From assembly GCF_011617705.1 (NCBI RefSeq), contig NZ_CP050154.1, positions 1,550,001-1,614,000 of the forward strand: a stretch of DNA of 64,000 nucleotides, given 5' to 3'. Source of the stretch: Brevibacterium limosum. GTDB taxonomy: Bacteria; Actinomycetota; Actinomycetes; Actinomycetales; Brevibacteriaceae. Below the pieces are notes generated by a model. That model searched no databases. It was not told the DNA's origin and saw only the letters and a program-made list of their open reading frames with translations. The position numbers and the translations under genes are program-made. This document shows, in pieces, positions 1-64,000 of the stretch (its first letter is position 1; each line of letters starts with the position of its first letter).

Positions 1-1455
1 GGGGTTGTCGAAGGTCAGACCGAAGTCGGGCATCCCGTCGGCTGTCTGCTTCCACCGGATCATGCCGTAGGCATAGTCCTCGAGGATGACCACGACGAGG
101 TCCAACCCGAGCCTGACCGCGGTCTCCATCTCCTGGCTGTTCATCATGAACCCGCCGTCGCCGACCACGGCCATGACTCGACGTTCCGGGTAGGTCAGCT
201 TCGCCCCGATCGCCGAGGGCAGTCCGGCTCCCATCGTCGCCAGTGCATTGTCGAGCAGCAGGGTATTCGCCCTGGTCGTGCGGTAGTTGCGGGCGAACCA
301 GATCTTGTACATCCCGTTGTCCAGCGCCACGATCCCATCGGTCGGCACGACGTCACGAACCTCCTGGACGATGCGCTGCGGGATGAACCGATCCTCATCG
401 GCCCCCTCGTGGATCTTGATGAGGATCTCATCGCGCATCGGCAGGAGCGTCTCGGCGGTGGGCACGGGACCTCCGAGCACCTCGGCGAGCCTGTCCAAGG
501 ACGGACCCAGGTCACCGATGACCTCGAACTGCGGGAAATACACCTGTTCGACGATGGCGGGACGGTACCCGATGTGCACGACGGTCGGTCCGTTCTCATC
601 CATCGTGAACGGCGGCTTCTCCGTCGTATCGTGACCGATGGTGACGATGACATCGGCGGCGTCGATCGCGTCGTGGACGTAGTCACCGGACGTCAGCGCC
701 GCCGTGCCCATGTACAGATCCGACGCTCCCGTCACCGACCCCTTGCCCATCTGTGTGGTGACGTAGGGGATGCGCATCTGGGCGACGAAACGCGACAGCG
801 CCTCACTGCACGAAGCCCGGGAGGCATCCGCACCGAGCATGAGCAGCGGGTTCTTCGCCTCCTTGATGACGTTCGCGGCGTTCGCAATCGCCGTATCCCC
901 GGCGACGGGCCGAGTGTTCGTATGCGGTTCGATGAGCTCGAACCCGTCGACCGGCATCCCGGCAATGTCCTCGGGCAGCTCGAGGTGCACCGGTCCCGGA
1001 CGCTCGGCCTGAGCGGCACGGAACGCCTCCCGGACCATCGTCGGAATCATCGCCGCCGAGGTGATCTGCTTGCTCACCTTCGTCAGCGGATCCATCGTCG
1101 CCACCGTATTCACCATCTGGAACGCTGCCTGCTCGGCCGTCCTGATGCCCTTCTGCCCGGTGATCATGATGACCGGCATCCCGCCGAGGTGGGCGTACGC
1201 CGCCCCGGTCGCCAGATTGAGTGCCCCCGGGCCCAGGGTCGTCAGCACGACACCTGGCCGTCCCGTCAGCCGCCCATAGGTGGCGGCCATGAATGCGGCG
1301 GCCTGCTCGTGGCGGGTGAGGATGAGTTCGATCGATGAGTCCCGCAGAGAGTCGACGAAGTCGAGGTTCTCCTCACCGGGAATGCCGAAAATCCGCTCGA
1401 CGCCCTCGTTCTCGAGGGCTCTGACCATGACATCGGATGCACGTTGTGTCGTCAT
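1..1455 (-). CDS. Acetolactate synthase large-subunit-like TPP enzyme (partial, C-terminus off window)
   Basis: The reading frame is open from the ATG at 1455 to the window edge (485 codons), so the C-terminus is missing. The N-terminus has the FGIPGEEN and RHEQAAAFMA motifs of the TPP-enzyme pyrimidine domain, with the catalytic Glu in RHEQ. A central domain follows, then GDGGFMMNSQE, the TPP/Mg binding motif, close to the window edge. The family condenses two pyruvates to acetolactate or performs related 2-oxo acid chemistry with TPP and FAD. The GEEN variant of the N-terminal motif marks a subgroup distinct from the biosynthetic IlvB, so the exact substrate is open. No small subunit is visible. 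The gene is transcribed away from pheS. Confidence 0.8.
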   Translation of the reverse strand, partial: MTTQRASDVMVRALENEGVERIFGIPGEENLDFVDSLRDSSIELILTRHEQAAAFMAATYGRLTGRPGVVLTTLGPGALNLATGAAYAHLGGMPVIMITGQKGIRTAEQAAFQMVNTVATMDPLTKVSKQITSAAMIPTMVREAFRAAQAERPGPVHLELPEDIAGMPVDGFELIEPHTNTRPVAGDTAIANAANVIKEAKNPLLMLGADASRASCSEALSRFVAQMRIPYVTTQMGKGSVTGASDLYMGTAALTSGDYVHDAIDAADVIVTIGHDTTEKPPFTMDENGPTVVHIGYRPAIVEQVYFPQFEVIGDLGPSLDRLAEVLGGPVPTAETLLPMRDEILIKIHEGADEDRFIPQRIVQEVRDVVPTDGIVALDNGMYKIWFARNYRTTRANTLLLDNALATMGAGLPSAIGAKLTYPERRVMAVVGDGGFMMNSQEMETAVRLGLDLVVVILEDYAYGMIRWKQTADGMPDFGLTFDNP

Positions 1456-1533
1456 GGTCCCGACCCTACGCTTCTCACGATTCGATCCCAATGATCCAGA
1501 ACACACCCTCGCACCCAGGTGAGATCCCACCCG

Positions 1534-1630
1534 CACCGAGGTGGACCACCCACCCAGCGGACGTAGGGAACCGTAGGGCCGCCTCGGCGAAGGGAACGCC
1601 CACCGAGGCGGCCCACCCACCCAGCGGACG
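1534..1630 (+). repeat. 30-bp direct repeat and competing hairpins in the pheST leader
   Basis: Two near-identical 30-bp units lie at 1534-1563 and 1601-1630 (28 of 30 bases match; the last 18 bases are identical). Between them GGCCGCCTCGG (1577-1587) is perfectly complementary to CCGAGGCGGCC (1603-1613), giving an 11-bp stem with a 15-nt loop. The same segment can instead pair with CCGAGGTGG at 1536-1544 in the upstream repeat (9 bp, one G-U). The two pairings exclude each other, which is the layout of an attenuator. No T-run follows, so a classic intrinsic terminator is not shown. Confidence 0.5.
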
Positions 1631-1661
1631 CCGCCCCAGTTCTCGGCAGGGGAGACGATAG

Positions 1662-2768
<1,107 letters not shown>

Positions 2769-2769
2769 T

Positions 2770-5355
2770 ATGCGCGTCCCACTGAACTGGCTGGCCGACT
2801 ACGTCGATCTCCCAGCCGATATCGACCCCCATGCCCTCGCCGCCGAATTCGCGTCCATCGGACTCGAGGAAGAGGACTTCTTCGGACCCGAGATCACCGG
2901 CCCCCTCGTCGTCGGCCGCGTGCTCGAACTCGTCGAAGAAGAGCACTCGAACGGTAAGACCGTCAACTGGTGCCGCGTCGACGTCGGCCCCGAACACAAC
3001 GAGGATCTCGACGATCCGAAGGACCCGCAGCCCGGCGAGGAGCGCCCGAGCCGCGGCATCATCTGCGGTGCGCACAACTTCGTGCCCGGCGACCTCATCG
3101 TCGCCTGCCTGCCCGGAGCCGTCCTGCCCGGTGACTTCAAGATCGCCGCCCGGAAGACCTACGGTCACAAGTCCGATGGCATGATCTGCTCGGCCAAGGA
3201 GCTCGGACTCGGCGAGGATCACTCCGGCATCATCGTTTTGTCGGATCTTGGGCTGACCGGTGAGCCCGGCGATGACGCGATCGCGCTGCTCGGCCTCGAC
3301 CAGGTCACCCTCGACGTCAACGTCACCCCCGACCGCGGCTACCAGCTGTCGATGCGCGGCATCGCCCGCGAATATGCGCAGATGAAGGGTCAGACTTTCA
3401 CCGACATCGGATCCGCCGAGGTGGCTCCCACCAATGCGGCCACCGACGATGGATTCCCGGTATCGGTTGAGGACAACAACCCCATCAACGAGGTGGCCGG
3501 CTGTGACCAGTTCACCGCCCTTCAGGTCACCGGCCTGAACCCTGCCGCCAAGACCCCGTTCTGGATGCAGCGTCGCCTGCAGCAGGCGGGCATGCGCCCG
3601 ATCAGCCTGACCGTGGATGTCACGAACTACGTCATGCTCGAACTCGGACAGCCGCTGCACGCCTACGACACTTCGCTGCTCGGCGACGAGATCGTCGTGC
3701 GCCGCGCCACCGCGGGGGAGAAGTTCACTACTCTCGATGATGTCGAGCGCAAGCTTGACCCCGAGGATCTGCTCATCACCGACCGCGGTGCTGGAGCTTC
3801 TGGCAAGGGTGGGAAGGTCATCGGCCTGGCCGGAGTCATGGGCGGAGCCGCCGTCGAAGTCAACGACCAGACCACCGACGTCGTCATCGAGGCCGCTCAC
3901 TTCGACCCGATCTCGATTGCTCGCACCTCGCGTCGTCACAAGCTGTCTTCGGAGGCCTCGCGTCGCTTCGAACGTGGAGTCGATCCGAATCTCGCTCCTG
4001 TGGCTGCCCGTCGCTGCGCCGATCTGCTCGTCGAACTCGGCGGCGGCACGCTCAGCCCAGCGACCACACAGGTAGGACAGGCTCCGGAACCGACCGTGCT
4101 CGATCTCAAGGTCGCCCGTGTGGCGTCGCTGGTCGGTGTCGATTACACCGTCGCCGAGGTGACCTCACTTCTTGAGGGCATCGGCGCGAGCGTGTCGACT
4201 AAGGACGATGAGACGGTGTCGGTGACCGTGCCCAGCTGGCGCACGGACATCACCGACGACGTCGACCTCATCGAGGAAGTCGCCCGCACCGGCGGCTACG
4301 ACCGGATTCCGTCCGTTCAGCCCGCCGCTCGGGCCGGCAACGGACTGACGGTGGCGCAGAAGACGCGTCGCCGGATCTCGAACCTGTTGGCTGCCGACGG
4401 GTTCACCGAGGTGCTGTCGTACCCGTTCACGAACGAAAAACGGGACGATCAACTGCGGCTCGAGGCCGATAATGTGCGCCGACAGCACGTGCGTCTGACG
4501 AATCCGATGTCCGAAGACCTGCCGCTCATGCGCACCAACCTGCTCTCGACTCTCGTCGACCTCGTGGTTCGCAACCAGGGCCGTGGAGCCAAAGACGTTG
4601 CGCTCTTCGAAGCCGGACTCGTATCCACCTCGGCGGGAATGCCTGAGGGACCGGGGCCGCGTCACCTGCCGGGATACCACCCGAGCGATGACGAGCTCGA
4701 GGCGATCTACGCCTCGGTGCCGGCCCAGCCCTACCACTACGCGGGCATCATCTCCGGCAATGCCGAGATGCCCGGTGTCTGGGGCAAGGGCCGCAAGGCC
4801 GAGGCCACCGACGTCATCGACACGGTCCGCCGGATCGCATCAGTCAACGGCCTTGAAGTCACCGTCGAGGCCGACCAGATCGCTCCGTGGCATCCCGGTC
4901 GCGTGGCGAAGTTCGTTCTTGCCGATGGTCAGTTGCTCGGCCATGCCGGTGAGCTGCACCCGAAGGTGTGCGAGAACCTTGGCCTGCCGGCACGGACCGT
5001 CGGATTCGAGATCGATCTTGACGCATTACTGGCTCAAGAGGATCTGCGTGCCTGGGACGGTGCGCTGTCGACCTACCCGGTGTCGCGTCAGGATGTCGCC
5101 CTCATCGTCGATGCCGAACTGCCGACGCAGACTCTGGCGGCGACGTTGCGCGAAGGTGCAGGGGAGGAGCTCGAACTGCTCGAGACTTTCGACCTTTACA
5201 CCGGGGACCAGCTGCCCGAGGGCAAGAAGTCGCTGGCGTTCCGCCTGACCTTCCGCGCCCCTGATCGCACGCTCAAGGCCGATGAGGCCTCGGCGATGCG
5301 GGAAGCGGCGACGAAGTTGGCCGCCGAGCGTCACGGCGCTGAAGTCCGCAGCTGA
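2770..5355 (+). CDS. pheT: Phenylalanyl-tRNA synthetase beta subunit
   Basis: The 861-aa beta subunit forms the heterotetramer with PheS and does tRNA recognition and editing. The order is the bacterial standard: start MRVPLNWLADYV, an EMAP/OB tRNA-binding domain (about 40-160, with CGAHNF and LPGAVLPG), B3/B4 editing and B5 domains (about 210-480), the synthetase-like core, and a C-terminal FDX-ACB anticodon-binding domain (about 765-860, around YPVSRQDVALIVD). The length is normal for actinobacteria. It starts one base after the pheS stop and is followed by a strong terminator. Confidence 0.96.
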   Translation: MRVPLNWLADYVDLPADIDPHALAAEFASIGLEEEDFFGPEITGPLVVGRVLELVEEEHSNGKTVNWCRVDVGPEHNEDLDDPKDPQPGEERPSRGIICGAHNFVPGDLIVACLPGAVLPGDFKIAARKTYGHKSDGMICSAKELGLGEDHSGIIVLSDLGLTGEPGDDAIALLGLDQVTLDVNVTPDRGYQLSMRGIAREYAQMKGQTFTDIGSAEVAPTNAATDDGFPVSVEDNNPINEVAGCDQFTALQVTGLNPAAKTPFWMQRRLQQAGMRPISLTVDVTNYVMLELGQPLHAYDTSLLGDEIVVRRATAGEKFTTLDDVERKLDPEDLLITDRGAGASGKGGKVIGLAGVMGGAAVEVNDQTTDVVIEAAHFDPISIARTSRRHKLSSEASRRFERGVDPNLAPVAARRCADLLVELGGGTLSPATTQVGQAPEPTVLDLKVARVASLVGVDYTVAEVTSLLEGIGASVSTKDDETVSVTVPSWRTDITDDVDLIEEVARTGGYDRIPSVQPAARAGNGLTVAQKTRRRISNLLAADGFTEVLSYPFTNEKRDDQLRLEADNVRRQHVRLTNPMSEDLPLMRTNLLSTLVDLVVRNQGRGAKDVALFEAGLVSTSAGMPEGPGPRHLPGYHPSDDELEAIYASVPAQPYHYAGIISGNAEMPGVWGKGRKAEATDVIDTVRRIASVNGLEVTVEADQIAPWHPGRVAKFVLADGQLLGHAGELHPKVCENLGLPARTVGFEIDLDALLAQEDLRAWDGALSTYPVSRQDVALIVDAELPTQTLAATLREGAGEELELLETFDLYTGDQLPEGKKSLAFRLTFRAPDRTLKADEASAMREAATKLAAERHGAEVRS

Positions 5356-5368
5356 GAACAGTGCGTCA

Positions 5369-5415
5369 CAGAGCCCGGTCGACCGTTACAGTGGTTCGAC
5401 CGGGTTCTGTTGTAT
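5369..5415 (+). terminator. Intrinsic terminator of pheST
   Basis: A 14-bp stem (5369-5382 with 5396-5409, one G-U pair) closes a 13-nt loop and is followed by a T-rich stretch. It lies 14 bases after the pheT stop. Confidence 0.75.
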
Positions 5416-5500
5416 TCGCTCCGAGCATCGCGGCAGAGCGCACCCAGACAGTAAGCACCACCGACCACCTGTACCCCCATCGCTCACGAGGAGATCTGAC

Positions 5501-6382
5501 ATGACCGAGAAGCTGCCTTACGGAACGAACCTGCCTGCCGGCGATTCTGCAACAGAAGCGACTGCGGTCCCATCAGAGACGATCGCCCTCATCACCGGCG
5601 GTGCCCGCGGAATCGGAGGCCACCTCTCGGAGGCGTTCGCAAAGGCCGGCTACGACGTGATCGTGACGGCCACCTCGGCGGAAAAGGCAGAGTCTGCTGC
5701 TGATGAGATCGCTGAGGCGACCGGGGGAGCGGTGACCGGCGTCGGTCTGCGCACCGATGACATCAATGCAGTGAACCAGCTGCGGGACTCTGTCGCTGGG
5801 CTCGAGAAGTCGACGGGCAAGCGCCTGCAGGTGCTCATTAATAATGCCGGGCGCATCGAATCGACGGAGGGGCCGCTTTGGGATGCCGATCCGGAGAGCC
5901 TCAAGGACGTCGTCGACGCGAACGTGCTCGGCGTCGCGCTCATGATCAACGTCTTTGCACCCGTATTGATGGCGGGCGCCCAGGCGACGGGCCGTCCCAG
6001 CCGGATCATCGACCTCAACTCCGGGTCGGGAGCGAAAGGAACGCCGGCGTATGCAGTGTACTCGGCGTCGAAGGCAGCACTGTTCCGCATCGCCGACTCG
6101 GTCGTTCACTTCGGGCATGACAAGGGACTGCGTATCTTCGAGATGGCGCCGGGCGTCGTCGAGACAGCCATGACGAAGTCGATGCCCGTCCACGATTTCC
6201 GCCAGGGTGATGATTGGACCTCACCCGAGCAGGTCACCGATCTGGCTGTGGCTTTGGCCTCGGGGACATTGGATGCGTTCACTGGCCGGTACGTCCGAGC
6301 GGGTAAGGATTCGAAGGAGTCACTCCTCGCCGAGGCCGCCGACGGATTGTTGGATTCGACCCGCCGGATCGTGCTCGGCTAG
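5501..6382 (+). CDS. Short-chain dehydrogenase/reductase (SDR)
   Basis: A 293-aa NAD(P)-dependent oxidoreductase of the classical SDR fold. Residues about 27-35 carry the cofactor motif TGGARGIG, NNAG follows near 116, and the catalytic YSASK motif with an upstream Ser (LNSGSG) is present. The substrate cannot be read from sequence. The open frame begins at 5282, but the ATG at 5501 has GAGGAG 7 bases upstream, and translation from 5282 would read through the pheST terminator. About 25 residues precede the Rossmann fold, slightly more than usual. The gene stands alone between the terminator and the accessory segment. Confidence 0.85.
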   Translation: MTEKLPYGTNLPAGDSATEATAVPSETIALITGGARGIGGHLSEAFAKAGYDVIVTATSAEKAESAADEIAEATGGAVTGVGLRTDDINAVNQLRDSVAGLEKSTGKRLQVLINNAGRIESTEGPLWDADPESLKDVVDANVLGVALMINVFAPVLMAGAQATGRPSRIIDLNSGSGAKGTPAYAVYSASKAALFRIADSVVHFGHDKGLRIFEMAPGVVETAMTKSMPVHDFRQGDDWTSPEQVTDLAVALASGTLDAFTGRYVRAGKDSKESLLAEAADGLLDSTRRIVLG

Positions 6383-6439
6383 TCCATCATCTCGCGTAGG
6401 GATGCCGATTTCTCAGCAACGATGCTTCCTTGCGTGCGT

Positions 6440-7252
6440 CTACTTAATGCTCAGTTCTCTTGGCTCAGTTCTCTTGATCGTGAAGCCAGCACACACGAGT
6501 AGGACGGCCACTACTACGTCGATCGGCTTCCAAATTGATGCAGGAAGGATAACCAGTACTGCGGGTAGGAATAAGACAAGTAACGCTATGCCGAACGTGG
6601 ACCATGCGGCCACACCACTGCGGATTGAAGCGTAGATAATATAGACACCTGTTATTGTCAGCGCCCATCGCAGGAACTGGTAGTAACCGTAGGGCATATC
6701 AAGGGCGCCAATGAGAGCAATGGCTGCTGCAATGAGAAGGACTGGCAGCGTCGGGCGGGTGGTTATTGGTGAAGTCGCTGCTTCTACCTCAGCTAAATGT
6801 GGACTCGGTCCCTGGTAGTCAGCAGTCATGCCAGCGCCCCAACTTTGCAGACCGTGGGCTATTCTATTGAGCCGATTGGTCATCATTGACACCGCTTCAT
6901 CGATGCCTTCCTCCGACGCCATCGACCTAAGTGCGTTTAAGAAGTTGAGCGCGTTCACGACAATCTTTCGGGCAATCTCGTCATCTGTGTGAACGGTGCT
7001 CGCCACTGGACCTGTACCTATCGTCTGATAGCCAGCGTCCGGATCTAAGACTTGTCCCCGAGCTATAAACTGTGCTTTGTCTGTCCAAACCAGGATCCGG
7101 CCAAAAACAGGAGATTGGCGCAATACGTGCCATTCGATGACGACGCGGCTATCCCCATCAGATTCGTGCACCTTTAAGTCACTGGGTTCGCAGTTGGCAA
7201 TGCGAGCGATGAAAATCGCGACTCTTCGTCCACGTGCCAGACTCTCATTCAT
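6440..7252 (-). CDS. Membrane protein with C-terminal four-helix region (DUF6804-like)
   Basis: A 270-aa protein of unknown function. The N-terminal 160 residues are soluble and mixed alpha/beta, with no signal peptide. The C-terminal 100 residues hold about four hydrophobic helices (near 166-185, 192-210, 217-235, 240-257). The segment around MPYGYYQFLRW resembles the small actinobacterial DUF6804 membrane family; that match is from memory and not certain. The DNA is clearly AT-richer than pheST, which points to acquisition. It is divergent from the DUF6308-like gene across a 139-bp gap that probably holds both promoters. Confidence 0.6.
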   Translation of the reverse strand: MNESLARGRRVAIFIARIANCEPSDLKVHESDGDSRVVIEWHVLRQSPVFGRILVWTDKAQFIARGQVLDPDAGYQTIGTGPVASTVHTDDEIARKIVVNALNFLNALRSMASEEGIDEAVSMMTNRLNRIAHGLQSWGAGMTADYQGPSPHLAEVEAATSPITTRPTLPVLLIAAAIALIGALDMPYGYYQFLRWALTITGVYIIYASIRSGVAAWSTFGIALLVLFLPAVLVILPASIWKPIDVVVAVLLVCAGFTIKRTEPRELSIK

Positions 7253-7391
7253 TCACCGAGTATATAGTAGGTTTGTAGTGTCGGAATGGCGAAATTGTCT
7301 ACCAAGTTACCAATCGTGTTCCCAGCGTCCTATTGTTTGAAGAGCTGGCGCTTCGGATTCGATCGCGCCCCTGAGCAAGGTGAGTAAGTGA

Positions 7392-8135
7392 ATGGTTGGC
7401 GTCGGAATTATATTTCCTACGGTCAGCGTAGATGCTATAGATTTTGCCAAGAGGCAGTGTCTGCTCGTTCTCAAGGACGATCGGACTCCGGAACGTGTCC
7501 GTCAATATTACGATGCCAAGACCAATTACGCTGGTGCTACGTTTGCTGGGCTTGAGCCAAATGCCTCGGACGAGATCACCGCAACCGACTTGCTAGCAGT
7601 AACAACGCTGTCAGTGGACATTCCGGTACTTGCAGTTCGACGTATTCTTGAAGATGAAGCCATCCAAAACGAACTTCGTGAAAAGCTGGAGTCTCTACCC
7701 AGTTGTACGCTTGAAAATACAGTTGAGCGGGACTTTCCGGCCATGGAAGAATTTTATGACCTGGTCAAGTCGTTGCTGGTCAAGGCAGACACCAAGAGTT
7801 CGAATGCATGGGTGACAGCTAGCAAGATCACTGCACGAAAGCGGCCGGCCTTGTTTCCCGTGCGAGACAACGTCGTGTGCAAATTGCTGGGAATCAATCG
7901 CCTTGGTGATCGTGCGAAAGACTGGGTCGTGTTCCGCGAGTTGATGCGGGATGAGGAAATACGTGCGGTTCTGAGTTCCACAGTGTCCAAGGCAGAGGCT
8001 GTGAAAGATGAGCGGACAGTTAAGTTCGACTTGGAACCGCTGAGGCAATTAGACGTAGCCCTCTGGACAGCCGAATCAAAATGGCTCTTCCCAGATGAGG
8101 GTGTAGGTCGGCCGGGCGCGTCGGTCCGCAGATAG
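7392..8135 (+). CDS. DUF6308-like protein, 3' end replaced by an ISL3 terminus
   Basis: A 247-aa protein of unknown function. The order RVRQYYDAKTN, FAGLEPNASDEITATDLLAVTTLSV and a late W-rich helix (LWTAESKW) matches the actinobacterial DUF6308 family as I recall it; the catalytic role, if any, is unknown. The last 18 codons or so (from 8083) are not native: the DNA there is the left end of the ISL3 element also found at 10358, so the original C-terminus was lost or replaced. The first 230 codons cover nearly the whole family length, so the product may still fold. Base composition is AT-rich like its divergent neighbour. Confidence 0.6.
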   Translation: MVGVGIIFPTVSVDAIDFAKRQCLLVLKDDRTPERVRQYYDAKTNYAGATFAGLEPNASDEITATDLLAVTTLSVDIPVLAVRRILEDEAIQNELREKLESLPSCTLENTVERDFPAMEEFYDLVKSLLVKADTKSSNAWVTASKITARKRPALFPVRDNVVCKLLGINRLGDRAKDWVVFRELMRDEEIRAVLSSTVSKAEAVKDERTVKFDLEPLRQLDVALWTAESKWLFPDEGVGRPGASVRR

Positions 8136-8248
8136 ACGTCGAGATCTCCCGACGACGGAGGTTCCTACGCCATCCATCCGAAAGACCTCGACGTGTCCGA
8201 CGCTACCCCGCCGGCCGGCTTCGGCCGCCCTGAACTGACCGCCTTCGC
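8083..8248 (+). mobile_element. ISL3-family left-end remnant
   Basis: These 166 bases match 10358-10523, the left end of the ISL3 element, with only a handful of substitutions. The shared block covers the terminal repeat (GGCTCTTCCCAGATGAGGG), the leader and the first codons of the transposase, then ends abruptly. The outer 25 bases pair with the element's right end at 11773-11797 with about five mismatches, which marks the true IS end. The following 228 bases (8249-8476) contain nothing I recognise. Confidence 0.75.
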
Positions 8249-8476
8249 GTCTTATCCCAATCGACTCTGATCGGGTCTGCTGATCCTCTCGACGAGAACG
8301 CAGCGACATCACAGCCAGCCAACCCCGACCGTTCGGGAAGCCGGGACACGTCACATGGCCTGTGCTGCGGGCGTGTCGAGTGGGTCGTCCAGGGTCGACG
8401 CAGGAGCGGCTACGCGACGTGCTGAGAGGTGGTTCCAGTCGAGCACTAGCACACCGGCTACAGGCATGGCGATAGG

Positions 8477-9418
8477 TCAGGAACGGCGTCGCTCCCTACG
8501 CAGGAGGGAGCGCAGAGTCTCGGCGTTCGCGTAGCCGACCCGTAGCGCGATCTCGGCGGAGGTGAGGTCCGTGGTTGCTGAGAGGTGTCGAGCTCGTTCG
8601 ATGCGAAGCCGTTGGACGAAGCCGAGCGGAGTGAGGTTGAGCGCCGCACGGACTCGTCGTTCGAGTGTGCGCCGGCTGGTGCCGAGCGACTGCGCGACGA
8701 AGGCGACGTTGAACGGTTCGTCCAGGCGGGCGCGCACGAAGCGTTCGAACTCGACGACGATCGGGTCCTCGTGCCGGAGATGTTCGTAGGCGACGAAGGC
8801 CGCCTGCGACGGGCGCTCGTCGATGATGAGGAGCTTGGCGACGTGTTGGGCCAGGTCGGGGCTGATCGATCGCACGAGTGAGAGCGCGAGGTCGATGTGG
8901 GCGAACGCGGCGCCGGCGGTGACGAGGTTCCCGTCGACCACGACCATGGTGTCGAGATCGAGGGCGACGGTCGGATAGCGCTTCAGGAACTCCGGCCCCA
9001 GGAACCAGCTGGTCGTCGCCCGCCGATGATGCATCCGTCCGGTCTCGGCAACAGCGAACACGCCGGTGCATGCCGCGGCGATCCGGGTGGTCGCCTCGTC
9101 GAGGCGCCCGAGCGAGGCGATGACCGAACGAGCATCTCGGCTCTGGAGGGCGTCGTTGGTAGCGGCGGCCGTAAGGGTTCCAAGCGCAGGGACGACGACC
9201 ACGTCGAACTCTGCGGACTCCGACAGTGGGTGGTCCACCGACAGGGTCATCGATGCCGTCGTGGTCACTCGCCGTTTCGGTCCGAGGATGGCGAGTTCGA
9301 TCGGGTCGATCCGCGGGTCGACATCGCCGCGGGCTCCGTCGGCCACCCGCACGATGTCGATGATCGACGCGATAGCCGAACCGAAGCAGCCGTCAATCGC
9401 GATCAGTCCAATACGCAT
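8477..9418 (-). CDS. GlxA-family AraC-type transcriptional regulator
   Basis: A 313-aa regulator with an N-terminal DJ-1/PfpI-like (GATase1-like) domain (about 1-170, with FDVVVVPALGT and AACTGVFAVAETG, a Cys in the nucleophile-elbow position) and a C-terminal AraC double helix-turn-helix (about 215-313, with AQSLGTSRRTLERRV and AEIALRVGYANAETL). Such proteins bind a small ligand or none and activate neighbouring genes. The ATG at 9418 (MRIGLIAIDG) is preferred over one at 9505 because the family starts directly with the first beta strand and the longer form would overlap the promoter. It is divergent from the monooxygenase at 9526, its likely target. The region is GC-rich, unlike its neighbours. 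Confidence 0.85.
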   Translation of the reverse strand: MRIGLIAIDGCFGSAIASIIDIVRVADGARGDVDPRIDPIELAILGPKRRVTTTASMTLSVDHPLSESAEFDVVVVPALGTLTAAATNDALQSRDARSVIASLGRLDEATTRIAAACTGVFAVAETGRMHHRRATTSWFLGPEFLKRYPTVALDLDTMVVVDGNLVTAGAAFAHIDLALSLVRSISPDLAQHVAKLLIIDERPSQAAFVAYEHLRHEDPIVVEFERFVRARLDEPFNVAFVAQSLGTSRRTLERRVRAALNLTPLGFVQRLRIERARHLSATTDLTSAEIALRVGYANAETLRSLLRRERRRS

Positions 9419-9525
9419 GACGTAAACAATAGCAATACTGCCGTATACGCCACTACCCACCGGCCCTCGCTCGTCATAAGCTGAACTCGTTATACGAAGA
9501 ACCACGACTTCAAGGAGAGTCCCTC

Positions 9526-9837
9526 ATGTCAACACCCGCATCACTTCCGTATGCCTTCGTCGCCAAGATCGTCGCGGCCGATGGACAGCACGACGCGGTC
9601 GCCGATCTGCTCGCCGGCGCTGTCGCACTCGCCAACGAAGAAGTAGGAACGATTGTCTGGTTCGCGGTCAGGACCGACGCCGACACCTTCTGGATCTTCG
9701 ATGCATTCCCCGACGAGGCCGCTCGCGACGCCCACGCCAACGGCGCCATCGTCGCAGCCCTGATGGCCAACCAGCACCTCCTCAGCGCAGCACCCGAGAT
9801 CCTGGCTGCAGACGTCCTCGCGTCCAAGCTCCCGTAG
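9526..9837 (+). CDS. ABM-domain (YgiN-like) putative monooxygenase
   Basis: A 103-aa single-domain protein of the antibiotic biosynthesis monooxygenase / quinol monooxygenase-like fold: an alpha+beta ferredoxin-like dimer that oxidises quinols or aromatics, often without a cofactor. Typical features are the opening strand (YAFVAKIVAADGQ), GTIVWFAVRTDADTFWIFDAF in the middle and DAHANGAIVAAL before the end. AAGGAGA at 9511-9517 gives a clear ribosome-binding site. The 107-bp gap to the GlxA-type regulator is a divergent promoter region. The substrate is unknown. Confidence 0.8.
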   Translation: MSTPASLPYAFVAKIVAADGQHDAVADLLAGAVALANEEVGTIVWFAVRTDADTFWIFDAFPDEAARDAHANGAIVAALMANQHLLSAAPEILAADVLASKLP

Positions 9838-10051
9838 TCCGCCAACGCACGAGACGATCGCGCCCCGCCGAGCCCGTCGCCAGGTCGCGACGCAACGCCA
9901 TGCTGCGTTGCCGAGCGGTGTGAGGCCTATCGGCACACGGACAGGATGGCGGCCGTGAGCGCTCAGCCGGCTAGGGGTCCGTCGCAGAGGAGAGCGACGT
10001 CGGTGGCGGGCAGAGCCGTGAGGCCAGCGCATCGCTCGACCACCAGAACAG

Positions 10052-10091
10052 AAAAGCCCCGGCCCTGCGTTTCCGCAGGTCAGGGGCTTTT
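10052..10091 (-). terminator. Strong hairpin terminator downstream of the tRNA fragment
   Basis: AAAAGCCCC (10052-10060) pairs with GGGGCTTTT (10083-10091), and an inner CCTGCG/CGCAGG stem has a TTTC loop. The A and T tracts make it usable in both directions. On the minus strand it directly follows the tRNA 3' end, as expected for the native terminator of that tRNA. Confidence 0.8.
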
Positions 10092-10097
10092 CGCCGG

Positions 10098-10130
10098 AGC
10101 CGCCTGTCGGAATCGAACCGGCGACCTAAT
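10098..10130 (-). other. tRNA 3'-end fragment (tRNA-Thr-like), probable attachment-site scar
   Basis: Read on the minus strand this segment has AGGTCG, the T-arm loop GGTTCGATTCC, the 3' acceptor strand AGGCGGC and a discriminator followed by CC. It matches the 3' half of actinobacterial tRNA-Thr (CGT) as I remember it. The 5' half, with D-arm and anticodon, is absent, so this is not a functional tRNA. Integrases of genomic islands use exactly this part of tRNA genes as the attachment site. Confidence 0.65.
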
Positions 10131-10357
10131 CACGTCGGCTTTGCGTCTATCGCTTGATGCGTCCCCTGGGCGAACGAGCCGCTGACCTGCGCAAACGCCG
10201 AGAATGGGGGACGCTGCCATCCGGTGGTGACCGACGAGGACCGACCAGTACCGATCGTTTCACCGGAGCTTGCGGCAGCGTCGAAGCCGAGCAAGCTCCA
10301 TTCCTTTAGCTCACCGCGCCCTCCTCCTCGCCGGTCCCGTCGTCGAAGACGTTTCAG

Positions 10358-11797
10358 GGGTCTTCTCAGATGACGGTGTAGGTCGGCCGGGCACGTCGGT
10401 CCGCAGATAGACGTCGAGGTCTCCCGACGACGGAGGTTCCTACGCCATCCATCCGAAAGACCTCGACGTGTCCGACGCTACCCCGCCGGCCGGCTTCGGC
10501 CGCCCTGAACAGACCGCCTTCGCTCGACTCGACGGCCTCGGTCAGAGCGTGACCGGGCAACGACTTGAACCGGACCGTGCGGCCCTCGCGTGCCGCGTGG
10601 TGGAACCAGATCAGTGGTGCCGACGGTGCGGCAGCGAAGGCGCTGCTCGTGACACCGTGATCCGGCGGTTGGCCCACGAGCCGCTGGTCTGGCGACCGAC
10701 CGTGCTGGCAGTTGTAGTGCGCCGCTACCGCTGTGCCGACTGCGGACATGTGTGGCGCCAAGACACCAGCGCCGCGGCGGAGCGACGCGCGAAGCTCTCG
10801 CGCACCGGGCTGCGGTGGGCGCTGGAAGGGAGCGTGGTCGCACACCTCACCGTCGCCCGTGTCGTCGAGGGACTCGGGGTCGCGTGGGACACCGCCACCA
10901 ACGCGGTCCCGGCTGAAGGCAAGCGGCTGCTGATCAACGACCCCACGCGGTTTGAGGGCGTGAAGGTCATTGGCGTCGATGAGCACGTCTGGCGCCACAC
11001 CAGGCGTGGCGACAAGTACGTCACCGTGATCATCAACCTCACCCCGGTCCGCGATGGCGCCGGCCCAGCAAGGCTGCTGGACATGGTCGAGGGCCGGTCG
11101 AAGGCGGCGTTCAAGACCTGGCTCGCCGACCGCGACGACGCCTTCCGTGACGCGGTCGAGGTGGTCGCGATGGACGGCTTCACCCGGTTCAAGACCGCCG
11201 CTGAAGAGGAGATCCCGGACGCGGTCACGGTGATGGATCCCTTCCACGTCGTACGCCTGGCCGGTGACGCCCTCGACAGGTGCCGGCGCCGGGTCCAACT
11301 CGCGATCCACGGGCACCGTGGGTTCAGGGACGACCCGCTCTACAAGTCGCGGCGCACGCTGCACACCGGCGCGGACCTGCTCACCGACAAGCAGAGCGAC
11401 AGGCTACGCGCGCTGTTCGTTGATGACGCTCACGTCGAGGTCGAGGCGGCCTGGGGTGTCTACTAGCGCATGATCGCCGCCTATCGCCACGAGGACCGGC
11501 AACGTGGCCGCGAGCTCATGGAGAAGCTGATCACCGACCTCAGCGCCGGCGTCCCCAAGGTGCTCACCGAGCTCACCACCCTGGGCCGGACCCTGAAGTA
11601 GGCGAGCCGCTGGCGTGCTCGCCTACTTCGAACGACCCGGCACCAGCAACGGGCCGACCGAGGCCCTCAACGGACGGCTCGAACACCTGCGCGGCTCCGC
11701 GCTCGGGTTCCGCAACCTGACCAACTACATCGCCCGAAGCCTGCTCGAGACCGGCGGCTTCAGACCCCAACTCCTACACCCCCGATTGGGATGAGCC
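10358..11797 (+). mobile_element. ISL3-family insertion sequence, inactivated
   Basis: A 1440-bp element. The left end (GGGTCTTCTCAGATGACGG) and the inverted right end (complement of 11773-11797) agree over about 25 bases with several mismatches and share GGTGTAGG. I see no target duplication in the flanks. The transposase is broken. A second fragment of the same left end is at 8083-8248. Confidence 0.8.
10468..11794 (+). pseudogene. ISL3-family transposase, broken by a nonsense codon and a frameshift
   Basis: From GTG 10468 the frame has a zinc-finger N-terminus (CRRCG and CADCG), then the DDE transposase domain with VIGVDEH and VAMDGFTRF. It stops at TAG 11464 after AAWGVY. In-frame sequence resumes at once (RMIAAYRHEDRQRGRELMEK), so the stop replaces one codon. 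A second break follows LGRTLK: one extra T at about 11599 creates TAG and shifts the frame, after which LAYFERPGTSNGPTEALNGR and FRNLTNYIARSLLETGG complete the protein to TGA 11792. The element cannot move unaided. Confidence 0.88.
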
Positions 11798-11897
11798 AGG
11801 AACCATCGAGTACAGCACGTTTCGACGACCACTAAATACCGCGCGCTACAACGCAGATATTGTGATTCCTAGACTTTGGGCGGGGCTAGTTGGAAAC

Positions 11898-14279
11898 CTA
11901 TCCCGAATAATCGGTCAATAGCGTTTGAGGATCCGACACCTCAAAGTCGTTCTCCCCGCTGCGGCGAACCCAGAGTCCATTGGCAGCTGTCAAGCGCAAT
12001 TCAGTGGTGCCGCCTGAAGAATTATTGTTGGAAGGAAGTTGAGCAGTTAAAATTTCTGAGTCTTCAGGGTCAACTCCGAAGAGAACCCGGTCACCCTGTC
12101 GCATCCGCTTAGTTACCAATTCAGAGAGCGCTCCGCTAAGGCTTGGTGCAAGTCGGTTCACGGCCTCGTCGAGAAATTCCCGTACTGGGCCGGATGAATA
12201 TTCCGAATTGATGGGATCGGAAGTAGAGTTTCCGTGGAAATGCCACCTCTGGACAGACTGTGCGAGTCCAGATTCATCAAACTTGATGCCATCTTCGAGC
12301 AAAGCAGCTTGACGACGGTCCACCGGCATGCCACCAAGTATCCTATGTTCATCGAGGCTCCCGTTGGCCTCCAATATCTTCCAGGCCAATGGAATGTTCT
12401 CCACAGACAACAAGAGAGTGAGGTCGGAAATCGTGGTGCTACAAGCCTCAGCCAAATCACCAATTGTGACCCACCGTGCGGACGGAATTTGCGATAAAGC
12501 TTCGTTGACTGGCAACCTATTTAAAGAAGTAGATTCTGATGTCTTCTGTTCAAGTGGAGGGATCCATAGTTTAGCAACTAGTTCGCTGATCTGAGTTCCA
12601 CGTTTAACTATTTCATTCCGCGTCCAGTGTTTTTCGATTGCAATTGATTTATTTAATTCAATATTACTCTTCTCAATGAGGAGTTTTTTCTTATCTTTAA
12701 AGGGTCTATTGCTGAGATGTGAATTGTATCCAGACAGCGTTAAATTTGCGAGCGTATGCACATATGTCGCATGCACAGCTTCCGGGGAGCTGAATGTTCC
12801 CAGATCGGTAGAGAGTTCAGTTATCCATTCTTGGGTCAAGTTCTGCGGCATGACGTGCTCAATAGTGGTTTTTTTCAGGCTCGCGGGTTCGTTTCCTGCT
12901 AGCTCTTCTTCCAGCCAGGAAAGAAGAGTCTTTCTCTGTCTGGCGGTACCGGATCTGTAGAAATTCACCGAGGTAACAGCTTCTGATACTGTTTCGTCGT
13001 TCGCGTAGTCTTTGTTGTCCCTTGAAAGATAATCTCGGAGGGAATGCTCTACGTTTTTGAAATCTATGGAGCTGTAGGCTCGCATAAGAATGCGTGATAA
13101 GGCGTTGTGAGGTGCTCTTACTAGCAATCGTCGTACGAGGAATGATTCAAGAACGGAAAGCGCGGAGGATGCTTGCGAGCTAGTTACATTTCCTTGTTGG
13201 CGTTGGCTCAATATTCCTAGAACGAGCGGATCGATTGATTCAATTCCAAAGTCGACAAGTCGCTGCAGGGCGCGCTGCAGCGATGGGTCAGTTTCTTTTC
13301 TCGGGTGACGCATTATCTCGAGAAGCTTAGAGAGGTCATTGAAGTACTTAACCTCCTCTCGCAGTTCTTCTGCGCTAAATGAATCCATTCTTTGGGATTG
13401 TTTTTTGAAAGTGTCGTCTTTTTTGACTTCGGTATTAACCCAGGTGTGTTCTAGCCAGAAGAGGTGCGCAAGATCAGCACGTGAAAGACGATCTTGCATG
13501 GGGCGCCAGTACTGATCGTAAGTGGCTTCTGAAAGATTTTTAAGCCGGGAGAAGAAGAAATTGCGGAGTAGGTCGCCCTGCGTGAGTTTTAGGCCGGTAT
13601 TATTAAGAGATTCGAAGATGCTGTAAACGTTGTCGCCAGCCTCGGCCACAATTGTTACGAATCTCAATCCATTTAGCGTGGCATCTTGTATTTGATCGAG
13701 ATGTGATTTGTTTAGATTCCCTACAGCCTTAAGCAGTTCGGATCTGAAATACTTATATGCCTCTATAAGGTTGCTAGTTTCGGAGGTGCTTGGGTTTCCG
13801 TCAATTATTTCGACGAAAATCTCCCGGTCGGCCTGTGTCGGCCAAAGGCGAAATCTTTCAGGGTGGGTGGTCTTATGCCTGTGGACTAGAACGTTTTCTT
13901 CGATCTCTGCAGCGTCACTGGCATCAGGGAAGTTTTCTTTATATACATCCCTCATTGCTGCCAGTAGCATGGTGAGTGTTGTAAGACGCTGTTGTCCGTC
14001 AACTACTAAATAGGTGCGATCGCTTGGCATCTGGTGTCCACTATCAAGGACTAACGTGCCAAGGAAGTGTTCAGCTGTCGGGTCCGTCGATTTGGATTCT
14101 GCTAGGTCCTTGATATCTTCCCAGAGCTTTTCGAACTGGGCTCTCTTCCAGTCGTAGGTTCTCTGATAGAGAGGAATCTCGTATCTTGTGGCACTGCTTC
14201 CGAGAACTCCCTGCAGTATGTCTTTGAGAACTTGCACGCTCGACCTCTTCGTTGCTGGTGGAAAGCTTGAGTTGCTCAT
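11898..14279 (-). CDS. DUF262/DUF1524 (GmrSD-like) protein with C-terminal alkyltransferase-like domain
   Basis: A 793-aa protein. Residues 13-250 form a DUF262 (GmrS/ParB-like) NTPase domain with IPLYQRTYDW (35-44), VDGQQRLTTL (93-102) and FESLNNTGLKLTQGDLLRN (222-240). Residues about 430-570 form a DUF1524 His-Me nuclease domain with IEHVMPQN (473-480) and a later Asn/Arg-rich segment. Residues about 588-680 read like the Ada/MGMT DNA-binding fold (VTIGDLAEAC, then NIPLAWKILEANGSL, GG, RRQAALLEDG), but the reactive PCHR site is replaced by PLAWK, as in non-catalytic alkyltransferase-like proteins. The tail (715-793) is unassigned. This architecture suggests a type IV restriction or antiphage enzyme that reads modified DNA. 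The ATG at 14279 is chosen from family alignment; its RBS is weak, and an open frame runs back to 14489. The DNA is AT-rich and probably transferred. Confidence 0.8.
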   Translation of the reverse strand: MSNSSFPPATKRSSVQVLKDILQGVLGSSATRYEIPLYQRTYDWKRAQFEKLWEDIKDLAESKSTDPTAEHFLGTLVLDSGHQMPSDRTYLVVDGQQRLTTLTMLLAAMRDVYKENFPDASDAAEIEENVLVHRHKTTHPERFRLWPTQADREIFVEIIDGNPSTSETSNLIEAYKYFRSELLKAVGNLNKSHLDQIQDATLNGLRFVTIVAEAGDNVYSIFESLNNTGLKLTQGDLLRNFFFSRLKNLSEATYDQYWRPMQDRLSRADLAHLFWLEHTWVNTEVKKDDTFKKQSQRMDSFSAEELREEVKYFNDLSKLLEIMRHPRKETDPSLQRALQRLVDFGIESIDPLVLGILSQRQQGNVTSSQASSALSVLESFLVRRLLVRAPHNALSRILMRAYSSIDFKNVEHSLRDYLSRDNKDYANDETVSEAVTSVNFYRSGTARQRKTLLSWLEEELAGNEPASLKKTTIEHVMPQNLTQEWITELSTDLGTFSSPEAVHATYVHTLANLTLSGYNSHLSNRPFKDKKKLLIEKSNIELNKSIAIEKHWTRNEIVKRGTQISELVAKLWIPPLEQKTSESTSLNRLPVNEALSQIPSARWVTIGDLAEACSTTISDLTLLLSVENIPLAWKILEANGSLDEHRILGGMPVDRRQAALLEDGIKFDESGLAQSVQRWHFHGNSTSDPINSEYSSGPVREFLDEAVNRLAPSLSGALSELVTKRMRQGDRVLFGVDPEDSEILTAQLPSNNNSSGGTTELRLTAANGLWVRRSGENDFEVSDPQTLLTDYSG

Positions 14280-14475
14280 TGGAGCACTTGGAGGTAAGTC
14301 TAGCTCGTGAGAGATCGTTTGGAGTGTCTCATAGCTTTGCTGGCAAGCGGTTAAGAGGGAGGTTGTTGGTTGCGCGCGGGATGTATTCGGTTCGATAGGC
14401 GACGGCGGTGGACCGGTGCCGATCGTCCTGTTTGGCAATAACATCCGATCCCAGGCGCGCTCGACGTGGCTCTTG

Positions 14476-15171
14476 TTATTCGTCAGCAATCATCCACTCG
14501 ACGATCGCAGCCACGTGAGCGTCTACGGAGTCGATGGCGGGCAGGGGAGCGGTCTCCGGTGGGACTAGCAGGCCGATCTCCGTGCACGACAGGGCCACAG
14601 CGTCAGCGCCACGAGCCTTGAGGTCGTTCATGATTTCGACGTAGCGGGCTCGGGAGGCATCGGTAAACTTCCCTTGGGTGAGTTCATCCCAGATGATCTG
14701 ATCGACCTCGAGGCACGTTGCCTCATCCGGTACCACAGTCTTGATGCCCTGTGCTTCGAGCCGGCCGGTGTAGAAGTCTTCGAGCATCGTCCATCGGGTG
14801 CCCAAAACCGCCAGCGTCGAAAAGCCCTGGCGCTTCGCCATAGTCGCGATCGAATCGACCATGTGAATGAGAGGCGCATCGACTGAGGCCACGATCGCCG
14901 GGGCGCACTTATGCATGAGATTGGTGGCAATCGCGACAGCTTCGGCGCCGCCATCGACTAAACGCTGCGCCGTCGCCGTCAGGGATGCGTCATTACCTGC
15001 CCAATCGTTGGCCTCCTGCAGCTCCCGGATGTCCGCGAAGTCGCACGAGTCGAGGAGGATCTGCGCGGAATGATGACCGCCGAGCTGCTTGGCCACTGCA
15101 TCGTTGACCTTCGTGTAGTACTCGATGCTCGAATGCCAGCTCATTCCACCCAGCAGACCGATCCTGCGCAT
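14476..15171 (-). CDS. Aspartate/glutamate racemase family protein (YgeA-like)
   Basis: A 231-aa PLP-independent racemase. It opens with MRRIGLLGGMSWHSSIEYY, the aspartate racemase signature. The first active-site position is Thr in AIATNLMHK and the second is Cys in ALSCTEIGLL. This Thr/Cys pair, instead of Cys/Cys, is known from E. coli YgeA, a broad-range amino-acid racemase of low activity. The ATG at 15171 has GAGGAG-like sequence upstream on the minus strand; an upstream ATG at 15270 would add 33 unrelated residues and run into the LysR promoter. It is divergent from the LysR-type gene. Confidence 0.85.
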   Translation of the reverse strand: MRRIGLLGGMSWHSSIEYYTKVNDAVAKQLGGHHSAQILLDSCDFADIRELQEANDWAGNDASLTATAQRLVDGGAEAVAIATNLMHKCAPAIVASVDAPLIHMVDSIATMAKRQGFSTLAVLGTRWTMLEDFYTGRLEAQGIKTVVPDEATCLEVDQIIWDELTQGKFTDASRARYVEIMNDLKARGADAVALSCTEIGLLVPPETAPLPAIDSVDAHVAAIVEWMIADE

Positions 15172-15281
15172 ACTCCCACTCCTCAAATCAGCACTTAAGT
15201 CACGACGATTACTTCCAGTGTGGTGCGCATCATCCACCTCCGGTAGACCCAGATCGCTCTGCTCTGACATAAGCTGGACTT

Positions 15282-16313
15282 ATGGCTAAGGTCTTCGAAC
15301 AGGCTCTCGACCTCGGCGAGCCCAAACGCCTCCTGATCTTCGGCGCCATCGCCGAGGCAGGCAGCATCGGTGCCGCAGCCCGCGAACTCGGCTGGTCCCA
15401 ACCAGCACTGTCCCAACACATGAATGCGCTGGAAAAGGACCTCGACGTCACCCTCTTCGATCGCACCCCACGCGGCATCCGACTCACCACTGCCGGCCAA
15501 CTCGCCCGCATCCGCGCCAACGAGGTGGCCACCTCGGTGACGGGACTGCGCAACGACCTTGCGAAAGCCTTCGGCCTCGGCGGACGCAATGTCCGCCTCG
15601 CCGGATTCCCCAGCTTCGTCATCGGTCCACTGGCCGCAGCACTCGGCAGACTCGAAGCAAACGCGGGCACACAGGCTGACTCACCGCTTCACCACTCCTA
15701 CGAAGTCTCCGAGGCCGAACCGCCCGAAGCACTGCGGATGCTCGACGACGGTGCCATCGACATTGCCTTCCTCTTTCATCACGAAGACGAAGCCCCGCCC
15801 GAGCTGGCCGGACACATGACGGTTGACCTCGGCGCCGATCACCTCGACTTGCTCGTGCCCGAACGCTGGAACCGTGCCGGGCAGATCCAGCACCTCAACG
15901 ATGTTGCCGAACTGCCGTGGATCATGGGATGCGTGCGGTGCCGATCTACTGCCGAACGCCTCTGCCGCACCGCTGGTTTCGAGCCCCGGACCCGGCACAT
16001 CACCGATAACCCGGGCGCCATCCAGTCCCTCGTCTCCAATGGGCTCGGCGTCGCGCTGCTGCCTCGCAGCGCCCGCCGCTATTCCCAAATCCCCGGTATC
16101 GACCCCATCGCCCTCGCCGAGGCCGGCGCGCGTCGAGTCACTGCGATGATCCCCGACGGGCTGGCAGACGCCTCCGAAGTCGTCGACCTGATCGATGCGT
16201 TGCGAGCTTCCGACGTCACCGGCGGTGGGGCAGGCGCGGATGGCATCGTCCCAGCCGTAAACAGTGCAGGCGCCACCGGCACCTTGACCGACGACTACAG
16301 TGACTCCCGATGA
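15282..16313 (+). CDS. LysR-family transcriptional regulator
   Basis: A 343-aa regulator with an N-terminal winged helix (about 14-75, GSIGAAARELGWSQPALSQHMNAL interrupted only by family variation) and a periplasmic-binding-like effector domain (about 100-300). It is divergent from the racemase and overlaps the TRAP small permease start by four bases (ATGA), so it is co-transcribed with the transporter. It likely controls both arms in response to the imported acid. The last 30 residues are low-complexity Gly/Ala and may be dispensable. Confidence 0.85.
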   Translation: MAKVFEQALDLGEPKRLLIFGAIAEAGSIGAAARELGWSQPALSQHMNALEKDLDVTLFDRTPRGIRLTTAGQLARIRANEVATSVTGLRNDLAKAFGLGGRNVRLAGFPSFVIGPLAAALGRLEANAGTQADSPLHHSYEVSEAEPPEALRMLDDGAIDIAFLFHHEDEAPPELAGHMTVDLGADHLDLLVPERWNRAGQIQHLNDVAELPWIMGCVRCRSTAERLCRTAGFEPRTRHITDNPGAIQSLVSNGLGVALLPRSARRYSQIPGIDPIALAEAGARRVTAMIPDGLADASEVVDLIDALRASDVTGGGAGADGIVPAVNSAGATGTLTDDYSDSR

Positions 16314-16816
16314 GCACGTTCACCAAAGTCCTCGACAAATGGCTGACGGTCACCACGGCTACGGCGATCATCGTGATGATGCTCCACATCGTCACCCACG
16401 CCTTGGCCAGGTCGATCTTCCACGCCCCGCTCTACGGCACCAACGAGATCGTCGAATACTGGTACCTGCCCATTGTGGCCCTCCTAGGCATCCCCGCTGC
16501 TCAGCTGCAGAAGGAACACATCACCGTCACCATGGCCATCGAGAGGGCGAAACCTGCCACTGCCGCAGTGTTCACGGTCTTCGCCTGCCTCCTCGGCGCG
16601 CTCGTCTCGATCGCCTTCGCATGGTTCGGGCTGACGAAGGCGCTGGAGTACACGGCGATCGGTTCGACCGCTGACGTCTCCGCCGTCATCACCTGGCCCG
16701 TGTATTACCTCGTCCCGATTGTGTTCGTGCTCCTCGCGGTGCTCTATGTCCTTGACGCCGTCGCCATCCTTCGACGCAGCAACACACACGGCCACAAAGC
16801 AGGGGAGGAGCAGTGA
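16310..16816 (+). CDS. TRAP transporter small permease (DctQ-like)
   Basis: A 168-aa membrane protein with four predicted helices (about 14-33, 46-66, 87-110, 130-152), the standard DctQ topology. It pairs with the large permease and the extracytoplasmic binding protein to import organic acids with a sodium gradient. The ATG overlaps the LysR stop, and the stop overlaps the GTG of the large permease, so translation is coupled in both directions. Confidence 0.85.
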   Translation: MSTFTKVLDKWLTVTTATAIIVMMLHIVTHALARSIFHAPLYGTNEIVEYWYLPIVALLGIPAAQLQKEHITVTMAIERAKPATAAVFTVFACLLGALVSIAFAWFGLTKALEYTAIGSTADVSAVITWPVYYLVPIVFVLLAVLYVLDAVAILRRSNTHGHKAGEEQ

Positions 16817-18417
16817 ACGCGAACACCGACTTCACCGGCGCACCCTTGCCGCCGGAAGATGCGAACACCGCGAATATCATCGGCACGACCACCCAGAAAC
16901 CCACCACGGCTCTCTTCCCGAATGGCTCCCGCCGCGAACGCCCCGGCGCCCTGGCCTTGACCGTCGGGTTCGGACTTGTCGCCGTCTGCCTCATCGGCCT
17001 CTTCACCAGCCCAAGTGCCGCCATCGGGGGAGCCTGGTGCATCGGGATGATGCTCGTCCTCCTCTTCCTCTCTGTCCCAGTGGCCATTGCACTTTCCGTG
17101 CCGTCGATCATCGGCGTCTACGCCGTATCCGGCATCCCGGCGACGATGAACATCCTCTCCACCGCACCGTTCAGCGCCGTCTCGGACTGGTCGATGAGCG
17201 TGCTTCCCATGTTCATCTTCATGGGCATGCTGCTCACTCAATCCGGTCTCTCCGGCAAGGTCTACCGCGTCGCCGACCACTGGTTCAGCTGGCTGCCCGG
17301 AGGGATCGGCATCGGCACCACCTTCGCCGGTGCAGGACTGTCGGCTGTGACCGGCTCGACCATCGGTATGACCTACGCCCTCGGCCGAGCCGGCATCCCC
17401 GAAATGCTCAAAGCCGGCTACGACCGCCGCATGGCCGTCGGCACGATCATGGTCTCCGGCATGACCGGCAATCTCATCCCACCTTCGATCCTCATGGTCG
17501 TCTACGCCGGCATCGCCTCCGTCCCCGTCGGTCCCGCGCTCATGGCCGGAGCCGTCCCCGGAATCCTGCTCGCGGTGTGCTTCGGCGCCTTCATCTTCGC
17601 CATCGGCGTCGCCTCACCGAAACTCGTCGGCCGCGGCCAGAACGCCCAGAACACAACAGACACAGCAGATACACCAAGCTCCACCCGCCCCACGACCACC
17701 TGGCGCGACCGCCTCACCTCCCTGACCGGCGTCTGGGGCTTCGCGATCATCCTCGTCGTGCTCTTCGGCGGCATGTTCTCAGGCATCTTCACCCCCACCG
17801 AGGCAGGAGCCGCCGCCGCGCTCTGCTCACTCCTGCTGTGCGTGTGGGAGAAACGGGGCGAACAACCGTGGCGGAAGGTCGCGGATTCGGCCATGGATAC
17901 GGTGGCGGCCACCTCGGCGATCTTCTTCATCATGATCGGCGCGACCATGCTCACCAGTCTGCTCGCCATCACCGGACTCGCCCCCATCCTCACCAGCTTC
18001 ATCACGGACCTCGGACTGTCGCGGATCGGATTCCTGCTCGTCCTCATCGTCCTCTACATCGTCATGGGCATGTTCTTCGACACCCTGTCGATGATGCTGC
18101 TGACCATCCCGATCCTCCTGCCCACCCTCGAAACGATGGGGGTGAGCTCGCTGTGGTTCGGAGTCTTCGTCGTCCTCCTCGGCGAGTTCGCCATGGTCAC
18201 CCCGCCGGTGGGAATCATCCCCTACATCGTCCACTCGATCGCGAAGAACCCCGAGGTCAACCTCGGTGTCACGGTCACGCTGCGCGATATCTTCACCTCC
18301 CTGTTGTGGTTCCTGCCCGTCGTCGTCATCTTCCTCATCCTCATGGTCACGGTGCCCGGAATGACCGAATGGCTGCCCGACCTCATCAGCCGCACCAGCG
18401 GGGGAATGTCCGGATAA
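16813..18417 (+). CDS. TRAP transporter large permease (DctM-like)
   Basis: A 534-aa integral membrane protein with about 12-13 hydrophobic helices. The sequence shows the DctM hallmarks: SVLPMFIFMGMLLTQSG, AGLSAVTGSTIGMTYALG, GNLIPPSILMVVYAG and FTPTEAGAAAALCSLLL. About 100 residues of extra N-terminal sequence, mostly hydrophilic up to 55, precede the core, and a hydrophilic loop rich in Thr/Asn lies near 280. Start is GTG at 16813, overlapping dctQ. Confidence 0.88.
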   Translation: MNANTDFTGAPLPPEDANTANIIGTTTQKPTTALFPNGSRRERPGALALTVGFGLVAVCLIGLFTSPSAAIGGAWCIGMMLVLLFLSVPVAIALSVPSIIGVYAVSGIPATMNILSTAPFSAVSDWSMSVLPMFIFMGMLLTQSGLSGKVYRVADHWFSWLPGGIGIGTTFAGAGLSAVTGSTIGMTYALGRAGIPEMLKAGYDRRMAVGTIMVSGMTGNLIPPSILMVVYAGIASVPVGPALMAGAVPGILLAVCFGAFIFAIGVASPKLVGRGQNAQNTTDTADTPSSTRPTTTWRDRLTSLTGVWGFAIILVVLFGGMFSGIFTPTEAGAAAALCSLLLCVWEKRGEQPWRKVADSAMDTVAATSAIFFIMIGATMLTSLLAITGLAPILTSFITDLGLSRIGFLLVLIVLYIVMGMFFDTLSMMLLTIPILLPTLETMGVSSLWFGVFVVLLGEFAMVTPPVGIIPYIVHSIAKNPEVNLGVTVTLRDIFTSLLWFLPVVVIFLILMVTVPGMTEWLPDLISRTSGGMSG

Positions 18418-18558
18418 CCCTCGCCGAGGCGGCCCTGCCCAACCGTGCACTGCACCGTTTGGGTGGCTGCCGCAGGGTGTGAGCGGACTCATGGTTAGGG
18501 TGACCTCATTCAGGCATAAGATTGGAGGGAATTCTCAGCCTTCGCTCAAAGGAGTCCC

Positions 18559-19836
18559 ATGAAGCGCATCCGCACGGCAACACGCCCCGCCAAGGCCATT
18601 GCGGCGGTCGCATCGCTGGCACTATTGGCCGGTTGCGCCGGATCTGTCGGCGGCGACGGGTCAGGTTCGGGGGACTCCGCGGGAGAGGGCTTCGCCCATG
18701 ACGCCTCCCAGGACGAGATCGATGAGGCTCTGGCCGACCTTGACCCGGTGACGATCAAATTCCAGCCCTCGGCGATGTCGGAGAAGTCGATCCTCGCGCC
18801 GAACGGACTCGATGTGAAGGAGGCGATCGAGGAACGCTCGGGCGGCAAGATCACCGTCGACATCGTATGGGGCCAGGCGATCGCCAGCTACGCCGACGTC
18901 GATGACGCTCTGGCTGATGGGCGAGTCGACCTCGCGTTCACCCTGCCGTCGTACACCCCGGCCGAGTACCCGGCCTTCGACGCGATCGGCACGGCCATGT
19001 CGACGCTGCCGTCCTCGCCGGTGGCCAGTGATCTGGCGGCGAACGCTGCTGGGGTCCAGGCGGCGTGGGAGACGCCCGAGGTGCTTGAGGAGTTCGAGAA
19101 GAAGAACCTCGTTCCACTCATTCCGATGCTCGCCGCGGGTGGGTATTCGACGATGTGTTCGAAGCCGATGACCTCGCTCGATGACTGGAAGGGCAAGCAG
19201 GTGCGCGTCGGTTCGGCCGCGGCGGGCAAGCAGGTGACCGATCTGGGTGCGACTCCGGTGTCGCTGTCGTTCCCGGAGACCTATGAGGCGCTGCAGCGCG
19301 GAACCGTTGATTGCGATCTCGGTCAGTTGGCACCGAACGTGGAGGCTGGCACTTTTGAGGTGGCCCCGAATATCGGTGTGGCCTCGGACGCGGGAATTGC
19401 TCGGTCGGCCGGTGCGATCACCGCGGGCAAGAAGTATTCGGAGCTGCCGGTCGCCTACCAGCAGGTCATCTTCGATTCGATGTCGACGACGTTTAGCACG
19501 ATGATGGAGGTCGTCATCGGAGCCAAGGCTCAGGCCGTTGAGCAGGCGAAGGACAACGACGGTTCAGTTAAGCCGTTTGATGATGACGTGCAGAAACAGC
19601 TGGCGAAGTACGCGAAGACCCTGTCGGACAAGACCGCTGAAAAGGCGGACGTCACCGATGCACCGAAGACACTGAACGATGCTGGAACTCAGTGGGCGAA
19701 GTCCGTGTCCGAACTCGGCTATGACGACAAGGGCGACTTCGCCTCACTCGACGAGTGGTATCCGGAGGACGCGAACTACGACAAGCTTGGCGACGAGCTG
19801 TTCCAGAAGGTCATGAGCGAACACCGGCCGGAGTGA
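18559..19836 (+). CDS. TRAP transporter solute-binding lipoprotein (DctP-like)
   Basis: A 425-aa secreted lipoprotein. A positively charged N-terminus and hydrophobic stretch end in the lipobox LLAGC (Cys near 27), followed by a Gly/Ser linker. The mature part has DctP features: KITVDIVWGQAIASYADVDDAL, then GKQVRVGSAAAGKQVTDLG, which carries the conserved carboxylate-binding Arg of the family. AAAGGAG 5 bases before the ATG gives a strong RBS. The 141-bp gap after the permease suggests an extra promoter, common where binding protein is needed in excess. The substrate may be a dicarboxylate or acidic amino acid given the racemase, but this is inference. Confidence 0.85.
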   Translation: MKRIRTATRPAKAIAAVASLALLAGCAGSVGGDGSGSGDSAGEGFAHDASQDEIDEALADLDPVTIKFQPSAMSEKSILAPNGLDVKEAIEERSGGKITVDIVWGQAIASYADVDDALADGRVDLAFTLPSYTPAEYPAFDAIGTAMSTLPSSPVASDLAANAAGVQAAWETPEVLEEFEKKNLVPLIPMLAAGGYSTMCSKPMTSLDDWKGKQVRVGSAAAGKQVTDLGATPVSLSFPETYEALQRGTVDCDLGQLAPNVEAGTFEVAPNIGVASDAGIARSAGAITAGKKYSELPVAYQQVIFDSMSTTFSTMMEVVIGAKAQAVEQAKDNDGSVKPFDDDVQKQLAKYAKTLSDKTAEKADVTDAPKTLNDAGTQWAKSVSELGYDDKGDFASLDEWYPEDANYDKLGDELFQKVMSEHRPE

Positions 19837-20210
19837 GTGAGGGAGTGCTCAGAGGACGGTGATGTTTGACTCGCTTAGTCCGGCCATCGAGGGCTGAATG
19901 TCCTTGCTTTCGAGTGGGGGTTAAATCGGTGTGGTAAACAAATCACCAATAACACGGACAGGAGCGTCCCGCAGGTAGAAGTGGGCTCGGGCCGTTAAAT
20001 TCGCTCTATCGAACGAGCGACGCAAACCAACTGGCAATTCGCCGGAAAATGCCTTGTTCCTTCGGGACACTGTATGACGATGCCGGATCGAGCAGTGGTG
20101 ATGGCACGAGTTCTCGACTATCGAGGTTTGAAATTACGGAGTTCCCTTCATTGCCGTATTCGAAGCTACCGAGCTTTGGTTCGTTGGAGTAGGACACTCG
20201 AATGGAGTTG
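19837..20210. other. AT-richer gap with a possible truncated gene end
   Basis: No complete gene. On the minus strand 20210-20006 stays open for 68 codons and ends FRRIASWFASLVR-stop. It is cut at its upstream end exactly where the IS3 element begins, so it could be the tail of a gene disrupted by the IS. I recognise no family. Confidence 0.35.
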
Positions 20211-20280
20211 GGGACTGATGCAGGGGTTTGATGACATCTCATCTGGCTTGTTCTCAAGCAAGTCTGGAAGGATAGACACC

Positions 20281-20588
20281 ATGCCACAGCCCTACCCGAA
20301 AGAGTTCCGCGATGACGTCATCCGCAGCGCACTGGGCCGGGACAAGGACACCACGATCGCCCAGACCGCCAAGGACTTCGGCATCCACGAAGGCACCATC
20401 GCGAAATGGCTCCGCCAAGCAGACATCGACGCCGGCAACAAGCCGGCAAGACCACGGACGAATCCGCCCAACTGCGAGAGCTGCGACGTCGCACTCGCCT
20501 GCTTGAACAGGAGAACGAGGCCCTGCGTCGTGCCGCCGGGTACTTGTCGCAGGCGAATCTGCCGTCAAAAGGCTCTAACCGCTCGTGA
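20281..20588 (+). pseudogene. IS3 OrfA (HTH protein), frameshifted
   Basis: The ATG at 20281 opens MPQPYPKEFRDDVIRSAL, a helix-turn-helix of the HTH_Tnp_1 type (TIAQTAKDFGIHEGTIAKWL). After DAGNKP the frame is lost: the expected leucine-zipper part (SAQLRELRRRTRLLEQENEAL) continues in another frame to the stop at 20588. A single missing G in the run at about 20452 explains this. The inverted copy at 24651 has the same lesion. Confidence 0.85.
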
Positions 20589-21505
20589 GAGAGCTCGCCG
20601 CCGACGGGACCCCCGTGGCGGTGCCAGAGGGGGTACCTCCCGCTCGAGAGTGGAGCGCGCGGGGAGCGGGTCTTGAAGCTCTCTAGCCAGCCCTACTACC
20701 GATGGCTGGCTTCCCCGGTCCCTGAAGCCGATATTGTCGAGGCCTATCGAGCCAACGCCCTGTTCGATGCCCATGCCGACGATCAGGATTTCGGGTACCG
20801 GTACCTGGCCGACGAGACCGAGGCGGCCGGTGAACCCATGGCAGTGCGCACCGCTTGGCGGTTGTGCTCGGACAACTCGTGGTTCGCGGTTTTCGGAAGG
20901 GCCCGAGTCAAGAACGGTAAGAGGCCGGGCCCGTCGGCTCATGACGATCTGCGCATCATCACTGATGCCGATGGGCGCACCCGCCACGAGTTCCGAACCG
21001 ATGGCCCGAATCAGCTCTGCCTCAACGATATAACGGAGCACCACACCGATGAAGGCAGGCTGTGCTTGTGCGCGTTCAAGGACATCTACTCTTCGCGCAT
21101 CGTCGGCTACTCGATCAGCTCAAGGATGAAGGCCCAGCTGTCAATGCCCTCGAGATGGCTGTGGTCCGTCGCGGCGGAGATGTGACCGGGAGTGTGATGC
21201 ACTCCGATCGCGGCAGCCAATTCAGGTCGAAGAAATTCACTCGCGCCCTGGACTGCCGCGGCATCGTCGGGTCGATGGGCAGGGTCGGCGCGGCTGGTGA
21301 CAATGCTGCGATGGAGTCCTTCTTCGCCCTGGTTCGGAAGAACGTCCTCGACCGTCGCTGGTGGGCGAGCCGGGAGCAGTTGAGAATCGCGGTCGTGACG
21401 TGGATCGAGCGGACGTATCATCGGCGTCGGCGGCAAGCCCGGTTGGGTCGTTTGACACCTGTTGAGTACGAAGCAATTATTGAGTCACCTGCAGTCGCAG
21501 CCTGA
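20585..21505 (+). pseudogene. IS3 OrfB transposase, with an insertion and a frameshift
   Basis: The frame starts at GTG 20585 (VRELAADGTPVAV) but is disrupted by about 43 foreign bases at 20622-20664, then resumes as LKLSSQPYYRWLASPV. The DDE core follows: the first Asp in LNDITEHHT, then a second frameshift near 21140, then HSDRGSQF and AAMESFFALV with the remaining Asp and Glu, ending at 21505. At least two lesions make it non-functional. Confidence 0.85.
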
Positions 21506-21526
21506 CACCCCGCTTGTCACCCCTCC

Positions 21527-21790
21527 TTGCGTCGCGTTCTTGCCCGTCTCCGTAAAGCCAGCGACGCCTGCGCCGACGTTTACTCCTACTTCGATAGTCG
21601 TCTCAGCTCTAGATCCACGCCGTCTCCGCGACGTGCTATGGAAGGTGAAGAGGGCCTACTGAAGCGATCAACGGTCGCTCGGCCATCTGCGTGGGATCGC
21701 CCCAGGGCCTCCGCAACCGCGGTAACTACGGCCATCCGATTGTTGCTCCACGTTGGAGGGCTGGGAGCTCTTCTACAGCCGCATTTATGA
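21527..21790 (+). pseudogene. C-terminal remnant of an ISL3-type transposase
   Basis: Translation gives LARLRKASDACADVYSYFDSR, then after a scrambled stretch RLLLHVGGLGALLQPHL and a stop. In the second frame pieces corresponding to a PTEAINGR / LRGIALGFRNRGNYA motif are recognisable. This is the C-terminal end of an ISL3-family transposase different from the one at 10468. The N-terminal and catalytic parts are absent. Confidence 0.7.
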
Positions 21791-21828
21791 AGAGCTGCTA
21801 GAGTTGTGGAACTCATGCTGGTACGGCG

Positions 21829-21868
21829 CGGGCCGCGGACATTTCTAGTCTGAGAGGTCCGCGGCCCG
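21829..21868 (-). terminator. GC-rich hairpin, probable terminator of the hydrolase operon
   Basis: A perfect 12-bp stem (21829-21840 with 21857-21868, CGGGCCGCGGAC) with a 16-nt loop lies 54 bases beyond the minus-strand hydrolase stop. Only a weak T-rich context is present, so strand and efficiency are uncertain. Confidence 0.6.
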
Positions 21869-21922
21869 TTGTTAGTAAGTGAGCGCTACCAGCGCTACGT
21901 GGAACTGTCGCCCACTGGTTGG

Positions 21923-22789
21923 TTAGATCCTGGTAGCGGATTTCTTCTTGTCCTCGACGATTTCGAGGGCGCGCTTGAGATAGGTCCTGAACACGGCGTG
22001 GTTCTCGCTCATCGGGAAGTGGCCAATCTCTTTCATTTCGATGAACTCTGCGTTGCGGATCTCGCTGGCGGTCCTGGCGCCGTCCTCAGGCGTTGTGAGG
22101 TAGTCGTACTCGCCATTCATAATGACTACTGCGCAGTGGTCGGTATCGATCTCTTCGAGCTTCCCACGCAGGTCGTGATCCGCTGAGTAGAAGTGTAGAT
22201 CGCCTTTGAAAGATTCGGAGCCTTGGGAGTAGTAGAACCAGGTTTTCCACCGGTCCGCGTCAGGGGACTGAGGTGCCATGAGGTCCCATGTGCCACTGGC
22301 GCAGACTTGAGCGGCGTTGGCATGTGGATGGTGCCACCAATCCAAGTAGAATCCGGGGGAGTAGTCTGCGCCTTCGACAGAGATCACTGCGTCGAAGCGT
22401 TCCGGATTTCGATAAGCGAGCTGTAGACCGATGTTACCTCCGAAGGACGACCCCATGAAAATCGGGTTTTCCAGTTCTAACTCGTCGCATAGAGCAATAA
22501 TGAAATTGGCGTAGTGGTCGGCTGAGAGCTTGTATTCCTCCTTCCACCATTCAGAGTTCTCAGGTGGGTCCGATTTGCCGTGGCGGGGGAGATCATAAGC
22601 GATGACCCTGTAATTGGCGGTAACTTCTTCGTCTTCCAATAGTCCGCGCCATTGGTGGTTATGGGCACCTGCGGTGTGCTGGCAGACGAGCGGCTGTCCG
22701 GTGCCATTTTCGAGATAGAACACCTTGTATTCTAGTCCGTCGACATCGACGGTGACATAGTGGCCGGTAACCGGTGAAATTCTAGTCAT
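21923..22789 (-). CDS. Alpha/beta-fold hydrolase
   Basis: A 288-aa cytoplasmic hydrolase without a signal peptide. The nucleophile elbow is GSSFGG (Ser about 115), the acid is probably Asp in NGEYDYLT, and the His is in IGHFPMSE near the C-terminus. The oxyanion region is CQHTAGAHNHQW. The cap domain is rich in Trp and Tyr. The family covers C-C hydrolases, esterases and dehalogenases. It lies 36 bases downstream of an SCP2-like gene in the same direction, and both face a LysR regulator. The module is flanked by IS copies and is less GC-rich than the host core, which suggests transfer of a small catabolic unit. Confidence 0.82.
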   Translation of the reverse strand: MTRISPVTGHYVTVDVDGLEYKVFYLENGTGQPLVCQHTAGAHNHQWRGLLEDEEVTANYRVIAYDLPRHGKSDPPENSEWWKEEYKLSADHYANFIIALCDELELENPIFMGSSFGGNIGLQLAYRNPERFDAVISVEGADYSPGFYLDWWHHPHANAAQVCASGTWDLMAPQSPDADRWKTWFYYSQGSESFKGDLHFYSADHDLRGKLEEIDTDHCAVVIMNGEYDYLTTPEDGARTASEIRNAEFIEMKEIGHFPMSENHAVFRTYLKRALEIVEDKKKSATRI

Positions 22790-22825
22790 GAGTTTTGCTC
22801 CTTGTTACAGGGAAAGTCGGTTAGG

Positions 22826-23245
22826 TCAGGAAGTGGGGCAGGGCACGCCTGTGGTGCGGAGTAGTTCAATTTGGCGAGTTACGCAGCGCAGGTTCTGCAT
22901 CAGGATGAGGATTTCGCCTTCAAGTCGCATGTCTCGACGAAACGTTGCGGCCCATATACCGTGGAACATCGGATTGGGGGTCTCCTTGCTGAATTCCCGC
23001 CAGGTGGCCGCGCTTGCTTTAATCGAGAATTGGTACGCGACATCTAGCGGACCAGGATCGACGGCGATTTCGGCAACTTTGCCAGCGTTCATCCGTATGA
23101 CGAACAGATGCTCCTCCATGTCTAAAAGGAAGGAACATGTGAAGTATTTCCCATGCGCGCCGATTTCGGGATCGTGATCGTTGGCTCGGGTGAACGCGGC
23201 AACCCATTCCTGGGCCGACGGCGTTGTACTAGTAGTAGAAGTCAT
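22826..23245 (-). CDS. SCP2-like (sterol carrier fold) protein
   Basis: A 139-aa protein. The pattern of a short N-terminal helix, strands FTCSFLLDMEEHLFVIRMNAG (with the SCP2-type hydrophobic core) and a helix ending near RQIELL resembles bacterial SCP2 sterol-binding domain proteins, which bind acyl or hydrophobic ligands. The assignment is by fold pattern and moderate. The ATG at 23245 (MTSTTSTTPSAQEW) is chosen; an open frame extends to 23500 but overlaps the divergent LysR gene. It is the first gene of an operon with the hydrolase, probably presenting or binding its substrate. Confidence 0.65.
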   Translation of the reverse strand: MTSTTSTTPSAQEWVAAFTRANDHDPEIGAHGKYFTCSFLLDMEEHLFVIRMNAGKVAEIAVDPGPLDVAYQFSIKASAATWREFSKETPNPMFHGIWAATFRRDMRLEGEILILMQNLRCVTRQIELLRTTGVPCPTS

Positions 23246-23397
23246 CTCGTATTCCTTATCGCCTGATGTTGTGAGCGGGCATCTATTGCCCTTCTCAGTA
23301 GATCGCGATCTTCGTCGCAACGTCCAAGACTCCTTTCCGATGCGGCGATAGGCGGAAACTATTGACCGGTTAGATGGAGGAGATATAAGATTTAGCC

Positions 23398-24366
23398 ATG
23401 CAGCCACCCTTCGAGTTGCGGGTTTTGCGCTACTTTGTCGCTGTTGCCGAGGAGTTGCACTTTGGACGCGCCGCCGCCCGGCTTCACATCGCACAGCCAT
23501 CTTTGAGTGTTCAAATTCGGAATCTCGAACGCGCAGTTAACGCGCCTTTATTAAGCCGAAACAGTCGCACTGTGGCCCTGACTGCTGCTGGAGAGGTGCT
23601 TTTGAATCGTTCGCGGGAGCTTCTGGCTGCCGCTGACGAAGCAGCACTCCTCACTAAACAGGCAGCCAGGGAGCCCAACCGAAAGCTGGTCGTAGGCTTT
23701 CAGGCGAACGCAGCAGCGGAACTTACTCCCACCATCATGGAGTCTTACCGTCGCACCAATCCGCGTGTCGAGGTCGAAATGCGCTCATATTCCTTTGACG
23801 ACCCGACGGCCGGGCTGTCGGACGGCAGTTCCGACGTCGCATTTGTCCGGCCGCCCCTCCCAGAGTTCGAGAACCTTCGGGTGGTTGCGTTGTTCACTGA
23901 GCCTAGGGTTCTGGCGGTGTCTGAAACCTCCGAGCTTGCCCGTCATTCCTCGGTCCATGTCGATGAGCTGCTGGATGAGCCCTTCGTCGCTCGGTGTGCC
24001 CCGGATGTGTGGCGGGACTTCTGGTTGGCTACTGACTTCCGCCACAACCACGCGCCTGTCATCGGCTCGGAGGTTAGCTCCGTTGATGAGTGTTTCGAAG
24101 CCATTCTTAGCCAGAAGGGCATCGCTTTCACTCAGGCCTCCACCGAGCGATTTTATGGCCGACCGGGTCTGACTTTCGTCCCCGTGACCGGGATCGCCCC
24201 CTCCACTCTTGGTGTGGCATGGCGACAGGATAACGAACATTGGATAACACGAGCTTTCGTTGAAGTAGCCAGGTATGCTGCACTGAACACACCTCTTCCG
24301 CAGGCCTCCCCGCTATCTGCCTCAGGCTTTGGACATTTCGGCACCACGACTGAGTCAGACGGGTAG
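23398..24366 (+). CDS. LysR-family transcriptional regulator
   Basis: A 322-aa regulator. The winged helix covers about 5-64 (FGRAAARLHIAQPSLSVQIR), and the effector domain about 90-295 contains the usual VGFQ and DVAFVRPPLP strands. The start is in a 152-bp divergent region with the SCP2-hydrolase operon, which contains the palindrome ATCGCGAT and is the likely target site. The inducer is unknown. Confidence 0.85.
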   Translation: MQPPFELRVLRYFVAVAEELHFGRAAARLHIAQPSLSVQIRNLERAVNAPLLSRNSRTVALTAAGEVLLNRSRELLAAADEAALLTKQAAREPNRKLVVGFQANAAAELTPTIMESYRRTNPRVEVEMRSYSFDDPTAGLSDGSSDVAFVRPPLPEFENLRVVALFTEPRVLAVSETSELARHSSVHVDELLDEPFVARCAPDVWRDFWLATDFRHNHAPVIGSEVSSVDECFEAILSQKGIAFTQASTERFYGRPGLTFVPVTGIAPSTLGVAWRQDNEHWITRAFVEVARYAALNTPLPQASPLSASGFGHFGTTTESDG

Positions 24367-24650
24367 AACGTAGGCTTCTCCGCTATATCGGAGCAACTCG
24401 GTCCAACGTGCTTCAAGGACCACCGTCGTGCAATCGGTGATTGAAAGTTCTTTCGAGTTACTGCTCTGATTGGCATTGCGGCCTTCTGTGGACAGGAATC
24501 GCTCGAAGACGATGTGTTCGGTAGCTTGCAGCATTGGGCGGGACTCGTGCGAGCAGAGGTGTCATGTTCATTATGGGGCTCCTTGGTGGCTTGTCTGGGC
24601 TGGCCCTTGCGAGCGGTAGACCTTCGGGGGTCGCCAGTCGACAGTCAGAA
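24367..24650. other. Gap without a recognisable gene
   Basis: These 284 bases lie between the LysR gene and the second IS3 fragment. I see no supported gene, RNA or repeat; it is probably IS debris. Confidence 0.4.
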
Positions 24651-24954
24651 TCTCCTGTCCAAGCAGGCGAGTGCGACGTCGCAGCTCCCGCAGTTGGGCG
24701 GATTCGTCCGTGGTCTTGCCGGCTTGTTGCCGGCGTCGATGTCTGCTTGGCGGAGCCATTTCGCGATGGTGCCTTCGTGGATGCCGAAGTCCTTGGCGGT
24801 CTGGGCGATCGTGGTGTCCTTGTCCCGGCCCAGTGCGCTGCGGATGACGTCATCGCGGAACTCTTTCGGGTAGGGCTGTGGCGCGGTGTCTATCCTTCCA
24901 GACTTGCTTGAGAACAAGCCAGATGAGATGTCATCAAACCCCTGCATCAGTCCC
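24651..24954 (-). mobile_element. IS3-family left-end fragment (copy 2, inverted)
   Basis: This is the reverse complement of 20211 to about 20514 with very few differences. It covers the IS end, the leader and the first two thirds of orfA (start codon changed to GCG), including the same missing G near GNKP. The rest of the element is gone. Together with copy 1 it brackets the hydrolase module in opposite orientation. Confidence 0.85.
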
Positions 24955-25281
24955 TCTGCTCAGCGATCGAGCTTCTGCTTGTGCTGACTGCGCCCCAGCT
25001 CCGTTGGCTGGAGACGTTCATCTTCCCCGAGTTGAACGACGACATTGGCTCTCGAGCCAATCCGGTCCTCCCGTTAGGGACGGCAGGTTCGAGTCTGTCA
25101 ACTGAAGGGTGTGAAGCGAGGGACTGGCTTCGACACGCACCCCACCACCTTGATGCACTGCAAACTCTCAATCTCAGCCAGCTCTGCCGAAGTGGGCATC
25201 AATTAGGCTGGGGACGGCGAACCGCTGTCGCTGCACAGCAACACCGCCGTGCATCTGATCGAACGACGGAAGGGCTGACGG
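24955..25281. other. Gap with no supported gene
   Basis: These 327 bases separate the IS3 fragment from the AarF-like gene. GC content returns to the host level toward the right end. The only sites I can point to are upstream of the GTG at 25282 (GGAAGGGCTGACGG). Confidence 0.5.
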
Positions 25282-27297
25282 GTGACGATCCTCTACACCA
25301 TCGGACTGGGCGTCCTCAGCGCGCTCATCGTCGGATTCCTCGTCCGGCGGATGATGCTCACCGGCACCGGAGCCGCCCGCAACACCATCGTCTCCCTCAT
25401 CATGGGCCTCTCGATCTGGCCCATCACCCTCCAGGCCTACAAACTCCTCGGCATCTCCGAATCCGACCAGTACCCGAACCTGTCGATGAGCTTCCCCGCC
25501 ATCATGGTCTTCCTGCTGCTCTTTGCCTGGTTCATCGTCATCCAGATGTTCGTTCTCCTCGCGATCGAACTCATCATGCCCTCGGGCACCCTGAGCTCAC
25601 TCATCCGCAATGCGCCGAAGATCCCCACCTGGTATCGCCGCGTCAACCGCCTGGCCCAGATCCAGAAGATCCTCATCAAATTCGGCCTCTCCCGCTACCT
25701 TCGGCCCAGAATCCCCACCCTCCGTGTCTCCCTCCGAGAGATCGCCGCCACCACCCGTGACGCCCTGGCCGCCTCGGGAGTCACGTTCATCAAACTCGGC
25801 CAGTTCATCGCCACCCGCGGTGACATGATCCCTCACGAATTCGTCGAGGAGTTCTCCACCCTCCAGGCCGGGGTGAAGCCCGTTCCCTTCGCCGAGGTGA
25901 AGGACCAACTCGAGACCGAATGGGGCCGTCCCGTCGCCGAGGTGTTCGCCGAGTTCGATGAGAAGCCCTTCGCAGGTGCCTCCGTCGCTCAGGTCCATCG
26001 CGCCGTCACCTGGGAAGGTCGCGCGGTCGCGGTAAAGGTGCAGCGGCCGAAGATCCGCAAACAGGTCCGCGCGGACTGCGATATCGTCCTCACCTTGGCC
26101 GACCGCCTCGATCGCACCACTGACTGGGCGAAGAAGATCGGCATCGCGAAGCTCGCGCGCAGCTTCGTCGATTCCCTGCAGGGTGAGCTCGACTATCGCG
26201 GCGAGCTCGTCCACATCGAGGCGCTTCGCCTCGCCGATGAGTCCGGCCGGTCGACGACGAAGACCGAGTCTGTCGTCCATATCCCCCACGTGTACAAGGA
26301 GCTGTCCGGCGAGTTCGTCATTGTCATGGACCTTGTCGAGGGTTCCCCTCTGTCCCACGGCGCCGAGGTGGTCGACCACCTCTCCGAAATCGCGCGCAGA
26401 GAGATCGCCCAGGACCTCTTCCTCATGGTTGTCCGCCAGGTGCTCGGCAAGGGCATCTTCCACGCCGACCTCCACCCCGGAAACATCGTCGTCTCGAGCG
26501 CGGGCCGTGTTGGCCTCGTCGACTTCGGTGCCGTCGGCCGCATCGACAAACGCGACCGTCGAGCAATCGCACTGCTGCTCATGGCCTTCGACTCGCAGAA
26601 CTCGCAGGCGGCGACCGCTGCAATCCTCGACCTGCTCGGCACGCCGAGCGAGGTGAACCTGCGAGAGCTGCAGCGTGAGATCGGACAGATCATGCTCAAA
26701 TACGGAGACGGGGCACCGGGCTCGACCTCGGCGGCATTGTTCGGCGAGCTCATCGATTTCGTCGTCGATTTCGGTTTCCCGATGCCGGCCTCTGTGGCGA
26801 CAGCGTTCCGTGCCATCAGCACCCTCGAAGGGTCGATCACCCGGCTGGTGCCTGAACTCAATCTGCTGGCGCTCGTGACCCAGAACGGCAAGACACTGCT
26901 GCGCGAGGTCGGGGGACTGGGAGTCGACCGACACGAGATGACGCTCTACGCGGCAGCGACCGCGCCCCAGATCGCCGAGCTGCCCGGGCAGATCTCGCGC
27001 ATCGCCGGTCACCTGCAGGACGGTACGCTCGACGTCGGCACAAGTGGCCTCAACATCGCGACCATCAAGAATCTGCTGGTCTCCACCGTCGAGCAGTTCA
27101 TTCAGGTGATCGTCTCGACGGCACTCATCCTCGGTGGTGTGATCCTCATGGCTGCCGACTTCGGGCCTGCTTTGGCGCCAGAACTCAAACTCTTCACGTA
27201 CTTCGGCGCGTGGATGCTCCTCGCTGGCAGCGTCATAGCGGCGTTGGTCCTCGCACCGGCACTCAGGCAGCGCATGACGTGGGAAGGGCTGGGGTAG
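25282..27297 (+). CDS. ABC1/AarF/UbiB family kinase-like protein
   Basis: A 671-aa membrane-associated atypical kinase/ATPase. The ABC1 core spans about 150-480 with the family-specific KxGQ motif (VTFIKLGQFIATRGDMIP), the Ala-rich loop replacing the usual glycine-rich loop (FAGASVAQVHRA), VAVKVQRP with the ATP lysine, HADLHPGNI and the DFG motif LVDFGAVG. The protein has unusual extra hydrophobic helices at the N-terminus (about 5-22, 37-55, 70-98) and a helix pair at the C-terminus (about 600-625, 640-660). In other bacteria the family supports quinone or isoprenoid-lipid metabolism. Start is GTG. It is monocistronic and convergent with the peptide ABC operon. Confidence 0.88.
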   Translation: MTILYTIGLGVLSALIVGFLVRRMMLTGTGAARNTIVSLIMGLSIWPITLQAYKLLGISESDQYPNLSMSFPAIMVFLLLFAWFIVIQMFVLLAIELIMPSGTLSSLIRNAPKIPTWYRRVNRLAQIQKILIKFGLSRYLRPRIPTLRVSLREIAATTRDALAASGVTFIKLGQFIATRGDMIPHEFVEEFSTLQAGVKPVPFAEVKDQLETEWGRPVAEVFAEFDEKPFAGASVAQVHRAVTWEGRAVAVKVQRPKIRKQVRADCDIVLTLADRLDRTTDWAKKIGIAKLARSFVDSLQGELDYRGELVHIEALRLADESGRSTTKTESVVHIPHVYKELSGEFVIVMDLVEGSPLSHGAEVVDHLSEIARREIAQDLFLMVVRQVLGKGIFHADLHPGNIVVSSAGRVGLVDFGAVGRIDKRDRRAIALLLMAFDSQNSQAATAAILDLLGTPSEVNLRELQREIGQIMLKYGDGAPGSTSAALFGELIDFVVDFGFPMPASVATAFRAISTLEGSITRLVPELNLLALVTQNGKTLLREVGGLGVDRHEMTLYAAATAPQIAELPGQISRIAGHLQDGTLDVGTSGLNIATIKNLLVSTVEQFIQVIVSTALILGGVILMAADFGPALAPELKLFTYFGAWMLLAGSVIAALVLAPALRQRMTWEGLG

Positions 27298-27352
27298 CCG
27301 CCACCGGCTGAGGACTCCCAACCAATCCTCGGCGTCGATGGCACTTAGGCAC

Positions 27353-28249
27353 CTATTCGGTTGCCACGAAGTGGCCGCCTCCCAGATCCTGAAGTGTCAC
27401 CTTTTCGGGTCCTTGATCCTCAGGCCAAACAGGGCTGGGGATCTCTCCGGCGATGAGAGCCCGTTCGCGCCGCTGACCGGGATCGGCGATCGGTGCGGCA
27501 TCCATGAGTCGCTGAGTGTAGGAGTGCTGCGGGTTCTCGAACACCTGCCGGCGAGGTCCCATTTCGACGATCTGGCCCAGATACATGACGGCGACGCGGT
27601 GGGCGATGCGTTCGACGACGGCCAGGTCGTGGCTGACGAAGAGATAGGACAGTTCGAACTCCTGCTGCAACTCGATCATGAGGTTGAGGACTGTGGCACG
27701 GACGGAGACGTCCAACGCTGACACGGCTTCATCCGCCACGATGAGACTGGGGTTGAGCGTGAGCGCGCGAGCGATGCAGATGCGCTGCCGCTGTCCGCCG
27801 GAGAACTGGTGCGGGTACTTCCGCATGTCATCGGCACTGAGCCCGACGAGTTCGAACAGCTCGGCGACACGGTCATCGGCATGACTGTTCGACGCGGCCC
27901 GGTTCAGGCGCAGCGGATCGCCGACGATCTTGCCCACGGTCTTGCGCGGATTGAGACTGGCGAAGGGGTCTTGGAAGATCATCTGCAGATGGCGGCGGTG
28001 CGGCCGGAGCTCCTTCGTCCTCAGCTCGGTGATATCGGTGTCGAGCAGCTTGATCGTTCCACTGTCGGGCTTCTGCAGTCGCATGGCCAGGTTCGCCAAT
28101 GTGGTCTTGCCGCAGCCGCTCTCACCGACGAGCGCGAAGGTCTCGGCGCTGTTGACGTGAAAGCTGACGTCTTCGACAGCATGGACCCGCATACCACCGG
28201 AGAGCGAGAAACCCTTGACCAGATTGTCGACATCGAGAATTCTCGTCAT
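27353..28249 (-). CDS. Peptide/nickel ABC transporter ATPase, OppF/DppF type
   Basis: A 298-aa ATP-binding subunit. Walker A is GESGCGKTT, the signature is FSGGQRQR, and Walker B is [12 protein letters not shown]. The C-terminal oligopeptide extension ends in HSYTQRLMDAAPIADP, typical of the family. It is the last gene of the minus-strand operon and its start is 3 bases from the next gene's stop. Confidence 0.9.
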   Translation of the reverse strand: MTRILDVDNLVKGFSLSGGMRVHAVEDVSFHVNSAETFALVGESGCGKTTLANLAMRLQKPDSGTIKLLDTDITELRTKELRPHRRHLQMIFQDPFASLNPRKTVGKIVGDPLRLNRAASNSHADDRVAELFELVGLSADDMRKYPHQFSGGQRQRICIARALTLNPSLIVADEAVSALDVSVRATVLNLMIELQQEFELSYLFVSHDLAVVERIAHRVAVMYLGQIVEMGPRRQVFENPQHSYTQRLMDAAPIADPGQRRERALIAGEIPSPVWPEDQGPEKVTLQDLGGGHFVATE

Positions 28250-28251
28250 CG

Positions 28252-29169
28252 TCAGACCTCTTCCTTATCGAGGTGGAACAGTGCGGGGGAGTCAGTGCCG
28301 TTCATCGATCCCAATTTCGGAACAGCGCTGAGGAGCTTCTTCGTGTACGGATGCTGAGGACTGTGGAAGATGCTCTCAACGCTGCCGGTTTCGATGGCGT
28401 GGGACTTCCGCATGACCAAGATCCGGTCGGCGATCTCGGCCACCACGCCCATATCGTGGGTGATGAAGATGATCCCGGCATCGAGGTCGTTCTTCAGCTC
28501 ACGCAGCAGAGCGAGAATCTGTGCTTGGATCGTCACATCCAATGCGGTGGTCGGTTCATCGGCGATGAGGACCTTCGGCTGACACGCCAGGGCCATGGCG
28601 ATGACGACGCGCTGGCGCATGCCACCTGACATCTGATGGGGGTATTGGCGCGCACGCCGTTCAGGTTCCGGAATGCGCACCCGTTCCATGAGTTCGATGA
28701 CACCCTTCTTCGCTTCCCTTCGCGACAGGCCTTTGTGGACTCGCAGCACTTCCGCGAGCTGGTTGCCCACCGAGTACACGGGATTGAGCGAGGTCAACGG
28801 CTCCTGGAAGATCATTGCGATGTCGTTGCCTCGGATGGTGCGCATCGTCGATTCGGAAGCGGTGCGCAGGTCGATGATGTCTCCGTCGGCTCGGCTGAAG
28901 CACATCTGACCGTCGGTGACCTTTCCCGATGAAGAGAGCTCGACGAGTCGCATGATGGCCAGAGAGGTCACTGACTTTCCTGAACCGGATTCGCCGACGA
29001 TGGCCAGGACCTCACCGGCGCTGACGTCGAAGGAGATATCGTCGACGGCAGTGTTGTCCTGGAATCTCACCGAGAGGTTCTTCACCGACAGGATCGGAGG
29101 CACCTCGTGTCCGGAGACGTTCGGGGTCGGCGAGACTTCGTCAGGCGATGTGATCGCTGCAGTGTTCAT
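28252..29169 (-). CDS. Peptide/nickel ABC transporter ATPase, OppD/DppD type
   Basis: A 305-aa ATP-binding subunit. Walker [11 protein letters not shown]-loop [14 protein letters not shown], signature MSGGMRQR, Walker [13 protein letters not shown] and the C-terminal motif [12 protein letters not shown] identify it. A 25-residue hydrophilic N-terminal extension precedes the nucleotide-binding domain. It overlaps the permease gene by four bases. Confidence 0.9.
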
Positions 29170-30074
29170 CGTTCACGACCTTTGGGGTTGAGTGCGTCGT
29201 TGAGTCCGTCGCCGGAGAGGCTGACGCTGAGGACGGCGAGGAAGATGGCCAGACCCGGGAAGGCCACCGGCCACCAGGCGGTGAGCATCTGCTCACGGTT
29301 GTTGCCGAGGATGAGACCCCAGCTCATCGTGTTCGGGTCGCCGAGACCGAGGAAGCTCAGTCCCGCTTCGAAGAGCATCGCCTGACCGATGACCAAGGTC
29401 GACATGACGACGATCGGGGGCAGTGCATTGGGCAGGATCGTCTTCATGATGATCCAGAAGTCACCGGCTCCGGCAGCGCGGTCGTTCCTGACGTAGTCGA
29501 GTTCGCGGATGCGCAGGAACTCGGCGCGGGTGATGCGCATGGTCGCCGGCCAGCTGACGACGCCGATGGCGATCGTGATCGTCAGCAGACTCGGGGTGAA
29601 CAGAGTCACGAGCACCATGGCCAGCAGCAGCGGAGGCAGCACTTGGAAGAACTCGGTGATGCGCACTGCTGCAGAGTCGGCCCATCCTCGGTGATAGCCG
29701 GCGAACCCGCCGAGGATGATTCCGATCGCCGTCGACAGGACGGCCGCTACCACGCCGACGAGCATGGTGGCTCGTCCGCCATAGAGCAGCTCGGCGAACA
29801 GATCGCGTCCGAGGGCATCGGTGCCGAGCAGCACATCGGACTCGCCCGGGGCCTCCATCGGAATGCCGACGATCTCGAAGGGGTTGTTCGGGTAGATCAT
29901 CGGCCCGAAGGTGATGGCGAGCAGAATCACAGCAAGCAACGAGAGACCGATGAGGGCGACGCGGTTGCGTCGGAACAGGGTCCATGCCGTCGTCGGTCGC
30001 TTCCGTTTCGCAGCCTCCGGCGGCTGCTCCGGCTGTTCCTGACCGGTGCCCGGCAGTGACATGATGTCGGTCAT
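29166..30074 (-). CDS. Peptide/nickel ABC transporter permease, DppC type
   Basis: A 302-aa permease with about six helices and the inner-membrane EAA loop (YVRNDRAAGAGDFWIIMKTILPN). It starts with a hydrophilic 40-residue segment and the family entry motif FRRNRVALIGLSLLAV. The ATG at 30074 (MTDIMSLPG) is used, although the frame is open far upstream. It overlaps the DppB stop by four bases. Confidence 0.88.
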   Translation of the reverse strand: MTDIMSLPGTGQEQPEQPPEAAKRKRPTTAWTLFRRNRVALIGLSLLAVILLAITFGPMIYPNNPFEIVGIPMEAPGESDVLLGTDALGRDLFAELLYGGRATMLVGVVAAVLSTAIGIILGGFAGYHRGWADSAAVRITEFFQVLPPLLLAMVLVTLFTPSLLTITIAIGVVSWPATMRITRAEFLRIRELDYVRNDRAAGAGDFWIIMKTILPNALPPIVVMSTLVIGQAMLFEAGLSFLGLGDPNTMSWGLILGNNREQMLTAWWPVAFPGLAIFLAVLSVSLSGDGLNDALNPKGRER

Positions 30075-31111
30075 TGTGGCCCTCCTGAGACGGCGATCCG
30101 CGGATCGATGATGCGGTAGGCCACATCGGTGACCAGATTGGCGATGATGACGAGGACGGAACTGGCCAGCAGGATTCCCAGGATCACGGGAGTGTCGCGG
30201 CGGAGGATCGACTCGAGCAGCAGTGAGCCGAGCCCCGGCCAGTTGAACACGACCTCGATGAGGACCACGCTCGACAGCAGGGCACCGACGTGGAGTCCGA
30301 GGAGCGTGACGACCGGAAGCACGGCATTTCGCAGCGCATGTTTGAAGATGACGACCTTGCCGCCCAGGCCTTTGGCCCAAGCAGTGCGGATGTAATCGGA
30401 GTCGAGGACTTCGAGCATGCTCGTGCGTGCGGTGCGACTGTAGAGGGCCACATAGATGAGCGCGAGAGCCGTGGCAGGCAGGACCAGGTGCATCGCCGTG
30501 TCCCACATCTGCGGAAGCACATGCGGGGAGACGATGATCGAGTTCATCCCCTGCACCGGGAAGATCGGCAGAGCGATCGACAGCGCCAGCAGCAGCAGCA
30601 CAGAGGTCCAGAACACCGGTGCGGCGAAGCCGACGAGAGCGAGGACGGTGACGAAGTAGCTGAGGATTCCCTGCGGCTTGATCGCGGCGACGACGCCGAG
30701 CAGTGTGCCGATGATCAGGCCGACGGTCATTCCCGTCCCGGCGAGAAGCACGGTCGGATACAGACGTTCGCCGATGAGCGCTGTCACGTCCTGTCCGAAA
30801 TAGAACGAGTAGCCGAGGTCGAAGTGGACGATCTTGACCAGATAGTGCCAGAGCTGGACGAGGATCGGGTCGTTGAGCCCATAGGCCTCTCGGATCGCTT
30901 CGAGCTGTTCGGGTGTGGTGCCGCCGGACTCGCCGGCGATGACGGTGGCCGGATCTCCGGGGGCCAGATGGATGAGGACGAAGTTGAAGATGACGACGGC
31001 GAGCAGGAGGAGCACTGCCTGCCCGATGCGTGAGGCGATCGACCGGGACCGAGCCAAGGCCATGCTTCTGCGCCCTTTGAGTCTGATCTTCGGAGGAACT
31101 GTCTGAGACAT
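30071..31111 (-). CDS. Peptide/nickel ABC transporter permease, DppB type
   Basis: A 346-aa permease with six predicted helices. The N-terminal motif FNFVLIHLAPGDPATV and the EAA loop (YIRTAWAKGLGGKVVIFKHALRN) are diagnostic. The ATG at 31111 with GGAAGG upstream is preferred over a TTG two codons earlier. The start overlaps the binding-protein stop region, showing co-translation. Confidence 0.9.
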   Translation of the reverse strand: MSQTVPPKIRLKGRRSMALARSRSIASRIGQAVLLLLAVVIFNFVLIHLAPGDPATVIAGESGGTTPEQLEAIREAYGLNDPILVQLWHYLVKIVHFDLGYSFYFGQDVTALIGERLYPTVLLAGTGMTVGLIIGTLLGVVAAIKPQGILSYFVTVLALVGFAAPVFWTSVLLLLALSIALPIFPVQGMNSIIVSPHVLPQMWDTAMHLVLPATALALIYVALYSRTARTSMLEVLDSDYIRTAWAKGLGGKVVIFKHALRNAVLPVVTLLGLHVGALLSSVVLIEVVFNWPGLGSLLLESILRRDTPVILGILLASSVLVIIANLVTDVAYRIIDPRIAVSGGPQ

Positions 31112-31113
31112 GG

Positions 31114-32763
31114 TCAACCTTCCATCGAAGTGTCGAGCAACGGCGACATGATGCCGAACGAGCCATTGGGAGCGTTGTGCACGGAGTCCGAATAGATGTT
31201 GCGATACTGTTGGTTCTCCAGAGGCAGGATCGGCAGTTCGTCGGTGAGGATCTTCTGGACCTTCGCATAATCGGACTTGCGCGTCTTCTCATCCGGCGCG
31301 GCGGCGGCCTTCTTGAAGAGTCGGTCGACGTCCTCATTGCAGTACTGGGACATGTTCGCCCAGAGCACGCCTTTCTTGATGTTGTCGCACAGGTAGGTGC
31401 GTTCGACTCCGACGGCCGGGTCGCCCCAATTCCAAACGTTGTCCAGAGTCATGTCGTAGTCGTAGTTCGCCACTCGGTTGCCCCAGGTCGGCTCATCGGC
31501 GGAGCTGCGGATCTTCACGGTGATGCCGACGTCTTTGAGGTTGGCTTTGATGGTCTCGGCGATGCTCGATGACATCTCGGCGCTGAGCGGATCGTAGTCG
31601 AGCTGGACGGTGAACCGATTGCCGTGCTCATCGAGTGGGTAGCCCGCCTCGTCGAGCAGATCTGCGGCCTTGTCGAGATCCCTGTCGTAGTGGGGGAGCG
31701 AATCGTCGAAATAGGGGCTGCCGTTGGCGATCGGGCTCGTGGCTGCTTCGATCTGGCCTCGATGGAGCTTGTTGACAAGGTAGTCGCGGTCGATCGCATA
31801 GGCGATTGCCTGGCGAACCCGCTTGTCCGAGACGTTATCGCTTTTGACGTTGAACCCCAACCAGGCGAGGGCGCCCAGTCCTTCGTAGCCCTCATCGGCA
31901 ACCGTGACTCCGTCGACGGCCTCCATGCGCGAGAGGATGGAGGGCGTGTTCGAGAGCATCATGTCGATCTCGCCCTTCTCGGTCGCCAGCGCCAGAGTGT
32001 TCTCATCGGAGATGATCTCGATGAGCACCTGCTTCGGAGCCTTCGCATTGTCCATAAAGAAGTCATCGACCTTGTCGAGCACAATGCGTTTGCCTTCGAG
32101 ATTGCTGGCCAGGCGGTAGGGGCCGGAGCCGACGACGTTCTGTGCGTTGTGCGGATCGTCGGCCACCGTGTCATCGCTGCCGTAGACATGCTTCGGCATG
32201 ACCGGAAGGAACGGCGGACTCATCGCGGTCATCAGCGCCGGGTGCCTGCGCGACATATTGATCACCACGGTCTGATCATCGGGGGTGTCCACGCTGGTGA
32301 CAGGGCCGAAGAGATTGGCTCCGAAGGGATGTTCCCTCTTCACGACCCCTAGCGAGAAGGCCACGTCCTCGGAAGTGACAGGCTGGCCGTCGTGGAATTT
32401 CGCGTCCTCTGCGAGGTGGAGGGTCATCGTCTTCCCATCGGCCGATTCCTTCCATGACTTCGCCAGATACGGCTCTGGTTCGAGGTCGTCGTTGAGCCGG
32501 ACCGGACTGGCGAACAGCTGCGCACCGGGAGTCGCCGTCGCAAGCCCCGACTGGACCGCGGGATTGAGGACGCGAGGGACCGAACCAGTGCCGAAGATGA
32601 GCGTGTCATCGCTGCTGCCGACCAGCGCGGACGGTGCCGCGCATCCGCCGAGCACCAGCCCCAGCGCCGCCGCGATCGCGATGGCCAGGGTGAGTAGGCA
32701 GGCGGTCTTCCGCTTGAGTGGCCGCGGACGATCCGCGTCGTTCTTTCTGCGGGTGAACTTCAT
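31114..32763 (-). CDS. Extracellular solute-binding lipoprotein, family 5
   Basis: A 549-aa peptide/nickel-type binding protein. A basic N-terminus (KFTRRKND) and a hydrophobic stretch lead to the lipobox LVLGGC. The family 5 motif AKSWKESADGKTMTLHLAED and the region WANMSQYCNEDVDRLFKKA are present. It feeds the DppBCDF permease encoded downstream. The linked amidohydrolase suggests the ligand may be an N-substituted amino acid or small peptide, but that is inference. Confidence 0.88.
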   Translation of the reverse strand: MKFTRRKNDADRPRPLKRKTACLLTLAIAIAAALGLVLGGCAAPSALVGSSDDTLIFGTGSVPRVLNPAVQSGLATATPGAQLFASPVRLNDDLEPEPYLAKSWKESADGKTMTLHLAEDAKFHDGQPVTSEDVAFSLGVVKREHPFGANLFGPVTSVDTPDDQTVVINMSRRHPALMTAMSPPFLPVMPKHVYGSDDTVADDPHNAQNVVGSGPYRLASNLEGKRIVLDKVDDFFMDNAKAPKQVLIEIISDENTLALATEKGEIDMMLSNTPSILSRMEAVDGVTVADEGYEGLGALAWLGFNVKSDNVSDKRVRQAIAYAIDRDYLVNKLHRGQIEAATSPIANGSPYFDDSLPHYDRDLDKAADLLDEAGYPLDEHGNRFTVQLDYDPLSAEMSSSIAETIKANLKDVGITVKIRSSADEPTWGNRVANYDYDMTLDNVWNWGDPAVGVERTYLCDNIKKGVLWANMSQYCNEDVDRLFKKAAAAPDEKTRKSDYAKVQKILTDELPILPLENQQYRNIYSDSVHNAPNGSFGIMSPLLDTSMEG

Positions 32764-32790
32764 TGTTCCCTCTCTGATGTTCGGGGCCGG

Positions 32791-33807
32791 CTAGTCGCCG
32801 ACCCACCCGTGAAGTGCCTGGGCCAGTGCGGTCACGGCCGAGGGAGGGCCGACATGATCGCCGGCCGCGATGATGACGAGGCGGCCCGGGGTGTCAGGGG
32901 CCGCGGATCCACGTGCGCTCAGGCCGTCGGCGACCGTGCCGCCGTCCGAGTCCGCGAACTCCGGTGTGATGTCGCTGGTCTCGCACCTCGTGCCGTCATA
33001 TTGGACGAGGAACCGGTGGCCGGGCCTCCGCTCGTCGGGCAGGATCCCTTTGGCGCGGACGACGGTCTCCGGCAGGTCGAGGATGAGACCGCACAGCACC
33101 TCCGGGGCGATCGCCGAGGCGGCCGTGATCGACCACGAACTGTGAGTTCGTGCGGCGGAGCGGGACCCGTCCCCGTCGTCGATCGGTGGCAGGGCCCCGG
33201 CGACTGCGCAATCAGCACCGGGCGCCGTTGCCGATCGCTGCGACCGACCACCGGCCAAGACGTCGTCCCGGGCGATGATCTCGGCGGTGATGCCCGGATC
33301 CGCCTTCAACCAGTCGACGACCTCACTCTGCTGCTGGCCATCGACCAGATCCGTCTTCGTCAACAGAATTCGGTCGGCGCCGCGCAGCTGCGACAGCACC
33401 GTCTCTCCCACCCACTTCCGGTTGACGTCCCGGCGGATGGAGGTGGCATCGGCGCAGACGAGGGCTCCACCACGGACGAACCCGGGATGATCGCCCCAGC
33501 GGGCGACGACTTCGGGCTGGCCGACCCCGCTGACCTCGACGAAGATGCGGGTGACCGGGGGAGAGGCGGTCCGGATGCTTTCGATCGCGGCGGCCATCCC
33601 ATCCGAGAGGTCGCAGCAGATGCACCCATTGGCGATCTCCCACGTCCGACCGTCATCGTTGGCGAGGATCTCCGCATCGATGTTGACCGTGCCGAAGTCG
33701 TTGACGATGACCGCGACGCGCTCACCGTCGGTCCGATCGAGGATCTCGTTGAGCAGCGCGGTCTTGCCCGCCCCGAGGTAGCCGCCGATCACAGTCAGCT
33801 CGATCAT
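32791..33807 (-). CDS. CobW/COG0523-type GTPase (putative metallochaperone)
   Basis: A 338-aa G3E GTPase. Walker A is GGYLGAGKT (8-16), the metal-binding CxCC site is GCICC (about 62-66), and the guanine-specificity region is ILLTKTDLVD. The C-terminal domain (about 220-338) is shorter and divergent, with a poorly conserved insert near 195-225. COG0523 proteins deliver Zn, Co or Fe to target enzymes. It lies between a metal-dependent amidohydrolase (3-base gap) and the ABC importer (27-base gap), so the likely client is the amidohydrolase. Confidence 0.82.
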   Translation of the reverse strand: MIELTVIGGYLGAGKTALLNEILDRTDGERVAVIVNDFGTVNIDAEILANDDGRTWEIANGCICCDLSDGMAAAIESIRTASPPVTRIFVEVSGVGQPEVVARWGDHPGFVRGGALVCADATSIRRDVNRKWVGETVLSQLRGADRILLTKTDLVDGQQQSEVVDWLKADPGITAEIIARDDVLAGGRSQRSATAPGADCAVAGALPPIDDGDGSRSAARTHSSWSITAASAIAPEVLCGLILDLPETVVRAKGILPDERRPGHRFLVQYDGTRCETSDITPEFADSDGGTVADGLSARGSAAPDTPGRLVIIAAGDHVGPPSAVTALAQALHGWVGD

Positions 33808-33810
33808 CGC

Positions 33811-35460
33811 TCAGCCAGCCGCCTGGAAGTGCCGACCGGCGACGACGGTCCCGTGGACGGTGATCTCGCGCAGTTCGGCCGGCTCGCAGTCGTAGGGATC
33901 CCGATCGAGGATCGCGAAGTCGGCGAACTTGCCCGCCTCCAACGACCCGACGAGGTGGTCGAGCTTGAGCATATAGGCCGCTCCCAGGGTGACGGCGTCG
34001 AGAGCCTGAACCACGCTGATCCTCTCGTGGACTCCGAGCACGCGGCCGCTCGGTGTGGCTCGTTCGGCCGCATAGGAGGCCGTGGCCAGCGCATCGAGAG
34101 GAGTGACGGGAGTGTCACAGTGCAGCGAGATCGGCACCCCGATGCGCAGGGCGGTCGCGGCGGCGTTCATGCGTTCGGCGCGATCGGGCCCGAGGATGAG
34201 GTCCCGGTGCTGGTCGCCCCAATACCAGATGTGGTTGGAGAAGATGTTCGCACACACGCCCAGAGCCTTCATCCTCCGGTACTGCGCCGGAGTGGTCAGC
34301 TGACTGTGCGTAACCGTGTGCCGGTGGTCCCAGCGCGGAACCTCGGCCAGCACCCGCTCGACGGTGTCGAGGAAGAGCTCCGTGGCTTCGTCGCCGTTGC
34401 AGTGGACATGGATGACCGAACCGGCCGAATGGTAGGCGCGGAAGGCCCGATAGAACTCCTCCGGTGATGACAGCCAGATGCCGTTGCCGTCCTCTGACAG
34501 ATAACCGGGGGCCTGAAGTCGGGCGGTGAAGCCCTGGATGGACCCGTCGAGGAAGAGTTTGACCCCGCCGAGGTGCATCTTCTCGCTCCCGGTCTCCGCC
34601 AGATCCGCCAGAGTCCGCGACGCCGTGTCCGGATCGCCGCCGGCACCCATGCCTCCGCCGAGGTGGAACAGCGAGAGCCGGAGCGGGAAGTCCTCGTCGT
34701 CGATGATTCGGCGATGCTCGCTGAGAGCATCGGTCATGATGTAGGGATTGCCGAGATCCGCCGAGGTGGTCACCCCATGGTTGCGGGCGTCGGCGGCGAA
34801 ACCGTGCAGAGCATCCGGATCGAACGGACCGCCGAGAAGGGAGGAGGCGCTGGAGATCAGCGCGATCGCCGGAGGCTCCCGCAGTTCGCCGTTGGGTTCG
34901 CCGTCAGGGCCGCGGACGACGCCTTCGACCGGGCAGTCGCGGTCGATGCCCTCGAAGCGCAGCATCGCCGAGTTCACGGTGGCCAGATGCCCGCTCTGGT
35001 GGCTGACGAAGATCGGTCGTGTCTGTGACACCGTGTCCAGATGCCGCTTGTCGAGGCGCTCGCCGGGGAAGAAGATCGGGTCGAGCCCCCAGGCGACCAG
35101 CAGCTCACCGTCGTCGAGTTCGGCATCGGCGGCGCGCAGTCGCTCGAGAACTTCGTCGATGTTCGTGCAGCCGGCCCAGACTCGGCCCTCGGGATCTTTG
35201 CGCGGGTAGGAGCCGACATAGGTGTTCGCCCACATCCCGCCGCTGCCGGCATGTGCGTGGGCTTCGACCATTCCGGGGAAGATCACGGCATCCGCGTAGC
35301 GGTCGTCGATGCGGGAGGGACCGTAGGCCTTGAGCTCGTCGAGGGAACCGACGGCTCGGATCCGCGCTCCGCGGACCATGACCGCCTCGGCGGTGGGTCG
35401 TGCGGGATCAAGGGTCCGTACGGTACGGGCTGGGTAGATGATCTGTTCGGGCGAGTTCAT
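33811..35460 (-). CDS. Amidohydrolase family protein (YtcJ-like)
   Basis: A 549-aa metal-dependent hydrolase of the amidohydrolase 3 group. The N-terminal beta-sandwich is followed by the metal motif VEAHAHAGSG (about 64-74). Later come the probable ligands in GVKLFLDGSIQG (Lys position), HVHCNGD and THSQL, and a C-terminal segment LGSLEAGKFADFAILDRDP, which is characteristic. The substrate is unknown. It is the first gene of the seven-gene operon, 3 bases from the CobW-like gene; its promoter should lie in 35461-35545. Confidence 0.85.
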   Translation of the reverse strand: MNSPEQIIYPARTVRTLDPARPTAEAVMVRGARIRAVGSLDELKAYGPSRIDDRYADAVIFPGMVEAHAHAGSGGMWANTYVGSYPRKDPEGRVWAGCTNIDEVLERLRAADAELDDGELLVAWGLDPIFFPGERLDKRHLDTVSQTRPIFVSHQSGHLATVNSAMLRFEGIDRDCPVEGVVRGPDGEPNGELREPPAIALISSASSLLGGPFDPDALHGFAADARNHGVTTSADLGNPYIMTDALSEHRRIIDDEDFPLRLSLFHLGGGMGAGGDPDTASRTLADLAETGSEKMHLGGVKLFLDGSIQGFTARLQAPGYLSEDGNGIWLSSPEEFYRAFRAYHSAGSVIHVHCNGDEATELFLDTVERVLAEVPRWDHRHTVTHSQLTTPAQYRRMKALGVCANIFSNHIWYWGDQHRDLILGPDRAERMNAAATALRIGVPISLHCDTPVTPLDALATASYAAERATPSGRVLGVHERISVVQALDAVTLGAAYMLKLDHLVGSLEAGKFADFAILDRDPYDCEPAELREITVHGTVVAGRHFQAAG

Positions 35461-35545
35461 CGGTTGAGCGCCAGCTTTCTGCGGCAGTGTCGTCGTCGAC
35501 GGGCCGCTGTTCGATTGTGTCGTGCGTGATGGGCGGCACCGGAAG

Positions 35546-35590
35546 CGCCGGGGATGGTGGTCGGGTCCGACCCGACCACCATCCCCGGCG
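35546..35590 (-). terminator. Very strong hairpin after xsc
   Basis: A perfect 21-bp stem (35546-35566 with 35570-35590) with a 3-nt loop lies between the xsc stop and the amidohydrolase start. It separates two minus-strand operons. No T-run follows on the minus strand, so it may stall, block or process rather than terminate classically. Confidence 0.65.
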
Positions 35591-35615
35591 ACCGGCGCTC
35601 ACCAGTATCGAGGAC

Positions 35616-37436
35616 TCACACGTAGTCCTTGTACTTGTCCAGAGTTCGAACCGGCTTGCGCAGAGCATCGCGGCGGAAGGGGTCGCCGAGCTCCTTCGTG
35701 CACATGATCTCGATGACCGTGGTCTTGCCTTCATTCATCTGTGCGTCCACGGCCTTCTGCAGGGCCGGGCCCACCTGGGCGAGGTCGTCGACGACGATGC
35801 CGTCGGCTCCCATCGACTCGGCCATGGCCGCGAAGCTCTCACCGTTGTCGAGCTCACCGGCGATGAATCGGTGACCGTAGAACTCCACCTGATTCTTCTT
35901 CTCCGCACCCCACTGCCGGTTGCGGAAGACCACCGCGGTGACCGGGATGTCGTGGCGGACCGCGGTGAGCACCTCGACCATGCTCATCGCCCAGGCACCG
36001 TCACCGGCGTAAGCGATCGCTGGGCGTTCGGGGGCGGCGCGCTTGGCACCGATGATCGTCGGCAGGGCGTAGCCGCAGTTGCCGAAGCTCATCGGAGCGA
36101 AGAAGCTGCGGGGACGTTCGAAACGCAGGTAGCTGTGGGCGACCGAGTTGATGTTGCCGATGTCGGTGGAGACCATGACGTCGGCGGGCATCGCCTTCTC
36201 GAGCTCGCGCAGCACCTGACGCGGATGCAGCCAGTTGCCGTCCTCCTTCTCGGCCTCTTCGATGGCGTCGAGAGAGAACTCATCCTTCTCGTGAGTCCAA
36301 GAATCGAGTTCGGCCTCCCAGGCGTTCTTCTCCGCCTTGATGAGGCCGGCGCGCTGGTCCTTCGTGGCGTCGCAGGCGACCTCGCGGGCGTTGAGGCGGG
36401 CGAGGAGGTCCTCGGCGACGGCCTTGGCGTCACCGCAGATGCCGACGTCGATCTTCTTGACCAAACCGAGCATCTTCTGGTCGGCGTCGACCTGGATGAT
36501 CTTCGCATTGGTGGGCCAGTAGTCGAATTCGTACTGGGGAAGTGTGCCGAACGGTCCCAGACGGGTGCCCAGCGCGAGGACGACATCGGCCTGGTTGATC
36601 AGCGTCATCCCGGCCTTCGAGCCCTGGTACCCCAGCGGTCCGGCCCACAGGGGGTGGCTGGCGGGGAAGGAGTCGTTGTGCTGGTAGCTGTTGACCACGG
36701 GCGATCCGAGGCGTTCAGCCAAGGCAATGCACTCGTCGACGCCGTCGGCCATGACAACTCCACCGCCGGAGACGATGACCGGATTCTTCGCCGAGGCGAG
36801 CAGTGCTGCTGCCTCTTCGAGGGACTCCGTACCACCGGGCCCACGGTCGATCTTCTGCGGCTGGGGGATCTGCGGATCGCATTCCCCGTAGAAGAAGTCA
36901 CGGGGGATGTTGAGCTGGGTCGGACCCATCTCCGACTTCGCGCGGTCGAAACAGCGGGCGGTGAATTCGGACATGCGGGACGCGTTGGACACATGTCCCT
37001 GGTACTTCGTGAACTCCTGGAACATCGGCAGCTGATTCGCCTCTTGGAATCCACCGAGTCCGATCGAGTTCGTACCCGCCTCCGGAGTGACGATGACGAC
37101 CGGCGAATGTGCCCAGAAGGCAGCGGCGATCGCTGTCACGCAGTTCGAGATGCCCGGCCCGTTCTGACCGGTGACCACCCCGTGCCGTCCCGATGCGCGG
37201 GCGTAGCCATCGGCCATGTGCGCGGCGCCCTGCTCGTGAACCACGGGAATGAAGTCGATTCCGGCGGGGGCGAAGATGTCCATTGCGTCCATGAACGCCG
37301 AGCCCATGATGCCGAAGATATCGGTGACACCGTTGGCCACCATCGTTTCGACGAAGGCCTCTGAAGAGGTGATCTTCTGAGTGGTGACCGCGTCGCTCAG
37401 CGCCGCACTCTCGGTTCGATCGGCCAGTTCCGTCAT
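35616..37436 (-). CDS. xsc: Sulfoacetaldehyde acetyltransferase
   Basis: A 606-aa TPP enzyme that converts sulfoacetaldehyde and phosphate to acetyl phosphate and sulfite (EC 2.3.3.15). The diagnostic N-terminus FGIMGSAFMDAMDIFAPAG is followed by VVHEQGAAHMADGYARASGRHG, with the TPP-activating Glu in HEQG. The C-terminal TPP motif is AYAGDGAWAMSMVEVLTAVR. This set distinguishes Xsc from acetolactate synthases. Length and order match. The ATG at 37436 has GGAG at the right distance; an upstream start at 37466 lacks support. It is transcribed alone and bounded by a strong hairpin. Confidence 0.95.
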   Translation of the reverse strand: MTELADRTESAALSDAVTTQKITSSEAFVETMVANGVTDIFGIMGSAFMDAMDIFAPAGIDFIPVVHEQGAAHMADGYARASGRHGVVTGQNGPGISNCVTAIAAAFWAHSPVVIVTPEAGTNSIGLGGFQEANQLPMFQEFTKYQGHVSNASRMSEFTARCFDRAKSEMGPTQLNIPRDFFYGECDPQIPQPQKIDRGPGGTESLEEAAALLASAKNPVIVSGGGVVMADGVDECIALAERLGSPVVNSYQHNDSFPASHPLWAGPLGYQGSKAGMTLINQADVVLALGTRLGPFGTLPQYEFDYWPTNAKIIQVDADQKMLGLVKKIDVGICGDAKAVAEDLLARLNAREVACDATKDQRAGLIKAEKNAWEAELDSWTHEKDEFSLDAIEEAEKEDGNWLHPRQVLRELEKAMPADVMVSTDIGNINSVAHSYLRFERPRSFFAPMSFGNCGYALPTIIGAKRAAPERPAIAYAGDGAWAMSMVEVLTAVRHDIPVTAVVFRNRQWGAEKKNQVEFYGHRFIAGELDNGESFAAMAESMGADGIVVDDLAQVGPALQKAVDAQMNEGKTTVIEIMCTKELGDPFRRDALRKPVRTLDKYKDYV

Positions 37437-37520
37437 CGCAACGTCTCCTGTTCGTCCTAGGACCACTGCCTTGTGGTCTCGGTTTTGTGTTCATTTCACT
37501 TCGAAAAGCGGAACACCTCG

Positions 37521-37550
37521 AATCTATGAGTCGAGCTCCTCGGGTGTCAA
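37521..37550 (-). promoter_or_regulatory. Putative promoter of xsc
   Basis: On the minus strand a perfect TTGACA (37545-37550) is followed after 18 bases by TAGATT (37521-37526). The leader to the xsc ATG would be about 80 bases. Confidence 0.45.
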
Positions 37551-37580
37551 TAGAGTTCCGGAAAAGATTTCGTTTGGTAC

Positions 37581-37586
37581 TATAAT
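37581..37586 (+). promoter_or_regulatory. Putative -10 element of the iclR-cobST operon
   Basis: A perfect TATAAT stands 57 bases before the iclR start, with only a weak -35 region. Nearby are the palindrome TTCCGGAA (37556-37563) and AT-rich sequence that could be IclR sites controlling both directions. Confidence 0.45.
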
Positions 37587-37643
37587 TCGAGACGGAATGA
37601 TTTTCGGGACGAGGCCGACAGCGGGCCGGAGAGGCAGGAGACC

Positions 37644-38462
37644 ATGGATGATCTGGCTGAGCCCGGGTTCGACGAAAGCGTGTCACTCGACGGGGAGACT
37701 CCGGCGCTGAGGCTGGTGTCGCTGTTGGAGTTCATCTCCACCCGCGACCAGATCTTCACGCTTCAGTCTCTCGTCGTGCAGACAGGGCTGCCCAAGCCCA
37801 CCCTCCACCGGATGCTCCAGCAGCTCGAGGGTGCGGGACTGCTCACCCGGCACAGCGACGGCCGCCATTACGGCACCGGAGCGAGACTGCGGAGAATGGC
37901 TGAGGACGTTCTGCTCAATGACTCGAGACAGGGAGCGCGGCGGATGATCCTCTCCCAGCTGTCCGAGGAGGTCGGTGAGAGCTGCAACCTCACCGCGGTC
38001 TCCGGCGATGAGGTCATCTACCTCGACCGGGTCGAGACCTCACACCCGCTGCGCGTGCATCTCGAAGCCGGCAGCCGTGTGCCGATCCATGCCTCGGCCA
38101 GTGGGAAGATGATCGCCTCCCAGTACGGGGAGACGCCGCGTCGCAGACTGCTGACCAGTTCGCTCTTGAGGGAGTTCACGCCGCACACGCTCACCGATCC
38201 CGCAGAGCTCGAGTCCGAGCTCGATGCGGCTCGACGCTCTGGATATGCCCTTGACCGGCAGGAATACCTCGAAGGTCTCGTCTGCCTTGCCGTGCTCATT
38301 CCCACCGACATCGGTCGGTCCAACCAGGCCCTGGCAGTTCAGGCCCCCGTGATCCGAAAGTCGATCGACGATCTCGTCGAACTCCTGCCGGTGGTCCGAG
38401 AAGCTGCTCAGCGCATGGCTGTGCTCGATGAGATCGATCGCGCCGACGAGAACTCGGCCTGA
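37644..38462 (+). CDS. IclR-family transcriptional regulator
   Basis: A 272-aa regulator. The winged helix is at about 20-85 (FTLQSLVVQTGLPKPTLHRML) and the effector-binding IclR domain at about 95-260 (VEAGSRVPIHASASGKM-like core and YALDRQEYLEGLVCLAVLI). GGAGACC precedes the ATG. It is divergent from xsc, the likely target, and leads an operon with the two AAA/VWA genes. Confidence 0.88.
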   Translation: MDDLAEPGFDESVSLDGETPALRLVSLLEFISTRDQIFTLQSLVVQTGLPKPTLHRMLQQLEGAGLLTRHSDGRHYGTGARLRRMAEDVLLNDSRQGARRMILSQLSEEVGESCNLTAVSGDEVIYLDRVETSHPLRVHLEAGSRVPIHASASGKMIASQYGETPRRRLLTSSLLREFTPHTLTDPAELESELDAARRSGYALDRQEYLEGLVCLAVLIPTDIGRSNQALAVQAPVIRKSIDDLVELLPVVREAAQRMAVLDEIDRADENSA

Positions 38463-38525
38463 ACCGCGGCCGGCCGACCGGCTGCCACAGTCAGGCTGAA
38501 CAACGACCAGGAAAGGACGGCGCTC

Positions 38526-39476
38526 ATGGCCGACGTTTCAACACTGCAAGAACTGTTCGGCATCAATGCCGACATGCCCGTGCCGATGCTCGACGACGAC
38601 AGCGATCTGATCCCGCGCATCGATGAGAACTACCGCTTCGACCCTGAGGTGACCCGAGCGATCCTCGCCGGATTCTCCCACGGATCCCGTGTGCTCGTGC
38701 AGGGACTGCACGGGACAGGGAAGTCCACGCACATCGAACAGATCGCCGCCCGCCTCAACTGGCCGCTCATGCGCGTCAACCTCGACGGGCAGATCTCGCG
38801 GTCCGACCTCGTAGGCAAGGATCAGGTCGTCATCGAGGACGGACAGCCCCGCACTGCCTTCGAAGAAGGTGTCATCCCCTATGCGCTGACGCGGCCGATG
38901 GCGCTGGTCTTCGACGAATACGACGCCGGCCGCCCAGAGGTCATGTTCATCATCCAGCGCCTGCTCGAACGCGATGGCCTGTTCACCCTCACCGAGCAGA
39001 ACCGGGTCATTCGGCCGCATCCGCACTTCCGGCTCTTCGCTACGGCGAACACGGTCGGCCTCGGCAATGTCAACGGCCTCTATCACGGAGTCAATCGGCT
39101 CAACCAGGCTCAACTCGACCGGTGGAACATCATCGCCTCGCTGGACTATCTCGACCCGGCCGAAGAACTCCTCGTCGTCACCGGACAGGTGCCGGAGGCA
39201 GCGACGAAGCTCGGCGAAGAGACGGTGGCGACGATGATCGAGGTGGCGCAGCTGACGCGCAGCGGATTCGCCGCCGGCGACGTCTCCGCTCTCATGTCAC
39301 CGCGCACAGTCATCTCCTGGGCGGAGAACTCGGTGATCTTCGGCGATGTCGAATTGGCGTTCCGGTTCTCCTTCCTCAACCGCTGCGACTCGACCGAGCA
39401 TCCACTCGTCGCGGAATACTACCAACGCTGCTTCGGCGGTGAGCTCGACCTCGACCACGCGGCGACGGCAAGCTGA
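38526..39476 (+). CDS. CobS-like AAA+ ATPase (MoxR group)
   Basis: A 316-aa AAA+ ATPase highly similar to the CobS subunit of aerobic cobaltochelatase. Walker A is GLHGTGKS (60-67), followed by NLDGQISRSDLVGKDQ. Walker B is MALVFDEYDAGRP (125-137), and the sensor strand is FATANTVGLGNVNGLYHG (171-188). CobS works with CobT and CobN in cobalt insertion; related AAA/VWA pairs (NorQ/NorD, CbbQ/CbbO) remodel or load metal into other enzymes. No CobN or cobalamin gene is nearby, so an accessory role for a local enzyme is possible. It overlaps the CobT-like start by one base. Confidence 0.85.
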   Translation: MADVSTLQELFGINADMPVPMLDDDSDLIPRIDENYRFDPEVTRAILAGFSHGSRVLVQGLHGTGKSTHIEQIAARLNWPLMRVNLDGQISRSDLVGKDQVVIEDGQPRTAFEEGVIPYALTRPMALVFDEYDAGRPEVMFIIQRLLERDGLFTLTEQNRVIRPHPHFRLFATANTVGLGNVNGLYHGVNRLNQAQLDRWNIIASLDYLDPAEELLVVTGQVPEAATKLGEETVATMIEVAQLTRSGFAAGDVSALMSPRTVISWAENSVIFGDVELAFRFSFLNRCDSTEHPLVAEYYQRCFGGELDLDHAATAS

Positions 39477-41194
39477 TGACAGACCTCGGTCAACAGTCGG
39501 CGATACCGCGTTCGGCCCGAGAGGAGCACGACCTCGAACGGCGGTTGGCCTCGGTGTTCAGGGCGCTGAGCCAGGACGCTGGCGTCGACCTGTGGGCGCA
39601 CCGACCGGCCGATGCGAACGGTCTCCTGCCGATGAACGCTCCCCATCTCTACCCTGACCCTGCCCGATCGGAGCTGCCCTCCCTGCGCGGAGCCACGGAC
39701 GCCATGGCCATGCGTCGAAAGTGGAGCGATCCCGAACTCCACCGACAGATGCTCCCCGCGGCGCGCGAAGAGCGCCTCATCGTCGAGATCCTCGAACAGT
39801 TCCGGTGCGAATCCCTGGCTCGACAGGCAGGCGTCCGCAGCAACCTGTCTCAGCGACATGCGCACTGGCGCAGCGAGTTTCTGCGCAGCCGTCTGCACGA
39901 AACCCACCTCGGCATGCTTCTGTACACGCTCATCGTCGTCACCCGGTCGGTCGTGAATCGTGAGCCGATTGGTCGGGAGGACTCCGACCTGGTCGAAGAG
40001 TCCCGGTTCGAACTCTCACCCGATCTCGGGCCCTTCCTCCTTCCCCTGCGCGATAGCCGGCACGATCAGCGGGCCTTCGCCGATGTGGCCCGCGACCTCG
40101 CGCACACGCTCGCCGGCCGGATCGCCGCCGTCGAAGAGCGAGAACGCACGCGGTCCGGGTCGCGCGAGCGTCATGCCGCCCCGAGCCTGCCGTTGGTCTT
40201 CGACATCGCCGAGGACCTGTTCGCTCCCGTCCCGGAAGACTCCGGTGGTCAGCTCCACCTCGCCCGCGGCTACCGGGCGTGGACGACGCGGTTCGACCGT
40301 GAATCGACCATCGCCGAGGTGGTCCGGGCGGAGAGTCTGCGCAGCGGCCGGACCGCCATCGCCGCCGAAACGGCACGTCGGTCGGTGCCGTTGGCGCCGG
40401 TCGTCTCCCGCCTGCACGGTGTCGTGGAGGCAGCCAAGGAGGCTCATGAACTCGTCGATTCCGAGGACGGGATCCTCGACCCCTCCCGGCTGACACGGCT
40501 GATCACCTCTCCTGGCGACCCGCGCGTCTTCCGCGGACGTTCGCAACGGGCCGAGACCGATTGCGCCGTAACTTTCCTGCTCGATCTCTCGGGGTCGATG
40601 AAACCTCATGCGCTCGGACTCGGCACACTTCTCGACGTCCTCGTCACAGCCCTCGACCGGTTGGATGTGACCACGGAGATCCTCGGGTTCACCACAAACG
40701 CGTGGAACGGCGGACGCGTGAGAAGCGAGTGGAAGAAGGCCGGCTCGCCCGATCGGCCGGGGCGGCTCAACGAACTCCATCACCTCGTGATCAAGTCCGG
40801 AGCGTCCTCGTGGCGGCGGACACGCACCCACCTCGGCGGGCTTCTCAAGACCTCGCTATATCGAGAGGGCATCGACGCCGAAGCCCTGCGCTGGGCGGTC
40901 GACAGACTCCGCAGTCAGCAGGCGGCGAAATCGGCCGTGGTCGTCATCAGCGATGGGCTGCCCGCCGACTCGGCCACCGCCGTCGCCAACGATGACGACT
41001 ACCTCGCCCGGGACCTCGAGACGACGGTGGCCGGTCTGCGACGGGCCGGCGACCTCGGCATCCTCGGCGTCGGCATCGGCACGGACCCCGGTCTCATGTA
41101 CCCCACCAGCGTCGAACTCGATACCGAATATCTGGGGGACCGGGCCTCGGTGCGGGAGATCGTCGACGGACTCCGCACCGTCCTCAGTCGCTGA
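39476..41194 (+). CDS. CobT-like VWA-domain protein
   Basis: A 572-aa protein with a C-terminal von Willebrand A domain closest in pattern to CobT. The MIDAS motif DLSGS is at 370-374, followed by EILGFTTNAWNGG, PGRLNELHHLVIKSG, LRWAVDRL and VVISDGLPAD. The long N-terminal part (1-350) is helical and matches the CobT core in spacing only. It is the partner of the upstream AAA+ protein. The downstream 19-bp hairpin terminates the operon. Confidence 0.82.
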   Translation: MTDLGQQSAIPRSAREEHDLERRLASVFRALSQDAGVDLWAHRPADANGLLPMNAPHLYPDPARSELPSLRGATDAMAMRRKWSDPELHRQMLPAAREERLIVEILEQFRCESLARQAGVRSNLSQRHAHWRSEFLRSRLHETHLGMLLYTLIVVTRSVVNREPIGREDSDLVEESRFELSPDLGPFLLPLRDSRHDQRAFADVARDLAHTLAGRIAAVEERERTRSGSRERHAAPSLPLVFDIAEDLFAPVPEDSGGQLHLARGYRAWTTRFDRESTIAEVVRAESLRSGRTAIAAETARRSVPLAPVVSRLHGVVEAAKEAHELVDSEDGILDPSRLTRLITSPGDPRVFRGRSQRAETDCAVTFLLDLSGSMKPHALGLGTLLDVLVTALDRLDVTTEILGFTTNAWNGGRVRSEWKKAGSPDRPGRLNELHHLVIKSGASSWRRTRTHLGGLLKTSLYREGIDAEALRWAVDRLRSQQAAKSAVVVISDGLPADSATAVANDDDYLARDLETTVAGLRRAGDLGILGVGIGTDPGLMYPTSVELDTEYLGDRASVREIVDGLRTVLSR

Positions 41195-41265
41195 GCCCAC
41201 CACGAGCCGGACGAGACGGCGGGTTTCCTGGTCTGCACACCCACCTCGGCGATCGAACCGACGAC

Positions 41266-41311
41266 AGCGGTCGGCCCGCTGCCATGAATCACTGGCAGCG
41301 GGCCGACCGCT
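41266..41311. terminator. Bidirectional 19-bp hairpin between convergent genes
   Basis: A perfect 19-bp stem (41266-41284 with 41293-41311) with an 8-nt loop lies between the CobT-like gene and the permease gene that converge here. Neither strand has a clear T-tract. Confidence 0.75.
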
Positions 41312-41338
41312 ATGCTGTCCGGGCAGTCCGGAATCGTC

Positions 41339-42910
41339 TCAGCCGTCCGCGGACAGGCGTCCTTCGCGGCGTAGCTGAGCGCGTTCGCTGAACCGGGTGA
41401 CGGCTGGGCGATCATCACCGAAAACGAGGCGATCGACCTGATGATCGGTGAGTTTCCTGTTGTGCCGGATCCGGGAGAGGAAGAACACGACTCCGATGAC
41501 GATCCAGACGGCCAGGGCGATGAGCGACTGCGGTCCCAACGCACCGGGAGACCCCGGGATGAGCAGGAGCAGCATGAAGATGACCGCGATGACCGCGCCC
41601 ACACCGGAGAGCACCTTCTTCGTCGTCGAGTACATTCCCGGCAGAGCCTTGGGATCCCGCGCCTCATGAGTGGGGCGGAAAATCCGGAATGCGCACAGAC
41701 AAGTGTAGAGGTAGGCGATCGTCACACCGATCGAGGACATGTCGACGACCCACGTCAGCGCCGCGCGTCCGAACCAAGGGCTGATGAGGCAGACAATGAG
41801 GACCGCGATGATGCCGACGTAGGGGGTCTTGTGCTTCGAATGCAGGCGGGCGAAGATCGGCGGGATCATCTGTGCACGTCCCATGGCCATGAGCACACGG
41901 CTGGCCGAGACATAGAAGCCGTTGAGGCCGGTGCTCACTCCCATGGTGATGGCGATTGCGAGCAGCAGCAGGCCTGAGCCGCCGATGACGCCGGTGACCG
42001 CTTCGGCGGTGCCCCAGGCTGATCCCGAATTGGCCAGGGCCTGCCACGGTTCGGCCATCGACACGGACACGATCATCGCCATGTAGAGGGCCGCAGCAGT
42101 GACGATGGCCAGGACGATGAGGCGCAGCGCCTTGGACGGCGAGAAGTCGAACTCCTCGGCCGCCTGCGGAACATTGTCGAAGCCGATGAATGCCCAGGGA
42201 GCGATGGCGACGATCGCGATGATCGCCGCGACTGGGCTGACGCCGTCGGGCAGCGCGGGAGACATATTGCCGAAATGGGTCGTCGGACTGGCGATCACGG
42301 AGACGATGATCGCAGCGACCGCGATGATCATCAGCACGCAGGCCCAGTACTGGACACGACCCGACAGGGCCGTGCCGCGGATGTTGAGGACGGCGAAGAC
42401 GACCAGTGCTGTCACCGAGATGATGATCTCCGGCAGATACACGTCCCAGCCGGCGACCGTGTAGAGATAGCCCTGCTCGATGGCCGAGGGCATGATCTTG
42501 CGGAACAGCAGGGCCAGAGCGGAGGCATTGAGTGCGACGATGCAGACGTAGCCGAGTGTGAGGAACCACCCGGCAAAGAAGGCATGCACGCGTCCGTAGC
42601 CGATGAGTGCATAGGCCAGCTCACCGCCGGAGACAGGGAAGGTGCGGATGAGGAAGCCGTAGCTGACGGCGATGACGAGCATGAGCCCGGCACCGATGGA
42701 GAATCCGGCGAGTGTGCCCAGTGGACCGCCCATGGCCAGCCAGTCGGTGGGGAGGATGAATGCTCCCCACCCGACCGCCGAGCCCAGGGCGATGGCGAAG
42801 ACCCAACGGGGCTTGAGCGTCTTCGCCATCCTCTCCGGCTGCTGACCGTCCCCGGCCCCCGGTGGTGAGGAGGCGACGTTCTGGGGTGGGTTCTCTATTG
42901 ATTTCGACAT
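41339..42910 (-). CDS. APC-superfamily amino-acid/taurine permease
   Basis: A 523-aa permease with 12 predicted helices (first at about 38-58, AIALGSAVGWGAFILP with the APC GxG motif). The N-terminus is hydrophilic. It is the last gene of tpa-pta-permease and 15 bases after pta, so taurine or a related sulfonate is the likely substrate. Known actinobacterial taurine operons more often use ABC or TRAP importers, so the role is inferred from position. Confidence 0.82.
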   Translation of the reverse strand: MSKSIENPPQNVASSPPGAGDGQQPERMAKTLKPRWVFAIALGSAVGWGAFILPTDWLAMGGPLGTLAGFSIGAGLMLVIAVSYGFLIRTFPVSGGELAYALIGYGRVHAFFAGWFLTLGYVCIVALNASALALLFRKIMPSAIEQGYLYTVAGWDVYLPEIIISVTALVVFAVLNIRGTALSGRVQYWACVLMIIAVAAIIVSVIASPTTHFGNMSPALPDGVSPVAAIIAIVAIAPWAFIGFDNVPQAAEEFDFSPSKALRLIVLAIVTAAALYMAMIVSVSMAEPWQALANSGSAWGTAEAVTGVIGGSGLLLLAIAITMGVSTGLNGFYVSASRVLMAMGRAQMIPPIFARLHSKHKTPYVGIIAVLIVCLISPWFGRAALTWVVDMSSIGVTIAYLYTCLCAFRIFRPTHEARDPKALPGMYSTTKKVLSGVGAVIAVIFMLLLLIPGSPGALGPQSLIALAVWIVIGVVFFLSRIRHNRKLTDHQVDRLVFGDDRPAVTRFSERAQLRREGRLSADG

Positions 42911-42925
42911 GGCACCTTACTTTCG

Positions 42926-44005
42926 TCACTTCGTTGTGAAGGTATGGGCAGTGGATGTGGTTCGCTGTTGGGTGTCTGCCGCAGGAGTGAGCGCATGCAG
43001 GCAGGTGATGAGACCGACGTTGACGATGTCGGAGACGCTCGCACCGCGAGACAAGTCATTGATCGGGGCGGCGAGGCCCTGGAGCAGCGGGCCGAAGGCG
43101 GCAGCTCCGCCGAGGCGCTCGGCGATCTTGTAGCCGATGTTTCCGGCTGCGAGATTGGGGAAGACGAGCACGTTCGCGTGGCCGGCGACTGCGGATTCGG
43201 GGCACTTCGACTTCGCCACGGATTCGACGATGGCTGCGTCGAACTGCAGTTCGCCGTCGACCTCGAGTTCGGGGCAGCGGCTGCGAATGTGCTCGATGGC
43301 CAGTCTGACTCGATCGATGTCGGAGTGTTGGGCCGAACCGGCCGTGGAGAACGAGAGCATCGCCACAGACGGATGCTGATCGGTGATGGCAGCGAAGGTT
43401 CTCGCCGTGGCGATGGCGATCGCCGAGAGCTGCTCGTCGTCGGGGACCGGGATGACCGCGCAGTCCCCGAAGCCCAGATACCGTCCGTCGCGCAGGCGCA
43501 TGAGGAACGAGGAGCTGAGCAGAGACGAGTCCGGAGCGAGCCCGACTATCGACAGCCCTGCCCGAATGACATCGGCGGTGGGCCTGTCCGCGCCGGCGAC
43601 CGCCGCATCGGCCAGTCCTTCCTTGACGGCCGCGGCGGCGAGGAAGACGGGATCGGTCAGCCACTGCTCGGCGAGTTCGGGACACTTCCTCGCTGCGCTG
43701 CTGCGGATTCTCTCCCCGGCCGGGCCCGCGGCGAGCCTTGCCGGGTCGTCGACGCTCCAGCCGTCGGCATCGGTGATGCCCAGGTGCCTCGCGCGGTTCC
43801 GGACCTCGTTCCCGTCGCCGATCAGTATGGGTTGGACGCCCACCTCGGCGAGGGCGCCGGCAGCGCGGAGGACACGCTCATCGTGAGACTCGGCGAGGAT
43901 GATCCTCGGCCGAGACCCGCGATTGCGCAGCCCGAGCATCCGATCACGAAGCATCGGGTCGATCGTCACGGGCTCGAGATCGCGCGCTGCCGGCGTCTTC
44001 AACAT
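42926..44005 (-). CDS. pta: Phosphate acetyltransferase (short type)
   Basis: A 359-aa enzyme that converts acetyl phosphate to acetyl-CoA. PTA/PTB motifs are present: IILAESHDERVLRAA, VAGADRPTADVIRAGL, SFSTAGSAQHSDIDRVRLAI, and VLVFPNLAAGNIGYKIAERLGG, with the Arg of the phosphate site. It lacks the N-terminal DRTGG/BioD-like part of long Pta, as is usual for taurine and sulfonate loci. It lies 10 bases after the aminotransferase stop and completes the Xsc pathway. Confidence 0.92.
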   Translation of the reverse strand: MLKTPAARDLEPVTIDPMLRDRMLGLRNRGSRPRIILAESHDERVLRAAGALAEVGVQPILIGDGNEVRNRARHLGITDADGWSVDDPARLAAGPAGERIRSSAARKCPELAEQWLTDPVFLAAAAVKEGLADAAVAGADRPTADVIRAGLSIVGLAPDSSLLSSSFLMRLRDGRYLGFGDCAVIPVPDDEQLSAIAIATARTFAAITDQHPSVAMLSFSTAGSAQHSDIDRVRLAIEHIRSRCPELEVDGELQFDAAIVESVAKSKCPESAVAGHANVLVFPNLAAGNIGYKIAERLGGAAAFGPLLQGLAAPINDLSRGASVSDIVNVGLITCLHALTPAADTQQRTTSTAHTFTTK

Positions 44006-44015
44006 GGTCCGTCCC

Positions 44016-45407
44016 TCAGACCGCGGCCGACAGGGCAGATACGCCGAGGTGCTTGTCGACGGCCCCCATGACGTGGTCGACCTTGTCGAGCAGATCGTCG
44101 AGGACGGTCTGGTCGGCGACCAGCGGCGGCGAGAGGACGAGCATCGTGGCCCCGCGGTTGTCCGGGCGAGTGATGAGCCCGACTTCCTTCATCGACGTCG
44201 GGATCACTTCGGTGAGCACCTGCTTCGAAGCTTCGGGAGTCAGCTCGGCCCCGGTGTCGCGGTCGGCCATCATCTCGATGGCGTAGAAGAACCCGGTGCC
44301 GCGGTATTCCCTGATGCACCGGTAGGAATCGGCGATCCGGTCCAGACCGTTCTGAAAATACGGCTCGAGGCTGCGGACGTTGCCCGGAATGTTCTCCGTC
44401 TCCAGTGCCATGAGATTCGCGCTGGCGACAGCAGTGGCGACCGGATGGCCGCCCCACGTGGCACCGTGGGTGAAGACCCCGGCACCGGGGGAGTCGAGCA
44501 GCGCCTCGGCCAGGGGCTTGCGGATGATGACCCCGCCGAGGGGGAGGTAGCCCGAGGTCGAGCCCTTGGCGAAGGTGATGAGGTCGGGGACGACATCGAA
44601 CTTGATCGAGCCGAACCATTCGCCCAGACGCCCGAACCCGGTGATGACTTCGTCGGCGACGAGGAGGATCCCGTGTTCGTCGCAGATCTTCCGCAGCTCC
44701 TGCCAGTAGCCCTCGGGCGGGACGAGGGCGCCGCGTGAGTTCTGGACGGGCTCGGCGAAGAGGGCGGCGAAGGTGTCTCCACCCTCCCTGTCGATGAGTT
44801 CTCTGATGGCCTGGATCGAGGGCAGATCAGCCGCGGTGCCGCCGGCCGGAACCTTTTCACCGAGGGTGTTGGGCACGTGGAAGACGCCGGGCATGAGCTC
44901 GCCGAAGGGCTCCTTGTACGCAGGGATGCCTGTGACGGCGAGAGCTCCGAGGGTGGTGCCGTGGTAGGCCATGTCTCGGGCGATGATCTTCGTGCGTTCG
45001 GGCTGTCCCTGCGACCGGTGGTACTGGCGGGCGAACTTGACGGCGGATTCGACTGCTTCGGACCCCGAGTTCACGAAGAATACGGTGTCGAGGTCGCCGG
45101 GGGCATGCCCGGCGATGCGGGTCGCCGCATCCACTGCGGCAGGGTGGGCTGAACCCCAGTTGGTCCAATAGGACAGACGGCTCATCTGCTCGTAGGCGGC
45201 AGTGGGGATGTCGTGGCGGCCATGCCCGATGTTCACGCAGAACAGTCCGGCCAGCCCGTCGAGGTATTTGTCGCCCCGCTCATCGGTGAGGTAGCTCCCG
45301 TCGCCTTCGACGATGATCGGGAGATCAGCGTCGTTCCACACCTTGCCGGTGGTGAAATGGGGAAAAAGGTGCTGCTGGGCACGATTTGCATAATCCGAGA
45401 TCGTCAC
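44016..45407 (-). CDS. tpa: Taurine:pyruvate aminotransferase (class III PLP)
   Basis: A 463-aa class III aminotransferase. GSEAVESAVKFARQYH, the Asp in LLVADEVITGFGRLG and the PLP lysine in TFAKGSTSGYLPLGG are conserved. Family and context (xsc, pta, MocR regulator) point to taurine:pyruvate aminotransferase (EC 2.6.1.77), giving sulfoacetaldehyde and alanine; an omega-amino acid:pyruvate role is the alternative. GTG at 45407 with GGAGGG 5 bases upstream is the best start; an ATG at 45491 would read through the promoter region. Its promoter region carries direct repeats. Confidence 0.85.
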   Translation of the reverse strand: MTISDYANRAQQHLFPHFTTGKVWNDADLPIIVEGDGSYLTDERGDKYLDGLAGLFCVNIGHGRHDIPTAAYEQMSRLSYWTNWGSAHPAAVDAATRIAGHAPGDLDTVFFVNSGSEAVESAVKFARQYHRSQGQPERTKIIARDMAYHGTTLGALAVTGIPAYKEPFGELMPGVFHVPNTLGEKVPAGGTAADLPSIQAIRELIDREGGDTFAALFAEPVQNSRGALVPPEGYWQELRKICDEHGILLVADEVITGFGRLGEWFGSIKFDVVPDLITFAKGSTSGYLPLGGVIIRKPLAEALLDSPGAGVFTHGATWGGHPVATAVASANLMALETENIPGNVRSLEPYFQNGLDRIADSYRCIREYRGTGFFYAIEMMADRDTGAELTPEASKQVLTEVIPTSMKEVGLITRPDNRGATMLVLSPPLVADQTVLDDLLDKVDHVMGAVDKHLGVSALSAAV

Positions 45408-45498
45408 GCGAACCCTCCATTCGAACTGTCTGGGTCGGTACGTCGAGGCGTCCCGACTCCGGCACTCCTTCGTTGGTGTGCTTGACATCACTCTCGCG

Positions 45499-45551
45499 AT
45501 TATCTGGTTCCGAATGAAGTCCCAGTCCGTTGCGAGTTATTTGGTGCCAGT
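45499..45551 (-). promoter_or_regulatory. Putative MocR (TauR-like) operator upstream of tpa
   Basis: Two 13-mers of the pattern ATnnnGTnCCAGT lie at 45514-45526 and 45539-45551, 25 bases apart in the same orientation; on the minus strand each reads as ACTGG-AC. A third related site (ATTATCTGGTTCC) is at 45499-45511. MocR regulators bind direct repeats, and the TauR site of Rhodobacter as I recall it begins with CTGGAC. Confidence 0.5.
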
Positions 45552-45564
45552 TGGCAAGGGAGGG

Positions 45565-47073
45565 TCAGTGGTCGGCGAGGGTTGCGTCGATCGCCTCGGC
45601 GAGAAGTCGCACACCCGGTTCAATGGATTCGATGTCGATGGCCGCGAAGCCGAGTCTGAAGTTGTTCCGGTGGGAGTCGGGGGAGAGGAAGAACGGATCG
45701 CCGCGTTCGATCACGACGCCTCGGCACAGGCATTCGTCGGCGAGGAGTCTCGCATCGAGATGTGCAGGGGCTTCGATCCACACGCTGACCCCTCCGGCGG
45801 GGATAGGCACGCTCCACGGCAGGTGCTTCTCGAGCGCAGCAGCGAGCGTCTCCCATTTCTTACGCAGCTGGGTGCGGCGACGCGAAATCGTACGGTGGTA
45901 TTGGCCGGAATCGATGAGCAGCGCCATGGCGCGTTGGGTGTGTCCGGGGACGTGGCGGATGGAATAGCGTCTGTGCCTGCGCATGCGTCTGATGAGTTCG
46001 GGTTCCGCGACGATGTAACCGAGTCGCAGGCCCGGGGCGAGGAATTTGGAGAATGAGCCCAGATAGATCACGTGCTCGGAACCGGGCAGGGCTTTGAGTG
46101 CGGGAGTGGGTTTGCCGCGGTAGCGGAACTCAGAATCGTAGTCGTCTTCGATGATGAGCGAGTCCGAGTCGCGCATATGGGTCAGCAGCTGCGTGCGACG
46201 CGAGGAATCGAGAGTGACGTTCGTGGGACTGTGGTGGCTGGGAGTGACGTAGACGAGGTCGAGTCCGTTCGGTGGCGGGATCATTCCACGATCGTCGACC
46301 TTCAAGGGAAACAGTTGGCCGCCGACGCGGGCGAAGGCATGTTTGGCATCGACGTATCCGGGGTCTTCGACGCCGACGGTGGTGTCCGGCCCGACGAGCA
46401 GCTGTGCCAAGAGGTCGAGCCCCTGTTGGGATCCTGCTGTGATGAGCACATTGTCGGCATCGACATGGATGCCCCGGCTCGGCAGAACGCGCTGGCACAG
46501 CAGTTTGACCAGAAGCGGATCATCCTCGTCGATGGCATCGCGGACCGAGAACTGCAGATGTTCGGGTTCCATCGCGGTGCGCAGGGCCTTGGCCCAGGCG
46601 AGTCGGGGGAACTCGTCGGGGTCCACTTGTCCGGCGACGAATGGGTACGGGTAGGTCTGCCAGTTCTTGGTCTTCGTGATCTCCGGCAGGTGGATGTCGC
46701 GGACAGGCCTGATCTTCTGCTCCCAATCGATGGACCCGGCGGCAGGTTCGGATCCATCCTCCTCATGGCGGCGCTCGGCGAGCAGCCGGCTGTTGACGAA
46801 GTGACCGCTGCGCGGACGGGCTTCGATGAGTCCGGTGGCGACAAGTTCCTGGACGGCAGCGTTGACGGTGTTGCGCGAAAGCCCGAGTTCATGTGCCAGG
46901 TCTCGTGACGAGGGGAGCGCCACCTCCGGGCTGTAGGCACCGGCGAGGATCTGGTGTTCGAGCGCTCTGCGCAGCTGCCGGTAGAGCGGCTCCTTCGACC
47001 GATGTGAGATCTCGATGGGGGCTCGGAGCGGCGCTTGGTCGTGGCTGCGGGCGTTGTCGGAAGGTGATGTCAT
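45565..47073 (-). CDS. MocR-family regulator (TauR-like, GntR-HTH plus aminotransferase fold)
   Basis: A 502-aa regulator. The GntR winged helix (about 30-95, LPSSRDLAHELGLSRNTVNAAVQEL) is joined to an aminotransferase-like PLP domain (about 150-495). The PLP lysine is in YLGSFSKFLAPGLRLGY, the sheet Asp/Tyr are in EDPGY, and EDDYDSEFRY is retained. In Rhodobacter TauR is a MocR that activates taurine genes, which fits its place between usp and tpa. It precedes tpa by 157 bases in the same direction. Confidence 0.88.
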   Translation of the reverse strand: MTSPSDNARSHDQAPLRAPIEISHRSKEPLYRQLRRALEHQILAGAYSPEVALPSSRDLAHELGLSRNTVNAAVQELVATGLIEARPRSGHFVNSRLLAERRHEEDGSEPAAGSIDWEQKIRPVRDIHLPEITKTKNWQTYPYPFVAGQVDPDEFPRLAWAKALRTAMEPEHLQFSVRDAIDEDDPLLVKLLCQRVLPSRGIHVDADNVLITAGSQQGLDLLAQLLVGPDTTVGVEDPGYVDAKHAFARVGGQLFPLKVDDRGMIPPPNGLDLVYVTPSHHSPTNVTLDSSRRTQLLTHMRDSDSLIIEDDYDSEFRYRGKPTPALKALPGSEHVIYLGSFSKFLAPGLRLGYIVAEPELIRRMRRHRRYSIRHVPGHTQRAMALLIDSGQYHRTISRRRTQLRKKWETLAAALEKHLPWSVPIPAGGVSVWIEAPAHLDARLLADECLCRGVVIERGDPFFLSPDSHRNNFRLGFAAIDIESIEPGVRLLAEAIDATLADH

Positions 47074-47085
47074 TGCTCGGTGGGT

Positions 47086-47979
47086 CTACAGTGCCAAGGT
47101 GTTCGTGGTCTTGCCGTACCCGACCGGGTAACGAGGAATCACGACCATGGGAACGGGAATGCTGCGCAGCATCTTGTTGGCGGTGGCGCCGAGGAACAGC
47201 GACTTCGGTTGTGCGAGCCGGCTCGAACCGATGATGACGATCTCGCTGTCGTCCCAGCTCAACCTCTCGACCGCGGAGTCGACGGATCGCCCGTGGGCGA
47301 CATCGACCATGACTTCGACCGCATCGTCGACCTGCTGGGACGCGCTCAGCAGCAGCCCTCGGGCATGGTCGGACGGTGAACGTCCGTCCGGCGAATGCGG
47401 CGGTGTGTCCAAACCGATGAGCGAGACGAGTCGGAGCGGGACGTCGTGACGGACCGATGAACTGACGGACACGTCGAGGACTGCCTCGGCGCCGACCCTC
47501 GTCCCGATCGCACACGTGAGCCGTGTCAGTCTGCTCGGAGGGAGATAGCCCGACGGAGCGAGCGCGACGGGGACCGACGCCGAATGCAGCAGGGCGTTGG
47601 CCACGGATCCGACCGTGAACCTTCTGAGCGGGCCGCGGCTGGCTGCCCCGACGACGATGAGGTCGCACGGTCCGGCGGATGCGATGTCGAGCAGTCCCTC
47701 TGCCATCGAATCGGCGAAGTGGATGGTGGCTGTGGACGTGATCGTCTTGGGGATGAGGTCGATGACCTTCGACAGACCCTCCTGCGCTGTGTCCTTGCGC
47801 AGCTGCTGGAACTCTCGCTCCTGAGCGGTCTGCGCGTGTTCGGGCTGTGGCCCCCGGATCACGTGGACGAGTTCGATTGCGACACTGTGCGGAGCGACGA
47901 CTGAGCGTGCCAGAGTGAGGGCCAAAGAGACGGCGTCTCTGTCGCGTCTGTCCAGAGTGATTCCGATGACGTAGCGCAT
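47086..47979 (-). CDS. Universal stress protein (tandem USP domains)
   Basis: A 297-aa protein with two USP folds. The first (about 1-140) has VVGAASRGPLRRFTVGSVAN, close to the ATP-binding G2xG9 motif; the second (about 150-285) has IGSSRLAQPKSLFLGATANKML. Usp genes occur in taurine loci of Paracoccus and Rhodobacter, so its position 12 bases before the MocR gene supports the assignment of the locus. The specific role is unknown. Confidence 0.85.
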   Translation of the reverse strand: MRYVIGITLDRRDRDAVSLALTLARSVVAPHSVAIELVHVIRGPQPEHAQTAQEREFQQLRKDTAQEGLSKVIDLIPKTITSTATIHFADSMAEGLLDIASAGPCDLIVVGAASRGPLRRFTVGSVANALLHSASVPVALAPSGYLPPSRLTRLTCAIGTRVGAEAVLDVSVSSSVRHDVPLRLVSLIGLDTPPHSPDGRSPSDHARGLLLSASQQVDDAVEVMVDVAHGRSVDSAVERLSWDDSEIVIIGSSRLAQPKSLFLGATANKMLRSIPVPMVVIPRYPVGYGKTTNTLAL

Positions 47980-48163
47980 TGAGTCTCCTTTGACCTGGTG
48001 CTCTGTATCCGTGTGGGCCGCGTCTTCCGCGTCCCGATTCGACTATAAGTGAGGCCCCTGGCCGCCGACAAAGCGCAGGTCAGAGACTTGAAGAGTTGCG
48101 AGAAGGCGACTCTCACAATCCTTGTGCTCATGATTGCTGCGGTTCACGGGAGTGAGCCGATCG

Positions 48164-49156
48164 CTATCGATCCTCACCGAGGTTGGAGCGCGGTCGCGAG
48201 GTTGTGTGCACAAGATCGCCGATCAATTGATCTCGGAACGCCTCGGTGAACTCCACTGACGTGTCACGGGCGACTTCGCTGAAAGCGCATGCCTCGGCTG
48301 ACGATCTACGCGCAATCATTACGGTCGGAGACTCGATCTTGAGGTCCCGGCAATTCAGGAAGACTGTGTCTCCGGCGGCTCGGAGGGAGCTGAGGTCGGT
48401 GACGAATCCGACGCCGTAGCCCCCGGCTATGAGTGCGATCTGGGCTCCTAAGGAATCTGCCTCGACGATGTCGGTCGGATCGAATCCTCCCCGGTCGCGG
48501 CAGGCCGTGACCAACGCATCGAAGTACCGGGGACCTCTGCTCCGGCTGTACATGATCAATCGTTCTTCGGCCAGGTCTGCGAGGTTCACCTGTGGTTTAG
48601 TCGCCAGCGCGTTGTCCACTGGCGCAGCCAGGATGAGTCTTTCTTCGAGCAGTACTGTCATCTCGAGGTCAGAGTCGCTGCTCTCACTGAGGATTTCATG
48701 GCGCTGCCGGGTGACGGCGAGGTCGATCGTCTTCGCCTGGAGTTTGTCGTCGAGGGTGGGGGCATCGCCGACGGCCGCCCGCACGTCGATACCGGGAAAT
48801 CTGCGACGAAACCGTGCGAGAGTGAAGGGGAGGAAGTTCTCGCACGCGGCTGGACTGACTCCTAGCGTCAGAGTGCCGCGGCCCTGTTCTCCGGCTGTGA
48901 CTACTCTCCGCTTCAGCAGCTGAGCTTGATTGAGCATGGTCTCTGCTTCTGCTCGGAGGGCAGATCCAGCCGATGTCAGCGCGATGCCTCTAGCGGTGCG
49001 ATTCATCAGGCGCTGACCGACCGCTTCCTCCAGCATCTTGAGCTGTAGGCTCAGGGCCGGTTGCGAGATGTGTAGACGGCGCGCAGCACGTGTGACATTT
49101 CCTTCCTCGGCGACAGCGGAGAAGTACTCAAGACGCTTGAGCGTCAGCTCAGACAT
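48164..49156 (-). CDS. LysR-family transcriptional regulator
   Basis: A 330-aa regulator with a winged helix (about 1-60, VTRAARRLHISQPALSLQLKML) and an effector domain (about 90-300, GTLTLGVSPAACENFLPF). It is divergent from the symporter-oxidase unit, its likely target, across about 107 bases. The last 30 residues are basic and variable. Confidence 0.88.
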   Translation of the reverse strand: MSELTLKRLEYFSAVAEEGNVTRAARRLHISQPALSLQLKMLEEAVGQRLMNRTARGIALTSAGSALRAEAETMLNQAQLLKRRVVTAGEQGRGTLTLGVSPAACENFLPFTLARFRRRFPGIDVRAAVGDAPTLDDKLQAKTIDLAVTRQRHEILSESSDSDLEMTVLLEERLILAAPVDNALATKPQVNLADLAEERLIMYSRSRGPRYFDALVTACRDRGGFDPTDIVEADSLGAQIALIAGGYGVGFVTDLSSLRAAGDTVFLNCRDLKIESPTVMIARRSSAEACAFSEVARDTSVEFTEAFRDQLIGDLVHTTSRPRSNLGEDR

Positions 49157-49263
49157 AACTTCCTCCTATGGGGATCATGAGAAGTTGGTATTGGACTTAT
49201 CGTAAAGCGGATCCGATGGTGGGTATCAAGTCGAATCTTCCAGTGTTGAAAGAAAGGCGACTA

Positions 49264-50682
49264 ATGAACCTCTCTGCCATAGACCTGATCGTCGTCGGAC
49301 TTTATTTTCTCGTCGTCCTCTTTATCGGGTTTCAGACGGCTCGACGCATCAAGAACGCAGATGACTTCTCCGTCGCGGGCCGTCGCCTGATCTGGCCGGT
49401 GGTCTTCTCGACCTTGGCTGCGACCTTCCTCGGCGGTGGAGCCACACTTGGACGCGCCGGTGAGTCCTATGAGGTCGGGTACGCATTTATGGTTGCCGCA
49501 ATCGCTTTCCCAGTGCAGACAGTGATCACCGGCTGGTTCGTTGCACCGCGACTCAACAGCTATACGAAATCCGTCACGATCGGGGATGTGTTCGACCTGC
49601 ATTCGGGAAAAGCTGCTCGGCTCATTGTCGGTGTTCTCGGACTCCTCGTCACTGTCGGCATCCTCGGCGCTCAGGGCCTGGCACTCGGGTCAATATTCCA
49701 GGTCGTCTTCGGTATTGATTCCACGTTGGGAATCGTCATTGGCATGGGAATCGTGCTCGTATACTCCACCGCCGGCGGAATGTGGGCCGATGTCCAGACC
49801 GATGTGTTCCAGTTCGTGCTCTTGGGACTGTTCCTCCCTGTGGCACTGCTCGTCGGTGTATTCCGCGCTGGCGGTCCGACTGATCTCATTGAAAGAATTC
49901 CTGACACCCACCTGGACTTCTTCGGGGCCTACGGGTTCTGGGAATTCGCAGCCATATTCGTTGCCTTTGCCCTGGGCGAAGCTCTCATCCCACCTTATGC
50001 ACAGCGGGCACTGGCTGCGCAGAATCCACTCTCGGCCAGGAGGGGGTACGCACGTGCCGGAGCCTTTGGTCTGGTCTTCTACTTCGTCAGCGCCAGTCTC
50101 GGAATCGTCGCTCTTGTTTTCTACCCGAACATCAGACCCGATGATGCGATCCCGACGATCATCATCGACATGCTCCCGCTCGGCATCGCCGGACTGGTCG
50201 CTGCCTCGCTCGTGGCAGTCATTATGTCGACTGCCGATTCATTGCTCAACTCAGCGTCGGTGATCTTATCCAACGATCTAGTCAAAGGATTCATCGCACC
50301 GAACATCAGTGGAAGAAACCTTCTGTGGGTCGAACGCTCCAGCAATTTCTTCATCGGCTTCGGAGCGCTGTTCTTCGCTCTCAATGCAGAGACCATCGTC
50401 GATGCACTCATGCTCACCTACGGACTGTGGGGCCCGACCGTCGTCGCGCCGTTCGTCTTCGCCGTCATGTCGAAGCGGAGAGCACCTGTCGCGATCGTCG
50501 CATCAATGCTGACCGGAGCGACAGTCGCGATCGTGTGGACCTTCGTGCTGGGCGCACCGAACGACATCAACGCCATCATCGTGGCTCTGCCGGTCAACAT
50601 AGCCGTCCTTGCTTGCAGCTACATGTTCATCGACAGGCCGAAGAACATTCAGACTGAAGTTGGAAAGGTGGTCACTTCATGA
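49264..50682 (+). CDS. Sodium:solute symporter family protein
   Basis: A 472-aa permease with about 13 helices of the SSS fold. The start region VGLYFLVVLFIGFQTARRIKNADDF carries the SSS family signature, followed by AATFLGGGATLGRAGESY and STAGGMWADVQTD. The ATG at 49264 is preferred to one at 49168: AAAGG lies just upstream, and the extra 32 residues do not look like family sequence. Its stop overlaps the ATG of a 54-aa membrane peptide (ATGA). Given the DadA-like oxidase downstream, it probably imports an amino acid or amine. Confidence 0.86.
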   Translation: MNLSAIDLIVVGLYFLVVLFIGFQTARRIKNADDFSVAGRRLIWPVVFSTLAATFLGGGATLGRAGESYEVGYAFMVAAIAFPVQTVITGWFVAPRLNSYTKSVTIGDVFDLHSGKAARLIVGVLGLLVTVGILGAQGLALGSIFQVVFGIDSTLGIVIGMGIVLVYSTAGGMWADVQTDVFQFVLLGLFLPVALLVGVFRAGGPTDLIERIPDTHLDFFGAYGFWEFAAIFVAFALGEALIPPYAQRALAAQNPLSARRGYARAGAFGLVFYFVSASLGIVALVFYPNIRPDDAIPTIIIDMLPLGIAGLVAASLVAVIMSTADSLLNSASVILSNDLVKGFIAPNISGRNLLWVERSSNFFIGFGALFFALNAETIVDALMLTYGLWGPTVVAPFVFAVMSKRRAPVAIVASMLTGATVAIVWTFVLGAPNDINAIIVALPVNIAVLACSYMFIDRPKNIQTEVGKVVTS

Positions 50683-50843
50683 TCGTCCTCGCAGCAGCAT
50701 TCATCGTCATCCCCCTCGTCATCATCATCTGGGTGGCCTTTGTAGGAACTCTCGGTCTCCGATTCTGTTGGGACATGCTCTTCCAATATTCACAGATGGA
50801 GAACGCCGCAGCTGCCGAGACCGAGCGCACAGCCGATGAATGA
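50679..50843 (+). CDS. Small membrane peptide, putative symporter partner (54 aa)
   Basis: A 54-codon frame starts on the ATGA that also stops the symporter gene and ends inside the next gene (8-base overlap). It encodes one strong helix (about 2-24, LAAAFIVIPLVIIIWVAFVG), then a charged tail with RFCWDMLFQYSQMENA. Coupled overlaps on both sides and the hydrophobic profile argue for translation. Several SSS symporters have such a tiny second subunit. I recognise no named family. Confidence 0.75.
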   Translation: MIVLAAAFIVIPLVIIIWVAFVGTLGLRFCWDMLFQYSQMENAAAAETERTADE

Positions 50844-52095
50844 ACGACCCGTGGACTACGACCTCATCGTCATCGGGGCCGGTGCTATCGGCGTCACCAT
50901 CGCCATGGACGCGGCCGAGCGCGGCCTATCAACAGCCGTCGTGGAAGCTCGTTCCGGACCAGGGACCGGGTGCTCCTATGCCAACGCCGGCCTTCTCGCT
51001 CCCAGCCACGCACATCCGCTGACAGGATTCGGCAATGTCAGAGCCGGACTGCAGAATATGCTCAATCCCTACGGCCCGTTCAAACTCGCCCCCAGCCCAG
51101 AGAATTTGAGATGGATCACTCGCTTCCTGCGGGCATCCCTACCGGGGGTGCATGGCAAAGCGGTCGATATCCAGCGTCGCCTCAGTGGGGCGAGCTCCGC
51201 GATCCACCGACGTGTCGCAGAATCGGGACTCGACACGGGGTTTCGACAAAACGGCCTGCTCGACGTCTACCGAGATTCTGCTGCTGCATACGCAACGACC
51301 GACGACCTCGACAATCACCCGCTACAACCGGCGTTCTCCTTCCTCAACGCAGCACAACTTGACGAAGAGATTCCGATGGCAACCGGTTTGGAAGCCGGAA
51401 TACTCACCACAGAAGACGCTCACTGCGACGGATACAGATATGTCCATGCCGTAGCCGACCGCGCAGTTGTGCTCGGCGTCGAGTTCCACTTCAACACACC
51501 CGTACAATCACTGATCCGCCGCAATCATGTTACGCGGGGAGTAAGGGCCGCAGTCGGTGACCTGACTGCTGAACACACAATCGTAGCTGCAGCCGAGCCA
51601 TCGAAGCGTCTGCTCAAGCCGACGGGCCTCCACTTACCTATGATTAGCGGAAAGGGATATGTCGTCGATGTGGCCAAACACCCGAACGACCCTGATCGCC
51701 CGATCGGCATAAAGGACGAGATGATCGTGGCAACCCCCTACCCTGATCGCCTCAGACTTGCCGGAGTTATGGAACTGACCGGGTCTGACGACTCTGTCGA
51801 TCACCGACGCATCGGCGCTATGATCACAGCCGGTGAATGCGTATTCCCTGACCTATCGTCGCGGGCGGTCCTCGAAACATGGGCGGGTCTGCGCCCCTGC
51901 ATCGCCGACGGTCTTCCCGCCATCGGCCGCACCCATGATCGGGGACTCTCGGTCGCGACCGGCCACGGCCAACAAGGACTGGTGCTGGCTCCTATCACTT
52001 CGGCGATCGTGCATGCTCAGATGCAAGGTCATTCGGGAACACCTTCGGGCGTCGATCCTCATTCGATCAGCCCCGAAAGGTTCCGGCGTCGCTGA
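50836..52095 (+). CDS. FAD-dependent amino acid dehydrogenase (DadA-like)
   Basis: A 419-aa flavoprotein of the DAO/DadA family. The FAD motif DLIVIGAGAIGVTIAMDAAERG is at about 8-29, SYANAGLLAPSHAHP follows near 47, and the C-terminal FAD region is TWAGLRPCIADGLPAIGRT with GHGQQGLVLAP. Members oxidise D-amino acids, glycine betaine derivatives or similar amines at the membrane. The start is ATG 50836. It shares an operon with the symporter and small peptide, under the divergent LysR. Confidence 0.88.
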   Translation: MNERPVDYDLIVIGAGAIGVTIAMDAAERGLSTAVVEARSGPGTGCSYANAGLLAPSHAHPLTGFGNVRAGLQNMLNPYGPFKLAPSPENLRWITRFLRASLPGVHGKAVDIQRRLSGASSAIHRRVAESGLDTGFRQNGLLDVYRDSAAAYATTDDLDNHPLQPAFSFLNAAQLDEEIPMATGLEAGILTTEDAHCDGYRYVHAVADRAVVLGVEFHFNTPVQSLIRRNHVTRGVRAAVGDLTAEHTIVAAAEPSKRLLKPTGLHLPMISGKGYVVDVAKHPNDPDRPIGIKDEMIVATPYPDRLRLAGVMELTGSDDSVDHRRIGAMITAGECVFPDLSSRAVLETWAGLRPCIADGLPAIGRTHDRGLSVATGHGQQGLVLAPITSAIVHAQMQGHSGTPSGVDPHSISPERFRRR

Positions 52096-52128
52096 TGCAA
52101 AGACCCGTCGCTCGTTAGGATCACAACT

Positions 52129-52859
52129 ATGGCAGATGCGGGCACGACGATAACTGGTTGAACGACACGGACCAAAGACACAGCGCTGATCTTCGAGGGA
52201 GGAGGGATGCGAGCTTCGCTCACCAGCGGCAGGGTCGGTACGCTGCTCAAGGCGGCCTGTCGTTCGGCCGGGTCGCACGCATCAGCGCTGGAGCATCGAG
52301 CACCGTGAAACATCTGTTCCGTGATATTTGGCGGGCCCGGCGGTCCTTCGTCGAGTTCGCCGCCGACTAGCAGTTCGGCGGACTCCGCCACTTCGCTCGC
52401 GGGCAGGGAATGTTCAATGCGGAGTACATCTACCAGTAAGCAGGTGCCGCCGGTGCACCTAAACGGCCGCGTCTACGTCGACGGTGTAATGGGCGGCGGA
52501 ATTGCGCTGAGTCAGGCTCAGCGGAGGGTTTTGAGCAGTTTGCCATCGTCCTCGCCCAGGAGCGGTCGTACCGGAAGGTGCCGCAGCAGTTCCCCGCGAT
52601 CTACCGCGACATCATCCGAAGGCACTAGGCGCTGAGTGAGGCGTTGCTGACGCGTTGGAAACGATACAACGAGACACGTGAGCGCATCTTCTCGCTCGAA
52701 GCCGAAGGCAAGGCACAGGTGTTCGCTCCCGACCGCATGCCGGTCGACAACAGTACTCGCGACATGTCACAACTGGCTGCCGCTCACCGGATTGGGCCAT
52801 CGCTGGCGTGTCGTGGACTTCCGGCGCTTCGAGAATTCGTCGACGCCCGATTGATCTGA
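52129..52859 (+). pseudogene. Patatin-like phospholipase, decayed paralog
   Basis: This is a rotten copy of the intact gene at 53592. Identifiable pieces are the oxyanion motif (EGGGMRASLTSG), a damaged nucleophile region (ISAGASST), the DGA motif (VYVDGVMGGG) and the C-terminal stretch TRWKRYNETRERIF to MPVDNSTRD. In between are premature stops (TGA 52160, TAG 52367, TAA 52437, TAG 52626), deletions and frameshifts. Confidence 0.85.
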
Positions 52860-52954
52860 GCAACCGACATCTACGTCCCAATCCTTCCCAACGGGCGAAG
52901 GTGCGTGCGTCTTCAACACCGGGCAGCGGCTGGCCGAAGGCGTCGCGGACGGCA

Positions 52955-53540
52955 GCATAGGCGAAGACCCGTCCGGGGCCCGATCTTTGTCCTCGAATTT
53001 GGGCAGGCCCTGTACTCGATGATCACCGGCTCATTCAGCGTCTTCGACCCGATCGTCGCCGAGGTAACGCAGCTCAGTGCCGGTGAGGCCGTGAACGTCA
53101 TCCCATCGACCGCATCGATCGGTGCTTCGGTGCGAACGCTGTCGGCCGAATCGACGAAGAGGTTCCCCGAACTCGCGACCCGACTGGCTGAATCCGTGGC
53201 AATCGCTCACGGATGTACCGCCGAGCTGGTATGGACCGAACAGTACCCCGTGACGGTCAATGATGCCGCCGAAGCGCAGTTCGCCCTCGAGACTCTCACC
53301 TCGGAGTTCGGTCCCGTTCGTGTTGTCGAGGCGCCGGATCCCGTCATGGGATCCGAGGACTTCTCCTATGTCCTCGAAGAGGTGTCGGGAGCCTTCGTCT
53401 TCTTCTTCGTCAGCCCGGCCAGTGTCGACCCGGAGACCGCGGCAACGAACCATTCCGCGGAGGTACTCTTCGACGATGCCTGCCTGCCCGATCAGGTAGC
53501 TGCTCTGGCCACTCTTGCATGGAAACGTTCACAGCGGTAA
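52955..53540 (+). pseudogene. M20-type amidohydrolase, C-terminal fragment
   Basis: The intact part reads FSVFDPIVAEVTQLSAGEAVNVIPSTASIGA then RTLSAES, AIAHGCTAELVWTEQYPVTVND and MGSEDFSYVLEEVSGAF. This is the dimerisation and C-terminal half of an M20 aminoacylase/carboxypeptidase. The catalytic N-terminal half is missing; the sequence before about 52955 is scrambled. It lies between the two patatin copies. Confidence 0.8.
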
Positions 53541-53591
53541 TGGGACTGGAGGCGGCATTAGCGTCAATCAGCAGTCGTTAGGATGATCGAT

Positions 53592-54503
53592 ATGACGAAT
53601 GGGGAGCAGCCGACGGAAACGACGCGTATCAGCGATACCGCACTCATCTTCGAAGGCGGTGGGATGCGGGCCTCACTCACCAGTGCCATGGCTGTCACCT
53701 TGCTCAACGAAGGCCTGTCATTCGACTGGGTTGCTGGCATTAGTGCGGGAGCTTCCACTGCAGTGAACTATCTGTCCGGAGATAGGTGGAGAGTGCGTCG
53801 ATCGTTCGTCGAATTTGCCAAGGAAGAAGAATTCGGCGGGTGGCGCTACTTCGCTCGCGGCAAAGGGATGTTCCATGGCGAGTACATCTACCAGCGAGCA
53901 GGTGCACCCGACGAAGCACTGCCGTTCGATTGGGACACCTACGAATCGAGCACCGGCGACATGCGGATCATCGCGTTCGATGCCAAAACCGGCGACGAGG
54001 CGGTGTGGTCGAAGAAAGACACCCCGAACATCGACGATCTGATGATCCGTGTGCAGGCATCGTCGACGATGCCGATTGTCATGCCACCAGTGCACCTCGA
54101 CGGGCACGTGTACGTCGACGGTGCGATGGGGGAGGACGGCGGAATCGCGTTGAGTCAGGCTCAACGCGAGGGCTTCGAGAAGTTCGTCATCGTCCTGACT
54201 CAGGAACGCACTTACAAGAAGGAGCCGCAGCGATTCCCCGCAGTCTTTCGCGGCATCTTCCGAAAGTATCCGGCCTTGGCTGATGCGCTTCTGACTCGAT
54301 GGAAGCGCTACAACGAGACTCGTGAACGGATCTTCGCCCTCGAAGATGAGGGCAAGGCACACGTGTTCGTCCCCGACCGCATGCCGGTCGACAACAGCAC
54401 CCGTGATCTCGCGCGTTTGGCAGCTGCCCATCGGATGGGGCTGTCACAGGCCCGTCGTGAACTTCCGGCGCTTCGAGAATTCGTCTACGCCCAATTCGTC
54501 TGA
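53592..54503 (+). CDS. Patatin-like phospholipase
   Basis: A 303-aa serine hydrolase. The oxyanion motif is FEGGGMRASL, the nucleophile GISAGAST (GxSxG) and the catalytic Asp DGAMGEDGG, forming the patatin Ser-Asp dyad. No signal peptide, so probably cytoplasmic lipid or ester hydrolysis. It is close to the YjjU type. The start at 53592 rather than 53583 is supported by alignment with the decayed paralog, where only that ATG is conserved. Confidence 0.86.
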   Translation: MTNGEQPTETTRISDTALIFEGGGMRASLTSAMAVTLLNEGLSFDWVAGISAGASTAVNYLSGDRWRVRRSFVEFAKEEEFGGWRYFARGKGMFHGEYIYQRAGAPDEALPFDWDTYESSTGDMRIIAFDAKTGDEAVWSKKDTPNIDDLMIRVQASSTMPIVMPPVHLDGHVYVDGAMGEDGGIALSQAQREGFEKFVIVLTQERTYKKEPQRFPAVFRGIFRKYPALADALLTRWKRYNETRERIFALEDEGKAHVFVPDRMPVDNSTRDLARLAAAHRMGLSQARRELPALREFVYAQFV

Positions 54504-54978
54504 GCGAACGTGATCGGGAACTGCCCCCGAGTAGATTGTCTGTGCGCGCAGAAGCCCATTGCGGCGAGTGTGCGGGAGTCATATCGCTGCGAAGTGCAGG
54601 AGCGGCAGAGAATCATTCGTCACATCGCCACCGCCTACGGTCTGCTTCGGCTCGTCCGAAGATGTTCTCCACCCGTGTGGCTAATGAATGGCGAGAGAAA
54701 CCGACAACTTTCACAGGATGCACCAGTAGCGCTCCCTGCAGCTCAACTCTTGAAATAGCACCAACCGATGAGTGCACCGTCGAGCCCGGTGCCTACTTTG
54801 ATCCCCATGGTGGCCCCGCGATAGAAGAGACCTTCGATGAGGATGCGCGTCCTCATAGTTTCACCGGGCGCAGGCGATCGGAAAATATGCGAATGTCCAA
54901 GGTCGAGTGGCACCGATGCACAATTTGGCGACTCGAGGCAGCTGCCGCGTAGGTAACTGTTGATCGAGGTGGAGCCGC
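54504..54978. other. Gap without a supported gene
   Basis: These 475 bases show no complete gene. A plus-strand stretch around 54773-54835 encodes ECTVEPGAYFDPHGGPAIEE, which resembles the metal-site region of M24 (Xaa-Pro) peptidases and may be a fragment. Confidence 0.35.
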
Positions 54979-55827
54979 TTAGTCGCTGATCACCGCTTGT
55001 GTTCGCGACCACATGGACTGAAGTTCCTCGAGCATTTCTGCAGAGCGTTGGCTGTCGAGGTTTGCGATGGCGCCCACAATGCACTGAGCCACGCTGACTG
55101 CGCATGTTACGGATGCCATCGGACCGACGCCTTCTGAGGGCACGAGAATCAGCTGGTCTGCGAGTTCAGCCAAGTGCGAGTGCTGGTCGGCAACGACGAT
55201 CAGGTGCACACCTCGTTCCTTCGCCAGTTCGCATAATGGGACGATGCTTGAGCTGGTTTTCCAAATGGAGAATGTCAGGAGACAGTCGCCTGGCTGCAGC
55301 AGGCGAATGCTATTGATCATACTGGTCGTCGAGCCGGAGCTGATTGAAACGTTGTAGCCAAGTCCCTGCGCGTTGTGAGCTAAAACCGTGCCTGGTGCCA
55401 CATAAGCACCGGTGGCTAAGACCTTGGTAGACCGGGACGAGGTAATCATGTCCGCAACCGTGCTGATCGACTCTTCGGAAAGTGATTCCGAGAGGAGGCC
55501 GAGGAGTTCAAGGTCTTTACCGACCGATGACACTGCCTGCCCCGCGCTGATGCTGGTGTTTCTAACAAAATGCTTGTCGGCGTCCAAGGATGAGAGGAAC
55601 CGGTTCCGAATCTCCGTTGACAGTTCCGACCAGCCTGTGAAGTCTATGGCCTGTGCGGCTCTGACGACGGTGGCGACGTTCACCCCGGCCACTTCGGCGA
55701 GGGCCGCCGCACTACAGTACGACGCCGTCTCAGGGTCGTTGGCGATGGCCTTGAGCACAGACCTCGTTCCCGGGGAGAGTCTGCGCTGGGACATGAGGTG
55801 TTCGAGCCATGTCGCAATGATTTTCAC
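54979..55827 (-). CDS. RpiR/MurR-family transcriptional regulator with SIS domain
   Basis: A 282-aa regulator. The N-terminal HTH_6 domain (about 10-80, AAALAEVAGVNVATVVRAAQ) is followed by a SIS sugar-phosphate-type domain (about 120-260, VLATGAYVAPGTVLAHNAQGLGYNVSI, and LTFSIWKTSSSIVPLCELAKERG). The GTG at 55827, with TAGGAGAC upstream, is used; an ATG at 55989 would pass through the promoter. It is divergent from the peptide ABC operon, its likely target. Confidence 0.85.
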   Translation of the reverse strand: MKIIATWLEHLMSQRRLSPGTRSVLKAIANDPETASYCSAAALAEVAGVNVATVVRAAQAIDFTGWSELSTEIRNRFLSSLDADKHFVRNTSISAGQAVSSVGKDLELLGLLSESLSEESISTVADMITSSRSTKVLATGAYVAPGTVLAHNAQGLGYNVSISSGSTTSMINSIRLLQPGDCLLTFSIWKTSSSIVPLCELAKERGVHLIVVADQHSHLAELADQLILVPSEGVGPMASVTCAVSVAQCIVGAIANLDSQRSAEMLEELQSMWSRTQAVISD

Positions 55828-55839
55828 TATATGTCTCCT

Positions 55840-55859
55840 ATTGCAATGAACGTTGCGAT
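55840..55859. promoter_or_regulatory. Putative RpiR-type operator
   Basis: An inverted repeat, ATTGCAA - 6 bases - TTGCGAT, lies 12 bases before the regulator start, overlapping the region between it and the ABC operon. A second similar half (GTCGCAATGA) lies inside the gene at 55811. Confidence 0.45.
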
Positions 55860-56051
55860 CTGATTGTATACGAGGTGTGGTGAAGATCACGTGTGCATAG
55901 TTCCGGGCCTGGTGGAAGCGCTTGTTGAGTCGACGGTTGGAGATAAGCCATGAAGGCGCAACGGTGCAATGGATACTGCAAAAGGGCAAGTGTGCGGCGC
56001 CCTACGCGCTCTGAGCCACACATCATGACAGAACAGTCGAAGGAGACTTTC

Positions 56052-57797
56052 ATGAAGAAGCGAGCTTTATCGATGGTTGCGATTGCCGCTGCCGCCACGA
56101 TGCTTGTAAGTGCCTGTGGGAATGGGGGTTCAGGAAGTGGAGGCGATGCTCAATCTGTCGTCGACGATGAGACAGGCTTCGCCTCGTACACCGGTGATCC
56201 TCAGAAAGGCGGCCTCGTCGAAGTTCTGGGTGGAGTAGACTTCTCCCACCTGGACCCGGCCATGGGCAGCGACGGCAATGTCCTCAACCTCTACAACCTC
56301 CTCTACCGCAACCTCACCCAGTACAAGTACAACCGGGAGTCCGGGGAGCTCGAGCTTGTCGGCGATCTCGCCGAGGACACCGGAACGCCGAACGAGGATT
56401 CGACCGAGTGGACGTTCAAACTCAAGGAAGGCGTGACCTTCGAGGACGGTTCGCCGATCACCGCGGAGGACGTGAAGTTCGGCTTCGAGCATGCCTTCGA
56501 CCCGTCGCTGGCCATCGGTCTCGACTATCTGCAGAACTATGTCAAGGGCGCCAAAGACTACGAAGGTGTCTTCGAAGACCCGGACGGGCTCGACTCGATC
56601 AAGGTCGTCGATGACCGGACGATCACGATCGAGACGAATGAGCCGATGGCTGACTTCCCAAGTGTCGTCGCGACCGCACCGGGGGCCCCTTTCCCGAAGG
56701 GCAAGGTGACCAAGGTCGATCAGATCCAGAAGGATCCCATCTCGTCGGGACCGTATAAAGTCGACGAGTATAAGCGTGGCGAGTCGCTGACCCTGGTACG
56801 TAATGAGAACTGGAACGCCGAGACCGACGACATCCGGCCGGCCTATCCCGACGGATACAAATTCACAGTCAGCCTCGATCAGAATACGATCGATCAGCGG
56901 ATGATGTCCGGGCAGGGTGAAGATGCCAATGCAGTCTCGTCTTCGACCAATCCGGTTGTGGCGGCCAATCTGGCGAAGATCACTCAGGATCCCAAGCTCT
57001 CAGAGCGCACAGTGCAGTCCATGCCCTCCTGCAACTACTTCATGGTTATGAACAACACCAAAGAGCCACTGGGCGATAAAAAGGTTCGGCAGGCCATCAA
57101 CTGGGCCGTGGACAAGTCAAGCGTGGTCAATGCCAGCGGCGGTCCGCAGCTGGCCGATGTCGCACCGAACCTGCTGCTCCCTAGCGTGCCGAACTATGAC
57201 GACACCGACCCTTACGCCACTGAAGGTAACACCGGCGATCCGGATAAGGCCAAGGCCATGCTTAAGGAAGCCGGCGCGGAGAACCTTAAGCTGACCATGG
57301 ACGTGCGCGCTCTGCCGATGTGGGAGGCGCAGGCCGAGGCGGTGCAGCAGTCGCTGAAGAAGGTCGGAATCGAGGTCAAACTCAATGTCATCGACCAGGC
57401 AAAGTTCTACGAGGTCCTGGCCACTCCGAGCCAGCAGAATGAACTGGCGATCACCGGCTGGTGCTCCAACGGCTGGTTCTCCGGTGAACCGCTTCTGGGG
57501 CCCCTGTTCGACGGTGAGCGGATCACGGAGACCGGCAACCTCAACCAGTCCCAGATCGATGATCCGGCACTGAACAAGTCCCTCGCCGAGGCGGCCGTCA
57601 TGCCCGATCTCGATGACAAGACCGCCGCGTACGCGAAGATCAACGAACAGGTCCTCGACCTCGCACCGGTCGTGCCCCTGGTCCGTCCGCGTCCGCTCCA
57701 GCTCGCCGGTTCCAACGTCGGCGGCGCCTTCGCCAACCCGTCCAAGACGGGATACATCGACTACTCGCAGCTGGGTCTTCTCAACCCGGAAGGATAG
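56052..57797 (+). CDS. Extracellular solute-binding lipoprotein, family 5 (peptide ABC importer 2)
   Basis: A 581-aa binding protein. A basic start (MKKRA) and hydrophobic stretch lead to the lipobox LVSAC. The family 5 signature lies near EDSTEWTFKLKEGVTFEDG and the C-terminal DYSQLGLLNPEG. AAGGAGA gives a strong RBS and fixes the ATG at 56052. It is divergent from the RpiR gene and leads the operon. Confidence 0.9.
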   Translation: MKKRALSMVAIAAAATMLVSACGNGGSGSGGDAQSVVDDETGFASYTGDPQKGGLVEVLGGVDFSHLDPAMGSDGNVLNLYNLLYRNLTQYKYNRESGELELVGDLAEDTGTPNEDSTEWTFKLKEGVTFEDGSPITAEDVKFGFEHAFDPSLAIGLDYLQNYVKGAKDYEGVFEDPDGLDSIKVVDDRTITIETNEPMADFPSVVATAPGAPFPKGKVTKVDQIQKDPISSGPYKVDEYKRGESLTLVRNENWNAETDDIRPAYPDGYKFTVSLDQNTIDQRMMSGQGEDANAVSSSTNPVVAANLAKITQDPKLSERTVQSMPSCNYFMVMNNTKEPLGDKKVRQAINWAVDKSSVVNASGGPQLADVAPNLLLPSVPNYDDTDPYATEGNTGDPDKAKAMLKEAGAENLKLTMDVRALPMWEAQAEAVQQSLKKVGIEVKLNVIDQAKFYEVLATPSQQNELAITGWCSNGWFSGEPLLGPLFDGERITETGNLNQSQIDDPALNKSLAEAAVMPDLDDKTAAYAKINEQVLDLAPVVPLVRPRPLQLAGSNVGGAFANPSKTGYIDYSQLGLLNPEG

Positions 57798-57804
57798 TTC
57801 ACAC

Positions 57805-58749
57805 GTGACTGCCTCGCTTTCCAATCAGGTCGAGGAGTTCGGTCGGCCCGACCCGGGGGAGAATTTCTCCCCCGGGTCGGGGACCCTGAAGAGGATCATG
57901 CGCAAGCCCTCGGTGATCCTGTCGTTGGGGTTCCTCGTCTTCATCGTCCTCCTGGCCGTCTTCGCCCCGATTATCACCCAACTCTCCGGCTACAGCCCCT
58001 ATGAATTCGACGAAGGAGCTGTCGACCCGGCCCTCGGAGGTCTGCCGCGCGGTCCACTCGGCGGCATCAGCGCCGACCACTGGATGGGCGTCGAACCCCA
58101 GAACGGTCGTGACATCTTCGCCCGCATCGCCTACGGAGCGCGCGTCTCGATGCTCATAGGCATCGGCGCCACCGCCATCACCATGATCATCGGTGTCGTC
58201 ATGGGCGTCATCGCCGGCTTTCTCGGCGGATTCGTCGATGCCGCGATCTCGCGGGTCATGGACTTCCTCATGGCCTTCCCGGCCCTCATCTTCATGATCG
58301 CCATCCTCTCTGCCCTGCCTCAGGGCAATCGTCCGCTCCTGCTCGTCCTCGTCCTCAGCCTCTTCTCCTGGCCGGCTACGGCTCGCGTGATCCGCGGCCA
58401 GACACTGTCGCTGAAGAACCGGGAATTCGTCGAGGCGGCCAAGACCTCCGGCGCCGGCTGGGTTCCCCTGGTCTTCCGCGAAGTGCTGCCGAATCTCTCG
58501 GGCACAATCGTGGTCATGGCGACCCTGGCGGTGCCGACGTTCATCGCCACCGAGGCAGGACTGTCCTTCCTTGGTGTGGGCATCACTCCGCCCGATCCTT
58601 CGTGGGGGCAGATGATCGCCTCGGCGGTGACCTGGTACTCCAGTGATCCGATGTTCTTCGCGATTCCCGGCATGTTCCTTTTTCTCACAGTGCTCTCATT
58701 CACCGTGCTCGGGGACAACCTTCAGAAGATCTGGGCAGGAGGACTCTGA
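57805..58749 (+). CDS. Peptide ABC transporter permease, DppC type (importer 2)
   Basis: A 314-aa permease with six helices. The start is GTG 57805, 7 bases after the binding-protein stop. The EAA loop is [23 protein letters not shown], and the family ending [19 protein letters not shown]-like is present. The order in this operon (DppC before DppB) is reversed compared with the first importer. Confidence 0.88.
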
Positions 58750-59744
58750 TGGCCCTATATCTTGTCAAACGACTGTCCGCGGCGCTCATCATCATGTTGC
58801 TCGTCGTCTTCTTCACCTTCGTCATCTTCTTCCAGCTCTCTCCGGACCCGGCCGCCAGCATCTGTGGGCAGACCTGCACTCCGGAGAGGATCGAGGCGAT
58901 CAGGGATCAGCTGGGACTCAACGAACCGTTCTTCACCCAGTTTTTCACTTTCTTCGCCGCGATCTTCGTCGGCCGCGACTACGGTTCTGGCGCCTCAGCG
59001 GTTCACTGCAACGCCCCATGCATCGGTTACTCCTTCCAGACCAACCAGGACGTCCTGCAAGGAATCATCGACCGCCTTCCCGTTTCGGTGACGATCGCCG
59101 TCGGAGCCGCAGTCCTGTGGCTGCTCTCCGGGGTGGCCGCCGGTGTGATCAGTGCCGTGAAGGAAGGCACCTGGTGGGACAAAGGAGCGATGATGTTCGC
59201 CCTGGCCGGTATCTCCCTACCGAACTACTTCGTCGCCCTCGTCCTGCAGTACCTGCTCGTCGTCCAACTCCAATGGCTTCCGTTCCCGACAGTGGTGCCG
59301 TTCACCGACAGTCCTGTGCAGTGGTTCCAGGCCTACCTCATGCCGTGGATGGTGCTGGCGCTTATGTACGCGTCTATGTACGCCCGGCTGACCCGCACCA
59401 ATGTCATCGACACCATGGGCGAGAACTTCATGCGTACGGCCCGGGCCAAGGGCCTGGGGCGCGGCGCCGTCCTCATCCGCCACGGACTGCGGCCTTCGCT
59501 GACACCGATCGTCACGCTCCTCGGCGTCGACTTCGCCACCCTGCTCGGCGGCGCTCTCATCACCGAGACGGTCTTCGGCCTCAACGGCGTCGGCCGATAC
59601 GCCTACGACGCGATCGCCGTGAACGACCAGCCAGTGATCATGGGAGTGACCCTCGTGGCCGCCTTCGCAGTGATCATCGCCAATATCGTGGTCGACCTGC
59701 TCTACCGGGTGCTCGACCCCCGAGTGAGAGTGAGCAGCTCATGA
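58749..59744 (+). CDS. Peptide ABC transporter permease, DppB type (importer 2)
   Basis: A 331-aa permease with six helices. Start ATG overlaps the preceding stop by one base. The first periplasmic loop (about 30-110) is longer than usual and contains four Cys ([12 protein letters not shown] and [10 protein letters not shown]), possibly forming disulfides. The EAA loop is [24 protein letters not shown]. Confidence 0.88.
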
Positions 59745-60577
59745 GTGCACAATCCACTGAGACACCGGTCCTGTCCGTGCGCGACCTGCGCATCGAATTC
59801 CCCCTCGGCGTCGTCGTCGACGGCAGTTCGTTCGACATCGCCCAAGGCCAGACGAGGGGTTTGGTCGGCGAATCAGGGTCGGGCAAGTCGATGACCTCGC
59901 TGGCGATCATGGGTCTGCTGCCGAAGGAGGCGACGACGACGGGTTCGGTCCGCTTCCACGGCGATGAACTGCTCCACCGTTCGGATGCGTCGATGCGGCG
60001 GACCCGTGGTGACCAGATCGCGATGATCTTCCAGGATCCGCTTTCCTCGCTCAACCCGTACTACACGGTCGGTTTTCAGATCGCCGAGGCCTACCGTGCC
60101 CACAAGGGAGGCACGAAGGCAGCGGCGCTGACGAAGGCCGCCGAGGCGATGGATCGGGTTCGCATCCCCGATGCGGCCGACCGCGTTGGACACTACCCCC
60201 ATCAGTTCTCCGGGGGGATGCGCCAGCGCGTGATGATCGCGATGGCGCTCGTCTGCGAACCCGACCTCATTATCGCCGACGAACCGACCACGGCCCTCGA
60301 CGTCACTGTCCAGGCCCAGATTCTCGATCTGCTCGCGGAAGTGCAGGAGGTTACGCAGGCTGCAATGCTCTTCATCACCCACGACCTGGCCGTCGTCAGT
60401 CAGATCTCCAATCATGTCACGGTGATGCGCTACGGCCGGACCGTCGAACAGGGCACGGCGGAGCAGATCTTTTCGAACCCGCGCAACGACTACACCCGAG
60501 CACTGCTGGCCGCGACCCCGCGTCTCGACGATGTCGTCGACCTGCCGGAGCCCATCCTCACGAACGGAGGCGAGTGA
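59741..60577 (+). CDS. Peptide ABC transporter ATPase, OppD/DppD type (importer 2)
   Basis: A 278-aa ATPase. Walker A is [10 protein letters not shown]-loop [14 protein letters not shown], signature FSGGMRQR, Walker [13 protein letters not shown]. The ATG at 59741 overlaps the DppB stop by four bases. It is shorter at the C-terminus than the first importer's subunit but complete. Confidence 0.9.
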
Positions 60578-60579
60578 GC

Positions 60580-61389
60580 ATGAACGATACCGTCAGGCCG
60601 CTGCTGGCGGCGACCGGTCTGAGCAAAGAGTTCCGCACCGGCCGCAAGGAGGTCTTCACCGCGGTTGAAGGCGTGTCCTTCGACGTCCATCGGCGTCAGA
60701 CGCTGGGCATCGTCGGTGAATCCGGGTCCGGCAAATCGACCACGGCCCGCATGATCGCCCGTCTCATCGACCCCACCTCCGGCTCGATCGAGTTCCAGGG
60801 TGAGGAGATCACTCAGCGTTCGGGGGCGGCCCTGCGGGATTTCCGCAGCGGGGTGCAGGTGGTCTTCCAGGACCCGTACTCCTCACTCAACCCGCGGCAT
60901 ACCGTCGAAGAGGTCGTCTCGGCCCCCTTGCGTTACCAGAAGCGTAAGGCCGCCGGCGGTTACCGGCGCATGGTCAAGTCGGCGATGGAGCGAGTCGGGC
61001 TCAACCCCGATCATTCGGGTCGATATCCGCGCCAGTTCTCCGGCGGGCAGGCCCAGCGCATCGGCATCGCGCGTGCGCTCATCGTCGAGCCGAAGCTCGT
61101 CATCTGCGACGAGGCTGTTTCGGCCCTCGACGTGTCGGTCCAGGCGCAGGTGCTCGAACTGCTCGTCGATCTGCAGCGTGAACGCGACATCTCCTATGTC
61201 TTCATCGCCCACGATCTGGCGGTCGTGCGACAGATCGCCCACAAGGTCGCCGTAATGCAGAAGGGCCGGATCGTCGAGCAAGGTCCGCGCGATGAGATCT
61301 TCGATGATCCGCAGCACGAATACACGAAGACCCTGCTCTCGGCGGTCCCGAGCATCGATCCCCGCTGGGACGCCGGACGGCGCACCTGA
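60580..61389 (+). CDS. Peptide ABC transporter ATPase, OppF/DppF type (importer 2)
   Basis: A 269-aa ATPase. Walker A is [10 protein letters not shown]-loop [14 protein letters not shown], signature FSGGQAQR (a Q-A variant of the usual motif), Walker [14 protein letters not shown]-terminal [16 protein letters not shown]. The ATG at 60580 has GGAGG at 9 bases; a GTG six bases earlier is too close to it. Confidence 0.88.
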
Positions 61390-61482
61390 CAGGCACAGTC
61401 GCCTCGGCGATGGATCTCTGTTCCTCCACCGCTCATCCATTCTCCACCAACTCCTCACACAGGGAAGGACTTCAACCCCATC

Positions 61483-62994
61483 ATGTCTGACGCACAGGAT
61501 CAGCCACAGCCGACGAACACACCGCGCCCGGTCGATGACTTCGTCACCACCGTTCACAATCTCGAACTGCCCACCGGGGTGCTCAGGTACCAGGCCCAGA
61601 CGGGCCGGATGGTCGTCGGCTCCGAAATCGTCGAGGACGGGGTCTTCGCCGGGCTCAAGCCGAAGGCGCAGATCTTCCTCACCTCCTACACCGTCGTCGC
61701 CGGGGGCACCGCGGACAGCCAGGACGCCGGACGGCCGGTCGTCTTCGTCTTCAACGGCGGCCCCGGATCGTCCTCGGCGTGGATGCACATCGGTCTCTTC
61801 GGCCCCCGTCGGGTCGTGGCCAACGATGTCAACGATCGCACCCCGCCGCCCTACGGCCTCGTCGACAACATTGAAACCACGCTGGCTCATGCCGATCTCG
61901 TCTTCATCGATCCGGTGACCACGGGATACTCGCGCACCGCGGAGGGGGAGAAGCCCGAGGACTTCCACGGATTCACCGGGGACCGGGACGTCGTCGGTGA
62001 AGCGATCCGGCTGTGGCTGACGCGGAACAATCGGTGGATCTCGCCGAAGTTCCTCGCCGGGGAGTCCTACGGAACCACGCGGGCCGCGGCCCTGGCCGGG
62101 CATCTGGCCAAACGGCATGGCATCGCGTTCAACGGCATCCTCCTCATCTCGGCCGTCCTCGACTTCGCCACGATCGACTTTACGGAGGGCAATGAGGCTC
62201 CTTACATCCACTATCTGCCGACGTTCGCGTCCATCGCGCACTACCACGGCAAACACCCCGGACGTGAGCTCGAGGACGTCGTCGCCGAGGCCGCGGACTT
62301 CGCCTATGGGGACTTCAGCCGGGCGCTCGAGCGTGGACACCGGCTCGCCGACTCCGAGCGCGCTCGGGTCGGTGCACGACTGGCCGAGCTCATCGGCCTC
62401 GATGAGCAGTTCGTGGCGCTGGCCGATCTGCGCATCGATGAGTTCACCTTCTTCACCGAGCTGCTGCGCGACCAGCGGCTGCGGATCGGTCGTTTGGACT
62501 CCCGGTTCACCGCGCACCCGGGCAAGGTCGCCTCCGAGGTGCTTGGCGACGATCCGTCGTATCCGGCGATCCAATACCCATACACCGTGGGGATCAATCA
62601 TCTGCTGCGAGCCGAGCTCGGCTACGAAACGGATCTCACCTACGAGGTGCTCACTGCCCGGGTTCAGCCCTGGTCGTACAAGGAGTTCGAGAACTCCACA
62701 GTCAACACCGCCGAGGACCTCGCCTTCGCGATGCGGATGAACCCGCATCTCAAGGTCTACGTAGGCTTCGGGTATCACGATTCGGCGACACCGTTCGCCG
62801 CCTCGGAGCACGTTCTGGCGCACCTGCGGATCTCCGATGAGTCCCATGACCAGATTGTCCGCCGCTACTATCCGGCCGGGCATATGATGTACGTCGACCA
62901 GCAGGTCCGGGTCGATCAGCTGCGCGACATCGACGACTTCATCGCGTGGGCATCCGGAGCCGGGGACAAGCCTGCGTCGAACAATCCCCTCTGA
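61483..62994 (+). CDS. Serine carboxypeptidase-like (S10-type) protein
   Basis: A 503-aa alpha/beta hydrolase of the S10 family. Conserved sites are FVFNGGPGSSS (oxyanion/substrate region, about 85-95), the nucleophile AGESYGT (Ser about 194), the Asp in YHDSATPF and the His in PAGHMMYVD. No signal peptide or lipobox is visible, so the product should be cytoplasmic and act on imported peptides. It follows the importer by 93 bases in the same direction. Eukaryotic S10 enzymes are secreted; bacterial members of this short type are little studied. Confidence 0.8.
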   Translation: MSDAQDQPQPTNTPRPVDDFVTTVHNLELPTGVLRYQAQTGRMVVGSEIVEDGVFAGLKPKAQIFLTSYTVVAGGTADSQDAGRPVVFVFNGGPGSSSAWMHIGLFGPRRVVANDVNDRTPPPYGLVDNIETTLAHADLVFIDPVTTGYSRTAEGEKPEDFHGFTGDRDVVGEAIRLWLTRNNRWISPKFLAGESYGTTRAAALAGHLAKRHGIAFNGILLISAVLDFATIDFTEGNEAPYIHYLPTFASIAHYHGKHPGRELEDVVAEAADFAYGDFSRALERGHRLADSERARVGARLAELIGLDEQFVALADLRIDEFTFFTELLRDQRLRIGRLDSRFTAHPGKVASEVLGDDPSYPAIQYPYTVGINHLLRAELGYETDLTYEVLTARVQPWSYKEFENSTVNTAEDLAFAMRMNPHLKVYVGFGYHDSATPFAASEHVLAHLRISDESHDQIVRRYYPAGHMMYVDQQVRVDQLRDIDDFIAWASGAGDKPASNNPL

Positions 62995-63065
62995 GTCAGC
63001 TGTGCGGCCCGACGGTTGGCCGCACAGCCTAGAACCGGCCACCAACGAGAACGAGGAGTAGTCAC

Positions 63066-64000
63066 GTGCCCGAACACCATGATCGTCTCAACGATTGTGC
63101 CGAGGTCTCAGCGACGAGCCGACTGCTTGCCGAGATCATCGACGCCGAATGGACGTGGAGGGAGGCCGAATTCGGGACGCTGTCGCACCGAGCGTCCGTC
63201 GTCGACTTCCTGCCCGATGTTTCGGAGAAGGCGCAGCTGCGTCGCCGGCAGATGTGGGAGAAGACCCTCGGCGAACTCGACGCGCTCAGAACCGCTGACC
63301 TCAGTGCTGACGAGAAAGTCGACTTCGACGTCTACCACCAGCAGCTGACCACTCTCGTCGAGGCGCAGCGCAACCGCATGTGGGAGCGTCCGGCGACGGC
63401 GGATTCCGCGTTCTGGCGTTCGATGGCCTTCGACGCCTATCGCCTGGTGCTCGAGGATGCAGAGTCGGCAAGAGCGTATCTGCGCATGCTCGCCGACATC
63501 CCTCGGTACTTCGACCAACAGATCGAGAATATGCGGGCCGGGGTGGCGCGCGGTTTCGGTCCGGCACGCGTGTGTATGAGTGGGCGGGAGGAACCGGTGC
63601 GGGTCATCGCCGAAGCCGAGGACGTCACCGAGCTCTCGTTCTTCGGACCGTTTCGGCGGATCCCGCCAGTCGTACCCGGGCAGGTTCGCACCGAGCTCCA
63701 CGAGGCGGCCGCGCATGTCCTTTCGACCGAAGTCGTTTCCGCCTACCGGAAGCTGCTCGATTTCCTGACCACGGAGTATCTGCCGAACCTGCCGGAGTCG
63801 ATCGCCGCGGTGGACCAGCCGGGCGGCCTCGAGTTCTATCGGTCGCAGATCAGGGAGTATTCGACGACGGAGCTCAGCCCGCAGCAGATCTTCGACATCG
63901 GACAAGTCGAAGTGAAGAAGATCCGGGAGGAGATGGACGACGTCGCTGCCGAGCTCGGCTATCCCGGTGACCTGCCGGGCCTGTTCGAGTTCATGCGCAC
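63066..64000 (+). CDS. DUF885-family protein (partial, runs off window)
   Basis: The frame is open from GTG 63066 (GAGGAG upstream) to the window end, 311 codons. DUF885 proteins are zinc-peptidase-like with an HExxE-type site in the C-terminal half, which lies beyond the window. The visible part has the family's helical start (SRLLAEIIDAEWTWREAEFGT), the repeated dimer motif region around EFYRSQIREYSTTELSPQQI and IGQVEVKKIREEM. It probably degrades imported peptides together with the S10 protein. Confidence 0.78.
   Translation, partial: MPEHHDRLNDCAEVSATSRLLAEIIDAEWTWREAEFGTLSHRASVVDFLPDVSEKAQLRRRQMWEKTLGELDALRTADLSADEKVDFDVYHQQLTTLVEAQRNRMWERPATADSAFWRSMAFDAYRLVLEDAESARAYLRMLADIPRYFDQQIENMRAGVARGFGPARVCMSGREEPVRVIAEAEDVTELSFFGPFRRIPPVVPGQVRTELHEAAAHVLSTEVVSAYRKLLDFLTTEYLPNLPESIAAVDQPGGLEFYRSQIREYSTTELSPQQIFDIGQVEVKKIREEMDDVAAELGYPGDLPGLFEFMR

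What the first reader, a model, noticed from the sequence alone, without database searches (positions are those of the whole stretch)
11898..14279. DUF262/DUF1524 defence-like protein fused to an inactive alkyltransferase-like domain
The N-terminal two thirds match GmrSD-type modification-dependent restriction proteins. Residues 588-680 follow the Ada/MGMT winged-helix pattern, including the segment around the reactive cysteine, but PCHR is replaced by PLAWK. Alkyltransferase-like proteins bind O6-alkylguanine and do not repair it, so the fusion could guide a nuclease to modified DNA. AT-rich composition and IS neighbours fit a mobile defence gene.
Basis: partly seen in the sequence, partly recalled or inferred. 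Interest (0 to 1): 0.62.

Follow-up and report, generated by a model that had tools for sequence, protein, structure and literature searches.

The report
GmrSD nuclease with alkyltransferase-like tail domain
An intact, recently inserted anti-phage-type DNA-cutting gene (GmrSD family) carries a C-terminal domain folded like a DNA-alkylation repair protein, but that domain has lost the residues needed both to repair and to recognise alkylated guanine, so it is most likely a re-purposed DNA-binding module of an enzyme type already described in the literature.

Summary
Window 11898-14279 (-) is an intact 793-aa GmrSD-type protein: DUF262/GmrSD_N 27-243 (E 4e-39), DUF1524/GmrSD_C 427-566 (E 2e-24), with DGQQR and HNH motifs intact. 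Residues 583-681 have the MGMT/ATL fold: the AlphaFold2 model matches S. pombe Atl1 at Z 10.6-10.9 (2.3-2.4 A over 94 residues), and a profile of 15 such fusions finds Atl1 first in the PDB (E 3e-8). The gene is AT-rich (47.6% GC against 62%), lies in a 2.7-kb insert missing from six congeners, and abuts an ISL3 remnant. The fusion itself is not new: Machnicka et al. 2015 reported GmrSD homologues carrying PF01035, mainly in Streptomyces. The 'guided to O6-alkylguanine' idea is not supported: besides Cys (Ala632), the protein lacks the base-flipping Tyr (Ile606) and the arginine finger (Ser618). The finger is absent from 19 of 20 GmrSD fusions but present in 24 of 26 non-fused homologues. Best reading: an NTP-dependent GmrSD-type restriction nuclease whose degenerate ATL-like winged helix is an accessory DNA-binding or target-selection module; its true ligand is unknown.

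The parts
11898..14279 (-). Complete coding sequence, 793 aa, GmrSD-family protein with ATL-like domain (start codon ATG 14279 inferred; the open frame runs up to 14489)
13551..14201 (-). GmrSD_N / DUF262 (GmrS, ParB/Srx-like), residues 27-243
   Evidence: Pfam PF03235 E 4.4e-39; model aligns to DndI, SspE, BrxU
13986..14000 (-). DGQQR motif, residues 94-98 (NTP hydrolysis motif)
   Evidence: motif role from PMC4619093 and PMC11662687
12582..13001 (-). GmrSD_C / DUF1524 (GmrD, HNH nuclease), residues 427-566
   Evidence: Pfam PF07510 E 2.4e-24
12843..12860 (-). HNH motif EHVMPQ, residues 474-479; further invariant N512, N519, K530 downstream
   Evidence: invariant columns in 26 family members
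12237..12533 (-). MGMT/ATL-like winged-helix domain, residues 583-681
12462..12464 (-). Ile606, at the position of the base-flipping Tyr (Atl1 Y25)
12426..12428 (-). Ser618, at the position of the arginine finger (Atl1 R39, AGT R128)
12384..12386 (-). Ala632, at the position of the reactive Cys (AGT C145, Atl1 W56)
11901..12212 (-). C-terminal helical/beta module, residues 690-793, without a Pfam match; replaced by other C-terminal modules (such as DUF4268, DUF5655) in other family members
11743..14479 (.). Insert of 2,737 bp (GC 0.487) carrying only this gene, absent at this place from six congeneric genomes compared
10468..11466 (+). ISL3-family transposase fragment; the IS-related block ends at about 11742, next to the insert

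Best explanation
It is a single-chain GmrSD-type (type IV-like) restriction nuclease, acquired horizontally. The GmrS part binds and hydrolyses NTP through DGQQR. The GmrD part cuts or nicks DNA through its HNH site. The C-terminal ATL-like winged helix, stripped of cysteine, arginine finger and tyrosine, is an accessory DNA-binding or target-selection module that helps load the nuclease on DNA or tunes which DNA it attacks; it is neither a repair enzyme nor a classical O6-alkylguanine sensor. Shown here: domain content, intact nuclease and NTPase motifs, ATL fold, loss of the three residues, mobile context. Inferred: enzymatic activity, phage defence, and the role of the ATL-like domain.
For: Pfam domains and intact motifs. 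The whole-protein model (pLDDT 85.6) matches SspE (Z 24.2), DndI (Z 22.5) and BrxU (Z 12.8), all experimentally characterised relatives. Residues 583-681 match Atl1 alone and Atl1 bound to DNA (Z 10.6 and 10.5; 10.9 and 10.7). The arginine finger is lost in 19 of 20 fusions against kept in 24 of 26 non-fused homologues (Fisher p 9e-10 treating rows as independent). Standalone ATL/MGMT proteins separate from fusion domains with 99/95 support. The MGMT helix-turn-helix binds the minor groove without sequence specificity (PMC10779285). Some relatives lie beside other defence genes: type II R-M with Vsr, type I R-M, a type IV enzyme and CRISPR-Cas I-E.
Against: No activity has been measured. A winged helix that has lost its key DNA-contact residues could equally have become a protein-protein or structural module. 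The immediate window neighbourhood holds no second recognised defence gene; the gene sits alone next to an IS remnant. The translation start has no clear Shine-Dalgarno sequence.
Confidence: 0.5

Rival explanations
1. The domain is a true alkyltransferase-like sensor: it flips O6-alkylguanine or a related phage base into its pocket and so guides the nuclease to modified DNA.
For: Best fold and profile match is Atl1, an inactive alkyl-DNA binder; cysteine is absent in all fusions; most fusions, though not this one, keep the tyrosine; ATL-EndoV nuclease fusions are reported in archaea (PMC10779285).
Against: The arginine finger and tyrosine that define base flipping in ATLs are Ser618 and Ile606 here, and 19 of 20 fusions lack the arginine. 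I know of no common phage DNA carrying O6-alkylguanine (own knowledge). The host already has an ATL-like protein with the arginine (L038) and an MGMT.
Confidence: 0.1
2. The domain binds a different modified base or backbone feature in the old alkyl pocket, with a new flipping residue (Gln in many fusions), giving each subfamily its own type IV specificity.
For: The domain is conserved across distant fusions although its DNA-contact residues vary; 9 of 20 fusions carry Gln at the finger position; known GmrSD enzymes act on modified cytosines (PMC8565348).
Against: No direct evidence for any ligand; BrxU recognises modified DNA without such a domain (PMC8565348).
Confidence: 0.2
3. It is a phosphorothioate-sensing effector like SspE or DndI, with self/non-self discrimination in the DUF262 domain; the ATL-like domain is secondary.
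For: SspE and DndI are the top whole-protein structural matches; the P-x-Y-Q patch of DndI (P23, Y25, Q26) corresponds to P36, Y38, Q39.
Against: No DndC homologue in the host genome (TIGR03183); P36 and Q39 are nearly invariant in the family at large, so the patch is not diagnostic.
Confidence: 0.05
4. The ATL-like fold is now a structural or protein-interaction module (for example dimerisation or autoinhibition) and does not touch DNA.
For: Loss of all three signature residues in the window protein; long branch leading to the window/Nesterenkonia group (1.2 changes per column).
Against: The overall winged-helix fold is retained with good confidence, and extra C-terminal modules in this family vary from subfamily to subfamily, as target-recognition parts usually do.
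Confidence: 0.15

Closest known systems
GmrSD homologues with PF01035 DNA_binding_1 (Machnicka et al. 2015, PMC4619093)
   Same: Same domain content: DUF262, DUF1524 and an MGMT-type DNA-binding domain; the authors note it mainly in Streptomyces
   Different: In the passages read, that paper describes the domain by its active repair relatives and does not mention the lost Cys or arginine finger; the present protein is from another actinobacterial genus, with a different C-terminal tail and a domain too diverged to pass the PF01035 cut-off
BrxU, Eco94GmrSD (type IV restriction)
   Same: DUF262 with DGQQR and DUF1524 HNH in one chain; fold match Z 12.8 to BrxU
   Different: BrxU has no ATL-like domain; its specificity for modified cytosine is not shown for this protein
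SspE and DndI (phosphorothioate-sensing nickases)
   Same: Closest whole-protein structural matches (Z 24.2 and 22.5)
   Different: No DndC found in this host; matches to SspE and DndI end at residue 578, before the ATL-like domain
Atl1 (S. pombe) and bacterial ATL proteins
   Same: Fold of residues 583-681; no reactive cysteine
   Different: Arginine finger and flipping tyrosine absent; fused to a nuclease; Ala rather than Trp at the cysteine position
PADLOC Orf5 / HEC-06 protein models
   Same: Near full-length match to the DUF262-DUF1524 part (PDLC02693, E 7e-124)
   Different: Matches end at residue 572 and do not include the ATL-like domain

Membership tests
GmrSD family | DUF262/GmrSD_N and DUF1524/GmrSD_C domains over curated cut-offs | tested here: met
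   135.1 bits (cut-off 33.2) and 86.2 bits (cut-off 23)
GmrSD family | DGQQR motif in GmrS | tested here: met
   residues 94-98
GmrSD family | (E/D)HxxPQ ... L(G/A)NLxL ... NxxFxxK HNH motifs in GmrD | tested here: met
   E474 H475 P478 Q479, N512, N519, K530; motif definition from PMC4619093
GmrSD family | fold of solved GmrSD-type proteins | tested here: met
   SspE Z 24.2, DndI Z 22.5, BrxU Z 12.8
GmrSD family | NTP-dependent cleavage of modified DNA | not testable with these tools
   needs biochemistry
ATL (alkyltransferase-like) proteins | MGMT C-terminal winged-helix fold | tested here: met
   Atl1 3gva Z 10.6-10.9, 2.3-2.4 A over 94 residues
ATL (alkyltransferase-like) proteins | reactive Cys replaced | tested here: met
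   Ala632 at that position
ATL (alkyltransferase-like) proteins | arginine finger (Atl1 R39) | tested here: not met
   Ser618; no Arg or Lys within one residue either side
ATL (alkyltransferase-like) proteins | base-flipping tyrosine (Atl1 Y25) | tested here: not met
   Ile606
ATL (alkyltransferase-like) proteins | binding of O6-alkylguanine DNA | not testable with these tools
   needs a binding assay
MGMT/OGT alkyltransferases | PCHR active site with reactive Cys | tested here: not met
   PLAWK, Ala at the Cys position
SspE/DndI phosphorothioate-sensing systems | partner phosphorothioation genes in the same genome | tested here: not met
   no match to TIGR03183 DndC at E 0.001 in the complete host genome; ssp genes not searched separately
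SspE/DndI phosphorothioate-sensing systems | Tyr-containing sensing patch (DndI P23, Y25, Q26) | tested here: inconclusive
   P36, Y38, Q39 align, but this motif is family-wide

The most novel reading that the evidence does not exclude
Actinobacterial GmrSD enzymes carry a distinct subfamily of alkyltransferase-fold domains that gave up the arginine finger (often to Gln) and now read a different DNA modification, making the MGMT/ATL fold a new class of modified-base reader in phage defence.
Probability: 0.15. Interest if true: 0.75.

Novelty: new member of a known kind. Interest (0 to 1): 0.36.

Why it matters
Target recognition in GmrSD enzymes beyond modified cytosines and phosphorothioates is poorly understood. 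This family offers a natural series of nucleases in which a DNA-repair fold has been attached and then stripped of its repair and damage-recognition residues. That makes the question 'what does the extra C-terminal module read?' directly testable by domain deletion and binding assays.

Tried and rejected
Literature searches for DUF262 with alkyltransferase, alkyltransferase-like or MGMT found no paper; the earlier report uses the name DNA_binding_1. NCBIfam had no model for the protein. A scan of viral contigs found no encoded relative, and tblastn against phage records found only GmrSD-core relatives whose matches end by residue 575. The viral scan with the domain alignment could not run because no stretch was conserved enough. 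Active alkyltransferase was rejected because the cysteine is absent in all fusions. A Dnd-type partner was rejected because no DndC was found. For the C-terminal module 690-793, structural matches stay below Z 7 (3imo, an integron cassette protein, Z 6.1-6.8), too weak to name a fold. PADLOC's 'Orf5' label could not be tied to a named system with the tools at hand.

Full report
Check of the observation. Pfam assigns GmrSD_N to residues 27-243 and GmrSD_C to 427-566, both far over their cut-offs. Across 26 family members the DGQQR motif (94-98) is nearly invariant, and the nuclease residues E474, H475, P478, N512, N519 and K530 are invariant; all are present here, so the nuclease and NTPase sites look intact. 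The PADLOC library places the first 572 residues in its Orf5 and HEC-06 groups.

The alkyltransferase-like segment. On its own it is easily missed: PF01035 gives only E 0.074 for the window domain. Relatives make it clear. Fifteen homologous C-terminal domains, the window's among them, from DUF262-DUF1524 proteins were aligned. A profile of them finds S. pombe Atl1 first in the PDB (E 3.3e-8), then a Vibrio ATL, E. coli Ada and other MGMTs, and PF01035 hits 14 of the 15. Two controls rule out circularity. A profile built without the window and its two nearest relatives scores the window domain at E 6.3e-13, and one built only from standalone ATL/MGMT proteins scores it at E 4.2e-5; the best of 2000 shuffled copies reach 0.11 and 1.4. 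Profile-profile comparison between fusion domains and standalone proteins gives 99.2% probability.

Structure. The AlphaFold2 model of the whole protein has mean pLDDT 85.6. Its best matches are SspE (Z 24.2), DndI (Z 22.5) and BrxU (Z 12.8) for the body, and Atl1 (Z 10.6, 2.3 A, 94 residues) for 583-681, ahead of MGMT structures. A separate model of residues 573-793 repeats the result (Atl1 Z 10.9). Plain Foldseek on this model gives no match under E 0.001, but its first 24 rows are all MGMT/ATL entries, at probability 0.97 or more.

What the domain can and cannot do. According to PMC10779285, ATLs lack the cysteine but keep the arginine finger and the tyrosine that flip the damaged base. Aligned with non-fused homologues, the window protein has Ala632 at the cysteine, Ser618 at the arginine finger and Ile606 at the tyrosine. 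A shift of one residue either way at the finger still gives no Arg or Lys. Among 20 GmrSD fusions, 19 lack the arginine (Gln in 9, otherwise Val, Ala, Gly, Ser or His); among 26 non-fused homologues with a residue there, 24 keep it (Fisher p 9e-10, which ignores shared ancestry). One of the two exceptions, L046, looks like a broken GmrSD tail. A tree separates the standalone ATL/MGMT proteins from the fusion domains with 99/95 support, and the window groups with its Nesterenkonia-type relatives at 100/97. The fusion domains are thus divergent branches of the MGMT/ATL superfamily that have mostly lost the damage-reading residue. The O6-alkylguanine guide idea is not excluded, but it now lacks the evidence it rested on. 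The host also encodes an intact MGMT (L036), a second PCHR protein (L037) and an ATL-like protein with the arginine (L038) elsewhere.

Is the architecture new? No. Machnicka et al. 2015 (PMC4619093) list DNA_binding_1 (PF01035), with DUF4268 and DUF4357, among additional domains of GmrSD homologues, 'mainly from various Streptomyces species'. I did not find the loss of the arginine finger described in the papers searched. In a sample of 298 genomes weighted to relatives, at least 12 besides the host carry such a fusion, one with an internal stop. The C-terminal part differs between subfamilies: DUF5655 matches 6 and DUF4268 matches 4 of the 26 family members scanned.

Genomic setting. Six congeners have the Asp/Glu racemase gene (window 14476-15270) without the nuclease gene next to it; homology stops at window 14479/14480. 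In five of them the block matching window 8193-11742 (in part) follows the racemase end in the opposite orientation. The window strain therefore has an inversion of that block relative to them plus a 2,737-bp insert (11743-14479, GC 0.487) holding only this gene, next to an ISL3 transposase fragment. This fits a mobile single-gene defence cassette. Relatives of the gene lie beside a type II R-M set with Vsr (L075), a type I R-M set with a second GmrSD-type protein (L076), a type IV enzyme (L079), and a CRISPR-Cas I-E locus on a Streptomyces plasmid (L035).

Mechanism. By analogy with BrxU and DndI (PMC8565348, PMC11662687), NTP binding and hydrolysis in the DUF262 domain controls conformation and DNA release, and the HNH site nicks or cuts. 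A Dnd-type phosphorothioate partner is absent, which argues against a DndI-type role. The ATL-like winged helix would then add DNA contacts or a new specificity. I put 0.5 on the accessory DNA-binding or target-selection role, 0.2 on a specific new modified-base reader, 0.15 on a role without DNA contact, 0.1 on a true O6-alkylguanine sensor and 0.05 on a phosphorothioate-sensing effector.

Verdict.

Noticed in passing
window 8193-11742: This block is inverted relative to five congeneric genomes; in six congeners a gene that reads like a pabAB-type aminodeoxychorismate synthase, followed by a 284-aa gene, lies nearby and is not seen at this spot in the window.
   Followed up: partly
window 8083-8248 and 10358-10523: Two 166-bp direct copies, 96% identical, near the ISL3 transposase fragment, probably IS end remnants.
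   Followed up: partly
window 6440-7252 and 7392-8135: A lower-GC stretch (51% at 7001-8000) with DUF6804 and DUF6308 genes; possibly a second acquired segment.
   Followed up: no
L030 (G067), ORF 343-3495 (-), domain at residues 774-885 of the open frame: A GmrSD protein with a 1051-residue open frame has the ATL-like domain further downstream, after another module, and a long extra tail: a different domain order.
   Followed up: no
L052, L053, L055, L056: Actinobacterial proteins that group near the fusion domains rather than with standalone ATL/MGMT, lack the reactive Cys and are not fused to GmrSD in the stretch held; three of the four (L053, L055, L056) keep the arginine finger.
   Followed up: partly
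L056: A 231-aa frame joins an upstream stretch that may be a winged helix to an ATL-like domain that keeps the arginine; possibly a regulator.
   Followed up: no
L076 16396-18582 (-): A second DUF262 protein with a PDC-S14-like C-terminal domain lies near the fusion gene in a type I R-M island.
   Followed up: no
L051 (G497): The only GmrSD fusion in the set that keeps Arg at the finger position (HRRLIG); a natural comparator for testing base flipping.
   Followed up: no
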